64,000 nucleotides of DNA from Saccharothrix sp. NRRL B-16314 (GTDB taxonomy: Bacteria > Actinomycetota > Actinomycetes > Mycobacteriales > Pseudonocardiaceae): NCBI RefSeq assembly GCF_000716595.1, contig NZ_JNXC01000012.1, forward strand, positions 224,839-288,838, given 5' to 3'. Of the stretch, positions 1-64,000 are shown in pieces (position 1 is the first letter of the stretch; every line of letters starts with the position of its first letter). The translations under genes and the position numbers were made by a program. The notes below the pieces were generated by a model. That model saw only the letters and a program-made list of their open reading frames with translations. It was not told the DNA's origin and searched no databases.

Positions 1-108
1 CTCGCCGACCTCGTCGCCGCGGCCCTCGACGCACTGGGGGAGCGGCCCATGCACGACCGCATCCACGACCACATCCAAACCGACCCCAGCCGAATCCCAC
101 CCAGCTGA
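1..108 (+). CDS. C-terminal end of an unidentified protein (truncated by window edge)
   Basis: Frame 1 is open from base 1 to a TGA at 106-108 and encodes 35 residues beginning LADLVAAALDALGERPMHDR and ending IPPS. Only the tail is visible, so no family can be assigned. The last codons already contain the ATCCCACCC motif that is repeated just downstream, so the 3' end runs into the terminator repeat. Confidence 0.45.
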   Translation, partial: LADLVAAALDALGERPMHDRIHDHIQTDPSRIPPS

Positions 109-110
109 AT

Positions 111-144
111 CCCACCCGGCTGAATCCCACCCCAGCCGGGTGGG
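111..144. terminator. Hairpin terminator between convergent genes
   Basis: CCCACCCGGCTG (111-122) and CAGCCGGGTGGG (133-144) form a perfect 12-bp inverted repeat with a 10-base loop. It lies between the truncated plus-strand gene and the 3' end of the minus-strand WYL gene, so it could serve both. There is no U-tract, as is common for actinomycete terminators. The surrounding motif (C/T)GAATCCCACCC occurs three times in about 40 bases, so the hairpin sits in a small repeat. Confidence 0.6.
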
Positions 145-173
145 ACCGAACCGAACCCGACGCCGCAGCCAGG

Positions 174-1118
174 TCAGCCGTAGCGCGCCACCAACTCCGC
201 ACCCAACCGCGCCAACTCCGCCCGCACCCCCTCGGACTCCACCACCTCCACCAACCCACCCCACCCCGCCAACACCTGGGCGATCATCAGGGGAGTGGTG
301 GCCGACAACCGCAACCCGACCCGACCCCCGACCTCCTCCACCACCTCGCAGTGCCGCCCGAACTGATCCCGCAACACCGACGCGTACCGCGCCTCGACCG
401 ACACCACCGCCGACACCGCCGACCGCCGACGCTCCACCTCCGACACCACCCGGTCCCACGCCGACGACAAGTCGAAATCCGCCGGCCGCACGAACACCTC
501 GTCCGTCACCCGCGCCGACACGACCCGATCCACCCGGAACGTCCGCTCACCCGCCTCCGTCCCCGCCACGAGGTACCAGACCTCGTCCTTGTCCACCAAC
601 CCCCACGGCTCCACCACCCGCTCCGACCGCGACCGCTCTCGCCCACGCCCCTCGTACACCAACTCCACCCGCAGGCGCCGCACCACCGCCTCCTGCAACA
701 CCTCCACCAACCCCGGCCGGTCACGACCCACCGCACCCCACCCGGCCACGTCCACCACCACCGCGTCCGCCGCCGCCCGCGCACCCTCCCGGAACGTCTC
801 CGGCAACGCACGCACCAACTTCCGCAACGCCGCGCGCACCTCCGGCGACCCCGCCGCCGCAGGCCCCACCAACAGGAACAACGCCTGCGCCTCCGACGAC
901 GTCAACCCGCTCAGGTCCGTCCGCGCACGCCCCACCAACCGCCAACCACCACCACGCCCCGGCTGCGGGTACACCGGCACACCCGCCGCCGACAACGCCT
1001 CCAGGTCCCGACGCGCCGTCGCCAACGACACCTCCAGCTCGCCGGCCACCTCGGCCGCCGTCACCTGCCCCCGCGCCTGCATCAACAGGAGAGTGGCCAC
1101 CAAACGGTCCGCGCGCAT
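174..1118 (-). CDS. WYL-domain (YafY/DeoR-like) transcriptional regulator
   Basis: Predicted 314-residue DNA-binding regulator. It begins MRADRLVATLLLMQARGQVT, followed by a winged helix (EVAGELEVSLATARRDLEAL) typical of the YafY/HTH_11 family. A central region carries the WYL-type stretch (KDEVWYLVAGTEAG), which in this family senses ligands or nucleic acids, and a WCX-like C-terminus follows. The ATG at 1118 is chosen because a farther upstream start would run through the palindrome at 1137-1161 and the divergent promoter. It is divergent from a VOC gene, and the palindrome between them suggests autoregulation and control of the neighbour. Leucine codons are mostly TTG, unlike many other genes in the window. 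Confidence 0.85.
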   Translation of the reverse strand: MRADRLVATLLLMQARGQVTAAEVAGELEVSLATARRDLEALSAAGVPVYPQPGRGGGWRLVGRARTDLSGLTSSEAQALFLLVGPAAAGSPEVRAALRKLVRALPETFREGARAAADAVVVDVAGWGAVGRDRPGLVEVLQEAVVRRLRVELVYEGRGRERSRSERVVEPWGLVDKDEVWYLVAGTEAGERTFRVDRVVSARVTDEVFVRPADFDLSSAWDRVVSEVERRRSAVSAVVSVEARYASVLRDQFGRHCEVVEEVGGRVGLRLSATTPLMIAQVLAGWGGLVEVVESEGVRAELARLGAELVARYG

Positions 1119-1136
1119 GGCCCCAGTCTCCCCGGA

Positions 1137-1161
1137 AAAGTGCTCACTCGGTGAGCACTTT
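1137..1161. promoter_or_regulatory. 25-bp palindromic operator in the divergent WYL/VOC promoter
   Basis: AAAGTGCTCAC (1137-1147) and GTGAGCACTTT (1151-1161) are perfect inverted copies around a TCG centre. The site is 19 bases upstream of the regulator start and 55 bases upstream of the VOC start, the expected place for an operator of the WYL regulator. That link is inference from position. Confidence 0.7.
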
Positions 1162-1215
1162 GACCGCCAGAGTGGGAACCAACAGCAACGACGAACGACC
1201 GGAAGAGGAACCACC

Positions 1216-1614
1216 ATGCTCCGCGGACTCACCACCACCAGCTTCTTCGCCGACGACCTCGACGCCGCAGAAGCCTGGTACACCGAGTTCTTCGGCATCG
1301 AGCCGTACTTCAAGGTCCCCGGCGGCTACATCGAGTTCCGGATCGGGGACTACCTGCACGAGTTCGGCATCGTCAAGAGCGACTACGCGCCGCACGAGGT
1401 TCACGGCGGACCGGCAGGGGCGATCACGTACTGGGCCGTCGACGACCTCCAGGCCACCCTGGACCGGCTCGCCGAACTCGGTGCCAAGCCGCACGACGAG
1501 CCGAAGGTGCGGGGGGAGGGTTACGTCACCGCCAGCGTGGTCGACCCGTTCGGCAACGTCCTGGGCGTCATGACCAACGCGCACTACTTCGACGTGCTGG
1601 GGAAGCGGTCCTGA
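1216..1614 (+). CDS. VOC/glyoxalase-fold protein
   Basis: A 132-residue single-domain protein of the vicinal-oxygen-chelate superfamily. It starts MLRGLTTTSFFADDLDAAEA and shows the family pattern of an early beta strand, a D-x-x-A-x-x-W-Y-x-x-x-F-G helix (AEAWYTEFFGIEPYF) and a C-terminal VVDPFGNVLGVMTN segment. The substrate cannot be told: the family includes glyoxalases, dioxygenases and antibiotic-binding proteins. The ATG at 1216 has a purine-rich upstream region (GGAAGAGGAA). It is probably controlled by the adjacent WYL regulator through the palindrome between them. Confidence 0.85.
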   Translation: MLRGLTTTSFFADDLDAAEAWYTEFFGIEPYFKVPGGYIEFRIGDYLHEFGIVKSDYAPHEVHGGPAGAITYWAVDDLQATLDRLAELGAKPHDEPKVRGEGYVTASVVDPFGNVLGVMTNAHYFDVLGKRS

Positions 1615-2271
1615 ACGCGCTACTTAACATAATGTAGATTATCGGCGTTGCAGACGACCTGGTGGGCAGGGGTCGAAGGACCGGCCCGGCGGCGACCGTC
1701 CGCACACGACGGACACGACGCGTTCCACGCAACCGCCGTCCCGCCGCGCCGCGCCGTCCGCACACTGTCACGGCCCGTCGGCAGCAACCAGGCCGCTGGC
1801 GCCGAACGGCCCGGTGAAGGCAGTCGAGCCCGAGAGGCCCGACACCGGCCGCAGCCCGGCATCCACTCACACCACCACAGAAACGTCACAGTGACGGATC
1901 ATCGGTGGTGTGAGCGGATGCGGACCGATGCGCACGCCGGGTTTCGCCGGCGGAGTCGATCATCACGGGCGACGGCTAGGCCCGAGTGCCCGGCAGCCCG
2001 ACACCGACTCGGCACGCCCTCCGGCCGCGCGACCCGCACCGACGACCCGGTGTGCGCGCGTCTGCGTTCCAGGGCAGGATCGGCCCACCGGCGGAGCCCG
2101 AGAGCGGCATCCCCCGGTCGGAGCCCGAACCCCTTCCGGACCTCCATTTGATGGATAATCGCCATTATCCATCAAACGATCTTGAAATGCGGGGGACCGG
2201 ACCGATGAGTTCGCGGTCGCTGCTCCGTACACACCTCGGAGGCAGTTCCCTCGCACAGGAAGGTGTTCCGC
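1615..2271. other. Intergenic region with two AT-rich palindromes and no recognisable gene
   Basis: About 650 bases without a convincing coding frame: the open frames here give Arg/Pro/Ala-rich translations with no recognisable domain. It contains a small palindrome ATAAT-GTAG-ATTAT (1629-1642), a GTCAC-A-GTGAC motif near 1884, and a large palindrome at 2147-2176 listed separately. The local AT-rich islands stand out strongly from the GC-rich background, so I read the region as promoter and operator DNA, perhaps with remnants of a lost gene. Confidence 0.5.
2147..2176. promoter_or_regulatory. 30-bp AT-rich palindrome upstream of the ABM gene
   Basis: TTTGATGGATAAT (2147-2159) and ATTATCCATCAAA (2164-2176) are perfect 13-bp inverted arms around CGCC. 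This is an excellent candidate operator for a MarR-, TetR- or PadR-type repressor, about 95 bases upstream of the ABM-domain start. No regulator gene lies directly next to it, so the binding protein is unknown. Confidence 0.7.
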
Positions 2272-2562
2272 GTGTTGATCATTGCCGGTTACCTGGAGGT
2301 CGATCCCGATCGGCGCGACGCGTTCGTCGCCGCGCACCTGGACCTCGTCCGTCGGGCGCGCCGGTCCTCCGGGTGTCTCGACCTGGCCATCACCGCCGAT
2401 CCGGTCGACCCCGGTCGGGTGAACAACTTCGAGCGCTGGGCGTCGCGCGCGGAGCTGGAGGCGTGGCGTGCGGTGGCTGCGGCGCCGGATACGGGCATCG
2501 CGATCGTCGGTGGCGACGTGATGGAGTACGGCGTGGGCGAGGTTCGGCCGGTGTTCGGCTGA
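2272..2562 (+). CDS. ABM-domain (antibiotic biosynthesis monooxygenase-like) protein
   Basis: A small (96-residue) ferredoxin-like-fold protein. It has the opening LIIAGYLEVDPDRRDAFVAA, the central SSGCLDLAITADPVDPGRVN and the F/E-x-W segment NNFERWASRAELEAW found in ABM and heme-degrading-monooxygenase-like proteins. Members act as cofactor-free quinol or aromatic oxygenases, or have unknown roles. Two GTG starts are possible (2263 and 2272). AGGAAGG at 2257-2263 is well spaced only for 2272, which I chose. A strong palindrome upstream suggests repressor control. Confidence 0.8.
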   Translation: MLIIAGYLEVDPDRRDAFVAAHLDLVRRARRSSGCLDLAITADPVDPGRVNNFERWASRAELEAWRAVAAAPDTGIAIVGGDVMEYGVGEVRPVFG

Positions 2563-2607
2563 GTTCCGCCGCCGGTTTTGTCGGTGGTGTGCGGTAGGAA
2601 GATCGAC

Positions 2608-3579
2608 ATGCGTGTGCTTGCCGCCCAGGAGTCGTTCTTCCTCGCCCGTCGTCCGCGGAAGGATTCGCCGCACACCACGGCGGCTTACCGGCGTGACCTG
2701 GCGGGTGTCACGGCCCTGCTGTCGGAGGTGACGGGTACTCCCCCGGCTCTGCTGGACATCTCGGACCTGACGGGTCGGAACCTGCGTGAGGCGTTCGGGG
2801 TGTTCGCGGATTCGCACGCGAAGTCGTCGGTGTTGCGGGCGTGGTCGACGTGGAACCAGTTCCTGACGTTCTGCGTGGCGGAGGACCTGGTGCCGGGGAA
2901 TCCGATGGGTGCGGTGGCGCGGCCGAAGACGCCACCGTTGGTGCCGAAGCCGTTGCGGGGTGAGGACACTCCGGAGCGGTTGTTGGCGGCGGCCGCGGAG
3001 GGTGCGCGGAAGGGGCGTGATCCGTGGCCTGAGCGGGATGTGCTGGTGTTGGCGTTGGGTTTGGTGGCGGGGTTGCGGTCGGCGGAGATGCGGACGTTGA
3101 CGTTGGCGTCGGTGGTGGGTCGGCCGGGTGAGCGCCGGTTGCACGTGGTGGGCAAGGGGAATCGGGACCGGTCGGTGCCGATCGAGCCGGCGATGGACCG
3201 GATCATCGAGCAGTACCTGGCGTCGTGCCGGCGGCGTTTTCCGCAGGCGCGGTTCGACCGGGGGTCGGCGTTGGTGCGTGACCGGCACGGTGAGCCGATC
3301 GGGCGGGGCGGGTTGGAGTACCTGGTGCGGTCGTGCTTCCGGTGGGCGGGGTTGCACGATCGGGTGCCCTCGGGGGCGAATCTGCACGCCTTGCGGCACA
3401 CGTTCGCGACGCGGTTGGCGGAGGACGGCGCGTCGGCGTCGGAGATCATGGCGTTGTTGGGTCATGCGTCGTTGGCGACGTCGCAGAACTACATCGAGGC
3501 GACGGCGCGGGAGCGGCGGGCGGCGGTGGCGGGTAGTCGGACGAATCTGTCGTTGGCGCGGTTGCCGGACCGGGAGTGA
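2608..3579 (+). CDS. Tyrosine recombinase (XerC/XerD-like integrase)
   Basis: 323 residues with a SAM-like N-terminal core-binding domain (to about residue 110) and a C-terminal catalytic domain. All catalytic positions are visible: R in GLRSAEM, K in GKGNRDR, H-x-x-R in HALRHTFATRL, H in LLGHAS and Y in SQNYIEAT. It cleaves and rejoins DNA through a 3'-phosphotyrosine. I see no att-like repeats or phage genes nearby, so it may be a stand-alone XerC/D paralogue or a relic of an integrated element. It is followed after about 100 bases by the NHEJ operon. Codon use is TTG/GTG-rich, like its downstream neighbours. Confidence 0.9.
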   Translation: MRVLAAQESFFLARRPRKDSPHTTAAYRRDLAGVTALLSEVTGTPPALLDISDLTGRNLREAFGVFADSHAKSSVLRAWSTWNQFLTFCVAEDLVPGNPMGAVARPKTPPLVPKPLRGEDTPERLLAAAAEGARKGRDPWPERDVLVLALGLVAGLRSAEMRTLTLASVVGRPGERRLHVVGKGNRDRSVPIEPAMDRIIEQYLASCRRRFPQARFDRGSALVRDRHGEPIGRGGLEYLVRSCFRWAGLHDRVPSGANLHALRHTFATRLAEDGASASEIMALLGHASLATSQNYIEATARERRAAVAGSRTNLSLARLPDRE

Positions 3580-3678
3580 CGGGTCTCCCCTGGTCCGGTG
3601 GTGGCGCTCCCCTGGTTTGCTAGCCCGTTCGGGTGACGTGCTGGTGCGGATCGTGCGGTTCGCGGGTAGTCACGTGGC

Positions 3679-4563
3679 ATGAGGTCCGTGTGGCGTGGGG
3701 CGATCTCCTTCGGGTTGGTGACGATCGGTGTCCGGTTGTACACGGCCACGGAGGAGCACGACTTCCGGTTCCACCAGGTGCACCGGGAGGATGGTGGGCG
3801 CATCCGGTACAAGCGGGTGTGCCAGGTGTGCGGCGAGGAGGTCGCTTACGCCGACATCGCGAAGGGTTACGAGCTGGACGACGGTCGTGTGGTGGTGATG
3901 GACAGCGAGGATTTCGACAAGCTGCCGATCAACACGGATCACGCGATCGACGTGTTGGAGTTCGTGCCGGTCGACGAGGTGGATCCGATTTATTTCCAGA
4001 AGTCCTATTATCTGGAGCCGGACAAGGCTGCGACGCGTCCTTATGTGTTGTTGCGGACGGCTTTGGAGCGGAGCGGTCAGCTCGCGGTGGTGAAGATCAC
4101 GATTCGTCAGCGGGAGACGTTGGCGATGTTGCGGGCGCGTGAGGACTTGTTGGTGATGCACACGATGTTGTGGCCGGATGAGGTGCGGAAGCCTGATTTC
4201 GAGTTCCTGGGTTCGGATGTGGATGTGCGGCCTCAGGAGTTGAAGATGGCGTCGTCGTTGGTGGAGAGCATGGCCGGTTCGTTCGATCCGGGTGATTTCT
4301 CGGATGATTACACGGTGGCGATGCAGAAGTTGATCGAGGCGAAGGCCGAGGGTGCGGAGTTGCCGGAGCAGCCCGAGGCCGAGGAGGCCGGTGAGGTGAT
4401 CGACTTGATGACGGCGTTGGAGCGGAGTGTGGAGCAGGCGAAGTCGGCGCGTGGCGGGAAGTCGGCTGCGCGGAAGCCTGCGGCGAAGAAGGCTGCTTCG
4501 GGGTCTGACGGTTCGTCGTCGTCGCGGAAGGCTCCGCCGAAGAAGAAGGCGAAGCCCGCCTGA
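3679..4563 (+). CDS. ku: Non-homologous end-joining protein Ku
   Basis: 294-residue bacterial Ku. It begins MRSVWRGAISFGLVTIGVRL and contains the conserved RYKRVCQVCGEEVAY and YFQKSYYLEPD segments of the ring-forming core. Ku homodimers thread onto DNA double-strand ends and recruit LigD. The last 40 residues are a lysine- and serine-rich tail (RKPAAKKAASGSDGSSSSRK, then PPKKKAKPA). Such tails are known in actinobacterial Ku to add DNA binding and affect LigD stimulation. It is the first gene of a three-gene operon, 17 bases upstream of the LigD ligase gene. Confidence 0.97.
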   Translation: MRSVWRGAISFGLVTIGVRLYTATEEHDFRFHQVHREDGGRIRYKRVCQVCGEEVAYADIAKGYELDDGRVVVMDSEDFDKLPINTDHAIDVLEFVPVDEVDPIYFQKSYYLEPDKAATRPYVLLRTALERSGQLAVVKITIRQRETLAMLRAREDLLVMHTMLWPDEVRKPDFEFLGSDVDVRPQELKMASSLVESMAGSFDPGDFSDDYTVAMQKLIEAKAEGAELPEQPEAEEAGEVIDLMTALERSVEQAKSARGGKSAARKPAAKKAASGSDGSSSSRKAPPKKKAKPA

Positions 4564-4580
4564 GGGCGTGGCGGCGCGGG

Positions 4581-6077
4581 ATGGCGGGTGGGGATCTTTC
4601 GGAGTACCGGCGGAAGCGGGTGGCGGGGCGGACGCCGGAGCCGGTGCCCGATGTCGATGATGCGTTGCCGCGGGGCGGTGACGACACTTTTGTGATCCAG
4701 GAGCACCACGCGTCGCGGCTGCATTGGGATGTGCGGTTGGAGCGGGGTGGGGTGTTGGTGTCGTGGGCGGTGCCGAAGGGTTTGCCGGCGGAGCCGGGGA
4801 CGATTCGGTTGGCGGTGCGCACGGAGGATCATCCGTTGGAGTACGCGTCGTTTTCGGGGGTGATTCCGAAGGGTGAGTACGGCGCGGGTGAGATGTTCAT
4901 CTGGGATCGCGGTCGGTATGAGACGGTGAAGTGGTCGGACCGCGAGGTGGATGTGGTGTTGCACGGTTCGCGGGTGGAGGGCGAGTTCGTTTTCTTCCGC
5001 GGTGATTCTTCGGGCGGCAGTTCTTCGGGCGGCGATTCTTCTGGTGGGGGTTCGTCGGGCGGTAAGGATTGGATGGTGCGGCGGCGGCACGAGGCGGTGC
5101 GGCCGGGTTGGGCGCCGTTGCCGGAGTTCGTGGCGCCGATGTTGGCGACGGCGGCGGTCGAGTTGCCGGGGCCCGGGTCGCGGTTCGCGTTCGAGTTCAA
5201 GTGGGACGGGGTGCGGGCGGTCGCGCGGGTGGAGGGTGGCCGGGTGCAGCTGACGAGTCGTGCGGGCAATGACGTGACGGGGACGTATCCGGAGTTGCAG
5301 GGCTTGGGTGCGCAGTTGGGTGTGACGCAGGTGTTGTTGGACGGGGAGATCGTGGCGTTGTCGGGTGGGCGGCCGAGTTTCGCTGCGTTGCAGGAGCGGA
5401 TGCACGCGTCGGCGGCGCAGGCGCGGCGGTTGGTGGGGCGGGTGCCGGTGACGTTCCTGGTGTTCGACGTGTTGCACCTGGATGGTTCGTCGACGGTGGA
5501 GTTGCCGTATTCGCGGCGGCGGGAACTGTTGGAGGGTCTGGGGTTGCGGGGTGCGCACTGGTTGACGCCGAGGGCGTTCCCGGGTCAGGGGGCGGCGGTG
5601 TTGGCGGCGAGTCGTGAGCAGGGGTTGGAGGGGGTGGTGGCGAAGCGGCTGGATTCGCGGTACGTGCCGGGTCGGCGGTCCCCGCACTGGGTGAAGGTGA
5701 CAGGGGTGTTGACGCAGGAGGTGGTGGTCGGGGGGTGGCGGCCTGGTGAGGGGAAGCGGAAGGGGCTGGTGGGGTCGTTGCTGCTGGGGCTTCCGGAGGG
5801 TGGGGGGTTGGTGTTCGCGGGGTCGGTGGGGACGGGGTTCGGTCAGGCTGAGTTGGAGCGGTTGACGGCGCGGTTGCGCGAGTTGGAGGTGGAGGGGTCG
5901 CCGTTCGTGTCGGAGGTGCCGCGGGATCGGGCTCGGGGTGCGCGGTGGGTGCGTCCGGTGTTGGTGGGTGAGGTGGCGCATCGGCAGTGGACAGCGGACG
6001 GGCGGATGAGGTTTCCGACGTGGCGGGGGTTGCGGCCGGACAGGTCGCCCGGGGAGGTGCGTCGGGGTGGCGGGTGA
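4581..6077 (+). CDS. ligD: LigD: 3'-phosphoesterase plus ATP-dependent DNA ligase
   Basis: 498 residues. The phosphoesterase domain (about 35-140) has the signature EHHASRLHWDVRLE, with H42, H48 and D50 as likely metal ligands, and the GEYGAGEM motif. A Ser/Gly linker made of near-repeats (DSSGG, SSSGG, DSSGGG) spans about 142-162. The ligase domain follows, with nucleotidyl-lysine K207 in FEFKWDGVRA and an OB fold (about 390-490) carrying LVFAGSVGTGF. It trims 3' ends and seals breaks held by Ku. The primase-polymerase domain of classical LigD is missing here and is encoded by the next, overlapping gene. Confidence 0.95.
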   Translation: MAGGDLSEYRRKRVAGRTPEPVPDVDDALPRGGDDTFVIQEHHASRLHWDVRLERGGVLVSWAVPKGLPAEPGTIRLAVRTEDHPLEYASFSGVIPKGEYGAGEMFIWDRGRYETVKWSDREVDVVLHGSRVEGEFVFFRGDSSGGSSSGGDSSGGGSSGGKDWMVRRRHEAVRPGWAPLPEFVAPMLATAAVELPGPGSRFAFEFKWDGVRAVARVEGGRVQLTSRAGNDVTGTYPELQGLGAQLGVTQVLLDGEIVALSGGRPSFAALQERMHASAAQARRLVGRVPVTFLVFDVLHLDGSSTVELPYSRRRELLEGLGLRGAHWLTPRAFPGQGAAVLAASREQGLEGVVAKRLDSRYVPGRRSPHWVKVTGVLTQEVVVGGWRPGEGKRKGLVGSLLLGLPEGGGLVFAGSVGTGFGQAELERLTARLRELEVEGSPFVSEVPRDRARGARWVRPVLVGEVAHRQWTADGRMRFPTWRGLRPDRSPGEVRRGGG

Positions 6078-6972
6078 CGCGGTGGTGCGGGTGGAGGGGC
6101 GTCTGCTGAAGCTGACGAACCTGGACAAGGTGCTGTACCCGGAGGTGGGGTTCACCAAAGCTGAGGTGATCGACTACTACACGCGGATCGCGCCGGTGTT
6201 GTTGCCGCATGTGCGGGATCGGCCGGTGACGTTGCGGCGGTATCCGAACGGGGTGGAGGGGAAGTCGTTCTTCGAGAAGAACGTGCCGTCGCACGCGCCG
6301 GAGTGGGTGCGGACGGTGCGGGTGGAGACGCCGGGGTCGTCGCGGGGTGCGGAGTTCGCGGATTTCGTGGTGGTGGACGGGTTGGCGACGGTGGTGTGGT
6401 TGGCGAACCTGGCGGCGTTGGAGTTGCACGTGCCGCAGTGGACGGTGGGGCCGCGTGGTGGTCGGCACTCCCCTGATCTGGTGGTGTTCGACTTGGATCC
6501 GGGTGAGCCGGCGACGGTGGTGGAGTGCTGTCGGGTGGCGTGCCGGGTGCGGGAGGTGTTGGTGGCGGACGGGTTGGTGCCGTTGGTGAAGACGAGTGGG
6601 TCGAAGGGGTTGCAGGTGTACGCGTCGGTGTCGGTGTCGTCGGCGGAGCGGACGTCGGAGTACGCGAAGGGGGTGGCGCAGCGGTTGGCGGGTGAGGTGC
6701 CGGGTGAGGTGGTGTGGCGGATGGCGAAGGCGGAGCGGACGGGGAAGGTGTTGATCGACTGGTCGCAGAACAACCCGGCGAAGACGACGGTGGCGCCGTA
6801 TTCGTTGCGGGCTCGGGCGCGGCCTTCGGTGTCGGCTCCGGTGCGGTGGGACGAGGTGGAGGGGTGTCGGGTGGTGGAGGACCTGGTGTTCCTGGCGGAT
6901 GAGGTGCGGGAGCGGGTGGAGTCGGAGGGTGATCTGTTCGCGGTGGGTGACCCGGTGCCTCTCCCCCGCTGA
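6067..6972 (+). CDS. LigD-type primase-polymerase (stand-alone POL domain)
   Basis: 301 residues of the archaeo-eukaryotic primase-like LigD polymerase domain. Seen are KLTNLDKVLYPEVGFTKAEV at the N-terminus, FFEKNVPSHAPEW, the metal-binding DLVVFDLDPGEP and KTSGSKGLQVY. It adds templated or untemplated ribo- or deoxynucleotides at break ends during NHEJ. The GTG at 6067 overlaps the end of the ligase gene by 11 bases, so the two are translationally coupled. Together they rebuild the activities that are one polypeptide in mycobacterial LigD. Confidence 0.95.
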   Translation: MAGDAVVRVEGRLLKLTNLDKVLYPEVGFTKAEVIDYYTRIAPVLLPHVRDRPVTLRRYPNGVEGKSFFEKNVPSHAPEWVRTVRVETPGSSRGAEFADFVVVDGLATVVWLANLAALELHVPQWTVGPRGGRHSPDLVVFDLDPGEPATVVECCRVACRVREVLVADGLVPLVKTSGSKGLQVYASVSVSSAERTSEYAKGVAQRLAGEVPGEVVWRMAKAERTGKVLIDWSQNNPAKTTVAPYSLRARARPSVSAPVRWDEVEGCRVVEDLVFLADEVRERVESEGDLFAVGDPVPLPR

Positions 6973-7008
6973 GGTCGTCGTGTTGGGTCGTCGTGTGGTG
7001 TCGGTGTC

Positions 7009-7400
7009 GTGGTGGGTTGTGACCCGGCGTGGCCGGGGTTGTTCGAGCGGGAGGCGCGGCGGCTGCGGTCGTTGTCGGGTGCTGTGCTCGGAGCAGGTGG
7101 GGGTCGTCGGCGGTGCCGGGGTCGGCGGCGAAGCGGGTCGTGGACGTGGTGGTGCCCGGTCCTGCCCGGACGAGGCGTCGTAGGTGGTGCTGTTGGAGGC
7201 GGCCGGGTACCGGTTGGTGATCCGGGAGCCGGGGCGGTTGGGCGGATGGTGGCGTTCCGGACCGGTTGCGCGCCGATGAGGCGGGTCGGGCGTTGCACGA
7301 GCGGGCGAAGCGGGAGTTGGCGGCGCGGACCTGGACGTACGTCCGGGAGTACGCCGACGCCGAGAACGCGGTGGTGGACGACATCGTGACGCGCGCCTGA
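7009..7400 (+). pseudogene. GrpB-family (UPF0157) pseudogene
   Basis: Pieces of a GrpB-family nucleotidyltransferase-like protein appear in order but in different frames: GCDPAWPGLFEREARRLRSL from 7009, WGSSAVPGSAAKRVVDVVVP near 7101-7160, VVLLEAAGYRLVIREPGRLG from 7184, and RLRADEAGRALHERAKRELA onward to a TGA at 7398-7400. At least three frame changes are needed, and the middle of the family (the H-R-M-F to N-L-H-V-F part) is missing. The gene is therefore decayed. It follows the NHEJ operon, and its relics are enough for family assignment but not function. Confidence 0.8.
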
Positions 7401-7493
7401 CTTCTCGTGCCGGGTGTGCCCCGCGGGGTGTGCCGCTCCTCTCCCCTGCCGGTGTGGCGGTTTCGGGGGGTGCGGGTGCGGGAGGATTCGCGG

Positions 7494-10400
7494 GTGCGGT
7501 TCGGGGTGTTGGGTCCGATGGTGGTGCGGCGTGCGGACGGGACGGAGGTCCGGGTCGGCGGGCCTCGGTTGCGGGCGTTGTTGGCGGTGTTGGTGGTGGA
7601 CGCGGGCCGGGTGGTGGGGGTCGACCGGCTCGGCGACGCCCTGTACGGGTCGGAGCCGCCGGTGGGGGTGGCGAACGCGATCCAGTCGCAGGTGTCGCGG
7701 TTGCGGTCGTTGGTGGACGTGGAGGTGGAGCGCTCCCCCGCCGGGTACCGGCTGGTGGTGGACCGGGGTGAGGTGGACGCGCTGCGGTTCGAGGAGTTGG
7801 TGGCGCGGGGCCGGCCTGGTGAGGCGTTGGCGTTGTGGCGTGGTCCGGCGTTGCGGGATGTGGGTGACGCGCCGTTCGCGGCGGTGGCGGCGGCGCGGTG
7901 GGAGGAGTTGCGGCTGCGGGTGGTGGAGGACCACGACGTGGCGTCGGTGGGGTTGTTGCGGGAGCTGGTGGCGGCGCACCCGACGCGGGAGCGGCTGGTG
8001 GCGCGGTTGATGCGGGTGCTGCACCGGGAGGGGCGGCAGGCGGAGGCGTTGGAGCTGTTCGGTCGGGTGCGGGGTGTGCTGGCGGAGGGGTTGGGTGCTG
8101 ATCCGTCGCCGGTGTTGGCGGCGGCGCACGGTGAGGTGGTGCGGGGTGAGGTGCCGCGGGCTCGGCACGTGTTGCCGGCGCAGTTGACGAGTTTCGTCGG
8201 GCGTGAGGGTGAGTTGCGGCTGGTGGGGGCGGCGTTGGCGGCGTCGCGGCTGGTGACGTTGACGGGGCCGGGCGGTGCGGGGAAGACGCGGTTGGCGGTG
8301 GAGGTCGCGGGCCGGGACGCGGGTGAGGTGCTGTTCGTGGACTTGGCGCCGTTGGCGGTGGGTGGGGATGTGCCGCGGGCGGTGGTCGCGGCGTTGGGGT
8401 TGCGCGAGGACGGGCTGCGTGAGGACGGGTTGCGTCCGGAGCGGGCGCCGGTGGAGCGGTTGGTGGCCGCGTTGCAGGACCGGCCGGTGTTGGTGGTGTT
8501 GGACAACTGCGAGCACGTGGTGGAGGACGTGGCGGCGTTGGCGGGCCGGTTGTTGGCGGCGTGTGCGGGGTTGCGGGTGTTGGCGACGTCGCGGGAGGCG
8601 TTGGGGGTGACCGGGGAGACGGTGCGTCCGGTGCCTCCCCTGGTGTCGGACGGGGTGGGGTCGGCGGCGGTGCGGTTGTTCGCGGATCGGGCGGTGGCGG
8701 TGAACCCGTCGTTCCGCCTGGACCCGGTGTCGGCGGGTGTGGTGGTGGAGATCTGCCGCGTGCTGGAGGGGTTGCCGTTGGCGATCGAGTTGGCGGCGGC
8801 GCGGGTGCGGTCGTTGCCGGTGTCGGAGGTGGCGGCCCGGTTGGGTGACCGGTTCCGGTTGTTGTCGCGGGGCAGTCGGGGTGCGGTGCCGCGGCATCGG
8901 ACGCTGCACGCGGTGGTGGAGTGGAGTTGGGGGCTGCTGGGCGATGACGAGCGGGTGTTGGCGCGGCGGCTGACGGTGTTCCGGGGTGGTGCGACGTTGT
9001 CGGCCGCGGCGGCGGTGTGCGGGGTGGTGGGGACGGACGAGTTGTTGCCGTCGTTGGCGGACAAGTCGTTGGTGGAGGTGTCCGGGGATCGTTATCGGAT
9101 GTCGGACACGATCCGGGCGTTCTGCGCGGGCCGGTTGGCGGAGTCGGGTGAGGAGGAGGTGGTGCGGCGGGCGCACGCGGAGCATTTCGCGGGGTTGGCG
9201 GCTGAGGCGGCGCCGCACCTGTTCGGGTCGGGGCAGTTGGAGTGGTTGGGGCGGTTGGCGGCGGAGCACGGGGACTTCGTGGCGGCGGTGCGGTGGGCGG
9301 CGGGGTGTGATCACGGGTTGGCGTTGCGGTTGGTGGCGGACCTGGGGTGGCCGTTGTGGTTGCGGGGGTTGCGGTCGGAGGGTGCGTCGTTGGCCGCGGA
9401 GGTGGTGCGGGCGGTGGGTCCGGTGCCGCCTGTCGGGTTCGCGGAGGAGCATTTGTTGTGCGTGGTGAACGCGTCGTCGACGGGTGTGGGGTTGCCGGGT
9501 GCGCCGTCGCCGAGGCAGCCGACGCCGGAGGGGTTCACGGGTCCGCCGACGAGGCCGTTCCTGTCGGTGTTGTGGGGTATGGCGCACGGGGTGCCGCGGA
9601 TGGACGCGCCGGCGGCGGAGGTGCTTCGGGTGCGGTCGAGCCTGTTGGCGACGGATCCGTGGAGTCGGGCGTTGGGCCGGTTGGGGTCGGGGATGCAGCA
9701 CCGGTATTCGGGGCGGGTGGGTGTGGCGTGGGAGGAGCACACGGCGGCGTTGGCGGGGTTCCGGGCGGTCGGTGAGCGGTGGGGCATGTCGATGGCGTTG
9801 TCGCAGTTGGCGGAGTTGGCGCGGGCGCGTGGCGACTTGGCGGGCGCGGTGGGGTTCCTGGACGAGGCGTTGGCGTTGTCGCGGCAGTTCGGGGCGACGG
9901 AGCACACGGCGAGCCTGTTGTGCCGGCGGTCGGAGTGGGCGCGGCACGCGGGTGATCTGGACGGTGCGGCGGCGGATGTGGAGCGGGCGGCGGAGTTGGC
10001 CCGGTCGCAGGGTGTGGTGGAGACGGTGGCGCACGCGTGGCTGGGGATGGCGGAGGTGGCGCGGCGGCGGGGTGATCCGGTGGCGGCGCGGCGGTGGTGC
10101 GCGGAGGCGTTGCGGGTGTGCCCGCAGGGGTGGTTCGGGCCGGACGAGGTGCGGTCGTTGATCCACGTGACGGCGGGGCGGGTGGAGTTGGAGTGCGGTG
10201 ATCGGGGTGCCGCGGTGCGGCGGTGGCGGCTCGCCGCGGTGTCGGCGTTGGGGTGGGGCAACCAGATGGTGTTGGCGCGGGTGGTGGACGCGCACGCGGC
10301 GTTGGCCGTGGTGGTGGGTGACGGTGGGCGTGCGGCGTTGTTGGCGGGTGCGGCGCGGGGGTTGCGGGGTGAGGTGGCGGTGGTCGATCCGGACGTGCTG

Positions 10401-10505
10401 GAGGCGGCGCGGGAGGCGGTGGGCGACCGGTTCGACGCGGTGTCCGCGCGTGGTGCGGCGTTGGGCCGTGACGAGCTGGTCGCGCTCCTCGACGCCGCGT
10501 CCTAG
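7494..10505 (+). CDS. SARP-family regulator with NB-ARC ATPase and TPR domains (AfsR-like)
   Basis: 1003 residues. The N-terminus (VRFGVLGPMVVRRADGTEVR) is an OmpR-type winged helix followed by the BTAD domain (about 90-240). Then come an NB-ARC/STAND ATPase with P-loop LTGPGGAGKTRLA, LVVLDNCEHVVEDV as Walker B, and GLPLAIELAAARVRSLPVSE. The last roughly 400 residues are TPR-like helical repeats. AfsR/SARP proteins activate secondary-metabolite or stress genes. GTG 7494 is preferred because GGAGG lies 8 bases upstream (7481-7485), and the earlier in-frame start adds non-domain residues. The stop overlaps the convergent hydrolase gene by 4 bases. TTG dominates its leucine codons. Confidence 0.92.
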   Translation: MRFGVLGPMVVRRADGTEVRVGGPRLRALLAVLVVDAGRVVGVDRLGDALYGSEPPVGVANAIQSQVSRLRSLVDVEVERSPAGYRLVVDRGEVDALRFEELVARGRPGEALALWRGPALRDVGDAPFAAVAAARWEELRLRVVEDHDVASVGLLRELVAAHPTRERLVARLMRVLHREGRQAEALELFGRVRGVLAEGLGADPSPVLAAAHGEVVRGEVPRARHVLPAQLTSFVGREGELRLVGAALAASRLVTLTGPGGAGKTRLAVEVAGRDAGEVLFVDLAPLAVGGDVPRAVVAALGLREDGLREDGLRPERAPVERLVAALQDRPVLVVLDNCEHVVEDVAALAGRLLAACAGLRVLATSREALGVTGETVRPVPPLVSDGVGSAAVRLFADRAVAVNPSFRLDPVSAGVVVEICRVLEGLPLAIELAAARVRSLPVSEVAARLGDRFRLLSRGSRGAVPRHRTLHAVVEWSWGLLGDDERVLARRLTVFRGGATLSAAAAVCGVVGTDELLPSLADKSLVEVSGDRYRMSDTIRAFCAGRLAESGEEEVVRRAHAEHFAGLAAEAAPHLFGSGQLEWLGRLAAEHGDFVAAVRWAAGCDHGLALRLVADLGWPLWLRGLRSEGASLAAEVVRAVGPVPPVGFAEEHLLCVVNASSTGVGLPGAPSPRQPTPEGFTGPPTRPFLSVLWGMAHGVPRMDAPAAEVLRVRSSLLATDPWSRALGRLGSGMQHRYSGRVGVAWEEHTAALAGFRAVGERWGMSMALSQLAELARARGDLAGAVGFLDEALALSRQFGATEHTASLLCRRSEWARHAGDLDGAAADVERAAELARSQGVVETVAHAWLGMAEVARRRGDPVAARRWCAEALRVCPQGWFGPDEVRSLIHVTAGRVELECGDRGAAVRRWRLAAVSALGWGNQMVLARVVDAHAALAVVVGDGGRAALLAGAARGLRGEVAVVDPDVLEAAREAVGDRFDAVSARGAALGRDELVALLDAAS

Positions 10506-11377
10506 CCGCGCGGTCCCCGGTCGGCGGTGTCCGGCCGGTGGTCGGGGAAGTCGCGGATTCGGTCGACGAGGAAGTCGGGGTCGTCGAGCCACGGGAAGTG
10601 GCCGGCGTCGGGTTGTTCGACGTACCGGGCGCCGGGGATGAGGTCCGCGAGCAGGCGTACGAGGTGCGGCGGGGACACCGGGTCGGCGCCGCCGGCGTAG
10701 ACGAGGACGGGTACGTCGAGGTCGGCGAGGGCGCGGCGGGTGTGGTCGGGGGTGAACGCGCCGTCGGCGCCGTAGCCGGTGGCGGCGGCCGGGGCGGCTT
10801 CGTCGGGTTCGGCGGCGGCGTGGGCGCGGGCCTGGTCGTCCCAGCGGCCGTAGAACAGGGGTGCGGCGGCGAGCCGGTTGGCGGGGGTGTCGTCGCCTTC
10901 GCTCCAGGCGGTGAGCGCTGCCGCGGCGTCGGCGTACCAGGGCTGGTGGGTGTGTCGGCTCAGGTGGGCGCCCCAGTCGGCTGGGGTGGGTGCGGCGTCG
11001 ATGGCGCGCAGCGACGGGGTGAGCAGCACGAGCGACGCGAGCCGGTCGGGGTGCTGTTCGGCGTAGGCGAGGGTGATGCCGGCGCCCGCGGAGTGGCCGA
11101 GCAGGTCGACGCGGTCGAGGCCGAGGTGGGTGCGCAGGGCGTCGATGTCGGCGGCGAGCCGGTCGCGGCGGTAGGTGGCCGGGTCGGCGGGGGTGTCGGA
11201 GTGGCCGGTGCCGCGGTTGTCCAGGAGCAGCAGGGTGCGGTGGCGGTCGAGTCCGCCGAGGTTCCCGAGGTAGGAGGCGGCGCGGCCGGGGCCGCCGGGC
11301 ACGCACAGCAGCGGCGGGCCGTCGCCGATCTCGTGGTAGGCGAGGGTGGTTCCGTCGTGGGCGGTGAATCCGGGCAT
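10502..11377 (-). CDS. Alpha/beta-hydrolase (proline iminopeptidase-like)
   Basis: 291 residues. It has the oxyanion strand PPLLCVPGGPGRAASYLGNL, DNRGTGHSD, the nucleophile elbow GHSAG, an acidic residue in VYAGGADPVSP and the catalytic His in DAGHFPWLDDP. The HGGPG-type loop and the DxRGxGxS motif are those of prolyl aminopeptidase and haloperoxidase-like hydrolases, so the substrate could be a peptide or a small ester. It has no signal peptide, so it is cytoplasmic. It converges on the SARP gene with a 4-base overlap. Confidence 0.85.
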   Translation of the reverse strand: MPGFTAHDGTTLAYHEIGDGPPLLCVPGGPGRAASYLGNLGGLDRHRTLLLLDNRGTGHSDTPADPATYRRDRLAADIDALRTHLGLDRVDLLGHSAGAGITLAYAEQHPDRLASLVLLTPSLRAIDAAPTPADWGAHLSRHTHQPWYADAAAALTAWSEGDDTPANRLAAAPLFYGRWDDQARAHAAAEPDEAAPAAATGYGADGAFTPDHTRRALADLDVPVLVYAGGADPVSPPHLVRLLADLIPGARYVEQPDAGHFPWLDDPDFLVDRIRDFPDHRPDTADRGPRG

Positions 11378-11460
11378 GTGGTGATCTTCTCCCGGCGGTG
11401 TGGGGCGGGTTGAGGGCAGGGCGGGTTGCCGGTGGGGCGGGTTCTCCTAGGCTGGTGGGC

Positions 11461-11922
11461 ATGCCGAGAATCGCCACTGCCGACGCCGTGTCCCGCGACG
11501 GGTTGCTCGCTTTCCTCCGGCCGCGTCACCGGGCGCTGCTGGTGACGACGCGGGCGGACGGGCGGCCCCAGGTGTCGCCGGTGTCGTGCGGGGTGGACGC
11601 CGAGGGCCGGATCGTGGTGTCGACGTACCCGGGGCGGGCGAAGTCCCGCAACGCGCGCCGCGACGAGCGGGTGACGGTGTGCGTGCTGTCGGACGACTGG
11701 GACGGCCCGTACGTGCAGGTGGACGGGCGTGCGGAGGTGTTGGACCTGCCGGCGGCGCTGGAGCCGCTGGTGGAGTACTACCGGTCGATCTCGGGTGAGC
11801 ACCCGGACTGGGACGAGTACCGGGAGGCGATGCGCCGCCAGGGGAAGGTCCTGATCCGGGTGACGATCGACCGGTGGGGTCCGGTCGCGACGGGCGGTTT
11901 CCCGCCGGACCTCGGCGTCTGA
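11461..11922 (+). CDS. PPOX-class (F420- or flavin-dependent) protein
   Basis: 153 residues with the split-barrel pattern of the pyridoxamine-phosphate-oxidase superfamily: HRALLVTTRADGRPQVSPVS, then GRIVVSTYPGRAKSRNARRD and the dimer strand PYVQVDGRAEVLDLP. The TxxxDGxPxxxPV motif and the K-x-R-N-x-x-x-x (AKSRNARRD) region match the actinobacterial TIGR03618-like F420-dependent branch. Its substrate cannot be assigned. ATG 11461 fits the beta-barrel start. Its stop is 7 bases from the end of the convergent MFS gene. Confidence 0.85.
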   Translation: MPRIATADAVSRDGLLAFLRPRHRALLVTTRADGRPQVSPVSCGVDAEGRIVVSTYPGRAKSRNARRDERVTVCVLSDDWDGPYVQVDGRAEVLDLPAALEPLVEYYRSISGEHPDWDEYREAMRRQGKVLIRVTIDRWGPVATGGFPPDLGV

Positions 11923-11929
11923 CGGGGGT

Positions 11930-13327
11930 TCACACCATGGCGGGCACCGGGTTGCCGGAGGCGACGATGGCCCGCCGGACCGGCACGAAGATCATCAGGA
12001 CGAAGCCGACGACGAAGAACACGACCAGCGAGATGATCGCGAGCCGGAACGACCCGGTGGCCTGCCCGACACCGGCGAACACCATGGGGCCGAGCCACGA
12101 CGTGGAGCGTTCGCCGACCTCGTAGAGGGAGAAGTACTGGGCTTCGCGGCCGGGCGGGATCATCTGGCTGAACAGCGACCGGGACAGGGCGTTGGTGCCG
12201 CCGAGGACGAGGCCGATGCCGGCGGCGAGCGCGTAGAACTGGGTCTGCTGCCCGGCCTGCACGAAGAACGCCGCGCCGATGACGACGATCCACACGCACA
12301 GGCTGACCATGATGGTGCGCTTGGCGCCCCACGACTTGGCGAGCCGTCCGTGGAGCATGCCGCCGAAGAACGCGACGAACTGGACGATGAGGATCGTGGT
12401 GATGAGGACGGTCTCGTCGAGTTTGAGCTCGTCGCGGCCGTACTGGGCGGAGACGTTGGCGACGGTGGCGATGCCGTCGGTGTAGATGAGGTAGGTGCCC
12501 AGGAACGCGAGGGTGAGCGGGAACATGCGGGCCTGTTTGACGGTCTGGCGCAGTTCGGCGAACCCGGCGGTGATGACGGACGCCCCGGATTCGGTGCCGT
12601 GCGGCGCCTGGTGCCGCTTGAGGCGGGACAGCGGGATGAGGGTGAACCCGGCCCACCACAGGCCCGACAGGACGAACCCGACGCGGACGGCGCCGCCTTC
12701 GCTGAGGCCGATGGCGTCGTGGCCGATGAACAGGGCGAGCTGCATGCCCAGGGCGAGACCGCCGCCGAGGTAGCCGAAGGCCCAGCCGCGGGCGGACACG
12801 GCGTCGCGTTCGTCGGGTCCGGCGATCTCGGGCAGGAACGCGTAGTAGACGACGACGGACGCGCCGTAGCAGATGTTGCCGAGGATGAACAGGGCGACGC
12901 CGAGGTGCCAGTTGTCGCCGGAGACGGTGGCCAGCGCGATGGTGGCGACGGAGCCGGTGAACGCGAGGGCGCCGAGCATGCGGCGCTTGTTCTGGGTGCG
13001 GTCGGCGATGGCGCCCATGACGGGCAGCACGAGGACCTGGACGACGGTGGCGATGGACAGCAGGTAGCCCCAGAGGGACCCGGCCGGGAAGTAGGCGCCG
13101 AACAGGGAGATGTCGCACTGGCGCAGGGAGCCGTCGACGCAGGCGTCCGGGCCGTTGCGGGCGGTGTCGGCGATGGCCGATTCCTTGGCCACGGCGGTGA
13201 GGTAGCCGGAGAGGAACACGGTGACCACCGAGGTGGGGAACACCGAGTTCGCCCAGTCGTACCAGGTCCACCCGCGTTGTTCCCGCTTGCGGTCCACGGC
13301 GGGTGCGGTGCTGTCGGCCACGCTCAT
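11930..13327 (-). CDS. UMF1-family MFS transporter
   Basis: 465 residues with about 12 hydrophobic segments. The opening RGWTWYDWANSVFPTSVVTV carries the YDWANS signature of the UMF1/Atg22-like branch of the major facilitator superfamily. Loop 2-3 has GAIADRTQNKRRMLG, the usual MFS motif A. Family members are general exporters, some proposed for amino acids, so the substrate is unknown. A perfect 24-bp palindrome lies 29 bases upstream of its start and may control it. Confidence 0.9.
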   Translation of the reverse strand: MSVADSTAPAVDRKREQRGWTWYDWANSVFPTSVVTVFLSGYLTAVAKESAIADTARNGPDACVDGSLRQCDISLFGAYFPAGSLWGYLLSIATVVQVLVLPVMGAIADRTQNKRRMLGALAFTGSVATIALATVSGDNWHLGVALFILGNICYGASVVVYYAFLPEIAGPDERDAVSARGWAFGYLGGGLALGMQLALFIGHDAIGLSEGGAVRVGFVLSGLWWAGFTLIPLSRLKRHQAPHGTESGASVITAGFAELRQTVKQARMFPLTLAFLGTYLIYTDGIATVANVSAQYGRDELKLDETVLITTILIVQFVAFFGGMLHGRLAKSWGAKRTIMVSLCVWIVVIGAAFFVQAGQQTQFYALAAGIGLVLGGTNALSRSLFSQMIPPGREAQYFSLYEVGERSTSWLGPMVFAGVGQATGSFRLAIISLVVFFVVGFVLMIFVPVRRAIVASGNPVPAMV

Positions 13328-13355
13328 GGGCGGGGACTGTATATCGCCGGCGATG

Positions 13356-13379
13356 GGTTGGTGGTGATCACCACCAACC
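13356..13379. promoter_or_regulatory. Perfect 24-bp palindrome upstream of the MFS gene
   Basis: The half-site GGTTGGTGGTGA (13356-13367) is followed immediately by its exact reverse complement (13368-13379). It lies between the 3' end of the glycerophosphodiesterase gene and the start of the MFS gene, both on the minus strand. It could be an operator for the transporter. Alternatively it is a terminator hairpin with a GATC loop, but no U-tract follows in the minus direction. Confidence 0.65.
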
Positions 13380-13424
13380 TGTTGCCAACCGGCCGTCCGC
13401 GCGCCACCCCGGCACCCGGGTGTG

Positions 13425-14201
13425 TCAGCTGCCGGTCCACGCCCCGCGGTCGATCAGCACGTCGCGCAGCCGGTCGGGGCGGTCGGTGACGAGGCCGTCG
13501 ACGCCGAGGTCGAGCAGGTGCCGCATGGTCGTCTCGTCGTCGATGGTCCACACGTGCACTTCGAGGCCGCGGCGGTGGGCGGCGCGCACGAACCGGCCGT
13601 CGACCACGAGCAGCCGGCCCTGGTTCACGGGGACCTGCGCGATCGTGCCGCGCACGGGGAGCCCGACCAGCGGCATCCGGCCCGCCGCCCACAGCGCGCC
13701 CGCCGACCGCGGCCCCATCGAGGTGAGCAGGTCGGGTCCGCCGAGGCGGCGCAGCCGGGCGAGGCGTTTCTCGGAGAACGACGCGAGGCACACGCGGTGC
13801 AGGGAGCCGGTGCGGCGCAGCACCTCCAGGACGGGCACGACGGCGGAGTCGGCCTTCACGTCGATGTTGACCAGGGCGTCCGGGAGTTCCTCCAGGAGCT
13901 GGTCGAGGCGGGCGATCGGTTCCCGCCCGCCGACGTTCGCGCGCCGCACCGCGGACCACGGCTGCGCCGCGACGGGCCCGGTGGCGTCGGTGGTGCGGTC
14001 CAGGACGGTGTCGTGGTGCACGACCACGACACCGTCGGAGGTGGCGTGGACGTCGGTCTCCAGGTAGCGGAAGCCTTCCCGGGCGGCGCGGCGGAACGCG
14101 GCCAGCGAGTTCTCCATCCCCGCCAGTTCGGCGAGGTGCCAGCCCCGGTGGGCGAACGCCCGGGGGTGCGGTCCGGACAGGTACGGGTGGTTCGCGGTCA
14201 C
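13425..14201 (-). CDS. Glycerophosphodiester phosphodiesterase (GDPD family)
   Basis: 258 residues with the GDPD TIM-barrel signature: AFAHRGWHLAELAGMENSLA supplies the first catalytic His, Arg and Glu, and FRYLETDVHATSDGVVVVHH gives the metal ligands E-x-D and the second His. It also has NIDVKADSAVVPVLEVLRRT and VHVWTIDDETTMRHLLDLGV. No signal peptide is seen. It hydrolyses glycerophosphodiesters to glycerol-3-phosphate plus alcohol. I prefer GTG 14201. The ATG at 14270 would overlap the start of the divergent gene at 14269 and add unconserved residues. Confidence 0.88.
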   Translation of the reverse strand: MTANHPYLSGPHPRAFAHRGWHLAELAGMENSLAAFRRAAREGFRYLETDVHATSDGVVVVHHDTVLDRTTDATGPVAAQPWSAVRRANVGGREPIARLDQLLEELPDALVNIDVKADSAVVPVLEVLRRTGSLHRVCLASFSEKRLARLRRLGGPDLLTSMGPRSAGALWAAGRMPLVGLPVRGTIAQVPVNQGRLLVVDGRFVRAAHRRGLEVHVWTIDDETTMRHLLDLGVDGLVTDRPDRLRDVLIDRGAWTGS

Positions 14202-14268
14202 ACCGGGAGTCTGCCCTGGCGGCGTGGCGCGGTGGTGACCGGCGGGTAGCCGGATACCGTCGCGCGCC

Positions 14269-14625
14269 ATGGAGTCGGTGACCGAGGCCGTGGCGGCGCG
14301 CCGTGAGGAAGCCAGGCACTGCTCGTGGTGCGGGCGTCGCCTGCCCGACAGCGGGCGGATCGGGCGGCCCCGCCGGTATTGCGCGCAGCCGTGCCGGCAG
14401 CGCGCCTACGAGCGTCGGGCGGCGGTGCAGCGGGGCGGGTTGCCGGAGGACGCGGTGGTGCTGTCGGCCGGGGAGCTGGCGGACCTGCAGGACCGGCTGT
14501 TCCAGTTGCGGTGTGCCGCGGAGGACGTGGCGACGGCGGCGGAGGACGGTGCGGAGCGCGCCGAGTTGCGGCGGCTGGCGGAGGAGCTGGTCGACACCGC
14601 GCGGGGCCTCGAACGGCTGCGCTGA
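14269..14625 (+). CDS. Small zinc-finger-like actinobacterial protein
   Basis: 118 residues. The N-terminal part has CSWCGRRLPD and RRYCAQPCRQRAYERR, a C-x2-C...C-x3-C arrangement that could bind one zinc ion. The rest is an acidic/basic alpha-helical segment (LADLQDRLFQLRCAAEDVAT) likely to form a coiled coil. I know this architecture only as uncharacterised actinobacterial proteins. It may bind nucleic acid, but that is inference. It is divergent from the GDPD gene. Confidence 0.7.
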   Translation: MESVTEAVAARREEARHCSWCGRRLPDSGRIGRPRRYCAQPCRQRAYERRAAVQRGGLPEDAVVLSAGELADLQDRLFQLRCAAEDVATAAEDGAERAELRRLAEELVDTARGLERLR

Positions 14626-14772
14626 CCTCCCCCTGACCTCCCCCGACGTCCACGACGGCCTCCGTGGCGGTCCCGGTGCGGGCCTGGGCGCGGGTGTGCG
14701 GGCCGGGTCGCGTCGGCTTGCCCGTTGCGCGTGGTCTCGACCATCATGGCGCGCGGGTGGCGAGGAGGGCGC

Positions 14773-16788
14773 GTGGACGGCAACGGCGCGTTGCACCGTG
14801 AGGTGCTCGACCGGGCCGACGTCGGTTTCGGTGTGACGGACGCGGACGGCGTGCTGGCGTGGGTGAATCCGGCGCTGGCGGAGATCCTGGGTGTCCAGGA
14901 GGGCCATGTGGTGGGCAGGTCGCTGCCCGCGCTGCTGCCCGGCGCCCCGGACCGGCCGCGGTCGGGTCTGGCGCTGCTCGCGCCCAGCGCCTACCGCAGG
15001 GGCCACCGCTGGCTCGACGTGACGTGCCAGCCGCTGGGCGCGGACGGGCAGCTGCTGTACCGGGTCGCGGACGTCACGGCGTGGCGTGACCGCGAGCTGG
15101 AGGCGACGCACGAGGCGGACGCGTTGCGCCGCGCGCAGGTCCTGGGCCGGATGGGCACGTGGGAGTGGCACGTCACCGAGGACCGGGTCGTGTGGTCGGA
15201 CACCCTGTTGGAGATGTTCGGGTTCCCGGCGGGCACGAACCTGGACTTCGACCGCTACGCCGAGTTGGTGCACGCCGACGACCTGCCGATGATCCAGGCG
15301 ACGCTGGAGGAGGCGATGCGGTCGGGCGCGGGGTTCTCCTACACCCACCGCATGATGTTGGCGGACCGGTGCACGGAGCGGTGGTTCGAGTGCTTCGGCG
15401 AGATCGTCGCCGACCCGGACGGCACGCCGCTGCGGGTGCTGGGCACCGCGCACGACATCACCCGCGCCCGTCGCGTGCACGACGAGCTGCTGGCGCTCGC
15501 GGAGCAGGACCCGTTGACGGGGCTGGCGAACCGGCGCGCGGTGACGCGGGAGTTGGAGCGGCAGCTCGCGACGGGCGGGCCGGGGGCGTTGCTGCTGCTG
15601 GACCTGGACAACTTCAAGGACGTCAACGACCTGCGCGGCCACGCCGTCGGGGACCGGCTGATGAAGGCGTTGGCGACGGCGCTGCGGTCGCGGCTGGAAC
15701 CGGCGCAGCTGATCGGCCGGTTGGGCGGCGACGAGTTCGCGGTCGTGCTGCCCGGCACGGTGTCCGCGGACGCGGCGCGCATCGCCGAGGGCCTTCGGGA
15801 CGCCGTAGCGTCGTTGCCGCTCGTGGGCCCCGCGCGGGGCGTCACGGTGTCGACGGGTGTCGCCGAGTACGGGCCGGGTGACACGTGGGAGCTGGTCCTG
15901 GCGAACGCGGACCTGGCCCTGTACGCGTCGAAGGCGGCGGGCCGCAACCGGGTCACCGTGTACGAGCCGGGCCACTACGCCGACACCGCCAAGCGGGTGT
16001 CCGTGCTGGACCGGCTGCGGGCCGCGCTGGACGGCGGCGGGTTGGCGCTGCACGCGATGCCGATGCTGCACCTGGCGACCGGCCGGACCCTGGGTCACGA
16101 GCTGCTGCTGCGGTTGGAGGACGGGCAGGACCCGTACCTGGGGCCGGCGGAGTTCCTGCCCGAGGCCGAGCGGTCGGACCTGGTCCTCGACATCGACCGG
16201 TGGGTGCTGTCGACCGCGATCGACGCCCTGGTGCGGCACCCCGATCCGGGGTTGCGGTTCAACGTCAACGTCTCCGGCCGCACCCTGGAGGACGAGGACT
16301 TCGGCGGTTTCGTCCTGGACCGGCTCGCCACCGCCGGTGTCGCGCCGGGGCGGCTGGGGTTGGAGATCACGGAGACCGCGGCGGTGACGAACCTCGACGC
16401 GGCGCGTGCCCTGGCGGTGCAGCTGCGCGCGTTCGGCTGCCGCATCATCCTGGACGACTTCGGTTCCGGTTTCGGGTCGTTCGTCCACCTCAAGCACCTG
16501 CCGATCACCGGCATCAAGATCGACGGCGAGTTCGTCCGCGGTATCGACGAGCGGTCCACCGACGCGGTCCTCGTCGCGGGCATCGTGGAGATCGCCCGGG
16601 GTCTGGGCCTGGACGCGGTCGCCGAGTGGGTCGAACGCCCCGCGCAGGTCGACGCGCTGCTGCGGCTGGGCGTGCGGGTGGGCCAGGGTTTCCACCTGGG
16701 CAGGCCGATCCCCCTCACCCAGGTCCTGTCGGCGCAGGTCCGGACGGAGCAGAGCCATTCGGGACAGGTCCGTTCGGGCCAGTCATAG
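14773..16788 (+). CDS. PAS-PAS-GGDEF-EAL cyclic-di-GMP protein
   Basis: About 671 residues, cytoplasmic, no membrane segment. Two PAS domains come first (FGVTDADGVLAWVNPALAEI; then GTWEWHVTEDRVVWSDTLLE with a PAC segment ending VLGTAHDITRARR). A GGDEF domain with an intact RLGGDEFAVVL motif follows, then an EAL domain. The EAL signature reads ELLLR, but the metal and catalytic segments FNVNVSG, LEITETA, ILDDFGSGFGS, IKIDGEF and AEWVE are largely kept. It may therefore both make and break c-di-GMP. GTG 14773 follows GAGGAGGG. ATG 14746 is an alternative. Confidence 0.9.
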   Translation: MDGNGALHREVLDRADVGFGVTDADGVLAWVNPALAEILGVQEGHVVGRSLPALLPGAPDRPRSGLALLAPSAYRRGHRWLDVTCQPLGADGQLLYRVADVTAWRDRELEATHEADALRRAQVLGRMGTWEWHVTEDRVVWSDTLLEMFGFPAGTNLDFDRYAELVHADDLPMIQATLEEAMRSGAGFSYTHRMMLADRCTERWFECFGEIVADPDGTPLRVLGTAHDITRARRVHDELLALAEQDPLTGLANRRAVTRELERQLATGGPGALLLLDLDNFKDVNDLRGHAVGDRLMKALATALRSRLEPAQLIGRLGGDEFAVVLPGTVSADAARIAEGLRDAVASLPLVGPARGVTVSTGVAEYGPGDTWELVLANADLALYASKAAGRNRVTVYEPGHYADTAKRVSVLDRLRAALDGGGLALHAMPMLHLATGRTLGHELLLRLEDGQDPYLGPAEFLPEAERSDLVLDIDRWVLSTAIDALVRHPDPGLRFNVNVSGRTLEDEDFGGFVLDRLATAGVAPGRLGLEITETAAVTNLDAARALAVQLRAFGCRIILDDFGSGFGSFVHLKHLPITGIKIDGEFVRGIDERSTDAVLVAGIVEIARGLGLDAVAEWVERPAQVDALLRLGVRVGQGFHLGRPIPLTQVLSAQVRTEQSHSGQVRSGQS

Positions 16789-16881
16789 CGGCCGAACGGA
16801 GCATTGTCGTCCCGCATGGCGGGTGCGGAGGATGGGGCGCGTTCCTGATCTCCGCCGCCCCCCGATGGGAAACCCTCCGCC

Positions 16882-17550
16882 GTGCCCGGTACCCCCGACA
16901 GCCCCGCGCGCGGTGTCCGCCGCGTCGAGCTGAGCACCACCGACCCCGAGAAGACCGCCCAGTTCTACGCCCACCTGCTGGGGTGGGTCCTGATCGCCGA
17001 GCCGGACGGCTCGTTCACCGGCTGGGTGGGTGACCGGCTCGCGCTGCGCGTCCGCGCGGGCGACCCCGGTTGGCTCGTCGTGTTCGCCGGTCCCCGACCG
17101 CGTGACCTCGCCCCGGCCGCCGCCGTGGACCAGGGGCGGGTGCTGCACGGGCCGTGGGCGCCCGAGCCCCGGCACGGCGAGCCCTGCTGGGTCGAGCTGA
17201 TGGCCGATCCCGGTGTCGACGACTTCTGGGCCGGTGAGCTCGGCTGGCAGGTCCGCGACCCCGGCGCCGAGTTCACCCTCTACGACGCGCACGTCGCCGA
17301 CGACCGCCGTGCCGTCGCGGGCCGGCTCACCGCCGAGGGCGGCTGGACGTGCTACTTCGCCGTGCCCGACGCGGCGAAGACCGCCGCGGAGGCGACGGAG
17401 TTCGGCGGCAAGGTGCTGGTCGGCCCGAAGGAGGTCCCCACCGGTGTGGTGGCGGCCGTCGCCGACCCGGAGGGGAGCGTGTTCGCGATCCTGCAGGACC
17501 CGGCCGGTTGGGGCGGCGCCTGGTGCACGCCCCGCCGCCGACCCGACTAG
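16882..17550 (+). CDS. Two-domain VOC (glyoxalase/bleomycin-resistance-like) protein
   Basis: 222 residues made of two VOC modules. The first (RRVELSTTDPEKTAQFYAHL, LGWVLIAEPDGSFTGWVGDR) and second (CWVELMADPGVDDFWAGELG, WTCYFAVPDAAKTAAEATEF, ending VVAAVADPEGSVFAILQDP) repeat the family pattern. Tandem-VOC proteins of this size are common in actinomycetes and often annotated as hydroxylases or resistance proteins; the activity is unknown. The GTG at 16882 fits the start of the first strand. It is followed by a hairpin terminator. Confidence 0.85.
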   Translation: MPGTPDSPARGVRRVELSTTDPEKTAQFYAHLLGWVLIAEPDGSFTGWVGDRLALRVRAGDPGWLVVFAGPRPRDLAPAAAVDQGRVLHGPWAPEPRHGEPCWVELMADPGVDDFWAGELGWQVRDPGAEFTLYDAHVADDRRAVAGRLTAEGGWTCYFAVPDAAKTAAEATEFGGKVLVGPKEVPTGVVAAVADPEGSVFAILQDPAGWGGAWCTPRRRPD

Positions 17551-17556
17551 CCCCCG

Positions 17557-17585
17557 CCCCCGGTGTCCGTCGTGGGCACCGGGGG
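17557..17585. terminator. Hairpin terminator between convergent genes
   Basis: CCCCCGGTG (17557-17565) and CACCGGGGG (17577-17585) form a 9-bp perfect stem with an 11-base loop. It lies between the VOC gene and the 3' end of the PadR-coupled membrane protein gene. Confidence 0.65.
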
Positions 17586-17594
17586 TCGGGTGTC

Positions 17595-18329
17595 CTAGCG
17601 GCTCGGGGTCGCCGGGGCCGTGACGCGGGCCGTCCACGGGCGGAACGCGGCCACCACGGCCACGGCGACCAGCCACGCCAGCAGCAACGTCGCCGTCGAC
17701 AGCCCGGACGCGGCCACCACCGACACCACCCCGCCGACGAGCCCGACCGCCACCGCGGCCCACCACACCCGCGGCACCGGCGGCGCCTCCCGGTGGAACC
17801 CCAGCAGCACCGCCACCGCGGTCACCCACACCGGCAGCTGCCACAGCACGTCCGGCCACCACGGGGAACCGGGCCCGAACCCGACGAGCGTCGACCCGAC
17901 CGCCACCAGACCCGCCACGCCCACCAGCCCGCCCGCGACCCGGCCGACCGCGCGACGCCCCGACACCAGCGCCACGAACGCCACCGCCGCCAGCACGTCG
18001 TACCAGAGCACCGACCGGCCCTCGCCCCAGCCCAACCGCGCCGCCACCGTCCACGACTGCGCCGCCGCGACGAGCTGCCCCAGCAGACCGGTCAACGCCA
18101 GCAGCCGCACCACCGCGCCCGCCGGGCGCCGCGCCCCGAACCGGACCCGCACCGCCAGGCCGAGCGTCGCGCCCGCCTCGCCCCACCCCGGCCACCCGTG
18201 CTCCAGGTCGAGGTCGTCGTCGCGGTCGGCGAAGAAGATCCCGACCATCTCCTCCTCCCGCTCCGCCCGGTACCAGGCGGGCAGGACCGTCAGCAGCGCC
18301 CGGTAGCGGCGTTCCAGGTTCGAGCTCAC
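17595..18329 (-). CDS. Membrane protein coupled to PadR
   Basis: 244 residues. A soluble N-terminus (VSSNLERRYRALLTVLPAWY, then RAEREEEMVGIFF) precedes about five or six hydrophobic segments (for instance VVRLLALTGLLGQLVAAAQS and TLLLAWLVAVAVVAAF). The N-terminal motif ERRYR-LL-LLPAWYRAEREEEM recurs in actinobacterial membrane proteins encoded next to PadR regulators, whose function is not known. The GTG at 18329 overlaps the PadR stop by 4 bases (GTGA), so translation is coupled and the pair forms a regulator/membrane-protein unit. Confidence 0.82.
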   Translation of the reverse strand: MSSNLERRYRALLTVLPAWYRAEREEEMVGIFFADRDDDLDLEHGWPGWGEAGATLGLAVRVRFGARRPAGAVVRLLALTGLLGQLVAAAQSWTVAARLGWGEGRSVLWYDVLAAVAFVALVSGRRAVGRVAGGLVGVAGLVAVGSTLVGFGPGSPWWPDVLWQLPVWVTAVAVLLGFHREAPPVPRVWWAAVAVGLVGGVVSVVAASGLSTATLLLAWLVAVAVVAAFRPWTARVTAPATPSR

Positions 18330-18640
18330 AGCGCACCCCTCGCCCTCAACACCGACGACGCGGCGCGCACGTTCGCCGACAGCCGTGCCACCTCCGCGGA
18401 CAACACCCGCACACCGGGATCGGTCAGCCGGTAGTAGCGGCGCAACCGGCCCTGGTGCACCTCCTCGCGGTCCCGCTCGGCCAGGCCCTCCGCGACCAGC
18501 CGGTCCAGCACGCCGTAGAGCGTGCCCACCCGCAGCCGCATCCGCCCTTCCGACAACCCTTCGACGGCCCGCACGATCGCGTACCCGTGCAACGGCTCCT
18601 CCGCCAACGCGGTGAGCACCAGGAACACCTGCTCCGACAT
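18326..18640 (-). CDS. PadR-family transcriptional regulator
   Basis: 104 residues. The PadR winged helix is clear: VFLVLTALAEEPLHGYAIVR, then MRLRVGTLYGVLDRLVAEGL and QGRLRRYYRLTDPGVRVL. PadR proteins are repressors released by small molecules and commonly control the membrane protein or transporter gene in the same operon. I use ATG 18640 (MSEQ). A GTG three codons upstream (18649) is also possible. An operator-like inverted repeat lies about 20 bases upstream. Confidence 0.88.
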   Translation of the reverse strand: MSEQVFLVLTALAEEPLHGYAIVRAVEGLSEGRMRLRVGTLYGVLDRLVAEGLAERDREEVHQGRLRRYYRLTDPGVRVLSAEVARLSANVRAASSVLRARGAL

Positions 18641-18658
18641 ACCTCTCACACCGCAGGT

Positions 18659-18677
18659 TATATCGCCAAGCGGTATA
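18659..18677. promoter_or_regulatory. PadR operator-like inverted repeat
   Basis: TATATCGC (18659-18666) and GCGGTATA (18670-18677) are inverted copies with one mismatch around CAA. The site is an AT-rich island directly upstream of padR, at the position of its own promoter. Autoregulation is inferred. Confidence 0.6.
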
Positions 18678-18778
18678 TCTCGTCCAGTGTGAGGTGGTCA
18701 CCGGCGGTCGTCACCGGCAGTGGGCCACTGGCAGCGGGTCACCGTCACGACACGACATCTCGCCGCACGACGTCCACC

Positions 18779-18858
18779 TCAGGGCGTCCTCCTCAGGGCG
18801 TCCTCCTCAGGGCGTCCTCCTCAGGGCGTCCTCCCCAGGGCGTCCTCCCCAGGGCGTC
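18779..18858. repeat. 14-bp tandem repeat, about 5.7 copies
   Basis: TCAGGGCGTCCTCC is repeated head to tail at 18779, 18793, 18807 and 18821. A fifth copy with T to C at its first base starts at 18835, and a partial sixth at 18849. The repeat sits 75 bases upstream of the thymidine kinase start and shows perfect 14-bp spacing. The length is not a multiple of three, which argues against it being coding. Confidence 0.9.
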
Positions 18859-18933
18859 GGACCGGGCCTCCCGGACCGGGCTCCGAGGAGGTAGCGGCGC
18901 ACCCGCCGATACCGCCCGTTAGGGTGGCGCGCC

Positions 18934-19656
18934 GTGGAACCGATCAACACCGCAGCCGACCCGACCGACGCGCTGTCCTCCGTGCCCGCCTCCGGCGACG
19001 GCCGCGCGCCCACGGGGCGACTGCGGTTCTTCTTCGGCCCCATGGACTGCGGAAAGTCGACCCTCGCGCTGCAGATCGACCACAACCAGGCCCGCCAGGG
19101 CCGTCGCGGCCTGCTCCTGGTCCGCCACGACCGGTCGGGCACGCCCACCATCTCCAGCCGCATGGGCCTGGCCCGCAACGCGCTGGAGGTGCACGAGGAC
19201 ATGGACCTGCGCACCCTGGTCCGCGATCACTGGACCCACGGCGCGCGGGTGGACTACCTCATCGTCGACGAGGCCCAGTTCCTGTCCGCCGAGCAGGTCG
19301 ACCAGCTCGCCGAACTCGCCGACGACACCCACCTCGAGGTGTACTGCTTCGGCCTGGCCACCGACTTCCGCAGCACCCTGTTCCCGGGTTCGCAGCGCCT
19401 GTTCGAACTGGCCGACGAACTCGACGCCATCCAGGTCGAGGTGCTGTGCTGGTGCGGCCGTCCGGGCCGGTTCAACGCCCGCGTCCACGACGGCGACGTG
19501 GTCCGCGCCGGCGACACGGTCCTGGTCGCCGACACCACGTCCGTCGCCGCGCCCGACGGCGTCGAGATCCGCTACCAGGTCCTGTGCCGCAACCACTACC
19601 GCACCGGCGACCTCGGCCCGCACGCCGTCAAGGGCCACCAGCTCAGCCTCACCTGA
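18934..19656 (+). CDS. tdk: Thymidine kinase (type II)
   Basis: 240 residues. It shows the P-loop GPMDCGKSTLALQ, Walker B VDYLIVDEAQFLSAEQVDQL, and the lasso and zinc region with CWCGRPGRFNAR and VLCRNHY. It phosphorylates thymidine to dTMP in nucleotide salvage. The first roughly 30 residues (MEPINTAADPTDALSSVPAS) are a low-complexity extension before the usual family start. The GTG at 18934 follows a tandem-repeat region. The gene is monocistronic and convergent with the oxidoreductase. Confidence 0.95.
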   Translation: MEPINTAADPTDALSSVPASGDGRAPTGRLRFFFGPMDCGKSTLALQIDHNQARQGRRGLLLVRHDRSGTPTISSRMGLARNALEVHEDMDLRTLVRDHWTHGARVDYLIVDEAQFLSAEQVDQLAELADDTHLEVYCFGLATDFRSTLFPGSQRLFELADELDAIQVEVLCWCGRPGRFNARVHDGDVVRAGDTVLVADTTSVAAPDGVEIRYQVLCRNHYRTGDLGPHAVKGHQLSLT

Positions 19657-19692
19657 CCGTCGGCGGCCTCGGACGGGGCCCGGTGGTGCGGC

Positions 19693-20601
19693 TCAGGCCT
19701 GGAACACCAGGTCCGCGTTGACCGCGGCGGCGGCCTTCGCGCCCGCCGCGGCGGCGGACACCACCTGCGCCATCGCGTCCACCACGTTCCCGGCCGCGTA
19801 GACACCGGGCACGCTCGTCGCGCCCCACTCGTCCACCCGCACCCAGCCCGCGTCGTCCCGCTCGCACCCCAGCCCGTCGAGGAACCCGTCGCGGGGCAGG
19901 AACTCCGGCGCCACGAACACCGCCCGGCGCGGCACCACGCCCTCGGCGGCCGTCTCGACCCCGGCGGCGGTGACCGCGCGCACCGGGCCGTCGACGATCC
20001 GGACATCCCGCTTGGTCAACGCGGCCCGGTCCTCGTCGGACAACGGCCGCACGGCGAAGAACACCACGTCCGACGACCACTGCCGCACCAGCAACGCCTG
20101 GTGCGGCGACCGTTCGTGCGTCCCCAGGATGCCCAGCGGCTCGTCGGCCACCTCGTAGCCGTGGCAGTACGGGCAGTGCAGCGCGTAGTCGCCCCAGCCC
20201 TCCCGCAGGCCGGGCACGTCCGGCAGCTCGTCACGCAGGCCGGACGCGACGACGACCCGCGCGGCGGCCAACGCCGTCCCGTCCTCCAGCACCACCCGGA
20301 ACGACGGCCCGTCCCCCGCCACCTGCTCCAGCCGCGCGACCCGGCCGGGCACGAACCGGCCCCCGTAGCGGGCGACCTCGTCGCGGCCGATCGCCAGCAG
20401 CTCCCCCGGCGGCACCCCGTCACGCGACAGGAACCCGTGCACGCCCTCCGCGGGGGCGTTGCGCGGCTGCCCCGAGTCGACCACCGCGACCCGGCGCCGC
20501 GCACGCCCCAGCACCAGCGCCGCGTTCAACCCCGCCGCGCCGCCACCGATCACCACGACCTCGTAGCCGTCTTCCCCGTACCCACCGTCACTGCGTTCCA
20601 T
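19693..20601 (-). CDS. FAD/NAD(P)-dependent thioredoxin-reductase-like oxidoreductase
   Basis: 302 residues. It has the FAD Rossmann motif VVVIGGGAAGLNAALVLGRA, the redox-active dithiol HCPYCHGYE, the second nucleotide-binding part near PLGILGTHERS and the C-terminal FAD motif GVYAAGNVVDAMAQVV. It resembles low-molecular-weight thioredoxin reductases and related disulphide reductases, often paired in actinomycetes with an XRE-cupin regulator, as here. No thioredoxin gene is adjacent. ATG 20601 is used; ATG 20613 is possible. It is divergent from the XRE gene. Confidence 0.88.
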   Translation of the reverse strand: MERSDGGYGEDGYEVVVIGGGAAGLNAALVLGRARRRVAVVDSGQPRNAPAEGVHGFLSRDGVPPGELLAIGRDEVARYGGRFVPGRVARLEQVAGDGPSFRVVLEDGTALAAARVVVASGLRDELPDVPGLREGWGDYALHCPYCHGYEVADEPLGILGTHERSPHQALLVRQWSSDVVFFAVRPLSDEDRAALTKRDVRIVDGPVRAVTAAGVETAAEGVVPRRAVFVAPEFLPRDGFLDGLGCERDDAGWVRVDEWGATSVPGVYAAGNVVDAMAQVVSAAAAGAKAAAAVNADLVFQA

Positions 20602-20621
20602 GTGGACGAGCATCACCCCGG

Positions 20622-20637
20622 TGTCCCACAATGGACA
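20622..20637. promoter_or_regulatory. Short inverted repeat in the divergent promoter
   Basis: TGTCC (20622-20626) and GGACA (20633-20637) flank CACAAT. The repeat lies between the divergent oxidoreductase and XRE-cupin genes and could be the regulator's operator. It also overlaps an alternative ATG (20631) for the regulator, which argues that the downstream ATG is used. Confidence 0.4.
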
Positions 20638-20666
20638 AACCTTGTTGCCGAAACCGGGAAATGATC

Positions 20667-21272
20667 ATGGACAACGCGACCGACCCGCCGGACCTCCTCG
20701 CGACCGACCCGACCGACGACGTGCTGGGCAAGGTGGGCGAACGGCTCCGCCACGTCCGCACCAGCCGCGGCGCCACCCTCGCCGACCTCGCGGAGGCCAC
20801 CGGCATCTCCAAGAGCACCCTCTCGCGCCTGGAGTCCGGGCAGCGGCGCCCCAGCCTGGAACTGCTGCTGCCCATCGCCCGCGCGCACCGCGTGCCGCTC
20901 GACGAGCTCGTCGGCGCGCCACCGGTCGGCGATCCGCGCATCCGGCCGGTGCCGATCCGCCGCCACGGCATGACGATCCTGCCGCTCACCCAGCAGCCCG
21001 GCGGCCTCCAGGCCTTCAAGATGATCATCCCGCCCCGGGGCGAACCCGATCCGCGCACGCACACCGGCTACGAGTGGCTGTACGTGCTGTCGGGGCGGTT
21101 GCGGCTGATCCTGGCCGACCACGACGTGGTGCTGGTGACCGGCGAGGCCGCCGAGTTCGACACCCGCCTGCCGCACTGGTTCGGCGCGGCGGGCAGCGAA
21201 CCGGTCGAGGTGCTGAGCCTGTTCGGCAAGCAGGGCGAACAGATCCACATGCGCACCCGCCGCAAAACCTGA
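20667..21272 (+). CDS. XRE-family regulator with C-terminal cupin
   Basis: 201 residues. The helix-turn-helix (about 25-80) reads LRHVRTSRGATLADLAEATG with ISKSTLSRLESGQRRPSLEL. The cupin_2 domain (about 110-190) includes THTGYEWLYVLSGRLRLILA and FDTRLPHWFGAAGSEPVEVL. Such proteins sense a small ligand in the cupin and repress a neighbouring redox gene. Three in-frame ATGs exist (20631, 20661, 20667). GGGAA ends about 8 bases before 20667, so I chose it. It is divergent from the thioredoxin-reductase-like gene and probably regulates it. Confidence 0.88.
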   Translation: MDNATDPPDLLATDPTDDVLGKVGERLRHVRTSRGATLADLAEATGISKSTLSRLESGQRRPSLELLLPIARAHRVPLDELVGAPPVGDPRIRPVPIRRHGMTILPLTQQPGGLQAFKMIIPPRGEPDPRTHTGYEWLYVLSGRLRLILADHDVVLVTGEAAEFDTRLPHWFGAAGSEPVEVLSLFGKQGEQIHMRTRRKT

Positions 21273-21729
21273 CCCCGCCCCGCATCAACCCGGCCGGTTC
21301 TTCCCCCGCCGCCCCACCCGCTTGACCTGGTCGTGCGCCGAACCTGGTCGAGTCGACCCCGCGCCGTAACCCACCCGACCGGACCCGGCACCGGCACCGA
21401 ACCCGCTTGGCCGAAGTGTCGGCAGCCGAGCCGGAGCGTTCAGCGCCCTCCGCCGGCCCTCTGCGGCCGATCCTCCGAGCCGCCCTTCCCTACCCCGCCC
21501 CGGGCTCTCGGCCCCGAGGTCCTGACGGCCGGTCCCGGGGTCACCCCTGCCGTGTCCGGCCGCGACCTGCGTTCCCACGCGTCCCCTTGCGCTCTCCCGC
21601 GCGGTCCCGTCCCACCGGTTGCCCTGTGACGGCTGCCTCCTGGCAGCGCCCAGGGCCGGCTTCTCCGGCCGCCCGCGTGATCCCCGGCCCACACGAGTCC
21701 GGCGGCGCGGGACACGCCACACTGTGCGC
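21273..21729. other. Intergenic region, no gene seen
   Basis: About 450 bases between the XRE-cupin and Nudix genes. Open frames here give Pro/Arg/Ser-rich translations without domains. ACCTGGTCG occurs twice, about 20 bases apart, near 21327 and 21350. I see no hairpin terminator, tRNA or operator of note. Confidence 0.4.
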
Positions 21730-22206
21730 ATGACAGGCAGGCGCAGCGCCGGGATCCTGCTCCACCGCGTGGTGGACGGCGAACTCCAGGTCCTCCTCGG
21801 GCACATGGGCGGCCCGTTCTGGGTCCGCAAGGACGCCGGTGCGTGGTCGATCCCGAAGGGTGAGCCCGACGGCGACGAGACCCCGGAGGCCACGGCGCGC
21901 CGTGAGTTCACCGAGGAGCTGGGCCTGCCGGTGCCGGACGGCGACCTCGTGCCGCTCGGCGAGGTCCGCCAGTCGGGCGGGAAAGTCGTCCAGGCGTGGG
22001 CGCTGGCGGCCGACCTCGATCCCGATCGGGTGATTCCGGGCACGTTCACGCTCGAGTGGCCGCGGGGTTCGGGCCGGTTCCGGGAGTATCCCGAGCTCGA
22101 CCGGGTGGCCTGGTTTCCGCTGGTCGAGGCGAGGGTGAAAGTCGTGGCGGCGCAACGTGAGCTGCTCGACAGACTGATCGAGAACGTTGCTTTTGGGCAA
22201 CACTGA
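21730..22206 (+). CDS. Nudix hydrolase
   Basis: 158 residues. The Nudix box is complete: GEPDGDETPEATARREFTEE followed by LGL, matching G-x5-E-x7-R-E-U-x-E-E-x-G-U. It starts MTGRRSAGILLHRVVDGELQ and contains GAWSIPKGE and LEWPRGSGRFREYPELDRV. The family hydrolyses nucleoside diphosphates linked to another moiety. The arrangement with KDAGAWSIPKGEPDGDE resembles the NTP pyrophosphohydrolase/DNA-repair NUDIX subgroup common in actinomycetes. ATG 21730 is chosen because upstream codons are unconserved. Confidence 0.9.
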   Translation: MTGRRSAGILLHRVVDGELQVLLGHMGGPFWVRKDAGAWSIPKGEPDGDETPEATARREFTEELGLPVPDGDLVPLGEVRQSGGKVVQAWALAADLDPDRVIPGTFTLEWPRGSGRFREYPELDRVAWFPLVEARVKVVAAQRELLDRLIENVAFGQH

Positions 22207-22670
22207 AGTCATCGAGGGCACAAAGCGTCCGAGTGGACGTTTGGGTGCGGCCCGGACGGGTGATTCATCCTCATGTCCGCCACCGCCCACACTCGCGTCG
22301 CCACCCAGCGTGGCGACGCGGTCGAAACTTCTCCGAATAACTTTGCGTGACCGTAACCATGACGGGTGTCACTACTGTCGAGTTAAACCCGCCGTAACGT
22401 CGCCCTACGTGGTCGGTCTAAGCTGTCGCAGCCGCACGACTTCTCCCGGGACTGCTCCATCAGTGTGATGACGTACCCCGGTAGCTTGATAACGCGTCAC
22501 GAACCGGTCGCGATTGCATCCCTTAGGAGGAAGCCTTCGTTGACGGGTGAAAGACGTCACTGTGGGCGACGATGACCGTGAAGCCGGGAACGAACGGAGC
22601 AGTCCGATCGTTGCACTCGGTGAGCAACAAGCCTGGGCCCCGGCCCTGAGCCGAGCGAAAGGACACCGCC
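22207..22670. other. Long 5' region of rbpA
   Basis: About 460 bases between the Nudix gene and rbpA. Besides the SigR-like promoter (listed separately) it has a strong Shine-Dalgarno-like TAGGAGGA (22524-22531). A TTG start at 22540 lies a suitable distance downstream of it and opens an 11-codon ORF (TTG to TGA 22573-22575). This may be a leader peptide or a chance ORF. The stretch 22320-22500 is noticeably less GC-rich than its surroundings, which suggests promoter or RNA function. I cannot name an RNA family. Confidence 0.45.
22587..22612 (+). promoter_or_regulatory. SigR-type promoter of rbpA
   Basis: GGAAC (22587-22591) and GTT (22610-22612) are separated by 18 bases, close to the actinomycete SigR consensus GGAAT-N18/19-GTT. 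The -10 element is 58 bases upstream of the rbpA ATG. In Streptomyces rbpA is an established member of the thiol-oxidative-stress SigR regulon, so the match has biological support. The start site itself is inferred. Confidence 0.7.
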
Positions 22671-23015
22671 ATGGCCGACCGCGTTCTACGGGGTAGCCGG
22701 CTCGGAGCAGTCAGCTACGAGACCGACCGCAATCACGACCTCGCCCCGCGCCGGTCGGTGCGGTACGCCTGCCCCAAGAACCACGACTTCGAGGTGCCGT
22801 TCTCCGACGACGCGGAGATCCCGCACACCTGGGAGTGCCGTCTGCACGGCCAGGTGTCGAAGATCATCGACGGTGCCGTGCCGGAGGAGAAGAAGGTCAA
22901 GCCGCCGCGCACGCACTGGGACATGCTCCTGGAGCGGCGCACGATCCCGGAGCTCGAAGAGCTGCTGGACGAGCGGCTGGAAGAGCTGAAGGGGCGGCGC
23001 ACCCGCACCGCCTGA
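22671..23015 (+). CDS. rbpA: RNA polymerase-binding protein RbpA
   Basis: 114 residues, full length. It starts MADRVLRGSRLGAVSYETDR and contains the basic linker and core DLAPRRSVRYACPKNHDFEV, FSDDAEIPHTWECR and the sigma-interaction helix EERKV-like region PPRTHWDMLLERRTIPELEE. RbpA binds principal sigma factors and RNA polymerase and stabilises open complexes in actinobacteria. GAGCGAAAGGACACC lies before the ATG. The gene is monocistronic, with a SigR-like promoter upstream and a strong terminator downstream. Confidence 0.97.
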   Translation: MADRVLRGSRLGAVSYETDRNHDLAPRRSVRYACPKNHDFEVPFSDDAEIPHTWECRLHGQVSKIIDGAVPEEKKVKPPRTHWDMLLERRTIPELEELLDERLEELKGRRTRTA

Positions 23016-23030
23016 GCCGCGTGACGTGCG

Positions 23031-23064
23031 AGGGGCCCGCCGGATTCGTCCGGCGGGCCCCTCG
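23031..23064. terminator. UUCG-loop terminator between rbpA and ppm1
   Basis: GAGGGGCCCGCCGGA (23031-23045) pairs perfectly with TCCGGCGGGCCCCTC (23050-23064) around a TTCG tetraloop, giving a 15-bp GC-rich stem. It lies between the convergent rbpA and ppm1 genes and can end transcription from either side. Confidence 0.85.
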
Positions 23065-23116
23065 GCGTTCGTGCGCGGTGTCGGCGGTCGGCGGGTGCCG
23101 ACGGTGTCGCCGACGG

Positions 23117-23908
23117 TCAGTGGTTGCTGGGGGTCTTGGGCTTGGGGGCGAACAGGTCGCGCAGCTGGGTCGCGCGGCGCCGTACGCCCCACTTCGTGAC
23201 CCTCCACAGCGCCTCGCGGACGATGTTGCCGCTCATCTTCGACTCGCCGACCTCACGCTCGGTGAACGTGATCGGCACCTCCACGACGCGGTGGCCCAGT
23301 TCGATGGTGCGCCACGCGAGATCGATCTGGAAGCAGTAGCCCTGCGAGGCCACCGTGTCGAGCTTGAGGCGTTGCAGGACCTCGGCGCGGAACGCGCGGA
23401 AGCCGCCGGTGATGTCCTTGACCTTCGCGCCCAGGGCGATCTGGGAGTAGACGTTGCCGCCGCGGGAGATGAGCTCCCGGTACTTGGGCCAGTTGACCGT
23501 GCTGCCGCCGGGCACGTACCGGGAGCCGAGGACGAGGTCGGCGTCGCGCAGCGCGTCGAGCAGCCGCGGCAGGTCCTCGGGGGCGTGGGAGCCGTCCGCG
23601 TCCATCTCGACGACCACGGCGTAGCCGCGGTCCAGTGCCCACCGGAAGCCCGCGACGTAGGCGGCGCCGAGGCCGGCCTTCTCCGTGCGGTGCATCACGT
23701 GCACCCGGTCGTCGGCGGCGGCCATCTCGTCGGCGAGGTCGCCCGTGCCGTCGGGGCTGCCGTCGTCGACGACGAGCGCGTGCACGTCCGGCAGTGCCGT
23801 GTGCAGCCGCCGCACGATCTTCCCGATGTTGTCCCGCTCGTTGTAGGTCGGGATCACCACCAGCACCGGCCCGAGCTCGCGGTCAGGCTGCGCCTGCTGG
23901 TCCGCCAT
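23117..23908 (-). CDS. ppm1: Polyprenol monophosphomannose synthase (Ppm1)
   Basis: 263-residue GT2 glycosyltransferase. Seen are [20 protein letters not shown], the DxD motif [20 protein letters not shown], and [20 protein letters not shown]. It transfers mannose from GDP-mannose to polyprenyl phosphate, the donor for lipoglycans and protein O-mannosylation. Membrane anchoring is expected through the adjacent Lnt (Ppm2). ATG 23908 follows GAGGAGG at a proper distance and is preferred over an upstream GTG. It overlaps the lnt 3' end by 26 bases. Confidence 0.95.
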
Positions 23909-25502
23909 CCGTTTCCTCCTCGCCGACACCCGCTTCGGGGGTCGGACGCGATCGTCGTTTCATCGTCACGCTGAACGCCACGGCCAGAAGGCCCAGGGCG
24001 GTCATCACCCACTCGGGCCATGCGCCGAGCCGGGTGGCCAGCGTAGCCTCCCCGCGCAGCGGCACGGTCGCCACCAGCGCGTCGGGGGTGAACAGGCCGG
24101 TACGGGCGGTGACGGACCCGTCCGGCTGGACGATGGCGCTCACCCCGCTGGTGGCGGCGACGACCACCGTTTTGCCGTATTCGACGGCGCGCACGCGGGA
24201 CATCGCGAGCTGCTGGTAGGTCATCTCGGTGTAGCCGAACGTGGCGTTGTTGGTGGGGATCGCGATCATGTTCGCGCCGGCGGTGACGGAGTCGCGCACC
24301 ACACCGTCGAACGCGACCTCGTAGCAGGTGTCGATCGCCACTTTCGCCGGGCCCATGGTGAAGCCCTCGGGGTCGGTGCCGGGCTGGAACGTGCCCGCGC
24401 GGTCGACGGTCTCGCTGAAGATCCGGAAGAACGACCGGTAGGGCATCGTCTCGCCGAAGGGCTGCAGTTGGCGCTTGGTGTAGGTGTCGGTGGCGCCGCG
24501 GCCGGGTTCGTAGAGGACGACGGTGTTGCGGGGCAGCCGGTCGTCGGGGTCGATGACGACGGCGCCGACCGCGATGGGCGCCCGGATGGCCTCGGTGGCC
24601 AGCTGGATCCGGGCGGCGGCGTCGGCGTTGCGGAACGGGTCGATGTCGGAGGAGTTCTCGGGCCAGATGACCAGGTCGGGTTGGTCGGCGCGGCCCGCGC
24701 GGACGTCGTCGGCGAGTTGCAGGGTGCGTTTGACGTGGTTGTCGAGGACGGCGCGGCGTTGGGCGTTGAAGTCGAGGCCGGCGCGGGGGACGTTGCCCTG
24801 GATGGCGGCGACGGTCGCGGTGCCCTGGTCGGGGTCGGTGTGCACGAGCGCGGACGCGCCGACCCCCGCGGCGAGGGGCAGCACCGCGGTGGCCACCGCG
24901 ATCCCCCGGCCGCTCCAGCCGCGCTGGCGGAGGACGTGGGCGGCGCCGAGGCCGGTCAGGGCGACGGCGAACCCGACGAGCGGGGCTCCGCCGACCGAGG
25001 CGAGGGGCAGGTACCAGCCCTCGGGCTGTCCGAACGCGATCTTCCCCCAGGGGAACCCGCCGAACGGGACGACGGCGCGCAGCGCCTCGTCGGCGGCCCA
25101 CACCAGCGCCATCCACAGGGGCGCACCGGGCAGCCGTGACACGACGGCCATGGCGGCGGTGCCGACGGCGATCAGCAGGGCGCACAGCAGCGCGAGGGGC
25201 AGCCAGGCGACGAGGCCGACGAACTCGCCGGTCCACCGCAGCAGCGGCACCATGAACCCCAGGCCCCACACGAGCCCGAGGCCGAACCCGGCGCGCGCCC
25301 GCCGCCCGTGCAGCAGGACACCGAGGACGGCGAACCCGACGGGCGCCAGCCACCACATCGTGCGGGGAGGGAAGCTGAGGAACACCGCCCCGCCGCCCGC
25401 GGCGGCCACCACGACCCGCGTCAGGGTGCCGCGCAGGTCCCGGCGGCGGGCGGGGGGCGTGTCGGCGACGGACTGACCCGACGCCACGGGGGTTGCGACC
25501 AC
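23883..25502 (-). CDS. lnt: Apolipoprotein N-acyltransferase (Lnt/Ppm2)
   Basis: 539 residues. About seven to eight N-terminal membrane segments (residues about 25-225) are followed by an extracellular nitrilase-fold domain. Its catalytic triad is visible: E in [11 protein letters not shown] in [12 protein letters not shown] and C in [13 protein letters not shown]-terminal membrane segment near [20 protein letters not shown] ends the enzyme. It N-acylates lipoproteins. In mycobacteria this enzyme is fused or adjacent to Ppm1, and here the two overlap as one operon. Confidence 0.95.
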
Positions 25503-26024
25503 CCGATCAGCCTACGAGCCCCCGGTCACGAACCCACAGCCCGTCCCACGCCGGTCGGCCATCCGACGCGGTACCGGTAGGAGATCGGCGTCAACCCCTC
25601 GGCCGCGACCGCGCGGGGCTGTGCCACGCGCGGCGGTCGGTGCGTCGCGCCGGCTCGGGTGCGAGTACCGCCTATGCCGGTCGCTGCGGGCACGGGGGTG
25701 GCAGTGCGTCGGTCGTCGGGGGTACGCGGTTCGCGGGTGGCAGTGCGCCAGCCGGTCGCCACGGCCACGGGGTTCGGGGTGGGCCGGGTGGAGCGGACGA
25801 CGGGGATTGTCGTTCGACACGGCTCGCAGGCCCGGCGTGTCGACGCAGCCCGTCTGTGAGCCGGTGCCATCCCGTGCCGGACAGGTTCGGCGCGTCGCCG
25901 CCGAAGCGGGTGGTGGACGTGTGGGCGGGTTGTTGGTTGCCCTGGGGTTGGGTGGGCGCGGGCGGGGGTATCAATCAGGGTTCCCACCGATGTGGGGGGC
26001 GTCCAGTGCGGGGATGGTGGAGCC
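25503..26024. other. Intergenic region, no gene seen
   Basis: About 520 bases between the divergent lnt and pspC-like genes. Translations in all frames are Arg/Gly/Pro-rich with no domain. GGGTGGCAGTGCG occurs twice about 40 bases apart (near 25698 and 25735). No hairpin or RNA gene was recognised. Confidence 0.4.
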
Positions 26025-26210
26025 ATGACCACGTTGACCAGGCCTCAGAACCAGAAGGTGATCGCGGGCGTGTGCGCGGGACTGGCCGCGCGGTACGGGT
26101 GGAAGCCCGGCACCGTCCGGTTGGTGTTCGTGTTGTCGTGCCTGCTGCCGGGACCGCAGTTCCTCGTCTACCTCGTGCTGTGGGCGATCATGCCCAAGCG
26201 TCCCTACTGA
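26025..26210 (+). CDS. PspC-domain small membrane protein
   Basis: 61 residues: MTTLTRPQNQKVIAGVCAGL, then AARYGWKPGTVRLVFVLSCL and one hydrophobic hairpin ending AIMPKRPY. This is almost exactly one PspC domain (phage-shock-protein C family), which in other bacteria signals membrane stress or forms part of sensor kinases. No psp genes are adjacent. The ATG at 26025 fits the domain start. Its stop overlaps the convergent TetR gene by 7 bases. Confidence 0.9.
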   Translation: MTTLTRPQNQKVIAGVCAGLAARYGWKPGTVRLVFVLSCLLPGPQFLVYLVLWAIMPKRPY

Positions 26211-26950
26211 CGGGACCTGACCAGCGCCTCGATGCCGTCGAGCACGCGTTCCAGACCGAACGTGAACGCGTGCCCGCCGTCGTACGCCGCGCCGTGCACC
26301 TCCCCCGCCGCCGCTCCGACGCGTGCCGCGGTGGGGAACCGGTCGGGGTCGAAGACCTTCGCGAGGAACGGCGCCGCGGCCTGCCACCACTGCTCGTCGG
26401 TGAGGCCGGAGCGCTGTTCGGCGCGTGCCGCGTCCACGGCGATCCGGGCGGCGGCGCGGACGTGGGCGAGGACGAGGTTCAGGACCGAGTCCATCTCCAC
26501 GTCGGTGAGGCCGATGCCGTCCACCGCGCCGAGTTCGTAGTCGTACTTGGCGGCCACGTTGGGCCCGAGGACGGCGCGGTGGACGGGCACGTCGAGCAGC
26601 CACGGGTGGCGCAGGTGCAGCGCCCGGTTCTCGCGGGCGACCTGCGTGAGCCTGCCGCGCCAGCCGCCGGGCACGTCGACGGGCCGCGCCGTCTCCCCCT
26701 GCACCGCGTCCACCATCACGTCCACCAGTTCGGCCTTGCCGGGGATGTGGGTGTACAGCGACATGGTGCCGACGCCGAGCCGGTCGGCGACGCGCCGCAT
26801 CGACAGCGCCCCGAGGCCTTCGGCGTCGGCGAGGGCGACCGCGGCGGCGACGATGCGGTCCACGCCGAGGTCCTTGCGCGCGGTGCGTTCGGTGGTGCGC
26901 CACAGCACCGCGAGGGTCCGGGCGGGGTCGCCGCCGTGTTCGGTCGCCAC
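26204..26950 (-). CDS. TetR-family regulator with TetR_C-like ligand domain
   Basis: 248 residues. The N-terminal helix-turn-helix starts about residue 30 (VDRIVAAAVALADAEGLGAL, MRRVADRLGVGTMSLYTHIP, then GKAELVDVMVD). The C-terminal part (WLLDVPVHRAVLGPNVAAKY, FTFGLERVLDGIEALV) matches the TetR_C_1 ligand-binding type usually paired with efflux pumps. No pump lies next to it, so its target is unknown. It is followed at 18 bases by the GntR gene on the same strand. Confidence 0.92.
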   Translation of the reverse strand: MATEHGGDPARTLAVLWRTTERTARKDLGVDRIVAAAVALADAEGLGALSMRRVADRLGVGTMSLYTHIPGKAELVDVMVDAVQGETARPVDVPGGWRGRLTQVARENRALHLRHPWLLDVPVHRAVLGPNVAAKYDYELGAVDGIGLTDVEMDSVLNLVLAHVRAAARIAVDAARAEQRSGLTDEQWWQAAAPFLAKVFDPDRFPTAARVGAAAGEVHGAAYDGGHAFTFGLERVLDGIEALVRSRQ

Positions 26951-26967
26951 GCGCCCAACCCTACGGG

Positions 26968-27321
26968 TCAGCCGGCGAGCGCCGCGCGGACGATCTCCAG
27001 CGCCTCGTCGGCGGTGAGGCCCTGCTCGCGCGCGGTGGCGGCGTAGGAGCGGGCGGCGCGCAGGACCCGTTCGCGGCTGCGTTCACCGGCGGCGCTGACG
27101 ACGGTCCCGGCCCGGCCGCGGGTCTCGATGAGACCGGCTTCCTCCAGTTCCCGGTACGCGCGGGCGACGGTGTTCACGGCGAGGCCCAGTTCCGCGGCCA
27201 GTGCCCGCACGGTGGGCAGGCGGGTGCCGACGGCGAGTTCCCGTTCGGTGATCCGGCGGGCGAACTGGGACCGCACCTGCTCGTAGGGCGGGACGGCGGA
27301 GGCCGGGTCGAGGCTGATCAC
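26968..27321 (-). CDS. GntR-family (YtrA-like) regulator
   Basis: 117 residues: one GntR winged helix (PPYEQVRSQFARRITERELA, VGTRLPTVRALAAELGLAVN, TVARAYRELEEAGLIETRGR) and a short helical tail. This is the YtrA-like subgroup that usually represses its own operon with ABC transporter genes, but none is present here. GTG 27321 (VISLDPASAVPPYEQ) is chosen; the upstream in-frame codons overlap the palindrome at 27348-27361. It is divergent from the FtsX-like gene. Confidence 0.88.
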   Translation of the reverse strand: MISLDPASAVPPYEQVRSQFARRITERELAVGTRLPTVRALAAELGLAVNTVARAYRELEEAGLIETRGRAGTVVSAAGERSRERVLRAARSYAATAREQGLTADEALEIVRAALAG

Positions 27322-27347
27322 GTGCCCGATCCTGGCAGAGCGGCGGA

Positions 27348-27361
27348 CGGGACGCGTCCCG
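27348..27361. promoter_or_regulatory. 14-bp palindrome in the GntR/FtsX-like divergent promoter
   Basis: CGGGACGCGTCCCG is a perfect 14-bp palindrome, 27 bases upstream of the GntR start and 59 bases upstream of the divergent gene. It is a plausible GntR operator by position. Confidence 0.5.
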
Positions 27362-27419
27362 CGGCACGCGAGGTGACGCTGGGTCGCGGCCATGCGACGG
27401 TACGTGGCAGGCTGGTGGG

Positions 27420-27857
27420 GTGTTCCGCAGACCGCTGCTGCTCACCGTGGCACTGGCGCTGGTCACCGGCGTGGCCGGGCTGGCGGTGGTCTTCCCGCAG
27501 GTCCGGGACGTCCCCGGCGCGCCGATCCCGTACTGCACGGTGCTGCGGGTGCTGTTCGACACCGACGAGGAGATGCGCAGCGCCGCGGCGGTGCTGCGCG
27601 AGGACGACCGGGTCCGGGAAGTGCGGGACGAGCGGACGAAGGCGGAGAACCACGAGCGGCTCACGCAGGAGCTGCGGCAGGCGGGGCGTGACGACCTGGC
27701 CGACGCCGCCGCGGTGGACCACACCCCGGCGTCGCTGCGGGTGGTGGAGGCGTTCGGGGTCGACGCCGGGGTGTTCGCCGACGAGCTGAGGCTGCGGCAC
27801 CGGGTGAACCACATCGACGCCTGCGAGAACCCCGAAGTCCTCCAGGACGGCGGCTGA
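27420..27857 (+). CDS. Stand-alone FtsX-ectodomain-like membrane-anchored protein
   Basis: 145 residues. A single N-terminal membrane segment (LLLTVALALVTGVAGLAVVF) is followed by an exported domain. Its pattern CTVLRVLFDTDEEMRSAAAV, LREDDRVREVRDERTKAENH and PASLRVVEAFG resembles the large extracellular loop of FtsX, which activates peptidoglycan hydrolases. The four-helix permease part of FtsX is absent, and no ftsE is near. Such proteins occur as paralogues in actinomycetes without a known role. It may be regulated by the divergent GntR protein. Confidence 0.75.
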   Translation: MFRRPLLLTVALALVTGVAGLAVVFPQVRDVPGAPIPYCTVLRVLFDTDEEMRSAAAVLREDDRVREVRDERTKAENHERLTQELRQAGRDDLADAAAVDHTPASLRVVEAFGVDAGVFADELRLRHRVNHIDACENPEVLQDGG

Positions 27858-27885
27858 CCCGGTCCGGGTGCCGGCCTGGACGGCT

Positions 27886-27919
27886 GTCGGCTTGGTCCGG
27901 GTGTCGGCTTGGTCCGGGT
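27886..27919. repeat. 17-bp tandem duplication at the kal 3' end
   Basis: GTCGGCTTGGTCCGGGT occurs at 27886-27902 and again at 27903-27919, just before the kal stop codon on the minus strand. A degenerate relative (GGTCCGGGTGCCGGCCTGG) lies further left. It is too short to fold into a clear terminator. Confidence 0.75.
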
Positions 27920-27920
27920 G

Positions 27921-28325
27921 TCAGCCCCGTTTCGGTGCGACGACGGTGCCGCGGGCGCGGGTGACGACCAGGGGCGGGTCGAGGACGTCGGCGGCGGACG
28001 GGCCGCGGTCGGGTGCGGAGCGGCACACGACGCGGGCCTCGAAGTCGATCTCGCGGGAGCGGGTGCCGACCCGGACGAGGGTGGCGGTGGCCTCCACGAC
28101 GTCGCCGGCGAGGACGGGGGCGAGGAACTCGACGGAGGAGTAGGCGGCGAACAGGCCTTCGTCGCCGTCGGTGCGGATGAGCAGTTCGGTGGCCACGTCG
28201 CCGAACAGGCCCAGCCCGTACGCGCCGTCGACCAGGGCGCCGCCGTAGTGGGCGTGCGAGTGGGGCACGTAGCGGCGGTGGGTGACGGCGAATCCCTCGG
28301 TGAGGGGTTCCTCGGCGGGGCTCAC
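27921..28325 (-). CDS. kal: 3-aminobutyryl-CoA ammonia-lyase-like hotdog protein (Kal)
   Basis: 134 residues of hotdog fold: [20 protein letters not shown], then [20 protein letters not shown] and [12 protein letters not shown]. Length, motifs and position at the end of a kdd/kamD/kamE cluster identify Kal, which removes ammonia from 3-aminobutyryl-CoA to give crotonyl-CoA in lysine fermentation. Its GTG overlaps the kamE stop by 4 bases. Hotdog proteins diverge easily, so without the context it could be called an acyl-dehydratase. Confidence 0.8.
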
Positions 28326-29155
28326 ATGTTCTCCTTCGTCGGCGCGCTCTTCACCGGTGCGCTCTTCACCGGCGCCGTCTTGGCAGGTGCAGTCTTGGCC
28401 GGCGGGATTTTGGCCGGCGGGGTGGTTTTCCTGGTCCGGATGGCGTGCACGAGGTAGCCGGCGACCTCGCCGGGGGTGGTGCCGCGGCCGAACACCCGGT
28501 CGACGCCCAGTTCACCGGCCATCAGCGGGTCGAAGCGGGGTCCGCCGGCGATCAGCAGGGGACGCCGCTCCCCCATCGCCTCGCGGAACGCGGCGGACAT
28601 CTCCCGGATGTTGAGGATGTGCGCGTCGCGCTGCGTCACGACCTGCGACACGAGCACCGCGTCGGCTTTCTCCGCACGGGCGCGCCGCACGAGTTCGGGC
28701 ACCGACACCTGAGCGCCGAGGTTCACCACCTTCAGCTCCCGGTAGTACTCCAGGCCCTTCTCACCGGCGAACCCCTTGATGTTGAGGATGGCGTCGATGC
28801 CGACGGTGTGTGCGTCGCTGCCGATGCACGCCCCGACCACGACGAGCTTGCGCCGCAGCAGCTTCTTCAGCGTCGTGTTCACCTCGGCGGGCGGCAGCAG
28901 CGGGTACTCGCGCTCCACCACGCGCACTTCGTCGAGGTCGACGATGTGCTGCACGGAGCCGTAGACGACGAAGAACGTGAAGTCGTCGCCGATGGGGTTG
29001 GAGTGCACGACCATGGCGGGGTCGACGCCCATGCGGTTCGCGAGCTGCCGGGCGGCGCCGTCGGCCTTGGGGCCGGCGGGGACGGGCAGCGTGAACGACA
29101 TCTGCACCATGCCGTCGCCGGTGGTGTCGCCGTAGGGTCGGACGTGCCGTTTCAC
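28322..29155 (-). CDS. kamE: Lysine 5,6-aminomutase beta subunit (KamE)
   Basis: 277 residues. The B12-binding D-x-H-x-x-G is D114, H116 and G119 in [21 protein letters not shown]127 in NIKGF is 11 residues after the His and corresponds to the PLP-binding lysine of clostridial 5,6-aminomutase. Together with KamD it moves an amino group from C6 to C5 of beta-lysine using adenosylcobalamin and PLP. The last 32 residues are a pentapeptide-like low-complexity tail ([20 protein letters not shown]) not expected in the family. The start GTG overlaps the kamD stop. Confidence 0.95.
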
Positions 29156-30717
29156 CGGGCCTCCAGCAGCTCGGACGCCGGGTTGAGGTAGTCGTCGGCC
29201 TTCGCCACGACGCCGTCGGCGCCGCGTCCCCCGTCGGCGGGGCGTTTCATCAAACCGAACGTGCCGTCCGCGATCGCGTCGAGGAGTCCGTCGTCCACGA
29301 TCCGCGCCAGCAGGTCCACCGCCTCCCCCAGCACCTGGTGCGCGCGTTTCACGATGAGTCCGTCGGGGGCGGGCCGGAAGTCCTCGGCGAGGCCGCCCGC
29401 CGCGTCCAGGACGTAGCGGACGTTGGCCAGCGCGAGGTCCCGGTCGGACAGGAACGGTGTCACCACGGCCTCGGTCATCATCCCGACCAGCAGGATGCTC
29501 TGCCCGGTCAGCACACCGGCGAGGGTGAAGAACCCGTCCAGCAGGTAGCCCTTGAACACGTCGCCGGTCATGTGCTTGGTCGGCGGCATCCACTTCAGCG
29601 GCGCGTCGGGGAACAGCTCGCGGGCCAGCAGGGCGTGGGCGAGTTCGAGGCGGAACGACTCGGGCACCTTCGGGTCGATCTCGAACGCGTGCCCCAGGCC
29701 CAGCAGCGCGTCGGGCAGGCCGGCTTCGTGCGCGAAGTGCTCGTTGAGCAGCTGCGACACGGTGACGGTGTGCGCGGCGTCCACGGCGTCGTCGGTGGTG
29801 AGGTAGTTGTCCTCGCCGGTGTTGATGATGATCCCGGCGCGGGCGTGCACCTGCCGCGAGAACCGCTGGTCCACGAACGTGCGGACCGGGTTGATGTCGC
29901 GGAACAGGATGCCGTACATCGAGTCGTTGAGCATCATGTCCAGGCGCTGCAACCCGGCGAGCACGGCGATCTCCGGCATGCACAGCCCCGACGCGTAGTT
30001 CGTGAGCCGCACGTACCGGCCCACCTCCGCGGACACGTCGTCCAGCGCGGCCCGCATGATGCGGAAGTTCTCCTGCGTGGCGTACGTGCCGGCGAACCCG
30101 TGGTGGGTGGCGCCTTCGGGGACGTAGTCCAGCAGCGACTGCCCGGTCGAGCGGATCACCGCGATGACGTCCGCGCCCGCCCGCGCGGCGTTCTTGGCCT
30201 GCACGACGTCCTCGTCGATGTCGCCCGTAGCGACGATCAGGTAGATCCACGGCCGCCGGGGCGGGTCGCCGAGCCGCGCGACGAGCTTGTCGCGCTGCGC
30301 CCGGTTGCGGTCCACGGTCTTCAGACCTCTGGTGACGGCCGCCGTCGCCGCCTTGGCCGCCCGGTCCCGGTCGCGCCCGGTGGGCAGCCGGTACCGGACC
30401 TGCCCGGCGGCGGTCGCCTCGGCCAGGTCGGTGAGCCCGGCCAGGCCGTGCTCCCGCAGCGCGTGGAACACCGGCAGCACCACCCCGTGCTCCAGGCCGC
30501 AGTGCTCCCGCACCGTGTCGACCACCCGGTTCACCCACGGCACGTCACCCGCCCGGTGGGTGGAGTCGGCGCCGGTGATGCCGGCGAGGCGGAGCGTGGC
30601 GCGCTCGACCGCCACCGTGGTGTGGGCCTTCGCCAGGGCCACCACCGGTTCGGCGGCCCGCGCGGCGAGTTCCCGCGCCGTGGCGACCACCTTCGGGTCG
30701 AGGTCGAGCAACGCCAT
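29152..30717 (-). CDS. kamD: Lysine 5,6-aminomutase alpha subunit (KamD)
   Basis: 521 residues of TIM-barrel subunit. Recognisable parts are WIYLIVATGDIDEDVVQAKN, ARAGADVIAVIRSTGQSLLD, YVPEGATHHGFAGTYATQEN and LKWMPPTKHMTGDVFKGYLL. It binds substrate and PLP phosphate while KamE carries the cobalamin. ATG 30717 is chosen because AGGAG lies 8 bases upstream, overlapping the alternative GTG at 30726. It sits 109 bases downstream of the amidohydrolase gene and is followed by coupled kamE and kal. Length is normal for the family. Confidence 0.95.
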   Translation of the reverse strand: MALLDLDPKVVATARELAARAAEPVVALAKAHTTVAVERATLRLAGITGADSTHRAGDVPWVNRVVDTVREHCGLEHGVVLPVFHALREHGLAGLTDLAEATAAGQVRYRLPTGRDRDRAAKAATAAVTRGLKTVDRNRAQRDKLVARLGDPPRRPWIYLIVATGDIDEDVVQAKNAARAGADVIAVIRSTGQSLLDYVPEGATHHGFAGTYATQENFRIMRAALDDVSAEVGRYVRLTNYASGLCMPEIAVLAGLQRLDMMLNDSMYGILFRDINPVRTFVDQRFSRQVHARAGIIINTGEDNYLTTDDAVDAAHTVTVSQLLNEHFAHEAGLPDALLGLGHAFEIDPKVPESFRLELAHALLARELFPDAPLKWMPPTKHMTGDVFKGYLLDGFFTLAGVLTGQSILLVGMMTEAVVTPFLSDRDLALANVRYVLDAAGGLAEDFRPAPDGLIVKRAHQVLGEAVDLLARIVDDGLLDAIADGTFGLMKRPADGGRGADGVVAKADDYLNPASELLEAR

Positions 30718-30826
30718 CGGGTTCACTCCTGTTCTTCGAGGTCTGGTGCGCCGATCACCCGGCGGCGGACCGGGGACGGCCGCCCGGCCGCGCGGGCCGG
30801 TTCCGGGAGCGCGTCACGAGGGGGCG

Positions 30827-32479
30827 TCACCGGGCGTCCCGGTCGTAGATCGTGCGGCCACGCAGGACCGTGCGCAGGCACGTCGGGGCGGGGCCGTCGA
30901 GCGCGGGCAGCGCCGGGACGCGGGAACGGGGGTCGGTGGACCAGCGCTGCACGCGGCTGTCCGGGGCGGCGACCTCCAGGTCCCCGGCGTCCCACACGGC
31001 GTAGGTGGCGGGCGCGCCGGGCTGCAGGGTGCCGGTGACACCGTCGTCCACACCCGCCGCACGCCACCCGCCGCGGGTGTGCGCGGTGAACGCGGCGCGC
31101 GCGGACAGGCCGGAGCCGTCGGTGCGGTGCCGCACGGCGGCTCTGACCGTCGCCCACGGGTCGACCGCCGTCACCGGCGCGTCGGAACCCAGCGCGAGGA
31201 TCATGCCCGCGGCGGCGAGCCGCGAGAACGGGTTCAGCGCCGTGCCCCGCTCCACCCCCAGCCGCTGCGCGTACATGCCCTCCGGGCCACCCCACTCGTG
31301 ATCGAACAACGGCTGCACCGAGGCCACGACACCCCACGAGGCGAGCTTCGCCGCCTGCTCCGCGGTGACCATCTCCAGGTGTTCGAGCCGGTGCCGGCGG
31401 GCCGCGAGAGCCGGGGCGCCCACCACCGCCGCCGCCTTCTCGAACCCCTCGACCACCGCCGCCACCGCGGCGTCGCCGATGACGTGGAACCCGCCCTGCA
31501 ACCCCGCCTCGGTGCACACCACCAGGTGCCGGGCGATCGCATCGGCGTCCAGGTACAGGGCACCGGACGTGTCGGCGTCCGCGTACGGGGAGCACAGCGC
31601 CGCCGTGCGGGACCCCAGCGCGCCGTCCACGAACAGGTCACCGGCCAGACCCCGCACCGGCAGGTCGACGGGCTCCAGGCCACCCCAGTAGCCGACGACG
31701 TCGAGCACGTCGGTCGCCAGCAGGTCGGCCAGGTCGTCGACGCCCGAGATGTCCGGTCCGGCGCACTCGTGCACGGAGGCGATGCCCCGGGACGCGGCGT
31801 GCGCCAGGAACGCCTGCTGCGCCTCGCGCCGCCGCCCCACCGGGATCGCGTCCTTCGCCGCACCCCGCACGTGGTGGTGCGACGCCCGGGACAACGGCCC
31901 GACGGGGGACCAGCCGTCGGCGTCGCGCGCGGCCGGCGCGAGGTCGACCAGCGCCGACGACACCAACGCCGAGTGCACGTCCACCCGCGACAGGTAGACA
32001 CGAGCGCCGCGGGCGGCGTCGTCGAGCTCGTCACGGGTCGGCGGACGGTTCTCCGGCCACCGCGTCTCGTCCCACCCGTGACCCCACACCAGCGGACCCT
32101 CGGCGGCGCGCACCGCGTCCAGCAGTTCGGCCAGGGAACGGCAACCGGTCAGGTCGAGGCCCGTCAGCAGCAGACCCGCCGAAGTGGCGTGCACGTGGGC
32201 GTCGACGAACGCGGGCGCGACGAACGCCCCGTCCAGGTCGACCACCTCGGCTCCGGGGTGCAGCGCGCGGCCCACGGAGTCCTGGCCCAGCCACACCACG
32301 GTGCCGTCGCTGATCGCCATCGCCGTCGCGTCCGGCGCGGTCGGGGAGTGGACACGTCCCCCCACGAGCAGACGCGTCACCGGGCTCGTCGAACCCTGGC
32401 TCGTCGGACCGGGGCTCGTCGGACCAGAGCCGGCCGGGTCGGGGCTGCTCGACGCCGGGACGCCGTTCACAGTAGTCAC
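30827..32479 (-). CDS. YtcJ-type amidohydrolase in the lysine operon
   Basis: 550 residues of the metal-dependent amidohydrolase_3 (YtcJ-like) family. Seen are the opening strand TRLLVGGRVHSPTAPDATAM, first metal motif VAPAFVDAHVHATSAGLLLT, HVIGDAAVAAVVEGFEKAAA, RLEHLEMVTAEQAAKLASWG and ALGSDAPVTAVDPWATVRAA near the end. These enzymes hydrolyse amides or carbamates and their substrates are rarely known. The GTG at 32479 overlaps the kdd stop by 4 bases (GTGA), which ties it to the lysine genes. The first 30 residues (GPTSPGPTSQGSTSP) are repetitive, so a start nearer the domain (GTG 32382) is possible. Confidence 0.85.
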   Translation of the reverse strand: MTTVNGVPASSSPDPAGSGPTSPGPTSQGSTSPVTRLLVGGRVHSPTAPDATAMAISDGTVVWLGQDSVGRALHPGAEVVDLDGAFVAPAFVDAHVHATSAGLLLTGLDLTGCRSLAELLDAVRAAEGPLVWGHGWDETRWPENRPPTRDELDDAARGARVYLSRVDVHSALVSSALVDLAPAARDADGWSPVGPLSRASHHHVRGAAKDAIPVGRRREAQQAFLAHAASRGIASVHECAGPDISGVDDLADLLATDVLDVVGYWGGLEPVDLPVRGLAGDLFVDGALGSRTAALCSPYADADTSGALYLDADAIARHLVVCTEAGLQGGFHVIGDAAVAAVVEGFEKAAAVVGAPALAARRHRLEHLEMVTAEQAAKLASWGVVASVQPLFDHEWGGPEGMYAQRLGVERGTALNPFSRLAAAGMILALGSDAPVTAVDPWATVRAAVRHRTDGSGLSARAAFTAHTRGGWRAAGVDDGVTGTLQPGAPATYAVWDAGDLEVAAPDSRVQRWSTDPRSRVPALPALDGPAPTCLRTVLRGRTIYDRDAR

Positions 32480-33492
32480 GCCTGCTGAGTCTGCCGGTGC
32501 TCGAACAGCGACCGCACGGCAGGCTCGGCCCGCAGCAGGTCCAACGCGAACGCCGCATGACCGGGCACGTAACCGTTCCCGACCAGCATCTCCACGTCCG
32601 CCGCCAACCCCTCCGCGCCCAAGGCCGCGGCGGAGAACGACGTCGCCATCGAGAAGAAGACCACCGTGCCGCCGTCGGCCGTGGCGAGGATCGCCCCGTG
32701 CTCGCACCCCGGCACATCCACGCACACCACGGTCACGTCGACCTGGCCGCCGACCGCGTCCGCCACCGCGACCGGATCACGGGCATCCGCCACCACGACC
32801 ACGTCGGCCAGACCCGCGTCACGCACCGCACCCGCCTCGCGCTCCGTCGGCACGAGCGCCACCAACCGCGACGCACCCGCCCGCCGCGCAGCCGCCAACG
32901 ACAACGACCCCGACTTGCCCCCACCGCCCAGCACCAGCACCGACGGCGCACCGTGACGACGCACGACCCGGTCCGTCAACGCGGGCGCACCGCACACGTC
33001 CAGCACCGACAACGCCAACCCGGCCGGCAGGTCGTCGGGCAGCACCGACGCGATCGACCGGCCGAACAGCACCGCCGTGCCCGAACACGGCACCTGCTCG
33101 TCACCGCCGTCCCACCGCGCCAAGCCGTCGGTGATCCGCAACGGGGTCAAGGTCAACGACACCAGGGTCGCCACCCGGTCACCGACCCGCAGACCGAGAG
33201 GCGACGACGCACCCACCGCACGCACCGTGCCCAGCAGCATCCCGCCCGAACCGGTCACCGGGTTCTGCATCTTCCCGCGCGCCGCCACGATGTCCAGCAC
33301 CGCCTGCCGCACCCCCGCGACACCGTGCTCCTCACGCAGCTGCCGGTACGACGCGGCATCCAGGTTGAGCCGTTCCACGTCGACCACGACCTCGTCCGGA
33401 CCGCACTCCGGGGAGGAGTCCAACCGCCACGCCTGCTGCGGCAACACCCCCGCGGGTTCGACGACGCGATGCAGACCGTACGGCGAAGTCAT
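32476..33492 (-). CDS. kdd: L-erythro-3,5-diaminohexanoate dehydrogenase (Kdd)
   Basis: 338 residues. It starts MTSPYGLHRVVEPAGVLPQQ, has LNLDAASYRQLREEHG and a medium-chain-dehydrogenase-like core with a glycine-rich nucleotide site (SVLVLGGGGKSGSLSLAAAR). It ends with NGYVPGHAAFALDLLRAEPA. Kdd oxidatively deaminates 3,5-diaminohexanoate to 5-amino-3-oxohexanoate in the clostridial lysine pathway. It is the first gene of the minus-strand operon, and the promoter should lie in 33493-33560. Confidence 0.93.
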   Translation of the reverse strand: MTSPYGLHRVVEPAGVLPQQAWRLDSSPECGPDEVVVDVERLNLDAASYRQLREEHGVAGVRQAVLDIVAARGKMQNPVTGSGGMLLGTVRAVGASSPLGLRVGDRVATLVSLTLTPLRITDGLARWDGGDEQVPCSGTAVLFGRSIASVLPDDLPAGLALSVLDVCGAPALTDRVVRRHGAPSVLVLGGGGKSGSLSLAAARRAGASRLVALVPTEREAGAVRDAGLADVVVVADARDPVAVADAVGGQVDVTVVCVDVPGCEHGAILATADGGTVVFFSMATSFSAAALGAEGLAADVEMLVGNGYVPGHAAFALDLLRAEPAVRSLFEHRQTQQA

Positions 33493-33568
33493 GGAAATCC
33501 TTCGGTCGACAGGGTCAGGACGCGAATATCTTCACGTGCACGACCAGGATTCCGCAAGTATCTGGTTC

Positions 33569-33598
33569 GGGGGTCGACCCGCGACCACGCCGACCCCC
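33569..33598. terminator. Hairpin terminator downstream of the GH13 gene
   Basis: GGGGGTCG (33569-33576) and CGACCCCC (33591-33598) form an 8-bp stem with a 14-base loop. It is 17 bases past the end of the GH13 gene in the direction of transcription (minus) and upstream of kdd, so it separates two minus-strand operons. Confidence 0.55.
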
Positions 33599-33614
33599 GA
33601 CCACACCACCGACG

Positions 33615-35159
33615 CTAGCGACGCACCTGACGGAACCACCGACAGTCGTACGGACCCAACTCCACCCGCGCCCGACCGTCCACCACCTCCACCGTGCCGT
33701 CCACCAACACGTCCGTCAGCACACCCTCCAACCCCGACAACTCCACCGACACCTCCCGCTCCGCGAAGTTGTGCACCGCCACCACCGTCCCGCCGTCGAT
33801 GTCACACCGATGCGCGAACACCGCCGAATCCCCCGACTCCACCACCGCGAACGTCCCCCACGCCAACTCCGGGCACTCCCGGTACCGCTCGATCAACAAC
33901 CGCGTCCACGCCAACAACGACTCCCCGTCCCACCGCTGCTCCGCCACCGCGTCCCACCACATCGGCGTCCGCACCGCACCCCGACCCTCCACCGCCAGGT
34001 CCTCCGTCATCCCCACCTCCTCCCCGTAGAACAACACCGGAGTACCCGGCAACGAGAACAACAGGCTGTACACCATCCGGATCCGCCGCAGGTCGAACCC
34101 CAACATCCCCGGCAACCGCCGCCGCAGACCCCGCCCGTACAACTGCATGTCCTCGTCCGGACCGAACGCGTCGAACACCTCCTGACGCTCCGGCACCGTC
34201 AACTTGTCCAACGTCAACTCGTCGTGATTGCGCACGAACGTCGCCCAATGACAATCACGCGGCGGCACCGGACGCTCCGTCAACGCGTGCGTCAACGGAC
34301 CCGCGTCCTGCCGCGCCAACGACAAGTACATCTGCTGCATCCCGACGAAGTCGAAGCACAAGTGCAACTCGTCGCCCACACCATCGGCCTGCCCGAAGAA
34401 CTTCATCGTCTCCGCATACGGCAGGTTCACCTCACCCAACAACACACCCTCGCCGTTGCGCCGCGACAAGAACGCCCGCAGATCACCCAGATAATCGTGC
34501 GGATCCGGCAACTCCTCCACCGGCGCCTCCAACAAGAACGGCACCGCGTCCACCCGGAACCCCGACAGCCCCAACTCCATCCAAAAACCCATCACCCGCG
34601 CGATCTCGTCCCGCACCGCCGGGTTCGCCACGTTCAGATCAGGCTGGTGCTTGTAGAACCGGTGCAGGTAGTACTTCTTAGCCTTCCGGTCGTACGTCCA
34701 CAGCGACGTCTCCTTGTCCGGGAACACCACACCCTTCTCCGCGTCCGGCGGCGGCTTGTCCCGCCACACGTACCAGTCGTGGAACGGACTCCCCGGATCA
34801 CGCGCGCTCTGGAACCACGGGTGCTTGTCCGACGTGTGGTTCACCACCAGATCCGCGATCACCCGGATACCCCGGTCGCGGGCCGTCCGCACGAACTCCA
34901 CGAAATCACCCAGCGTACCCAGACGCGAATCGACACCGTAAAAATCCGTGATGTCATAACCATCGTCCCGCTCCGGAGTCGGGAAGAACGGCATCAACCA
35001 CACACACGTCACACCCAACCGGTGCAAATGGTCGATCCGCTGCGTCAAACCCCGGAAATCACCACAGCCATCACCGTCCGAATCGTGGAACGTCTCCACG
35101 TCCAAGCAGTAGACCACAGCGTTCTTCCACCACAGATCAGCCGTCCTCGTGAGCTTCAC
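33615..35159 (-). CDS. GH13 alpha-amylase-family enzyme (trehalose-synthase-like)
   Basis: 514 residues, no signal peptide, so cytoplasmic. It opens with WWKNAVVYCLDVETFHDSDG, then DGYDITDFYGVDSRLGTLGD and IRVIADLVVNHTSDKHPWFQ. The nucleophile Asp is in SGFRVDAVPFLL, the acid/base Glu in VLLGEVNLPYAE and the third Asp in FVRNHDELTLD. The N-terminus is like TreS and other alpha-glucoside isomerases and hydrolases, so it may act on maltose, trehalose or oligosaccharides. Its GTG overlaps the stop of the oxidoreductase gene (GTGA). Codon use is TTG-rich. Confidence 0.9.
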   Translation of the reverse strand: MKLTRTADLWWKNAVVYCLDVETFHDSDGDGCGDFRGLTQRIDHLHRLGVTCVWLMPFFPTPERDDGYDITDFYGVDSRLGTLGDFVEFVRTARDRGIRVIADLVVNHTSDKHPWFQSARDPGSPFHDWYVWRDKPPPDAEKGVVFPDKETSLWTYDRKAKKYYLHRFYKHQPDLNVANPAVRDEIARVMGFWMELGLSGFRVDAVPFLLEAPVEELPDPHDYLGDLRAFLSRRNGEGVLLGEVNLPYAETMKFFGQADGVGDELHLCFDFVGMQQMYLSLARQDAGPLTHALTERPVPPRDCHWATFVRNHDELTLDKLTVPERQEVFDAFGPDEDMQLYGRGLRRRLPGMLGFDLRRIRMVYSLLFSLPGTPVLFYGEEVGMTEDLAVEGRGAVRTPMWWDAVAEQRWDGESLLAWTRLLIERYRECPELAWGTFAVVESGDSAVFAHRCDIDGGTVVAVHNFAEREVSVELSGLEGVLTDVLVDGTVEVVDGRARVELGPYDCRWFRQVRR

Positions 35160-36115
35160 GCCCGCACCCCCGGCAACACCCGCGCCCCGAACACGTCCAG
35201 GAAGCGTTCCTGCTCCTGACCCACGTGGTGCAAGAACAACCCGTCGAACCCCAACCCGACGTACTCCCGCAACAGCGCCACATGCCGACCGAGATCCGAC
35301 GACACGTTCACCACCGCCGCCACCTGCTCCGACGTGACCCGCTCGGACACCACGTCGAAGTGCTCCACCGTCTCCAAGTCCCAGCACACCGGCGGACCGA
35401 ACACATTGCTCCGCCACTGCTCGTGCGCGACCGCCGACGCCTCCTCCTCCGACTCCGCCCAACTCAAATGCACCTGCAAGTACAACGGACCCCCACCGCC
35501 CGCGTCCCGGTACGCACCCACCACCCGCTTCAAGTGCTCCACCGGCGCGTTGACCGTGATCAACCCGTCCGCCCACCCCGCGCACCACCGCGCCGTCGCC
35601 TCACTCACCGCCGCACCCACCAACGGCGGAGGCTCAGCCGGCCTCGTCCACAACCGCGCCCGGTCCACCCGCACCAGACCGTCGTGCGACACCTCCTCCC
35701 CCGCCAACAACGCCCTGATCACGTCCACACACTCACGCAACCGCGCCGCCCGCACGTCCTTCCGCGGCCACGCCTCACCCGTGATGTGCTCGTTGCTCGC
35801 CTCACCCGTGCCCAACGCCGCCCAGAACCGACCCGGGAACATCGCACCCAACGTCCCGATGGCCTGCGCCACGATCGCCGGGTGATACCGCTGACCAGGC
35901 GCGTTCACCACCCCGAACGGCAACGACGTCGCCTGCAGCGCGGCACCCAGCCACGACCACGCGAACGCCGACTGCCCCTGCCTGCTGCTCCACGGCGAGA
36001 AGTGGTCCGAACTCATCGCCGCGTCGAACCCCACCTCCTCCGCCCGACGCACCGCCTCCAGCAGCGCCGACGGATGTACCTGCTCATGCGAGGCGTGCAC
36101 ACCGATGACAGTCAT
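35156..36115 (-). CDS. LLM-class flavin-dependent oxidoreductase
   Basis: 319 residues of the bacterial-luciferase-like TIM barrel: ALLEAVRRAEEVGFDAAMSS, DHFSPWSSRQGQSAFAWSWL, NEHITGEAWPRKDVRAARLR and WADGLITVNAPVEHLKRVVG. It resembles the group recognised as probable non-F420 flavin oxidoreductases (TIGR03885-like), so the cofactor may be FMN or F420. The substrate is unknown. It is translationally coupled to the downstream GH13 enzyme, which suggests a shared task. Confidence 0.85.
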   Translation of the reverse strand: MTVIGVHASHEQVHPSALLEAVRRAEEVGFDAAMSSDHFSPWSSRQGQSAFAWSWLGAALQATSLPFGVVNAPGQRYHPAIVAQAIGTLGAMFPGRFWAALGTGEASNEHITGEAWPRKDVRAARLRECVDVIRALLAGEEVSHDGLVRVDRARLWTRPAEPPPLVGAAVSEATARWCAGWADGLITVNAPVEHLKRVVGAYRDAGGGGPLYLQVHLSWAESEEEASAVAHEQWRSNVFGPPVCWDLETVEHFDVVSERVTSEQVAAVVNVSSDLGRHVALLREYVGLGFDGLFLHHVGQEQERFLDVFGARVLPGVRA

Positions 36116-36203
36116 GCCGTGTCACGTACCCACGGCCCCAACCCACGACACCCCCAGGCGTCCACCGGGGCCCGGGAACCGCAATCCCGGCCGCTCCCGG
36201 ACG

Positions 36204-36695
36204 TCAGGTCAGCTCGGGCCGGTCCGCCGACGCCGAATCCGGACGCACGTCCACCACATCACCCTCGACCACGACACCGTCCACCACCACACCGCCGGCC
36301 ATCGGCGACTGCCCGTACCGGAAGTTCAGCGCCATCGCCCGCTCACGCTCCTCCGCACGCCGGACGAACCCCCTGCTCACCAACCGCCGCGTCGGCGGGA
36401 ACAGCAGGAACAACCCCACCACGTCACTGATGAACCCCGGCACAACGATCAGGAAACCCGCCGCCGCGATCAGCACGCCGTCCACGATCTCCTGGTGCGG
36501 CGGACGACGCGTCCGCAACGCCTCCGAGAACGCACCCATCGTGCGGGCGCCCTCACGGCGCATCAGCACCGAACCCGCCACCCCGCCCAGCACCAACAAG
36601 CCGAGGGTCGGCAACGCACCCCAGGCGTCGAACGCCGCCACCAGGGCCGTGACCTCGACCGCAAGGCCGACGAGCAGTACCGCCAACACGCGCAT
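36204..36695 (-). CDS. fxsA: FxsA-family membrane protein
   Basis: 163 residues. Membrane segments at the start (MRVLAVLLVGLAVEVTALVA), then TLGLLVLGGVAGSVLMRREG, and the family signature DGVLIAAAGFLIVVPGFISD followed by VVGLFLLFPPTRRL. In E. coli FxsA modulates exclusion of phage T7; in actinobacteria its role is unknown. ATG 36695 matches the family start, and longer in-frame starts run into the kamA promoter region. It is divergent from kamA. Confidence 0.88.
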   Translation of the reverse strand: MRVLAVLLVGLAVEVTALVAAFDAWGALPTLGLLVLGGVAGSVLMRREGARTMGAFSEALRTRRPPHQEIVDGVLIAAAGFLIVVPGFISDVVGLFLLFPPTRRLVSRGFVRRAEERERAMALNFRYGQSPMAGGVVVDGVVVEGDVVDVRPDSASADRPELT

Positions 36696-36803
36696 ACCCA
36701 CCCCAACGCACGGCCACCCCGAAACGCTCCCCGCCGAAATATTTACGTCGCAGGGGTCATCTGGCAGCATATCTTTAAGCAACTCGACGGGTAGGGAGCA
36801 TGG
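36696..36803. promoter_or_regulatory. Divergent fxsA/kamA promoter region
   Basis: AT-rich stretches AAATATTTAC (36727-36736) and CATATCTTTAAG (36768-36779) stand out. The latter is placed where the kamA -10 would be, followed by the Shine-Dalgarno GTAGGGAG (36791-36798), 5 bases before ATG 36804. Confidence 0.45.
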
Positions 36804-38192
36804 ATGACTGCGCTGCATGAGGTCACGCCCACGTCACACCGGGCCGACCTACAGCCCTACACCTACGTGCGCCAAGAGCTGACCGAACCCGACTGGCGCC
36901 GCTTCCCCGGCTGGCGCGACGTCACCGACGCCCAGTGGCGCGACGCCCAGTGGCAGCGCGTCAACTGCGTCAAGAACCTCAAACAGCTCCGCACCCTCAT
37001 GGGCGACCTGCTCACCGACCGCTTCTACGAAGACCTGGTCGCCGACCAGGAACAAGCGGCCACCATGTCCATGCTCACGCCGCCCCAGATGCTCAACACC
37101 ATGGCGCCCCACGCGCCACTGGACCCCGAGACGTTCACCGCGGCGTTCCTCGCCGACCCCGTCCGCCGCTACATGATCCCCGTCCGATCCGACCGCGACC
37201 CGGACTGGCCCAGCCACCCCCACTCCAGCCGCGACTCGCTCCACGAAGCCGAGATGTGGGTCGTCGAAGGCCTCACCCACCGCTACCCCACCAAGGTCCT
37301 CGCCGAACTCGTCTCCACCTGCCCCCAGTACTGCGGCCACTGCACCCGCATGGACCTCGTCGGCAACTCCACCCCCCAGATCCAGAAGCAGAAGCTCGAA
37401 CTCAAACCCGTCGACCGCCAAGACCAGATGATCGACTACCTCAAGCGCACACCCGGCGTGCGCGACGTCGTCGTCTCCGGCGGCGACGTCGCCAACGTCC
37501 CCTGGCCCCAGCTCGAGTCGTTCCTCATGCGGCTGCTCGACATCGAGACCGTCCGCGACGTCCGACTCGCCACCAAAGCCCTCGCCGGACTGCCCCAGCA
37601 CTGGCTCCAGCCCAAGGTCGTCGAAGGCCTCGAACGCGTCGCCCGCACCGCCTCACGACGCGGCGTCAACCTGGCCATCCACACCCACGTCAACCACGTG
37701 CAGTCCGTGACACCACTCGTCGCCGAGGCCGCACGCACCGCGCTGGAAGTCGGCGTCCGCGACGTCCGCAACCAGGGCGTCCTGATGAAGGGCGTCAACG
37801 CCACCCCCGACGACCTGCTCGACCTGTGCTTCGCGCTCCAAGGCGAGGCGAACATCCTGCCGTACTACTTCTACATGTGCGACATGATCCCCAACGCCGA
37901 GCACTGGCGCGTCGCCGTCTGGGAAGCACAGGAACTCCAGCACGCCATCATGGGCTACCTCCCCGGCTACGCCACGCCGCGCATCGTCTGCGACGTCCCG
38001 TACGTCGGCAAGCGCTGGGTCCACCAGCTCCACGAGTACGACCGCGAACTCGGCATCTCGTACTGGACCAAGAACTACCGCACCGGCATCGAACTGGACG
38101 ACCAGGACGCGCTGGACCGCCGCTACCCGTACTACGACCCGATCTCCACCCTCGGCGAGACCGGCCGCCAGTGGTGGGCGTCGCAGCCCTGA
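36804..38192 (+). CDS. kamA: Lysine 2,3-aminomutase (KamA)
   Basis: 462 residues, radical-SAM enzyme. The cluster-binding motif C-x3-C-x2-C is C173, C177 and C180 in STCPQYCGHCTRMDL. It also has DVVVSGGDVANVPWPQLES, GVLMKGVNATPDDLLDLCFA and PYYFYMCDMIPNAEHWRVAV, the last including the PLP and zinc-region residues. It converts L-lysine to L-beta-lysine, the substrate of KamDE. It is separate from the kam operon, has its own promoter, and is followed by a textbook terminator. It could also supply beta-lysine for secondary metabolism. Confidence 0.95.
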   Translation: MTALHEVTPTSHRADLQPYTYVRQELTEPDWRRFPGWRDVTDAQWRDAQWQRVNCVKNLKQLRTLMGDLLTDRFYEDLVADQEQAATMSMLTPPQMLNTMAPHAPLDPETFTAAFLADPVRRYMIPVRSDRDPDWPSHPHSSRDSLHEAEMWVVEGLTHRYPTKVLAELVSTCPQYCGHCTRMDLVGNSTPQIQKQKLELKPVDRQDQMIDYLKRTPGVRDVVVSGGDVANVPWPQLESFLMRLLDIETVRDVRLATKALAGLPQHWLQPKVVEGLERVARTASRRGVNLAIHTHVNHVQSVTPLVAEAARTALEVGVRDVRNQGVLMKGVNATPDDLLDLCFALQGEANILPYYFYMCDMIPNAEHWRVAVWEAQELQHAIMGYLPGYATPRIVCDVPYVGKRWVHQLHEYDRELGISYWTKNYRTGIELDDQDALDRRYPYYDPISTLGETGRQWWASQP

Positions 38193-38209
38193 CCCCCGAC
38201 CGTTCGACG

Positions 38210-38243
38210 GAAGCCCTGGATCCTCGGTCCAGGGCTTCTTTTT
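38210..38243 (+). terminator. Rho-independent terminator of kamA
   Basis: GAAGCCCTGGA (38210-38220) pairs perfectly with TCCAGGGCTTC (38228-38238) around a 7-base loop and is followed by TTTTT (38239-38243). This is one of the few hairpins in the window with a true U-tract. Confidence 0.95.
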
Positions 38244-38287
38244 CTCGGGTGATTGCCGGACCACCGAGTTGGTGCAAATTTCGGTCT

Positions 38288-38318
38288 ACACTGAAGTTAT
38301 TAAGAGGATTATGGCGTG
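38288..38318 (+). promoter_or_regulatory. Leader motif ACACTGAAGTTAT upstream of P450
   Basis: ACACTGAAGTTAT (38288-38300) is identical to 40393-40405 upstream of the PfkB gene. It is followed by AGAGG (38303-38307) and a GTG (38316) that is in frame with the P450 25 codons later. The shared AT-rich block is a candidate promoter or operator common to both genes. Confidence 0.55.
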
Positions 38319-38390
38319 ACGATCGCTCGACTACGCCATTCCGCTGGCACGCATGGCCCCCGGCGTCGACTCCGGGACAGACTGGCCGTC

Positions 38391-39608
38391 ATGAGCGATT
38401 CAGCCGTTGCCGTCCAGTCCTACGACCTGTTCACCCCCGAAGCCATGGCCGACCCGAACGGGCTGCTGCACCGCATCCGCGCCGAAAGCCCCGTCAGCCT
38501 GGTCCCCCGGCTCGACGCGTACCTGCTCACCCGGCACGCCGACATCGTCGCCGCGCTCAAGGACCGCCGCCTCTCCCCCGCCAACATGGCCCAGACCCTC
38601 GCCACGTTCAGCCAGGCCGAGCAGGACGAGCTGCTCCCCCTGCGCCAGTCGATGGAGCTGTGGATGGGCCACACGGTCGAGGCCGACCACGTGCGGTTCC
38701 AGCAGCTGCTCAAGCGCTACTTCACCCCCGCCACCGTCAACGGCTTACGCCCGCGGGTGCGCGAGCTGACCGGCGAACTGCTCGACGCCGCCGCCGAACA
38801 GGGGCGGATGGATGTCGTCGCCGACCTGGCATACCCGTTGCCCGCCAACGTGATCGCCGAGATGCTGGGCATGCCGACCGAGGAACGCGAACAGCTCCAG
38901 GCGTGGTCGCGGGACATCCTGGCGATCTTCCAACTCTCCGACGTCGAGCAGCTGCGCCGGTCCCAGCGCAGCGTGCTGGAGATGCAGGAGTACGTGCGCG
39001 GCCTGGTCCGGCAGCGCCGCGCCGACCCGCGTGACGACCTGATCAGCATGTTCGTCGCCGCCGAGCGGGAAGGCCAGGTCGACGAGGACGAGATCGTGGC
39101 CAACTGCGTGCTGCTGCTGTTCGCGGGCCACGAGACGACCGCCGGGCTCATCGCCAACGGGCTGGCGTTGCTGTTCCAGAACCCCGACGAGCTGGCGCGG
39201 CTGAAGGCCGACCCGGAGCTGACGCCCGGCGCGGTGGAGGAGATGCTGCGCTGCGACGGGCCCGCGAGCGTGATCGTCCGGGTGAGCACCGAGCCGGTCG
39301 AGGTCGGCGGCCTGGACCTGCCCGCGGGCAAGCGGTTCTACCTGGCGATGATGGCCGGCAACCGGGACCCCGAGGTGTTCGCCGACCCCGACCGCTTCGA
39401 CATCGGCCGCAAGCCGAACCGGCACACCGCGTTCGGCCTCGGCGCGTTCTACTGCCTGGGCGCCGCCCTGGCCCGCACCGAAGCCGACGAGTGCTTCCGC
39501 CTCCTGCTCGACCGCTTCCCCGACCTCCACCCGGTGTCCGACGTCCTCGACCGCTCCCCCGTGCCACCGCTCGGACACCGGCTGCACTCGCTCCACGTCG
39601 AATTCTGA
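38391..39608 (+). CDS. Cytochrome P450 (class I, CYP107/105-like size)
   Basis: 405 residues from ATG 38391. The I-helix oxygen motif is LLLFAGHETTAGLIANG, the ExxR is in VEEMLRCDGPAS and the heme loop is AFGLGAFYCLGAALARTEAD with the cysteine ligand. A longer form from GTG 38316 would add 25 residues (MTIARLRHSAGTHGPRRRLR and more) not usual for P450s; that stretch may be a leader. It is followed 24 bases on by the ClpS-like gene, so the redox enzyme, ClpS-like and DUF2017-like genes look like one operon. No ferredoxin is adjacent. The substrate is unknown. Confidence 0.93.
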   Translation: MSDSAVAVQSYDLFTPEAMADPNGLLHRIRAESPVSLVPRLDAYLLTRHADIVAALKDRRLSPANMAQTLATFSQAEQDELLPLRQSMELWMGHTVEADHVRFQQLLKRYFTPATVNGLRPRVRELTGELLDAAAEQGRMDVVADLAYPLPANVIAEMLGMPTEEREQLQAWSRDILAIFQLSDVEQLRRSQRSVLEMQEYVRGLVRQRRADPRDDLISMFVAAEREGQVDEDEIVANCVLLLFAGHETTAGLIANGLALLFQNPDELARLKADPELTPGAVEEMLRCDGPASVIVRVSTEPVEVGGLDLPAGKRFYLAMMAGNRDPEVFADPDRFDIGRKPNRHTAFGLGAFYCLGAALARTEADECFRLLLDRFPDLHPVSDVLDRSPVPPLGHRLHSLHVEF

Positions 39609-39632
39609 GACCGGCGGCCGATCACGCATCAT

Positions 39633-39881
39633 GTGCGCGTGAAGTCCCCCACCTGGGATGTCGTCCTGCACAGCGACGACATCACGTCACCGGATGTCGT
39701 GACCTACGCGCTGGTGCGAGTGCTCGACCTGCCCCCGACCGACGCGCTCGCCTTGGCGATGCGCGCCCACCGCGAGGGCTCGGTGTCGGCCGCGGCGTTC
39801 GACGAGGCCGGACCCGCCGGCGACGTCGTGACCGGGCTGCGTTACTACGGTCTGCACTGCGAGCTGGTGAGCCGTGTTTGA
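39633..39881 (+). CDS. ClpS-like adaptor protein (divergent paralogue)
   Basis: 82 residues. WDVVLHSDDITSPDVVTYAL aligns with the ClpS core W-x-V-x-L-x-N-D-D, RAHREGSVSAA with its V-H-x-x-G, and LRYYGLHCELVSRV with the last strand. In canonical ClpS, Asn and Asp of NDD and the His bind the N-terminal residue of N-degron substrates. Here the Asn is Ser (SDD), while the Asp and His remain. It lies between a P450 and a DUF2017-like gene, whereas the housekeeping clpS normally sits elsewhere, so this is probably a second copy. The start is GTG 39633 or GTG 39639. Confidence 0.75.
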   Translation: MRVKSPTWDVVLHSDDITSPDVVTYALVRVLDLPPTDALALAMRAHREGSVSAAAFDEAGPAGDVVTGLRYYGLHCELVSRV

Positions 39882-40383
39882 GGGCGTGCGAGTACAGCGG
39901 GACGGGGACACCCTCGTGGTGTGCCTCGACACGCGGGCGCGGACCTTCCTGCGCGAGCTCGCCGACCGGCTCCGGGCGCTGCTGGACGGCGACGAGCAGG
40001 CACGGCGTCGCGGGCTGGTCGAACGCCGGCTGTACCGCGCGCCCGAGGTGGTGCGGCGGGAAATGCCGCCGCCTGGGTCGAAGGAGCACGCCGACGTGCT
40101 GGACGCGGTGCTTCGGTTCGCGCGGGACCTGGCGTCCGCCGAGGACGTGCGGCTGGACGACCACGGCCTGCAGCAGTGGCTGTGCGCCCTCGGCTGGCTC
40201 AAGACCCTGGTCGTGCCCAGGTCCGTGGCGCGACTGCACCGGGACTGGTGGCGACGGTCCAACAAGGTGGCGGCGACCCTCTGCGGCTACCAGAACCTCC
40301 TGCTCTCGGTAGCGGCCCCGGACCTGTACCTGATGGCCTTCGAGGCAGTTCGCCCTCAATCGGAGGCACGGTGGATCGGCTGA
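39874..40383 (+). CDS. DUF2017-like protein next to ClpS
   Basis: 169 residues, soluble, alpha-helical: LDTRARTFLRELADRLRALL, RRLYRAPEVVRREMPPPGSK, LCALGWLKTLVVPRSVARLH. In actinobacteria clpS is usually followed by a DUF2017 gene. Position, size and helical pattern suggest this is a divergent member, but I cannot see enough conserved residues to be certain. The GTG start overlaps the ClpS-like stop by 8 bases, so they are translated together. Confidence 0.6.
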   Translation: MFEGVRVQRDGDTLVVCLDTRARTFLRELADRLRALLDGDEQARRRGLVERRLYRAPEVVRREMPPPGSKEHADVLDAVLRFARDLASAEDVRLDDHGLQQWLCALGWLKTLVVPRSVARLHRDWWRRSNKVAATLCGYQNLLLSVAAPDLYLMAFEAVRPQSEARWIG

Positions 40384-40392
40384 TTTCATTCC

Positions 40393-40405
40393 ACACTGAA
40401 GTTAT
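40393..40405 (+). promoter_or_regulatory. Second copy of leader motif ACACTGAAGTTAT
   Basis: 13 identical bases to 38288-38300. It is followed 4 bases later by ATG 40410 of a 17-codon ORF that ends 12 bases before the PfkB kinase. See the finding on paired leaders. Confidence 0.55.
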
Positions 40406-40409
40406 AGAG

Positions 40410-40463
40410 ATGAACATGACAGGAGTTGCAGCCCGGCTTGCCGAGCGCTCGCCCGTTCGTTGA
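40410..40463 (+). CDS. Putative 17-residue leader peptide upstream of PfkB
   Basis: The ORF reads MNMTGVAARLAERSPVR and stops at TGA 40461-40463, 12 bases before the kinase ATG. The kinase itself lacks a clear Shine-Dalgarno, which would fit coupling to a leader. The matching position after the P450 copy of the motif also encodes M-T-x-A-R-L. There is no known family, and chance is possible. Confidence 0.35.
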   Translation: MNMTGVAARLAERSPVR

Positions 40464-40475
40464 TCACCCCCCACA

Positions 40476-41345
40476 ATGGCGGGCATGCGGAAGCCGAGGG
40501 TGTTCGTCGCGGGGCCGGTGTCGTGGAACCGGCTGGTCTTCGTAAACCGGTTGCCCGAGGCACGGCCGCACACCGTGTTCGCCTCAGGCCACCGGACGGC
40601 GGTCGGCGGCACATCCGCGGGCAAGGCGTTGAACCTGGCCTCGCTCGGCGCGGACGTCACGCTGCGGACCGTCGTGGGTGACGACGACGCCGGGCAGGCG
40701 GTGCTCGACGTGCTGGAACGGGCCGGGGTCGAGGTGATCGCCGAGGTGGCGGCCGGCGCCACCGAGCAGCACCTCAACCTGATGGACCCGCACGGCGGGC
40801 GGGTGTCGATCTACCTCGAACTGCCCGAGCTGCGTGCCGCCGCGCACGCCGCGCGGACCGCGCAGGCACTGGCAGCGGCCGACGCCGCGGTAATCGACCT
40901 GGCCGAGCACTCCCGTCCCCTGCTCGCCGCCGCCCGCACGGCCGGGGTGCCGGTGTGGTGCGACCTGCACGACTACGACGGTGTCGCCGACTTCCACCGC
41001 GACTTCCTGGACGCCGCCGACCACGTGTTCCTCAACGACGACGCCTTCAAGGACGGGCACGACGTGGCCGAGAGCGCGGTACTGGCGTTCCTGAAGTCGC
41101 TCGACAAGCCGGCCGTGGCCACGCTGGGAGCCGCCGGTGCGCTGGGCGTGGCCGACGGCGCCGTCCACCGCGTCCCGGCCGTGCCGATCGAGGAGATCGT
41201 GGACACCAACGGCGCGGGCGACGCGTTCTTCTCCGGGTTCCTGGTGGCCCACCTCGCGGGCGCGGACATGCCCGCGGCGATGGCCGCCGGCGCCGAGCAG
41301 GCCGCCCGCTGCCTGGCCTCACCGGACCTGGCGCCCGCGGTCTGA
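40476..41345 (+). CDS. PfkB-family carbohydrate kinase
   Basis: 289 residues of ribokinase fold. The first PfkB region reads TAVGGTSAGKALNLASLGAD, and the ATP and catalytic-base region EEIVDTNGAGDAFFSGFLVA carries the catalytic Asp. It phosphorylates a sugar or nucleoside not identifiable here. ATG 40476 or ATG 40485 (MRKPRVF) could be the start. A short leader ORF precedes it. The convergent gene at 41350 begins only 4 bases after its stop. Confidence 0.88.
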   Translation: MAGMRKPRVFVAGPVSWNRLVFVNRLPEARPHTVFASGHRTAVGGTSAGKALNLASLGADVTLRTVVGDDDAGQAVLDVLERAGVEVIAEVAAGATEQHLNLMDPHGGRVSIYLELPELRAAAHAARTAQALAAADAAVIDLAEHSRPLLAAARTAGVPVWCDLHDYDGVADFHRDFLDAADHVFLNDDAFKDGHDVAESAVLAFLKSLDKPAVATLGAAGALGVADGAVHRVPAVPIEEIVDTNGAGDAFFSGFLVAHLAGADMPAAMAAGAEQAARCLASPDLAPAV

Positions 41346-41349
41346 CGGG

Positions 41350-42216
41350 TTACCCGCCGATCTCGGCGTCGGCCAGCCGGAGCGTGCGGATCTCGTCCTC
41401 GCCCAACGGCACCCGCAGACCGCCGGGCGGGTCGTCCTGCTCGGCGGTCACCCGCCGGTCGGCGGCGATCACCGCCAGGATGTCGGGCACGCCCGTGCCC
41501 AGCAGCATGTCGATCAGCCGGCAGGCGTGCTCCGTGACGGGGAACTTCGCTCCCCGGTAGTGCGCCCTCGCCTCCCGCCACACGGCCCGCGCCGCCTCGG
41601 GTCCGTCGACGTGGGCCGCGTCGTGCAGGAGCCGGCACCAACCGACGTCGACGAGGTCGAAACAGCCGCCGAACTCGCTCTCCCAGGGACTGATCTCCGC
41701 GACCTCGCGGAACAACGCGAGGGCCGCGGCACGATCACCGGCGGCGTGGAGATCGTGCGCCGACATCAGTTTGGCGTTCAGCCGTCCTCGCGGTGTCGCC
41801 CCGTGCTCGGCGACGTAGGCCTCCATCTCGGCGTTCTCGTCCCGGAGTTCGGCCACGAGGTTCCGCAGGTGTTCGGAGTACCACCACAGCCCGGCCGTCT
41901 CGTCCTCGCCGACGCCGTTCGCCTCGGCTTCCCCCAGCAGCACGACGGCCCGGTCGTTGCCCTCGTCCACGTCGTCCGGGTCCGCGTAGCAGTCCAGCGA
42001 GTCCAGGCGTCCGTACGCCCCGACCAGCGCGAGCCCGCCTCGCAGGTCGTCCGCTCCCCCGTCCGCCAGGTGCTCCTCCACGGCGTCCGCGACGGAGGAC
42101 CAGTCGGCCCCGTCGGCCAGGTCCCCGGCAGGGGTGAACTGCCCGGCGACCGGCGGCGGGAGCCGGCCGGAAGTGATCAGCCTGGTGACGGTGGCCGGGA
42201 CCGGCGGCAAGTCCAT
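41350..42216 (-). CDS. Uncharacterised protein, helical repeats
   Basis: 288 residues, acidic, soluble. I do not recognise a family. The middle (LMSAHDLHAAGDRAAALALF, REVAEISPWESEFGGCFDLV) and the following WCRLLHDAAHVDGPEAARAV resemble TPR-like helical pairs. The N-terminus has a short proline-rich segment. It is transcribed toward the PfkB gene and divergent from the LacI regulator. The LacI sites at 42286-42306 lie 70 bases upstream of its start and could affect it too. Confidence 0.7.
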   Translation of the reverse strand: MDLPPVPATVTRLITSGRLPPPVAGQFTPAGDLADGADWSSVADAVEEHLADGGADDLRGGLALVGAYGRLDSLDCYADPDDVDEGNDRAVVLLGEAEANGVGEDETAGLWWYSEHLRNLVAELRDENAEMEAYVAEHGATPRGRLNAKLMSAHDLHAAGDRAAALALFREVAEISPWESEFGGCFDLVDVGWCRLLHDAAHVDGPEAARAVWREARAHYRGAKFPVTEHACRLIDMLLGTGVPDILAVIAADRRVTAEQDDPPGGLRVPLGEDEIRTLRLADAEIGG

Positions 42217-42285
42217 GGTCCTCCTCCTCGACGCGCTGGTCCAAGATCAAAGCACGTGCCACCGACCAGTGGTCGACGTCAAGGG

Positions 42286-42306
42286 CTTGCAGAAACCGCT
42301 TGCAAG
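42286..42306. promoter_or_regulatory. CTTGCA-type LacI operator upstream of the LacI gene
   Basis: CTTGCAG (42286-42292) and CTTGCAAG (42299-42306) are direct repeats 13 bases apart. CTTGCA...TGCAAG also reads as an inverted repeat. The same CTTGCAG element occurs in the amylase promoter at 47429-47435. Repeated CTTGCA boxes are the kind of target used by LacI-family maltose regulators of streptomycetes. Confidence 0.65.
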
Positions 42307-42350
42307 GACTTTCCTGACGGGTGCGGGTGACCACGGACGAGAGGATCGAC

Positions 42351-43376
42351 ATGGACGGCGTGACCGCGAGGTTGAGCGACATCGCCGCGCAGGCCGGGGT
42401 CAGCGAGGCGACCGTCAGCCGGGTGTTCAACGGCAAGGCGGGCGTCTCGGCGGCCACCCGGCAGGCGGTGGTCGCCGCGATGGACCTGCTCGGCTACGAA
42501 CGCCCGCCCCGGCTGCGGCAGCGCAGCGCGGGGCTCATCGGGCTGATCACGCCGGAGCTGAGCAACCCGATCTTCCCCGCCCTGGCCCAGGTCGTGGAGC
42601 AGGTGCTGACCAGCGCGGGCTACACGCCGCTGCTGTGCACGCAGACACCGGGCGGCTCGACCGAGGACCAGCTGACCGAGATGCTGGTGGACCGGGGCGT
42701 GGCCGGGATCGTGTTCGTCTCCGGCCTGCACGCCGACTCCACCGCGGACATGGACCGCTACACCAAGCTCGCCGGGCGCGGCATCCCGTTCGTCATGATC
42801 AACGGGTACACGGAGAAGATCTCCGCGCCGTTCATGTCCACCGACGACCGCGCGGCCATGCGGCTCGCGGTGTCGCACCTGGTGGAGCTGGGGCACGAAC
42901 GGATCGGCCTCGCCGTCGGCCCGCGCCGGTTCGTGCCGGTGCTGCGCAAGATCGAGGGCTTCGTCCAGCACATGCGCACGCTCCTGCCCTACACCGCCGA
43001 ACAGGCCGAAGGTCTGGTTCAGCACTCCCTGTTCACGGTCGAGGGCGGGCAGTCCGCGGCGACGGCGTTGCTGGACAAGGGCTGCACGGCGATCGTGTGC
43101 GGCAGCGACCTGATGGCGTTCGGCGCGATCCGGGCGGCACGGCAGCGCGGGCTGAGCGTGCCGCAGGACGTGTCGGTGGTGGGGTTCGACGACTCGCCGC
43201 TGATCGTGTTCGCCGACCCGCCGCTGACCACGCTGCGCCAGCCCGTCGAGGCGATGGGCCAGGCCGCCGTGAACGCGCTGCTGGAGGAGATCGGCGGCAC
43301 ACCGGCACCGCACGCGGAGTTCGTCTTCATGCCCGAGCTCGTGGTCCGCGGCTCGACGGGCGCGGGGCCGAGGTGA
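42351..43376 (+). CDS. LacI-family regulator (MalR/Reg1-like)
   Basis: 341 residues. The helix-turn-helix is RLSDIAAQAGVSEATVSRVF with the hinge NGKAGVSAATRQAVVAAMDL. The ribose-binding-type effector domain includes GLIGLITPELSNPIFPALAQ and DVSVVGFDDSPLIVFADPPL. ATG 42351 follows GAGAGG. It probably represses itself and the secreted alpha-amylase 1 kb downstream, since both promoters carry CTTGCA boxes. The effector would be maltose or a related sugar by analogy with MalR. The winged-helix gene is coupled to its stop. Confidence 0.9.
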   Translation: MDGVTARLSDIAAQAGVSEATVSRVFNGKAGVSAATRQAVVAAMDLLGYERPPRLRQRSAGLIGLITPELSNPIFPALAQVVEQVLTSAGYTPLLCTQTPGGSTEDQLTEMLVDRGVAGIVFVSGLHADSTADMDRYTKLAGRGIPFVMINGYTEKISAPFMSTDDRAAMRLAVSHLVELGHERIGLAVGPRRFVPVLRKIEGFVQHMRTLLPYTAEQAEGLVQHSLFTVEGGQSAATALLDKGCTAIVCGSDLMAFGAIRAARQRGLSVPQDVSVVGFDDSPLIVFADPPLTTLRQPVEAMGQAAVNALLEEIGGTPAPHAEFVFMPELVVRGSTGAGPR

Positions 43377-44350
43377 CCGCCGGTCGGGCGAGAGCGCTCC
43401 GCATGCGTGCGCAGCGCCTGACGACACCCGCCCGTTCCCTGCCCGAACTGCTGCACGACGTGCTGGCCGTTCAGGCGCAGGACGTCACGGCCGCTGGTCT
43501 CGCCGTGCGGGCCCGCACCACCGGTGTCACGCCCGCCGACCTCGTCACCGCGCTCGACTCCGGTGAGGTCGTGCGTACCTGCGCCATGCGCGGCGCGGTG
43601 CACCTGCTGCGCCGCGAGGACGTCGGCTGGCTGGTGGCGCTGCTCGGCCCGGTGAACGTGGCCCGCTCCCGGCGACACCGGCTGGAGCTCGGGCTCACCG
43701 ACGAACTGTGCGCGCAGGCGTTGGACGCCCTGCGGGAAGTGCTGACCGAACCGCTCACGAGGCCGCAGGTCGTCGCCCGGCTCGCCGAGGTGGGCGTGGT
43801 GCTCGACCCGACCACCGCCGCGGCGGCCTACCTGCTGGCCTACGCCGCGAACAAGGGCGTGGTCAGCGCGGGCCGGTCGACCTACCGGCTGCTCCCCCAC
43901 CCCGACGGCACCCGGCACGGCGTCGCGGAGCTGGTCCGCCGCTACCTGCGTGCCCACGGACCGGCCACGGTCGAGGACTTCACCGCCTGGAGCGGGCTGC
44001 CCGCGGTCGACGCGCACGCCGCGTTCCCCTACGACGAGCTGGTGGAGGGCAAGCACGGCTGGCAGCTGCCCGCCACCGACGCCGCCGACCTCGACGGCAC
44101 GGTCCGCCTGCTCGGCCCGTTCGACACGTTCCTGCTCGGCTACCAGGACCGCGGCCTCCTGCTCGCCCCCGAACACGCGTCGCTCGTGCGGGGTGGCGCC
44201 GGTGGCACCCCGGTACCGCACGTCGTGGTGGACGGGCAGGTGCGCGGCACGTGGCGGCGGCGGGACGGGCGGGTCGTGGTGGAGCAGTTCGGCCACATCC
44301 CGGTGTCCGAACTCGACGTCGAGGTGGAGTCGGTGCTGGCCTGGGCGTGA
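43373..44350 (+). CDS. Winged-helix DNA-binding-domain protein (HTH_42/YcaQ-like)
   Basis: 325 residues: LRMRAQRLTTPARSLPELLH, VLAVQAQDVTAAGLAVRART, VVRTCAMRGAVHLLRREDVG and PFDTFLLGYQDRGLLLAPEH. This is the winged helix DNA-binding domain family (HTH_42, formerly DUF1006), related to AlkX/YcaQ DNA glycosylases that unhook interstrand crosslinks and to self-resistance glycosylases. A Q-x-Q-like motif (AVQAQD) is present near the N-terminus. The GTG at 43373 overlaps the LacI stop (GTGA). The function here is uncertain. Confidence 0.85.
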   Translation: MTAGRARALRMRAQRLTTPARSLPELLHDVLAVQAQDVTAAGLAVRARTTGVTPADLVTALDSGEVVRTCAMRGAVHLLRREDVGWLVALLGPVNVARSRRHRLELGLTDELCAQALDALREVLTEPLTRPQVVARLAEVGVVLDPTTAAAAYLLAYAANKGVVSAGRSTYRLLPHPDGTRHGVAELVRRYLRAHGPATVEDFTAWSGLPAVDAHAAFPYDELVEGKHGWQLPATDAADLDGTVRLLGPFDTFLLGYQDRGLLLAPEHASLVRGGAGGTPVPHVVVDGQVRGTWRRRDGRVVVEQFGHIPVSELDVEVESVLAWA

Positions 44351-44360
44351 CCCCTGGGAT

Positions 44361-44401
44361 CCGGCGGGCGGGCGGTGGGAGAGTGCACGCCCGCCCGCCG
44401 G
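44361..44401. terminator. Bidirectional hairpin terminator
   Basis: CCGGCGGGCGGGCG (44361-44374) pairs perfectly with CGCCCGCCCGCCGG (44388-44401), a 14-bp stem with a 13-base loop, between the convergent winged-helix and amylase genes. Confidence 0.85.
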
Positions 44402-44404
44402 AAG

Positions 44405-47386
44405 TCACTTCAGGTACGGCCCGTCGACACCGACCTTGCCCGGCGCGGGGTTGCCCGGCAGGTCCAGCACGTAGGCCCGCACGTTGCCCTTGCCGCTCAC
44501 CGACGCCGTCAGGCTGCCGCCCGTGACGACCTTCGTGTCACCGGTGACCACGTCCCGGTAGGTGCCGTTGGGCACGCCGGCGAACGTCGCCGACCCGGAG
44601 ACGGTGATCAGCGCGAAGCTGTCCACCGAGCCGGACGTGTAGCGGCGCTTGAACGCCATGCCGCCGGACACGCCGTCGGTCGAGTACTGGCCCTTCTGCA
44701 GCGCGGGCACCGCCCGGCGGATCTGGTTGAGCCGCTGCACGTGCTTGACCAGCGGTTTCTGCAACGTGGTCGCGACCGCGCCGGACGCGGACGACACCAC
44801 GCCGTAGTCAGACGCGGTGACCTGGCCCGCGATCTGGTCGCCGTAGTAGGCCCGCCCGGTGGTGGCCAGCGGGCACGTCGGTCCGCAGTCGATCGGCTTG
44901 CCCGCCTGGAACTCGACCTCCGACCCGTAGTAGAGCGTCGGGATGCCCCGGAACGTCCACATGAGACTCATGTTCTCCGCCCACGCGTCCGTGCCGCCCG
45001 CGTAGCGCACGCTGGACTTGTTGGGCCCGAAGTCGTGCGAGTCCACGTACGTCACGTTGTAGGTGGCGTCGTTGGTCGAGTCGTCCGAGTCCTTGGCGTT
45101 CCAGAACGCGTTGTTCGCGTCGCCGAAGTTCATGTGCATGCGCATGTCGATGATGTTCATGCCGGAGAACTTCGAGTGGTCCGGCGCGTGGTAGGCGTTG
45201 CCGTCCAGGAACGCGTTGCGGCTCGTCGGCTGCCCGGCCGTGCCCAGCCCCTGCTCGTAGTCGTACTGCTCCAGCGCGGCGGTGGCGTCGTCGGCGCTGT
45301 ACTCGCGGCGCTCCTTCCAGGTGAAGAACTGCGCCGAGTGGTTGACCGAGCCGCGGTTCCACTTGTCGTTGACGAACGCGGCGACCTCGCCGAAGACCAG
45401 GAAGTCCCGGCCCTTCTCGCCGAACTTCGCGGTGGCGTGCTGCTGGATCGCGGGCAGGAGCCGGCGGTTCCACGTCACCCTCGGGATGTGCACGGCGGTG
45501 TCCACCCGGAAGCCGTCGACACCCATGTCGATGAACCGGTTGTAGGCGTCGACCAGGTACTTCTGCACGATCGGGTTCTCGGTGTTGAAGTCGGCCAGGT
45601 CGTCGTGCAGCCAGCACGACCGGGAGTCCTCGCCCTCCCAGTTGCCGATCCAGCAGCGGTGGTAGAGCTGCGCGGGGAACATGCCCGAGGTGGGGCTCGG
45701 CCACTGGCAGCTGTAGATCCGGTAGCCCTCGGGGCTGGTGTACTGGGTGGGTTTGCCCCAGTCGACGCACGTGTTGCCGGTCGGCTCGGTGGTCGACCAC
45801 AGGTCTCCGTTGTAGTACGACTTGCCGGTGTTCGGGTCGATGGTCAGGCCGTCGTACTCGAAGCCCTGCACCGGCTGGTCGTAGAACCAGGACCACTGGT
45901 CGTCCCGGACGCCGAAGACCTTCGCCTGGAACAGGCCCTTCGCGCCCCACCGCGAACTGTGGTTGTAGACGACGTCCTGGTAGATCTTCAGGCCCTTGGC
46001 GTGCGCCTTGTTGATCAGGTCCTGGTACGTCGCGCCGGGTGTCTCCAGGCGCGGGTCGACGCGGTAGAAGTCCCAGCCGTGGTAGCCGTGGAAGTCGTAG
46101 TCCGAGCGGTTGAGCACGACGGGCGTGATCCAGACCGCGGAGAAGCCGAGGCCCTTGATGTAGTCGAGCTTGTCCACCAACCCCTGGAAGTCGCCGCGGA
46201 ACATCGGGTCGTTGTTCGCCGCGTTGCCGGAGCGGACGTGCTGGCTGCCGCCCCGGTTGTTGCCCGGGACGCCGTCGTTGAAGCGGGCGGTCATCACGAA
46301 GTAGATCGAGTCCTCGCGCGGGTCGCCGCCCAACGGGGTGCCGCCGGGCGGCGCCGGCGGCGCGTCGCCCGTGGTCACCGCGACGGACGCGGTGGACGCG
46401 GACTTGTTGCCCGCCGCGTCGTACGCCTTGAGGGAGTAGGTGTAGGTCGTGTTCGCCGTCAACGGGCCGTCGGCGAAGCCCACCGCGCCGGTGTTGCGCA
46501 CGACCGTGCCCAGCGCGCCGCCGGTGCGGGTGATCTCGTAGCCCGCGACCGCGACGTTGTCGGTGGAGGCGTCCCAGGTCAGCGAGACGGTGAGCTCGGA
46601 CGCCGCGGCCCTCAGGTCGGTCGGCACGCTGGGCGCGATCGTGTCCTGCGGGGCAGGGGGTCCGCAGGGGTCGGCCGCGCCGGCGGTGACCACGCCGTCC
46701 TTGACGGTGCTGCGCCCGGTTCCGATGGCGTAGTCGGCGCCACTGTTGTTGTCCCACTGGCCGGAGCCGTTGTTGAACGCGGCCTTGAGCCCGGTGGCGT
46801 CGCCCAGGTCGACCGAGGCACGTGCCCAGTCCGCGCAGACCTGTTCCATGGGCACGCCCGGCACGGCGGTCCACGTGCCGCCGGTGGGCTGGTAGTGGAT
46901 GCGGGTCGCGGTCCAGCCGCGGGTCTTGGTGAAGTAGTAGACCTCGGCGTCGGCGGTGGGCTCCGGGTCCGGGTCGGGGTCGGTGCCGCAGGGGTCGCCG
47001 ACGCCCACGACGCCGGCGGCGACCGTGACGTTCCCGGTGCCCAGGCTGTAGTTCCGGCCGTTGTTGTTGTCCCAGGTGCCCGAGCCGTTGTTGAACACCG
47101 CGACCAGGCCGGTGGCGTCGCCGAGCGGCACGGTCCGGCGCACCCAGCCGGCGCACGCCGCTTCCATGCGTTCGCCCGGCACGGCGGTCCACGGCCCGTT
47201 GCGCGGTTGGTAGTGCAGGTTCGCCGCGGGCCAGCCCGACGGCAGGCGGTAGAAGACGGTCGTGGTGTCGGCCGCGGCCGGTTGTGGAGTCGAGTCCTCG
47301 GCGGAACCGCTCGGCGCGGCCCAGGTTGCCCCGGCCAGGCCCGCTGCCACGAGTAAGGCGGTCAGTCGTCGCGATCTTGCTCGCAT
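44405..47386 (-). CDS. Secreted alpha-amylase (GH13) with two CBM25-like modules and FN3
   Basis: 993 residues. The signal peptide is MRARSRRLTALLVAAGLAGA with cleavage near WAAPSGSAE. Two tandem starch-binding CBM25-like modules follow (VFYRLPSGWPAANLHYQPRN; VYYFTKTRGWTATRIHYQPT), then an FN3 domain (VPTDLRAAASELTVSLTWDA) and the catalytic barrel (FQGLVDKLDYIKGLGFSAVW). Nucleophile D is in VDGFRVDTAVHIP, Glu in LVFGEVAAFVND and Asp in YVDSHDFGPNK. A C-terminal beta domain ends it. It degrades starch outside the cell. CTTGCA-type LacI sites lie directly upstream, and its regulator gene is probably 42351-43376. Confidence 0.95.
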   Translation of the reverse strand: MRARSRRLTALLVAAGLAGATWAAPSGSAEDSTPQPAAADTTTVFYRLPSGWPAANLHYQPRNGPWTAVPGERMEAACAGWVRRTVPLGDATGLVAVFNNGSGTWDNNNGRNYSLGTGNVTVAAGVVGVGDPCGTDPDPDPEPTADAEVYYFTKTRGWTATRIHYQPTGGTWTAVPGVPMEQVCADWARASVDLGDATGLKAAFNNGSGQWDNNSGADYAIGTGRSTVKDGVVTAGAADPCGPPAPQDTIAPSVPTDLRAAASELTVSLTWDASTDNVAVAGYEITRTGGALGTVVRNTGAVGFADGPLTANTTYTYSLKAYDAAGNKSASTASVAVTTGDAPPAPPGGTPLGGDPREDSIYFVMTARFNDGVPGNNRGGSQHVRSGNAANNDPMFRGDFQGLVDKLDYIKGLGFSAVWITPVVLNRSDYDFHGYHGWDFYRVDPRLETPGATYQDLINKAHAKGLKIYQDVVYNHSSRWGAKGLFQAKVFGVRDDQWSWFYDQPVQGFEYDGLTIDPNTGKSYYNGDLWSTTEPTGNTCVDWGKPTQYTSPEGYRIYSCQWPSPTSGMFPAQLYHRCWIGNWEGEDSRSCWLHDDLADFNTENPIVQKYLVDAYNRFIDMGVDGFRVDTAVHIPRVTWNRRLLPAIQQHATAKFGEKGRDFLVFGEVAAFVNDKWNRGSVNHSAQFFTWKERREYSADDATAALEQYDYEQGLGTAGQPTSRNAFLDGNAYHAPDHSKFSGMNIIDMRMHMNFGDANNAFWNAKDSDDSTNDATYNVTYVDSHDFGPNKSSVRYAGGTDAWAENMSLMWTFRGIPTLYYGSEVEFQAGKPIDCGPTCPLATTGRAYYGDQIAGQVTASDYGVVSSASGAVATTLQKPLVKHVQRLNQIRRAVPALQKGQYSTDGVSGGMAFKRRYTSGSVDSFALITVSGSATFAGVPNGTYRDVVTGDTKVVTGGSLTASVSGKGNVRAYVLDLPGNPAPGKVGVDGPYLK

Positions 47387-47405
47387 CACTGCTCCCGTCA
47401 CGCGT

Positions 47406-47511
47406 CTTTGCGCAAGGTAGTGCAATTCCTTGCAGGCTAGACCTGGGGCTGTACGGCTGTAAACGGCGTGAACAGCCTTGCTGCGGAGCACTCTTCGCAA
47501 GGATTTGCAGG
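47406..47511. promoter_or_regulatory. Cluster of LacI-type boxes in the amylase/LuxR divergent promoter
   Basis: CTTTGCGCAAGG (47406-47417), TGCAATTCCTTGCAGG (47421-47436) and CTTCGCAAGGATTTGCAGG (47493-47511) are related. On the minus strand the second reads GCAAGGAATTGCA, nearly identical to GCAAGGATTTGCA in the third. CCTTGCTGCGG (47477-47487) is a weaker relative. The boxes span 20-125 bases upstream of the amylase start and may also affect the divergent regulator. Confidence 0.7.
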
Positions 47512-47580
47512 GCGATTCGCCGTTGCGACGCTTCGGCGATCTCACGCCGCGTCGACCGGTCGGTGTCGTACGGTGTCCGG

Positions 47581-49947
47581 ATGACCGACCGGGCATCGGG
47601 AAGCGGTGTCATGCCGCGCGCGCTGAGTTCATTCGTGGGACGCAAGGAACTGCTCGCCGATCTCCGTCGACGGATCGGCGTCGCACCGCTCATCACGCTC
47701 ACCGGCGTGGGCGGCGCGGGCAAGACCCGGTTGGCACTGGAACTGGCCGCGCAGGTGGATCGCGCTTACGACGACGGCGTGCGCCTGGTCGAACTCGCGT
47801 CCGCGCGCGGCGGCGACCCGGAGTTGCTGGCACAGGTCGTCGCCAGCGCGGTGGGCGTGCCGGACCAGGCCACCACGACGCCGTTGGAGACGCTGGTCGA
47901 CTACCTCGGCTCCCGGCGGCTGCTGCTGGTGCTGGACAACTGCGAGCACCTGGTCGAACCGGTGGCGCACCTCGTGCGCACGGTGCTCCGCGCGGCGCCC
48001 GGCGTGCGCATCCTGGCCACCAGCCGGGCGCGGTTGCGGGTGCCCGGCGAGGTGCTGGTCATGGTGCCGCCGCTGGAGGTGCCCGCCGAGGGCTCACCGC
48101 TCGACCTCGGCCACGAGTCGGTGGCGCTGCTGGTCGACCGGGCCGACGCGGGCGTGCCCGGTTGGGGTGGTGTCACGCCGGGGAACTGGCCGGACGTGGT
48201 GCGCGTGCTGCGCCGCGTCGCGGGCATCCCGCTGGCCATCGAGCAGGCCGTGGTGCGGATGCGGTCCATGCCGGTGTCACTGCTGGCCGACCGGCTGGAC
48301 GACGTGATGCGCGTGCTCACCGCCAACGACACCACCGCGGTCGAGCACCACCAGACCATGGCCGCGCTGATCGACTGGAGCCACGCCCACTGCACGCCCG
48401 CCGAAAGCCTGTTGTGGGCGCGGCTGTCCGTGTTCGAAGGCGGGTTCACGCTGCCCGCCGCCGAGTCGGTGTGCGCGGGCGACGGGCTGGGCGCCGACGA
48501 CGTGGCCGACACGCTGGCCGGGCTGGTGGACAAGTCGATCGCGCTGCCGTCCGCCGACCGCAGCCGCTACCACCTGCTGGAACCGTTGCGCCAGCACGGC
48601 GCGGCCCGGTTGCGGGACGCCGGCGAGGGGGACGCCGTCCGGCTGCGGCACCAGGACTACTTCCGCCGCGACGCGGCCCGGCTGGCCGAGTCGTTCGTCG
48701 GGCACAACGAGGCCGCGCTGCTGTCGGCGGTCGACGCGGACATGGCCAACCACCGGGTGGTGCTGGCCGACCTGATCGGCAACCCCGCCACCGCGTACGC
48801 CGGGCTCCAGATGAGCGTCGACCTGGCGCGCACCCGCTGGTTCACCTACGCCGGCCGATTACCGGAGGAACGGCTGTGGCTGGGGCGGGCGCTGGCCGCC
48901 GCGCCGGCCGCCGCGGACCCGCTGCGGGCCAGTGCCATCGCCCTCGACGCGTGGATCGCGCTGTGCCTGGGGGTGGAGCGGCAACAGGTCGCCCGGCGGG
49001 TGGAGGAGGCCTCGGCGCTGGCCCGGGAGGTCGACGTGCCGCTGGCCGCGGTCACGTTCGTGCACGGGGCGTACATCGTGATGGCGAACGGCGACCTGGA
49101 CGGCACGGAGCTGCTGCGCCAGGCGCACAAGGAGTTCGGGGAGCTCGGGCAGCCGTTCGCGGTGGACCACCACCTCGCGCACATCCTGCTCACCGTGTCG
49201 CTCGTGCTGCTCGGCACCCGTGAGCAGGCCGAGCCCGCGGCGGCGGACTTCCTCGCCACGTGCGGGCAGCTCGACGCCGCGTGGGGGCTGAGCTGGGCGC
49301 ACTGGTGCAACGGCGTGGTGGAGACCCGGTGGGGTGATCCGGGGCGCGCGCTGGAGGTGCTGCGGGAAGGCCTGCGGATCCAGCGGGCCATCCGCGACAA
49401 GTGGGGCCCGCTGTGGACGATCGAGGCGTTGGGCTGGGCGCACGCGCGTGCCGGCGACGCCCGTGCCGCCGCACGGATGCTGGGGCTGGCGCACCGGCTG
49501 CACCGCGTCACCGGCGTGCGGGTCGACGGCTTGGTGCCGTTCTCCCGGCTCTCGGAGCAGACCGCGGCACAGGCCAGGGCGGCGCTCGGCGACGACGAGT
49601 ACGAGCGGGCCTACGCGAGCCGGGCCGAGTCGGTGGACGAGGCGCTGGCCATCGTGCTCGACGAGGGCGACGCCGCCGAGGACGCACCGGAGCCGGACCA
49701 CCGCCCGGCCGGGCTCACCCCGGCGGAGTGGAACGTGGCCCGGCTGGTGGGCGACGGCCTGTCCAACCCGGAGGTCGCCACCAGGCTGGTGATCTCCCCC
49801 GCGACCGTGCACACCCACCTGACCCGGATCTACCGCAAGCTCGACATCGCCAACCGCCACCAGCTCATCACCTTGCTGGCGAGCATGGTCGAACGGCCAC
49901 CACCCGGCACCGTCCGCCGCAGCTCGCCCAGTCGTGCCGACATGTGA
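47581..49947 (+). CDS. NB-ARC/TPR regulator with C-terminal LuxR helix-turn-helix
   Basis: 788 residues. The P-loop ITLTGVGGAGKTRLALELAA lies near residue 40, with Walker B LLLVLDNCEHLVEPVAHLV and GIPLAIEQAVVRMRSMPVSL. A long TPR-like region (about 400-690) and a LuxR DNA-binding domain (LTPAEWNVARLVGDGLSNPE, VATRLVISPATVHTHLTRIY, RKLDIANRHQLITLL) complete it. STAND-type LuxR regulators activate genes after ligand-driven oligomerisation. It is divergent from the amylase and convergent with the P450. ATG 47581 precedes the domain. ATG 47611 is an alternative. Confidence 0.93.
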   Translation: MTDRASGSGVMPRALSSFVGRKELLADLRRRIGVAPLITLTGVGGAGKTRLALELAAQVDRAYDDGVRLVELASARGGDPELLAQVVASAVGVPDQATTTPLETLVDYLGSRRLLLVLDNCEHLVEPVAHLVRTVLRAAPGVRILATSRARLRVPGEVLVMVPPLEVPAEGSPLDLGHESVALLVDRADAGVPGWGGVTPGNWPDVVRVLRRVAGIPLAIEQAVVRMRSMPVSLLADRLDDVMRVLTANDTTAVEHHQTMAALIDWSHAHCTPAESLLWARLSVFEGGFTLPAAESVCAGDGLGADDVADTLAGLVDKSIALPSADRSRYHLLEPLRQHGAARLRDAGEGDAVRLRHQDYFRRDAARLAESFVGHNEAALLSAVDADMANHRVVLADLIGNPATAYAGLQMSVDLARTRWFTYAGRLPEERLWLGRALAAAPAAADPLRASAIALDAWIALCLGVERQQVARRVEEASALAREVDVPLAAVTFVHGAYIVMANGDLDGTELLRQAHKEFGELGQPFAVDHHLAHILLTVSLVLLGTREQAEPAAADFLATCGQLDAAWGLSWAHWCNGVVETRWGDPGRALEVLREGLRIQRAIRDKWGPLWTIEALGWAHARAGDARAAARMLGLAHRLHRVTGVRVDGLVPFSRLSEQTAAQARAALGDDEYERAYASRAESVDEALAIVLDEGDAAEDAPEPDHRPAGLTPAEWNVARLVGDGLSNPEVATRLVISPATVHTHLTRIYRKLDIANRHQLITLLASMVERPPPGTVRRSSPSRADM

Positions 49948-49965
49948 GTTCCCGTCCTGTTCGCT

Positions 49966-51207
49966 CTACGCGTCCAGCGCCGCGGGCACGGCGGCGAAGG
50001 TGTTCGGCACGACCTTGTCGCCGCGCTCCAACTCCGCCGCGTCCACCGAGAGGCGGGCACGCGGCGCGCGTTCGCGCAACGCCAGGAGCGCCGCGCGCGT
50101 CTCGATCCGGGCCAGGTGGTGGCCCAGGCAGAAGTGCAAGCCGTGCCCGAACGCCGCGTGGCCCAGGGCCGGGTTGCCGGTCGCGGGCACGCGCGTCGGG
50201 TCGAAGACGTCCGCGGTCGGCCCGTGCACCAGCGGGTCGCGGCCGGCCGTGCCCAGGCCGATCATCACCACGGAGCCCTCCGGGATGACGCCGCCGGGCA
50301 CTTCGACGTCGGTGGTGGCGCGGTAGTGCGGGGTGACGCGGACCGGCGGGTCCCAGCGGGCCGCTTCCTCGACCGCGGCGGACACGGTGTCCTCGTTCAA
50401 CGCCTCCCAAGCGCCGGGGGTGGCGAGCAGGGCGGTGGCGGCGTTGCCGATGAGGCCGGTCGTCGTCTCGTGCCCCGCCACGACGAGCAGGATCGCGGTG
50501 GTCAGCAGTTCCTCGGGGGTCAGCCGGTCGCCGTCGACCTGCGCCTGCGACAGCGCGCTGAGCAGCGCGTCGTCCGGCTGCTCGCGCTTGTGCTCGATCA
50601 GGCCGGCCAGGTAGCCGAACATGGCGTCGGACGCGGGCACGACGAGCTCGGGGCGTTCGGTCATCATCGCCGCGGTCCAGTGGTGCAGCTGGTCGCGGTC
50701 GTCGGCCGGCACGCCGAGCAGGTCGCAGATCACCGCCAGGGGCAACGGGAACGCCAGGCCGCTGATCAGGTCGGCGTCCGAGGGCAGTGCGGCGACCATG
50801 TCCCGGGCCGTCTTCTCCACCGCCGGGCGCAGCTCCTCGACGCGGCGTGACGTGAACGCCTGCGACACGAGCGCGCGCAGCTTGCGGTGGTGCGGCGGGT
50901 CGGTGTTGAGCATCGACGGGCCGATGATCCGGGACAGGTCGGTCGGCCTGCCCTTGCGCGCCAACTGGTCCTGCATCGCGGCCCTCAGCGAGGCGGCGTC
51001 CTTGGCCATCCGGCCGTCGTTGAGCAGCGCCTTGGTCGCTTCCAGGCCCATCGTGGTGACGAGGACTTCCAGCCCGTTGGGCAGTTCGGCCGCGTGCACG
51101 GGGCCGCGACGGGCCAGCGCGTCCTCGTGCGCGTGGTGCTGCCATCCGCGCAGCGGACCGCCGACAAGGGCCTGTCGGTCCGGGGCGAACTCCGCGGTCA
51201 GCTGCAC
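49966..51207 (-). CDS. Cytochrome P450
   Basis: 413 residues from GTG 51207, which follows GAGGAG. It has the I-helix LLVVAGHETTTGLIGNAATA, ExxR in VEEAARWDPPVRVTP, and the heme loop HAAFGHGLHFCLGHHLARIE with the cysteine ligand. It fits soluble actinomycete P450s of secondary or xenobiotic metabolism. No redox partner is adjacent. An iteron-like cluster of TACGGA repeats lies 90-140 bases upstream and may bind its regulator. Confidence 0.93.
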   Translation of the reverse strand: MQLTAEFAPDRQALVGGPLRGWQHHAHEDALARRGPVHAAELPNGLEVLVTTMGLEATKALLNDGRMAKDAASLRAAMQDQLARKGRPTDLSRIIGPSMLNTDPPHHRKLRALVSQAFTSRRVEELRPAVEKTARDMVAALPSDADLISGLAFPLPLAVICDLLGVPADDRDQLHHWTAAMMTERPELVVPASDAMFGYLAGLIEHKREQPDDALLSALSQAQVDGDRLTPEELLTTAILLVVAGHETTTGLIGNAATALLATPGAWEALNEDTVSAAVEEAARWDPPVRVTPHYRATTDVEVPGGVIPEGSVVMIGLGTAGRDPLVHGPTADVFDPTRVPATGNPALGHAAFGHGLHFCLGHHLARIETRAALLALRERAPRARLSVDAAELERGDKVVPNTFAAVPAALDA

Positions 51208-51297
51208 ATCGTCTCCTCGGGTGGTGCGGTTGCGGCGCCTACTTTCCTGTGATCGACCACCGTCGCGCATCCACCGCGATCCGTATCCGCGATGACG

Positions 51298-51346
51298 ACG
51301 TACGGAAACAGGTGTACGTCCGCGTATACGGAGGCGCATACGGAGG
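51298..51346. promoter_or_regulatory. Inverted and direct repeats upstream of P450
   Basis: ACGTAC (51298-51303) and GTACGT (51314-51319) are inverted. CGTATACGGAGG (51323-51334) is followed directly by CGCATACGGAGG (51335-51346), a 12-bp tandem duplication with one mismatch. TACGGA occurs three times. Their clustering suggests a multi-site operator for the P450 on the minus strand or for a transcript running toward the cold-shock gene. Confidence 0.55.
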
Positions 51347-51467
51347 TCTGTCGATGCGGGCGGGCACGCGCGTCCGGGACGCTCAAGGGGAGTCCGGCAC
51401 CCCGACTGCCGGACGAGCCGGGCGGGTCAGGCGGGTTGGCCGCCGCCCGACATCCCGGGGGGCGGGA

Positions 51468-51491
51468 GGGGCCGCGCGCGCGGCCCCTTTT
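51468..51491 (+). terminator. Strong hairpin with U-tract in the gene-free region
   Basis: Bases 51468-51487 are a perfect 20-base palindrome with half-site GGGGCCGCGC, followed by TTTT (51488-51491) and CCCGCC pairing with upstream GGCGGG. It looks like an intrinsic terminator for plus-strand transcription, but no plus-strand protein gene precedes it. It may end a short RNA or act as an attenuator ahead of the cold-shock gene. Confidence 0.6.
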
Positions 51492-51640
51492 CCCGCCCGT
51501 TCTCCCGCGCGATCGGCGGTCGTCCCTCCGGGAGTCCCGGTGGGCGGGACGGTGAACGCCGATCGGCACGCGCCGCGGAGGCACTGGTGCGGGGTGCCGC
51601 ACCGACCCGTGACGGCCGCGGTCGAACTGCCCGGCCCTGA

Positions 51641-51660
51641 GACCTGGTCTCAAAGCTCGG
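51641..51660. repeat. Solo copy of an IS-end-like sequence
   Basis: GACCTGGTCTCAAAGCTCGG matches the left end of the IS at 52969-52988 (GACCTGGTCGCAGAGCTCGA) at 17 of 20 positions. It also forms a short palindrome with the preceding bases (TGAGACC-T-GGTCTCA). It may be a relic of an excised or truncated copy. Confidence 0.6.
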
Positions 51661-51724
51661 CGTGTCGCTAGGTGAACCAACGGCCCGCCCCTGGCTCCGC
51701 ACCGCCCGCCCGTGGGCCCGGCCC

Positions 51725-51743
51725 GACGGACCGGAAGTCCGTC
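51725..51743 (+). promoter_or_regulatory. Hairpin in the cold-shock gene leader
   Basis: GACGGAC (51725-51731) and GTCCGTC (51737-51743) form a 7-bp perfect stem with loop CGGAA, 47 bases before ATG 51790. The following AGAGAG...CCCTCTC can pair as a second helix close to the Shine-Dalgarno GGAG (51780-51783). Structured leaders control many cold-shock mRNAs, so a regulatory role is plausible. Confidence 0.45.
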
Positions 51744-51789
51744 AGAGAGACTGGGGGCCAGTGCCCGCCCTCTCGACCTGGAGCCTTTG

Positions 51790-52737
51790 ATGCCGCAAGG
51801 GACCGTCCGTTGGTTCGACGCCGAACGTGGTTTCGGCTTCCTCGCGCCCGAGGGCGGCTCGCCGGACGTGTTCGTGCACGCCTCCGAGATCGTCGAGGAC
51901 GGCGGCGCGAAAGTGCTCCGCGAGGGTCAGGCCGTCGTGTTCGAGGTCGGCGAGAACGACCGCGGGCCCCAGGCGCTGCGCGTTCGCGTCACCGCCGATG
52001 CGGCCACCGGCAGCGCCGTGGGCCTGCTCGGCACCGTCAACTGGTACGAGCCGGGCAAGGGGTACGGCTTCGCGTCGCCGGACGGCGGCGGCGCCGACAT
52101 CTTCGTGCACAGCTCCGCCATCGTGACCGGCGGCGTGGTCACCGAGGGGCAGCGGGTGGCATTCCTGATCGTCGAAGGCGAGCGCGGCCCGCAGGCCGGG
52201 CACGTGATCCCGCTGGGAGCAGGGGCCGGCTCACCCGCTGCGGCTGGTATCTCGGACGGTGCCGACGGCACGGTGGCCTGGTACGACGAGGACAAGGGAT
52301 TCGGCTTCATCAACCCCGACTCCGGCGCCGGGGACATCTTCGTTCACGCCCAGGCTCTGGCCGAGGGGCTGACGTGGCTCGCGGAGGGCGACCGCGTCGC
52401 CTACGAGGTGGCTCGTGGAGACAAGGGCCCGCAGGCCCGCGACGTGCACCTGGTCCGGAGCGCCGAGCCCCAGACGGCGCCGCAGCGGTCGGCACCTGCC
52501 GCGGCCGCGGGGCCGGCCGCGCGGGACGTGCCCGTACGAGGCGGCGAGGGCGTCGTCGCGCGCTACGACGGCGACCGCGGCTTCGGCTTCATCACCCCGG
52601 ACGCAGGCGGCGACGATCTCTTCGCCCACGTGTCCGTGATCATGGGGTCGGAGCCGCTGCAGAAGGGTGACCGGGTCCGGTACGCGGTGCGTCAGAGCGA
52701 CCGGGGCCCGCAGGCCGACCGCATCGAACGCCTCTGA
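51790..52737 (+). CDS. Protein of four tandem cold-shock domains
   Basis: 315 residues built from four CspA-like OB folds. Their starts are [20 protein letters not shown] (near residue 4), [20 protein letters not shown] (about 82), [20 protein letters not shown] (about 159) and [20 protein letters not shown] (about 257). Each has the RNP1-like K/R-G-F/Y-G-F and an RNP2-like D-V/I/L-F-V/A-H motif, then a x-G-D/Q-R-V...RGPQA end. A linker rich in Ala and Pro precedes the last domain. Cold-shock domains bind single-stranded RNA or DNA. Most bacterial Csp proteins have one domain. ATG 51790 follows GGAG with 6-base spacing. Confidence 0.92.
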
Positions 52738-52965
52738 AGAGGCGGCCCCACCGATGGCTGATCACTTCCCGACGAGAGTGCTCGTTCATCCCCGTCGATG
52801 GTGCCGTCAGCAACGCGGCTGCAGCCTCCTCCAGGAGATCGATCTCCCTCGTGGTGACGGAGCCCCGTACCGACCCGAGGACCTGCTCCGCGCTCAGAAG
52901 CTCACCAGTCACCCCACCCGACGACACAGAGCCACCGATGTATCCCCAACGAGTGAATGGATGCG

Positions 52966-53808
52966 TTAGACCTGGTCGCAGAGCTCGATCTTTATGAGCC
53001 GGCGGACGTTGATCACGGTGCAGGCCAGCGTGAGTAGCGCCGGCGTGGTGCGTTCGCTCCGGTCGTAGCGCAGCCCGAGGCGTTCGAACCGCAGCAGCCA
53101 GGAGATGGTGCGTTCGACGACCCAGCGGACCCGGCCGAGGCGGGACTTGCCCTCAATCCCGCGCCTGGCGATACGGACCTTGATACCGCGGCGGGTCGGG
53201 TAGCGGCGGCAGCGGCGGTAGTCGTAGCCCTTGTCGGCGTGCAACTTGTCCGGTCGGCATCGTGGCCGGCCCGCCCGGCCGTGGTGGCCACGCACGGTCG
53301 GGTTCGTGTCCAGCAGCGGCTCGAACAGCATGCTGTCGTGGGTGTTTGCCGCCGACAACATGATGTGCAGCGGTAGCCCGTTCGCGTCCCACAGAACGTG
53401 GTACTTGGAGCCGGCTTTACCCCGGTCAGTGGGGCTGCGGCCGGTCAGCTCGCCCCCCTTTTCGACCGCACCGACACCGCGTCGATGCAGCCTCTGGTCC
53501 AGTCGAGCTCGTCGATGTTGGACAGCTCGTCGAGCACGAGCTGGTGCAGCCGGTCCCACACACCAGCGTCCTGCCACTCACGTAACCGCCGCCACGCGGT
53601 GTGCCCGGAACCGCATCCGAGCTGCTCGGGTAGGTCTCGCCAGCGGCAGCCGGTGTCGAGCAGGAACAAGATCCCCTCTAGCGCGGCACGGTCATCGATC
53701 CGGGGCCGCCCACCCGGACCGCGCGGCGCTGGTCGGAACGGGGATCAGGGGTTCGATCAGCTCCCAGAGCCGGTCTTCGACCCGCCGCTGCTGCGTCGTC
53801 TTCGCCAT
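52966..53808 (-). pseudogene. IS5-family transposase, needs frameshifts (probably partly broken)
   Basis: Reading from ATG 53808: MAKTTQQRRVEDRLWELIEP in one frame; then GPGGRPRIDDRAALEGILFL and RDLPEQLGCGSGHTAWRRLR in a second; then GGELTGRSPTDRGKAGSKYH to IELCDQV and TAA at 52966 in a third. The second shift is a -1 slip at AAAAGGGGGG (53453-53462), a known programmed-frameshift type in two-ORF IS5-family elements. The first shift (+1, near 53725) lacks such a signal and looks like a mutation. The DDE domain is otherwise intact (CIDAVSV, DKGYDYRR, VERTISWLLRF). Confidence 0.8.
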
Positions 53809-53879
53809 GACTGCCCACGATCGACGACCAGGACCGGCAGGTTACGCAGTGCCACACCCTGAAGTTCTGAGACCAGGTC
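52969..53879. mobile_element. 911-bp IS5-family insertion sequence with 3-bp target duplication
   Basis: Left end GACCTGGTCGCAGAGCT (52969-52985) and right end, read on the minus strand, GACCTGGTCTCAGAACT (53879-53863) are inverted repeats with two mismatches in 17. TTA flanks both sides (52966-52968 and 53880-53882), matching the T-N-A duplication of the IS1031-like subgroup. The transposase stop codon TAA is completed by the flanking TTA on the complementary strand. Confidence 0.88.
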
Positions 53880-53882
53880 TTA

Positions 53883-54116
53883 GGTGATGTCGTTGGCGCA
53901 CAAGGAACTACGCCCACCGGACGCCGGTGCGCGACCGTCACGTTCCGGTGCTCCGCGCACCGTCATGACGCTGTGTGACACCACCCACTTGGCGGCACGT
54001 TCACCGACCGACCACGTGAATGGCGGGTAAAGTCGCACGTCGGCGGTTTCGTGGCTGCGACCGCCGAGGCTGCTTGGCCGGTCCCCCACCGGGTGCGGAG
54101 CAGCGATCCGACCCTC
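53883..54116. other. Region upstream of the Pls/PosA gene
   Basis: About 230 bases between the IS and the leader ORF. A TAAAGT (54028-54033) preceded by GTGAATGGCGGG might be a -10 region. There is no recognised gene. The IS end lies about 280 bases upstream of the synthetase start, so insertion may have affected its promoter. Confidence 0.35.
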
Positions 54117-54129
54117 GGAGGACTACACA

Positions 54130-54162
54130 GTGCGTTCGCGTCCCACCGGTGCCCGCCGGTGA
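54130..54162 (+). CDS. 10-residue leader peptide coupled to the synthetase
   Basis: GGAGG (54117-54121) lies 8 bases before GTG 54130, which opens an ORF reading VRSRPTGARR with TGA at 54160-54162. The stop overlaps the synthetase GTG (54159) by 4 bases (GTGA). The synthetase has no Shine-Dalgarno of its own, so its translation probably depends on this arginine-rich mini-ORF. Confidence 0.6.
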   Translation: MRSRPTGARR

Positions 54163-57100
54163 CCATCGCCCCCGACACCGCCTTCCCCGCCCTGATCGGC
54201 ACGCCGGCGCTGTTCCGCGCCGAGGCCGCCGCGCCCGAGCGCACCCTGCTCGACGTCCTGGCCGACACGGCCCGCCGGCACCCCCACTCCCCCGCGCTGG
54301 ACGACGGCGCCACGTCCCTGACCTACCGCGAACTCCTCGACGAGGTCGACGCGCGGAGCCGGGTGCTGACGGCGTCCGGCGTGGGTGTCGGCGACCGGGT
54401 CGGCGTCCGCGTCCCGTCGGGCACGGTCGACCTGTACCTCGCGGTGCTGTCCGTCCTCGCGGCCGGTGCGGCGTACGTGCCGGTGGACGCCGACGATCCC
54501 GACGAGCGCGCCGAACTGGTGTTCACCGAAGCGGACGTGTGCGCCGTGGTCGGCGAGACGCTCGACCTTCGCGGCACGCCGATGGGCCTGCTCGACACTC
54601 CCGGCCCGGACGACGACGCGTGGATCATCTTCACGTCCGGTTCGACCGGCAAGCCCAAGGGTGTCGCGGTCTCGCACCGGTCCGCCGCCGCGTTCGTGGA
54701 CGCCGAGGCGCGGCTGTTCCTGCCGGACGACCCGATCGGCCCGGACGACCGCGTGCTCGCGGGCCTGTCCGTCGCGTTCGACGCCTCGTGCGAGGAGATG
54801 TGGCTGGCCTGGCGCAACGGCGCGTGCCTGGTACCCGCGCCGCGGGCGTTGGTGCGGACCGGTTTCGACCTCGGGCCGTGGCTGGTCGAGCGTGAGGTGA
54901 CGGTGGTGTCCACGGTGCCGACGCTGGCCGCGCTGTGGCCGGTGGACGCGCTGGACGACGTTCGGCTGCTGATCTTCGGCGGTGAGGCGTGCCCGCCCGA
55001 GCTGGCCGAGCGGCTGGCCGTCGACGGCCGCGAGGTGTGGAACACCTACGGCCCGACCGAGGCCACCGTGGTGGCGTGCGCGGCACGGCTGACCGGTGAC
55101 GGTCCCGTGCGCATCGGCCTGCCGCTGGACGGCTGGGAGCTGGCCGTGGTCGACGCCGCGGGCGCGCCCGTGCCGATGGGCGGTTCCGGTGAGCTGGTGA
55201 TCGGCGGCGTCGGCCTGGCCCGCTACCTCGACCCGGCCAAGGACGCGGAGAAGTTCGCGCCGATGCCCGGCTTGGCCTCGTACGGACCGGGGTGGGACCG
55301 CGCCTACCGCAGCGGCGACCTGGTCCGCGCCGAACCCGAGGGCCTGCTGTTCCTTGGCCGCGCGGACGAGCAGGTGAAGCTGGGCGGACGGCGGATCGAG
55401 CTGGGCGAGGTGGACGCGGCGTTGCAGGCGCTGCCCACCGTCGCCGGGGCCGCCGCGGCCGTGCGCACCACCAAGGGCGGCAACCAGGTCCTCGTGGGGT
55501 ACGTGGTGGCCGCGCAGGACTCCGATCAACCGGCGGACTTCGACCACGCGGACGCGTTGGCCCGGCTGCGGACCGCACTGCCCGCCGCCCTCGTGCCGCT
55601 GCTCGCCGTGGTGGACACGCTGCCCACCCGCACGTCCGGCAAGGTGGACCGGGCGGCGCTCCCGTGGCCGCTGCCGTCGCTGGACGTCGGAGTGCCCGAG
55701 GACGCGCTCACCGGCACCGAGGCGTGGCTGGCCGAGCAGTGGACGGAGCTGTTGGGCGCGCGCATCACCAGTCCCGACGCGGACTTCTTCGCCCACGGCG
55801 GCGGCAGCCTCGCCGCGGCGCAGCTCGTCTCCACGATCCGGACCCGCCACTCCGGCGGTTCGGTCAACGACATCTACCAGCACCCGACGCTGCGGCAGCT
55901 GGCCGCGCGGCTGGACGAGCTGAGCGGCCACCGCGCCGCCACCCGCGAGGTCGTGCCGACGCCCCGGCGGACCGGCGTGATCCAGTCCTTGCTGCTGGTC
56001 CCGCTCATGAGCCTGGTCGGGCTGCGCTGGTCGGTCGCGCTGGCGGCGGTGGGCAACGTCGTCGGCTTCACCACTCCGGTCTCGTGGTGGTGGATCGCCG
56101 CCGGGTGGCTCGTGTTCGTCAGCCCGCCCGGCAAGGTGGCCATCGCGGCGGGTGGCGCGCGGCTGCTGCTGCGCGGTCTGCGTCCCGGCACGTACCCGCG
56201 CGGCGGCGGCGTGCACCTGCGGCTGTGGACCGCCGAACGGCTGGCCGAGTTCAGCGGCGCGACGAACCTCGCCGGGTCGTGGCTCACGCACTACGCCCGT
56301 GCCCTGGGCGCGAAGATCGCCCCGGACGTCGACCTGCACTCCGCGCCACCGGTGACCGGCATGCTCAAGCTCGGCAAGGGCAGCGCGATCGAGCCCGAGG
56401 TGGACCTGTCCGGCCACTGGGTGGACGGCGACCGGCTGCACGTCGGGCGCATCCGGGTCGGCGCGGGCGCGGTGGTCGGTGCGCGCAGCACCCTGTTCCC
56501 CGGTGCCCGGGTCGCCAAGCGGGCCGAGGTGGCGCCCGGTTCGGGGGTGACCGGCTCGGTCCCGACGGGGCAGCGGTGGGCCGGTGTGCCCGCGACGCGC
56601 GACGGCAAGGCAGGCCGTCCCGGCCCGCGCCCGCCGCGGTCGTCGTGGTGGAAGCTGGTCTACGCGGTGACGACGTCCGCGCTGGGGCTGCTTCCGGTGG
56701 CGGCGGCCGTTCCCGCGGTGCTGCTCGTCGTGCGCCGGCCGTTGACGCTCGGGTCGGCGCTGTCTGCCGTGCCGTTGGCGACGGTGGCGTGGCTGGGCGC
56801 GTACGCGCTGCTGGTCCTCGTGTCCGTGCGGCTGCTCGGCATCGGGCTGCGGGCCGGCACGTACCCGGTGCACAGCCGGATCGCCTGGCAGGCGTGGACC
56901 ACCGAACGGCTGATGAACATGGCGCGGGTCGCGCTGTTCCCCTTGTACGCGAGCCTGTTCACGCCGGTGTGGCTGCGTGCGCTGGGGATGCGGGTCGGCC
57001 GCCGGGTCGAGGCGTCGACCGTGCTCGCGCTGCCGAAGATGACCACGATCGGCGACGGCGCGTTCCTCGCCGACGACACCATGGTCGCGTCCTACGAGCT

Positions 57101-57995
57101 GGGCGGCGGCTGGCTCCGCATCGCCGCCGCGCGGGTCGGCAAGCGGGCGTTCCTGGGCAACTCGGGGATGACCGCGCCGGGCCGCTCGGTGCCGAACCGC
57201 GGGCTGGTGGGCGTGCTGTCGGCGACGCCGAAGCGGGCCAAGGCGGGCAGCTCGTACCTGGGCATGCCGCCGATGAAGCTGCCGCGCGCGGCCGAGCAGG
57301 GTGACCAGAGCCGGACGTTCGACCCGCCGCGGCGGCTGGTCGTGGCCCGCGCGCTGGTCGAGCTGTGCCGGGTCGTGCCGGTGATGTGCCACGTCGCGCT
57401 GGTCGTGGGTGTCGTGTTCGCGCTGCGAGCCGTGATGTCCCTGTGGGCGTGGCCGCTGCTGGCCGGGCTGGTGCTGCTCGCCGCGGGGGTGGCGGCGTGC
57501 GCGGTGGCGGCGGTGGCGAAGTGGCTGCTGGTCGGTCGGTTCCGGGCGCGGGAGTACCCGTTGTGGAGCGGGTTCGTCTGGCGCAACGAGCTGGCGGACA
57601 CGTTCGTGGAGGTGCTGGCGGTGCCGTGGCTGGTCGGCTCGGCGGGCGGGTCGCCGGTGATGGCGCTGTGGCTGCGGTCGCTGGGCGCGCGGATCGGGCG
57701 CGGCACGTGGGTCGAGTCGTACTGGTTCCCGGAGTCGGACCTGGTGCGGTTGGGCGACGGCGCGACCGTGAACCGGGGGTGCGTGGTGCAGACCCACCTC
57801 TTCCATGATCGGATCCTGCGCATGGACCAGGTGGAGTTGGCGGACGGGGCCACGCTCGGCCCGCACGGGATCGTGCTGCCCGGCGCGACGGTCGGCGCGC
57901 ACGCGACGGTCGGCCCGGCGTCGTTGGTGATGCGCGGCGAGCACGTGCCGGCGGGCACGCGGTGGCTGGGCAACCCGATCTCCGCCTGGCGATGA
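54159..57995 (+). CDS. Pls/PosA-family NRPS-like poly-amino-acid synthetase
   Basis: 1278 residues. The adenylation domain (about 1-500) includes WIIFTSGSTGKPKGVAVSHR, SVAFDASCEEMWLAWRNGAC, NTYGPTEATV and LFLGRADEQVKLGGRRIELG. The thiolation domain carries its serine in FFAHGGGSLAAAQL (about 549). The C-terminal half has about six membrane segments alternating with three related soluble modules, marked RPGTYPRGGGVHLRLWTAER, RAGTYPVHSRIAWQAWTTER and RAREYPLWSGFVWRNELADT, with hexapeptide-like repeats. This is the layout of epsilon-poly-lysine synthetase (Pls) and relatives, which polymerise one amino acid at the membrane. ATGA couples it to the peptidase. Confidence 0.9.
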   Translation: MTIAPDTAFPALIGTPALFRAEAAAPERTLLDVLADTARRHPHSPALDDGATSLTYRELLDEVDARSRVLTASGVGVGDRVGVRVPSGTVDLYLAVLSVLAAGAAYVPVDADDPDERAELVFTEADVCAVVGETLDLRGTPMGLLDTPGPDDDAWIIFTSGSTGKPKGVAVSHRSAAAFVDAEARLFLPDDPIGPDDRVLAGLSVAFDASCEEMWLAWRNGACLVPAPRALVRTGFDLGPWLVEREVTVVSTVPTLAALWPVDALDDVRLLIFGGEACPPELAERLAVDGREVWNTYGPTEATVVACAARLTGDGPVRIGLPLDGWELAVVDAAGAPVPMGGSGELVIGGVGLARYLDPAKDAEKFAPMPGLASYGPGWDRAYRSGDLVRAEPEGLLFLGRADEQVKLGGRRIELGEVDAALQALPTVAGAAAAVRTTKGGNQVLVGYVVAAQDSDQPADFDHADALARLRTALPAALVPLLAVVDTLPTRTSGKVDRAALPWPLPSLDVGVPEDALTGTEAWLAEQWTELLGARITSPDADFFAHGGGSLAAAQLVSTIRTRHSGGSVNDIYQHPTLRQLAARLDELSGHRAATREVVPTPRRTGVIQSLLLVPLMSLVGLRWSVALAAVGNVVGFTTPVSWWWIAAGWLVFVSPPGKVAIAAGGARLLLRGLRPGTYPRGGGVHLRLWTAERLAEFSGATNLAGSWLTHYARALGAKIAPDVDLHSAPPVTGMLKLGKGSAIEPEVDLSGHWVDGDRLHVGRIRVGAGAVVGARSTLFPGARVAKRAEVAPGSGVTGSVPTGQRWAGVPATRDGKAGRPGPRPPRSSWWKLVYAVTTSALGLLPVAAAVPAVLLVVRRPLTLGSALSAVPLATVAWLGAYALLVLVSVRLLGIGLRAGTYPVHSRIAWQAWTTERLMNMARVALFPLYASLFTPVWLRALGMRVGRRVEASTVLALPKMTTIGDGAFLADDTMVASYELGGGWLRIAAARVGKRAFLGNSGMTAPGRSVPNRGLVGVLSATPKRAKAGSSYLGMPPMKLPRAAEQGDQSRTFDPPRRLVVARALVELCRVVPVMCHVALVVGVVFALRAVMSLWAWPLLAGLVLLAAGVAACAVAAVAKWLLVGRFRAREYPLWSGFVWRNELADTFVEVLAVPWLVGSAGGSPVMALWLRSLGARIGRGTWVESYWFPESDLVRLGDGATVNRGCVVQTHLFHDRILRMDQVELADGATLGPHGIVLPGATVGAHATVGPASLVMRGEHVPAGTRWLGNPISAWR

Positions 57996-59260
57996 CCGGG
58001 TACCTCCCCGATCACGGTGACAGCGGCTACCGGGTCGCGCACTACGACCTCGACCTGGACTACAAGCCGCACACCGGGCGGCTGGGCGGGCGGGCGACGC
58101 TGTCCGCCGTCACGGCGGCGCCGCTGAGCCGGGTCGTGCTGGACTTCGGCGCGCTGCCCGTGAGCCGGGTGCTGGTGGACGGCCGGCCCGCCCGCCACGC
58201 GCACGGCGGCGGCAAGCTGCGGGTCCGCCCGACGCGCCCGGTGGACGGGCCGTTCACCGTCGAGGTCCGGTACTCGGGTGTCGCACGCCCGATCCGGACC
58301 CGGCACTGGGGTGAGCTGGGGTGGGACCAGCTCACCGACGGCGCGCTGGTGGCGAGCCAGCCGGTCGGCGCGTCGTCCTGGTTCCCGTGCAACGACCTGG
58401 TGCGGGACAAGGCGACCTACCGGATCTCGGTCACCGCCCCGTCGCCGTACACGGTGCTGGCCAACGGCGTGCAGGTCGAGCGGCGCAGCGGGGGCAGCAG
58501 CACGACGTGGGTCTACGAGCAGGCCGAGCCGATGGCGACGTACCTGGCGTCCGTGCAGGTCGGGCAGTACGTGCGGCTGCCGCTGGGCGACGGCCAGGAC
58601 GTGGCCGCGCCCGCCCGGCTGCTGCGGGCCGTCCGGCACGACTTCGCCCGGCAGCCGCAGATGATGGGCGTGTTCGAGGAGCTGTTCGGCCCCTACCCGT
58701 TCCGCGCCTACCAGGTCGTGGTGACCGACGACGAGCTGGAAGTGCCGGTCGAGGCGCAGGGCATGTCGGTGTTCGGCGCCAACCACGTCGACGGGCAGCG
58801 CGGGCACGAACGGCTGGTCGCGCACGAGCTGGCGCACCAGTGGTTCGGCAACAGCGTCGGCCTGGCCGACTGGCGGGACATCTGGCTCAACGAGGGTTTC
58901 GCCTGCTACGCCGAGTGGCTGTGGTCGGAACGCTCCGGCGGCCCCACCGCCGCCGTCCTCGCCGACCGCGCCCGCGCCCGGCTGGCCCGCGCACCGCAGG
59001 ACCTCCGGATCGGCGACCCCGGGGTGGCGAACCTGTTCGACGACCGGGTCTACAAGCGCGGCGCGCTCACGTTGCACGGCCTGCGGACCCGCCAAGGCGA
59101 TCCCGACTTCTTCGCCACCCTCCGCGAGTGGACGGACTCCTATCGTCACCGCACGGCGACGACCGGTGATTTCATGGCGTTGGCCCAACGCCACACCGCC
59201 TACCCGCTGGGCCTGTTCTTCCGCTCCTGGCTGGAGGATGCCCGACTCCCGGCGCTGTGA
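57992..59260 (+). CDS. M1-family zinc metallopeptidase coupled to the synthetase
   Basis: 422 residues. The zinc motif is HELAHQWFGN (about 278) with the third ligand in DIWLNEGFACYAEWLW. The N-terminal beta-saddle is present (YDLDLDYKPHTGRLGGRATL). The usual G-x-M-E-N exopeptidase loop reads EAQGMSVFG. No signal peptide is seen. M1-type aminopeptidases that degrade epsilon-poly-lysine (Pld enzymes) are known near pls in Streptomyces albulus. The ATGA overlap here suggests the same pairing, for polymer trimming or self-protection. Confidence 0.9.
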   Translation: MTGYLPDHGDSGYRVAHYDLDLDYKPHTGRLGGRATLSAVTAAPLSRVVLDFGALPVSRVLVDGRPARHAHGGGKLRVRPTRPVDGPFTVEVRYSGVARPIRTRHWGELGWDQLTDGALVASQPVGASSWFPCNDLVRDKATYRISVTAPSPYTVLANGVQVERRSGGSSTTWVYEQAEPMATYLASVQVGQYVRLPLGDGQDVAAPARLLRAVRHDFARQPQMMGVFEELFGPYPFRAYQVVVTDDELEVPVEAQGMSVFGANHVDGQRGHERLVAHELAHQWFGNSVGLADWRDIWLNEGFACYAEWLWSERSGGPTAAVLADRARARLARAPQDLRIGDPGVANLFDDRVYKRGALTLHGLRTRQGDPDFFATLREWTDSYRHRTATTGDFMALAQRHTAYPLGLFFRSWLEDARLPAL

Positions 59261-59304
59261 TCCACGGCACGCAGCGCGCACCCCTCGGTGTCCTCATACC
59301 AGGC

Positions 59305-59955
59305 ATGACGGAAGCTCCCACGGATGCGGTCGGGGTGTTGGCCTTGCCCGACGCCCCCGACACCGGTCCGCCCCCGAAACCGGACCCGCCCCCGGACTCC
59401 GACGCCGGATTGTGGCACACGATCGCGGGCGACGGACCGGAGGCGCACGCCGCCTTCACCGAGTTGTTCCAGCGGCACGCCGAGGCGGTGTGGAACTACG
59501 CCTACCGGCTCACGGCGTCGTGGGCGCAGGCCGACGACCTGCTGTCGACCGCGTTCCTCAACGCCTGGCGCACCAGGGGCCGGGCCGTGCTGACGCGGGA
59601 CTCCGCGCGCCCGTGGCTGTTCACCGTCACGGCCCGCCTGGCCCGTGACGAGCGACGTGCCCGCGCACGCCTGACGGCGTTGCTCCAGCGGTTGTCCCGC
59701 ACGACCGCCGAACGCGATCACGCCGACGCGGTCGTGGAGGGTGACTTCGCCGAACGCCGCCTGCGCCGCGTGGTCAGGGCCGTCGACCGCCTGCCCCGCG
59801 CCGAGCGCGAGGTCGTCCGGCTGTGCCTGCTCGGCGAGGTGTCCACGGCCGACGCGGCCCGGCTGCTCGGCATCGCCGAGGCCAGCGTCCGCTCCCGCAC
59901 GTCCCGCGCCCGTGCCCGGCTCCGCGCGCTGCTCGAGGAGGACTCCGATGACTGA
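59305..59955 (+). CDS. ECF-type RNA polymerase sigma factor
   Basis: 216 residues. Region 2 is FTELFQRHAEAVWNYAYRLT, ASWAQADDLLSTAFLNAWRT, and region 4 is LPRAEREVVRLCLLGEVSTA, DAARLLGIAEASVRSRTSRA, ending RARLRALLEEDSDD. A proline-rich N-terminal extension (PDAPDTGPPPKPDPPPDSDA) precedes it. ATG 59305 is used; GTG 59257 is possible. It is coupled to the next gene, a predicted membrane-anchored partner. Whether it controls the synthetase operon just upstream is unknown. Confidence 0.9.
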   Translation: MTEAPTDAVGVLALPDAPDTGPPPKPDPPPDSDAGLWHTIAGDGPEAHAAFTELFQRHAEAVWNYAYRLTASWAQADDLLSTAFLNAWRTRGRAVLTRDSARPWLFTVTARLARDERRARARLTALLQRLSRTTAERDHADAVVEGDFAERRLRRVVRAVDRLPRAEREVVRLCLLGEVSTADAARLLGIAEASVRSRTSRARARLRALLEEDSDD

Positions 59956-61213
59956 CCTGGACCTGCCCCCGGACAGCCCGCTGCCCGACGGCGTGCGTTC
60001 CGCCGCGCTCACCCGCCTGCGGGCGGGGCTGGACGCGCCTCCCCCCCGCCACGTGCCCCTCAAGATCGCCGCCATCGCCGTCGCCGTGGTCACCGCGACG
60101 GGGCTGGCCGTGCAGCTCACCGACCGCAGGGACCCCACCGCGACGACCCCTTCGACGTCGGCGGAGATCCCCGAGCTGCGCCACCACGACGCGGCGGTCT
60201 TCTACGACCTGCGCCAGGGTTCGGCACCGGACGGCGCGGCGCGGCGCTGCCACGCGCAGTCGACCGGCCTGCCTCCGGCCGACCGGTGGACCCCGATCGC
60301 CACGGCGTCCCGGCACCGGGTGGACCTGATGGCGTTCGAGACCGCCGCGGGGATCGTGTTCTGCGAGAACACCCCCATGTCGGTCACCGTGTCGTCGCCG
60401 TGGACCGACCCCGGCGCCCTCACCGTCGCGTTCAGCACGGCGACCGGGTCGATGGCGGGGTTCACCGGTTCCGACGCCCGGTCGTTCACCCTCGCCGCAC
60501 GCGCGGAGGAGGACGAACGCGCCATCGTCGCCCGATCGGGCCGCCTGTTCCTGATGCCCGACGGCTTCGTCGCCGACGGTGTCGTCGCCCAGCCCGAGGT
60601 GGCCACCTCGACCGAACTCGTCCAGGAGTTCGAGCTGACCACGCCACCTCCGACCGCGACCGCGGTCGACCGGCCGGTGACCCCCGAGGACCGCGGCAGC
60701 GCCGAAGGTCGTCGGCTCGGCGAGTGCCTGGCCGACCAGCCGCAGCCGGTCGCGGACCCCTCCGCGTGGCGGGCCGGGCAGGCGATCGCCCTGACCGCGA
60801 CCGAGTCCGTGCAGCTGGGCCACTACCAGGACTTGCTGCTGCTGTGCCGTGAGGACCGGACCGTCGCGGTGTACGACTTCCGGCGGCCCGACGCCGCGGA
60901 GTGGGGCAGGGTGCTCTTCACCGGTGCGACGGTTCGTGGCGTGCTGATGCACTACGACTTCGTCCCGACCACCCGGGACGGCACGACTTTCGCGACGTCC
61001 GGCACGCAGGCCGTGATCGCCGAGGTCACCGATCCGCGGGTCGCGACCGTGACCCTGGTCGGCCCCGGCCGCCCCGACGTCACCGCCGAACCCGTGGCCG
61101 GCTCAGTGGTCCTGAGGGACCTCGCCTCGAACGGCGTGGGCCCGACGCCGGTGCGGATCATCGTCCGGGACGCCTCCGGCACCGTGCTGGAGGAGTTCAC
61201 CCACGAGTTCTGA
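59948..61213 (+). CDS. Membrane-anchored partner of the sigma factor (anti-sigma-like)
   Basis: 421 residues. A short cytoplasmic N-terminus (MTDLDLPPDSPLPDGVRSAA) is followed by one membrane segment (LKIAAIAVAVVTATGLAVQL, about residues 38-57) and a large extracytoplasmic domain without a family I recognise. That domain contains RCHAQSTG, FCENTPMS, LGECLADQ and LLLCREDR, so four cysteines could form disulphides. Topology and an 8-base overlap with the sigma gene suggest it controls the sigma factor, but no zinc-binding HxxxCxxC motif is seen. Confidence 0.75.
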   Translation: MTDLDLPPDSPLPDGVRSAALTRLRAGLDAPPPRHVPLKIAAIAVAVVTATGLAVQLTDRRDPTATTPSTSAEIPELRHHDAAVFYDLRQGSAPDGAARRCHAQSTGLPPADRWTPIATASRHRVDLMAFETAAGIVFCENTPMSVTVSSPWTDPGALTVAFSTATGSMAGFTGSDARSFTLAARAEEDERAIVARSGRLFLMPDGFVADGVVAQPEVATSTELVQEFELTTPPPTATAVDRPVTPEDRGSAEGRRLGECLADQPQPVADPSAWRAGQAIALTATESVQLGHYQDLLLLCREDRTVAVYDFRRPDAAEWGRVLFTGATVRGVLMHYDFVPTTRDGTTFATSGTQAVIAEVTDPRVATVTLVGPGRPDVTAEPVAGSVVLRDLASNGVGPTPVRIIVRDASGTVLEEFTHEF

Positions 61214-61261
61214 GTCACCCCGGCGGGCTTCGATCACGGTCAAACCGGGTAGCTCTCGGTC

Positions 61262-62182
61262 ATGACGGGTCGAGTAGCGGTGTTCGCGCCGTCGCCTGAG
61301 CTGACGGTGACGGTGGAAGAGCTGGACGGCACGCCCGACATCCACATCCACGCCGGAGGGCAGGGGGTGTGGATGTCGCGCATGATCGAATCCCTGGGTG
61401 CCGAGGTGGTGCTGTGCTCGGCGTTGGGCGGTGAGACGGGCCAGGTGCTGCGGCACCTGATCGGGGTCGAGTTGAAGGCGCGGGACGTGTCCGCCCGAAA
61501 CGGCGGGTACGTGCACGACCGGCGTGAAGGCGGACGCGACCAGGTGGTGCGGATGCCCGCCGACCCGTTGTCCCGCCACGAGCTGGACGACCTGTACGAG
61601 ATGACCCTGGTCGAGGCGCTGAAAGCGGGTGTCGCGGTGCTCAGCGGCCCGGCCGCGGACGACACGCCGGTGCCCGACTCGGTGTACGAACGCCTCGCCA
61701 AGGACCTAGGCGGCAACGGCTGCCGAGTGGTGGTCGACCTGTCCGGCGCCCGGCTCGCCTCCGCGCTCGCGGGCGGCCCGACGGTGGTGAAGGTCAGCCA
61801 CGAGGAGTTGGTGTCCGACGGGCTCGCCGGGTCCGACCGGCTGCCGGACCTGGTCGAGGGCGCGCTGAAGGTCGCCGACTGCGGCGCGAGCGCGGTCGTC
61901 GTGTCCCGGGCCGCGGAGGAGACGCTGGCGTGGATCGACGGCTCCCTGTACCTGGTGGAGGTGCCCGACCTGAGCCCGGTCGACACGCGCGGCGGCGGTG
62001 ACTCGATGACCGCCGGGCTGGCCGCCGGCCTCGCCCTGGGCAGCTCGATCGAGGACTCGCTGAAGCTCGGCGCCGCGGCCGGCACGGTCAACGTGACCAG
62101 GCACGGGCTGGGCACCGGCAGCGGTGACGTGGTGCGCGAACTGGTCGACCGGGTGAAGCTGACGCCTTGGGAGGACGCATGA
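61262..62182 (+). CDS. PfkB-family (1-phosphofructokinase-like) kinase
   Basis: 306 residues: VAVFAPSPELTVTVEELDGT, HIHAGGQGVWMSRMIESLGA, VVVSRAAEETLAWIDGSLYL and the catalytic-base loop SPVDTRGGGDSMTAGLAAGL, in which the usual G-A-G-D reads G-G-G-D. The subgroup resembles hexose-phosphate kinases. The last codons overlap the SurE start (ATGA), so both are made together. The substrate is not deducible; a nucleoside or sugar phosphate is likely given its partner. Confidence 0.87.
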   Translation: MTGRVAVFAPSPELTVTVEELDGTPDIHIHAGGQGVWMSRMIESLGAEVVLCSALGGETGQVLRHLIGVELKARDVSARNGGYVHDRREGGRDQVVRMPADPLSRHELDDLYEMTLVEALKAGVAVLSGPAADDTPVPDSVYERLAKDLGGNGCRVVVDLSGARLASALAGGPTVVKVSHEELVSDGLAGSDRLPDLVEGALKVADCGASAVVVSRAAEETLAWIDGSLYLVEVPDLSPVDTRGGGDSMTAGLAAGLALGSSIEDSLKLGAAAGTVNVTRHGLGTGSGDVVRELVDRVKLTPWEDA

Positions 62183-62928
62183 GGGTGCTCATCACCAACG
62201 ACGACGGCATCGACTCGCCGGGGCTCGCCGCCCTGGCGCGCGGTGCGGTCGCGCACGGGTGGACGACCGTGGTCGCCGCGCCGGCCACGGAGGCCAGCGG
62301 CACCAGCGCGGGCCTCACCGCCGCCGAGGACCACCGGAAGGTCCGGGTGGAACGCCGTGACCTGCCCGGACTGGACGGAGTACCCGGCCACGCCGTCGCC
62401 GCGCACCCGGCCCTCATCACCATGGTGGCCGCGCAGGGAGCGTTCGGCGACCCGCCCGACATCGTGCTGTCCGGCGTGAACCGGGGCGCGAACGTCGGCC
62501 GGGCGGTGCTGCACTCCGGCACCGTCGGCGCCGCCCTGACCGCCGCCATCAACGGCGCACGCGCGATGGCGGTGTCCCTCGACGTCGGCCTGGACCTCGA
62601 CGTCCACCACCACTGGGACACCGCCATCGCGGTCGCTTCCGGGCTGTTCGACCGCCTCGCGGCGATGCCCGCGGGCACGGTGCTCAACCTCAACGTGCCG
62701 AACTGCGCCGACACGCGTGAACCGCGCCGCGCGAGCCTCGCCGAGTTCGGGTCGGTGCGGAGCCGGGTGAAGCACACGGATGACGGCACGATCGGCATCG
62801 CCACCGTCTTCGTGGAGGGCGAACTGCCACCGGGCAGCGACGCCGCGCTACTGGCGAGTGGTCACCCGACCGTCACACCGCTGCGGTCGGTGACCGAAGA
62901 CCTCGACCTCGTGTTCGAACCGTCCTAG
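62179..62928 (+). CDS. surE: SurE-type 5'/3'-nucleotidase
   Basis: 249 residues. It starts MRVLITNDDGIDSPGLAALA with the metal-binding D-D pair, then a Ser in TEASGTSAGL, and the Asn-containing IVLSGVNRGANVGRAVLHSG. GTVLNLNVPN is the late core strand. SurE enzymes dephosphorylate nucleotides and some polyphosphates and act in the cytoplasm. ATGA coupling to the PfkB kinase places a kinase and a phosphatase in one operon. Its stop overlaps the small minus-strand ORF by 4 bases. Confidence 0.92.
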   Translation: MRVLITNDDGIDSPGLAALARGAVAHGWTTVVAAPATEASGTSAGLTAAEDHRKVRVERRDLPGLDGVPGHAVAAHPALITMVAAQGAFGDPPDIVLSGVNRGANVGRAVLHSGTVGAALTAAINGARAMAVSLDVGLDLDVHHHWDTAIAVASGLFDRLAAMPAGTVLNLNVPNCADTREPRRASLAEFGSVRSRVKHTDDGTIGIATVFVEGELPPGSDAALLASGHPTVTPLRSVTEDLDLVFEPS

Positions 62929-63065
62929 TCGTCGTCGGCGCGCTCCCTGGTCGCGGGCTCGGTCTGGTCCGCATCGGACCTGACCAGCGCTTCCTCGGCC
63001 CCGTTCACCAAATCGGGACCGCCCCACTGGCCGCCGTCGCTCTGACCCAGTCGGTGCTTCGCCAT
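62925..63065 (-). CDS. 46-residue hypothetical protein
   Basis: The sequence MAKHRLGQSDGGQWGGPDLV continues to a charged tail ending RERADDD. GGGAG lies about 7 bases before ATG 63065. It is soluble, charged and has no recognised family. It could be a small actinobacterial protein or a spurious ORF. The good Shine-Dalgarno and non-repetitive composition favour it being real. Confidence 0.5.
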   Translation of the reverse strand: MAKHRLGQSDGGQWGGPDLVNGAEEALVRSDADQTEPATRERADDD

Positions 63066-63188
63066 GGTGTGCTCCCATCGATCGCCGCACTGGTACCCAC
63101 TTCCGGGCGACCTCACACCGCCAAGCGGTGGCCCACGCCGAACTGTGGCGAGGACCACCGCGTTCACGGAGGTGATCAGCGGGCGCGA

Positions 63189-64000
63189 TCAGCGGGCGTA
63201 GTACACGTCCGGCCACGGCGCCGACGTGGTGCCGCTCCCGATGTGGAAGCTCGGGTGCGGCGGCTGGTTGTAGGCGGTGTTCTGCCACGCGATGGCGACG
63301 CGGTACATCGTGTCGTGCATCAGCGTGGGGATGCGGCGGTCCGTCTGGTGCGGGGTGGAGTAGATCCGCAACGCACTGTTGTCGCTGGTGCGCCAGACGA
63401 CCTCCTCGCGCCAGTCGCCGAACAGGTCGGCGGACAGGGCGGGGGTGGCCTTGGTGCCGTTGTTCGAGGCCACGCCGCTGCCGGTGAGCAGGCGGGTGTC
63501 ACCGGACGTGCCGTACTTGTCGATCTTCGTCTGGTCGAGCAGCTCGCGGGACGAGTCGCCGTCCCACCAGATCAGGAAGTTCGCCGACGACGGCTTGCGG
63601 CCGATGCCTGTTCCCCTGGTGTTGCGCACCTCGCTGTCCGCGCTCGACCACGACTCCGCACCGGGGCTGCCCGCGTAGATGTCGGCCGAGACGCCGCGGC
63701 CGTTGTCACCGGCAGTGGGAGTGGTCCACAGGCGTTGACCCGTGCGGGCGTCGGCGAACCACGACCCGGGCTTGGACGAGTCCTCGGAGACCTTGTAGTA
63801 CTCCAGACCCGGTCGTGACGGGTCGAGGTCGCCCAGGTGGGCGGCGTCGCCGTGCCCGAGGCCGCGCCGTGCCGGCCAGGAACCGGTCGACCCGGTTGCC
63901 ATAGCTGTCACCCCACGACGACACCGTCCCGCGCGGCGGGTCGTAGTTCACCGTCGACATCGCCGCACCGGTCTGACCGTTGAACATCGTCAGGAACTCC
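63189..64000 (-). pseudogene. Rhamnogalacturonan lyase (PL11) 3' part, internally deleted and frameshifted
   Basis: From the window edge one frame reads MFNGQTGAAMSTVNYDPPRG, TVSSWGDSYGNRVDRFLAG, typical of PL11. A second frame continues LGHGDAAHLGDLDPSRPGLE, SKPGSWFADARTGQRLWTT, DNGRGVSADIYAGSPGAESW and DLFGDWREEVVWRTSDNSAL to the C-terminus at 63189. About 55-65 residues expected between DRFLAG and GHGDA are missing, and the frame changes at about 63860-63875. The enzyme is therefore probably inactive unless the gene is misassembled. It is also truncated by the window end. Confidence 0.75.

Follow-up and report, generated by a model that had tools for sequence, protein, structure and literature searches.

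We analyzed a 64,000-nucleotide stretch of Saccharothrix sp. NRRL B-16314 DNA (the window) and found three chained frames that we read, with reasonable confidence, as an epsilon-poly-L-lysine operon in which reinitiation after a short leader would feed the synthetase, and an M1 peptidase encoded behind it would cut the polymer, probably inside the cell. The enzymes of the operon are not new, a Pls/PosA synthetase with an M1 peptidase being a known gene pair. Two details look new: a conserved leader at pls and an M1 protein without a Tat-like signal. Epsilon-poly-lysine is a natural antimicrobial and a food preservative, and a leader that delivers ribosomes to its synthetase would be simple to test and to use. 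Excerpts of PMC8117764 describe the pls promoter region as critical for epsilon-poly-lysine production.

Operon layout and predicted product

All three frames lie on the + strand. The initial annotation had described them as joined by 4-base overlaps, with a Shine-Dalgarno-led leader in front and an M1 peptidase gene chained behind, and its coordinates hold (starts at 54130, 54159, and 57992). The leader (54130..54162, GTG 54130 to TGA 54162) has 10 codons (VRSRPTGARR*), and its GGAGGA Shine-Dalgarno site is at 54117..54122, with a spacing of 8 nt from GGAGG to the GTG. The synthetase (54159..57995, GTG to TGA) spans 1278 residues with A, T, and NRPS terminal domains. The M1 metallopeptidase (57992..59260, ATG to TGA) is pldII-like. 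The leader and synthetase share GTGA (54159-54162), and the synthetase and M1 frames share ATGA (57992-57995). A 4-bp overlap of pls and peptidase genes is already in print for S. albulus, where pls and pldII form an operon with such an overlap (excerpts of PMC4361855).

The synthetase scores 756.9 bits against TIGR02353, the NCBIfam model of the Pls/PosA family, above the cut-off of 423.1, which bears out the earlier assignment to A-T-membrane synthetases of this type. PF00501 (A domain) and PF00550 (T domain) were also matched, and the phosphopantetheine serine motif GGGSL begins at residue 547. By sequence, the best solved match is 7wew, the A domain of epsilon-poly-L-lysine synthase (E 6.3e-206), with 341 identical residues over 483 aligned. 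We located the adenylation-pocket positions by motif, using PheA numbering. The resulting code, DAETIGTVVK, is the same as that of S. albulus Pls (7wew) at 10 of 10 positions and recurs in 79 of the 80 related loci, the other (L025) having a different residue at the last position. At code position 2, Ala goes with lysine, Met with ornithine, and Phe with diaminopropionate or diaminobutyrate, according to excerpts of PMC10522769; the synthetase has Ala there and Glu at position 3, as in a Lys-type pocket.

Because all 10 pocket residues match those of Pls, the predicted polymer is epsilon-poly-L-lysine. This replaces the earlier view that the polymer was undescribed. The PosA of Acinetobacter baumannii belongs to the same synthetase family, but has the code DMEHNGTVSK, uses ornithine, and is encoded in a single-gene operon (excerpts of PMC10522769). 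S. albulus Pls shares the A-T-membrane architecture, the 10-residue code, and the 4-bp-overlapping peptidase gene. For Corynebacterium variabile Pls, excerpts of PMC8117764 report epsilon-PL as the product, and there, as here, one operon holds the synthetase and a peptidase gene. The membrane-bound synthetase would activate L-lysine, load it onto the T domain, and build the chain through epsilon-amino groups; the M1 enzyme from the next gene would cut the polymer, probably intracellularly.

The family is large: of 7995 scored candidates, 7452 proteins had E values of 1e-100 or below. The synthetase is present in 18 of the 25 genomes of the genus searched (its own included) at 81-100% identity, and the best named matches are in S. 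luteola, S. carnea, and S. algeriensis. We found no report of poly-lysine production in Saccharothrix in the literature searched, which includes excerpts of PMC9973853. A link to defence was rejected, as neither the synthetase nor the M1 protein matched any PADLOC defence model.

A short leader frame at the synthetase start

A leader frame with a GGAGG site and a GTGA overlap is present in all 18 pls-bearing Saccharothrix genomes. It is 33 nt long in 17 of them and 36 nt in one, starts with GTG in 17 and ATG in one, and always ends in GTGA. In Umezawaea tangerina (L007), too, GGAGGA precedes a short frame whose closing GTGA overlaps the synthetase start. The peptide is only loosely conserved, with V/M-R-L-R-x-x-G-A-R-R as its approximate consensus. 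Synonymous codon differences are in mild excess in the leader frame (187/604, versus 106/603 and 77/567 in the shifted frames), counted over 16 distinct leaders and uncorrected for their relatedness. In the window, the synthetase start itself is preceded, 7 nt upstream, by no more than a 4-nt GGTG as a weak Shine-Dalgarno match, and in L005 by none.

We also looked for leaders beyond the genus. Among 80 pls genes, counting that of the window, a strict rule found one at 12, versus 8 of 384 other long genes in the same loci; these rows are related to each other. The rule missed the true leader of L006 and let through doubtful candidates, for instance in L046. In other lineages, a more permissive rule recovered Shine-Dalgarno-led leaders that overlap pls in the same manner but differ in length, including a 4-codon leader in 6 of 6 Lentzea and a 29-codon leader in three Streptomyces loci. 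Single cases came from Actinacidiphila, Streptomyces sp. ISL-1, Actinokineospora, Pseudonocardia, Saccharopolyspora, and Actinoplanes, the weaker of which may be chance. Most Streptomyces pls genes among the 80 loci, as well as those of the six S. albulus-type loci, sit behind a Shine-Dalgarno site of their own, and the leader is therefore dispensable for the Pls family. No description of a leader at pls was found in open-licence PMC papers.

Termination-reinitiation coupling is the simplest and most likely reading of this arrangement. Ribosomes would bind the strong leader site, translate 10 codons, terminate at the UGA, and start again at the synthetase GUG that overlaps it; selection would act on leader translation and not on the peptide made. 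A conserved, Shine-Dalgarno-led short frame with an NTGA overlap, one trait of uORF coupling, is present in 18 of 18 genomes. A review treats short frames that hand the ribosome on to the following gene (excerpts of PMC12548453). A close parallel is uPPE2-ppe2 of M. tuberculosis, where a short frame with a Shine-Dalgarno site also overlaps, by NUGA, a frame lacking one, and where PPE2 expression from reporters depends on this arrangement (excerpts of PMC11260477). The same excerpts report leader fusions alongside reinitiation for ppe2, and frameshifting at the GTGA overlap could similarly yield a leader-synthetase fusion here, instead of or besides reinitiation; we regard this as very unlikely.

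The synthetase frame is open further upstream, from GTG 54051 (1314 aa), and the entry in our collection (P0003) has that same length. Translation of the synthetase might thus begin at GTG 54051 or GTG 54093, both upstream and in frame, making the leader a by-product of that coding sequence. However, in 4 of the 18 Saccharothrix orthologues, no in-frame start codon lies between the equivalent of 54159 and an upstream stop 66-78 nt above, and the stretch carries indels other than multiples of three. An upstream start is therefore extremely improbable.

The 5' region and its predicted RNA structures

Upstream of the leader is a putative -10 box, TAAAGT (54028..54033, + strand), with a presumed promoter function; it reads TAAAGT at 17 of 18 Saccharothrix loci, TAGAGT at the other, and TAAAGT in U. 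tangerina. A consensus scan of 53890-54300 showed no sigma-70-type promoter. By eye, the S. albulus promoter in excerpts of PMC8117764 resembles the 5' region of the albulus-type loci up to the ATG.

Between the -10-like box and the Shine-Dalgarno site are about 90 nt containing a 5'UTR element with two predicted hairpins (54034..54124, + strand). Of the 18 pls-bearing Saccharothrix genomes, 11 have it and seven lack it; U. tangerina has it too. Sequence support for its fold is modest. In the alignment, 95.1% of cells are paired, and both-sided changes occur at 3 of 22 pairs, a count reached by 129 of 500 shuffles. The covariation score is above all 500 shuffles, although related sequences can reach such a score without structure, and the element as it stands in the window folds no better than its shuffled versions (z -0.21).

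A search of 25 Saccharothrix genomes with a model of the element (R1), scoring 150 candidates per genome, gave 11 strong matches, each of them at pls; the next best had E 0.0086. Because the model was built from these same 11 sequences, only the absence of further matches is telling. Across the 80 other loci, strong matches came only from L006 and L007 (next E 0.065). As all strong matches were at pls, a role as a general regulatory RNA was rejected. A known RNA family was likewise rejected, as the search of 53600-54400 against Rfam returned a sole chance miRNA match (E 3.8). In uPPE2-ppe2, by comparison, a B12 riboswitch precedes the short frame (excerpts of PMC11260477).

The leader could instead be an attenuator, in which ribosome stalling on Arg codons or the nascent peptide alters 5' folding and sets pls expression. 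The 16 distinct 33-nt leaders do keep Arg2 (15/16), Arg4 (13/16), Gly7 (16/16), and Arg10 (16/16), and the conserved element lies just upstream of the leader in 11 of the 18 genomes. However, the peptide varies (e.g., VPFRFPGARR, VRPCSFGPIL), the seven genomes without the element still have the leader, and a scan of 53890-54300 showed no terminator-like site on the + strand. Lysine-sensing attenuation in particular was rejected, as Lys codons number zero across the 18 leaders, though lysine is the predicted substrate. We consider attenuation unlikely, and leader conservation favours coupling over it: a leader kept in 18 of 18 genomes while its peptide varies fits coupling better than a sensing peptide.

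We also considered a possible hairpin (CACCGGT/GCCGGTG) over the synthetase GTG (54144..54161, + strand), for which the evidence is weak. Across 18 rows, 88.9% of cells are paired with zero double changes, and in just 2 of 19 sequences do 20 or fewer of 200 shuffles fold as well. The hairpin was dropped as a main claim, since it is mostly no stabler than composition predicts.

Further upstream, 147 bp separate the -10-like box from the end of an IS element (52968-53880), which contains a DDE transposase frame and has inverted repeats of 18 nt (89%). In the genus loci, which extend some 1.5 kb upstream, nothing matches the sequence above about 53960. A 341-residue protein at 51712-52737 has four tandem cold-shock domains (four stretches matching Pfam CSD), where one is usual for bacterial cold-shock proteins, and among the 80 loci we saw only single-domain-like matches to it (L022 and L029).

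The M1 peptidase and its missing signal

The M1 gene lies directly downstream of pls in 79 of the 80 related loci; in L031, the contig ends too early. All 80 M1 proteins, that of the window included, have the HEXXH-X18-E zinc motif. A class-wide search gave 28 TIGR02353 matches in 21 of 118 genomes, and 20 of these made up our class sample: three without a code, two with Phe at position 2, and 15 with the Lys code. M1 adjoins pls in 14 of these 15 Lys-code loci, the exception being L172, whose Lys-code synthetase is on a very long branch and has no M1 gene behind it.

We compared the N-termini of 103 M1 proteins, from the window, 17 genus loci, 79 related loci, and six albulus-type loci; three pairs (L004/L093, L005/L096, and L006/L103) seem to be the same species twice. 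The check was a simple one of motifs and hydropathy only, and some true starts are uncertain. By this check, all six S. albulus-type proteins have a CSRR-type Tat-like signal with a hydrophobic stretch, and the other 97, the window among them, have none. One of these (L027) has the RR, but the hydrophobic stretch behind it is absent. The window M1 has neither an N-terminal extension nor a signal-like stretch. In the class sample, 13 of the 14 M1 proteins adjoining Lys-code pls have no hydrophobic stretch; for the other (L179), hydropathy reaches 1.41 somewhere within an upstream-open frame. Because it has no recognisable signal peptide, the Saccharothrix M1 enzyme is probably cytoplasmic. In a quick tree, rooted at midpoint for drawing only, the albulus type forms one clade (support 100), and the window falls in a 38-row group (support 95).

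In two class-sample loci with the Phe code (L170 and L182), the M1 gene is not adjacent but about 950 nt downstream, and its product has a signal-like N-terminus. Their synthetases fall outside the Lys-code group.

The albulus-type loci (L159-L164) encode Pls proteins that are 57-59% identical to the window synthetase over the full length, and M1 proteins that are 47-49% identical to the window M1. They differ from Saccharothrix in having a pls start behind its own Shine-Dalgarno site instead of a leader, and in the Tat-like signal of their M1 proteins. The pldII gene of S. albulus, like the M1 gene here, is directly behind pls with a 4-bp overlap. Since M1 genes overlap pls by 4 bp in five of the six albulus-type loci (not L164), we infer that PldII is itself an M1-type enzyme. 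PldII is located at the membrane exterior, according to excerpts of PMC9223678, whereas the Saccharothrix M1 protein shows no signal peptide. A self-protection role has been postulated for PldII (excerpts of PMC8117764), and unsignalled M1 proteins outside the S. albulus type raise the question of whether that role holds family-wide. One doubtful but conceivable extension is that the broad non-albulus Pls clade represents a second poly-lysine system, in which a polymer made at the membrane would be trimmed or cleared in the cytoplasm by the unsignalled M1, with the Saccharothrix synthetase gated by the leader and a 5'UTR RNA element sensing cell state.

Behind the M1 gene, an ECF sigma factor frame and a second frame without a Pfam match, joined by an ATGA overlap, occupy 59284-61213, between M1 and pfkB-surE. 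The pair has no tblastn match in the 80 loci (E 1e-5), and in L004 and L005, pfkB and surE lie directly behind M1.
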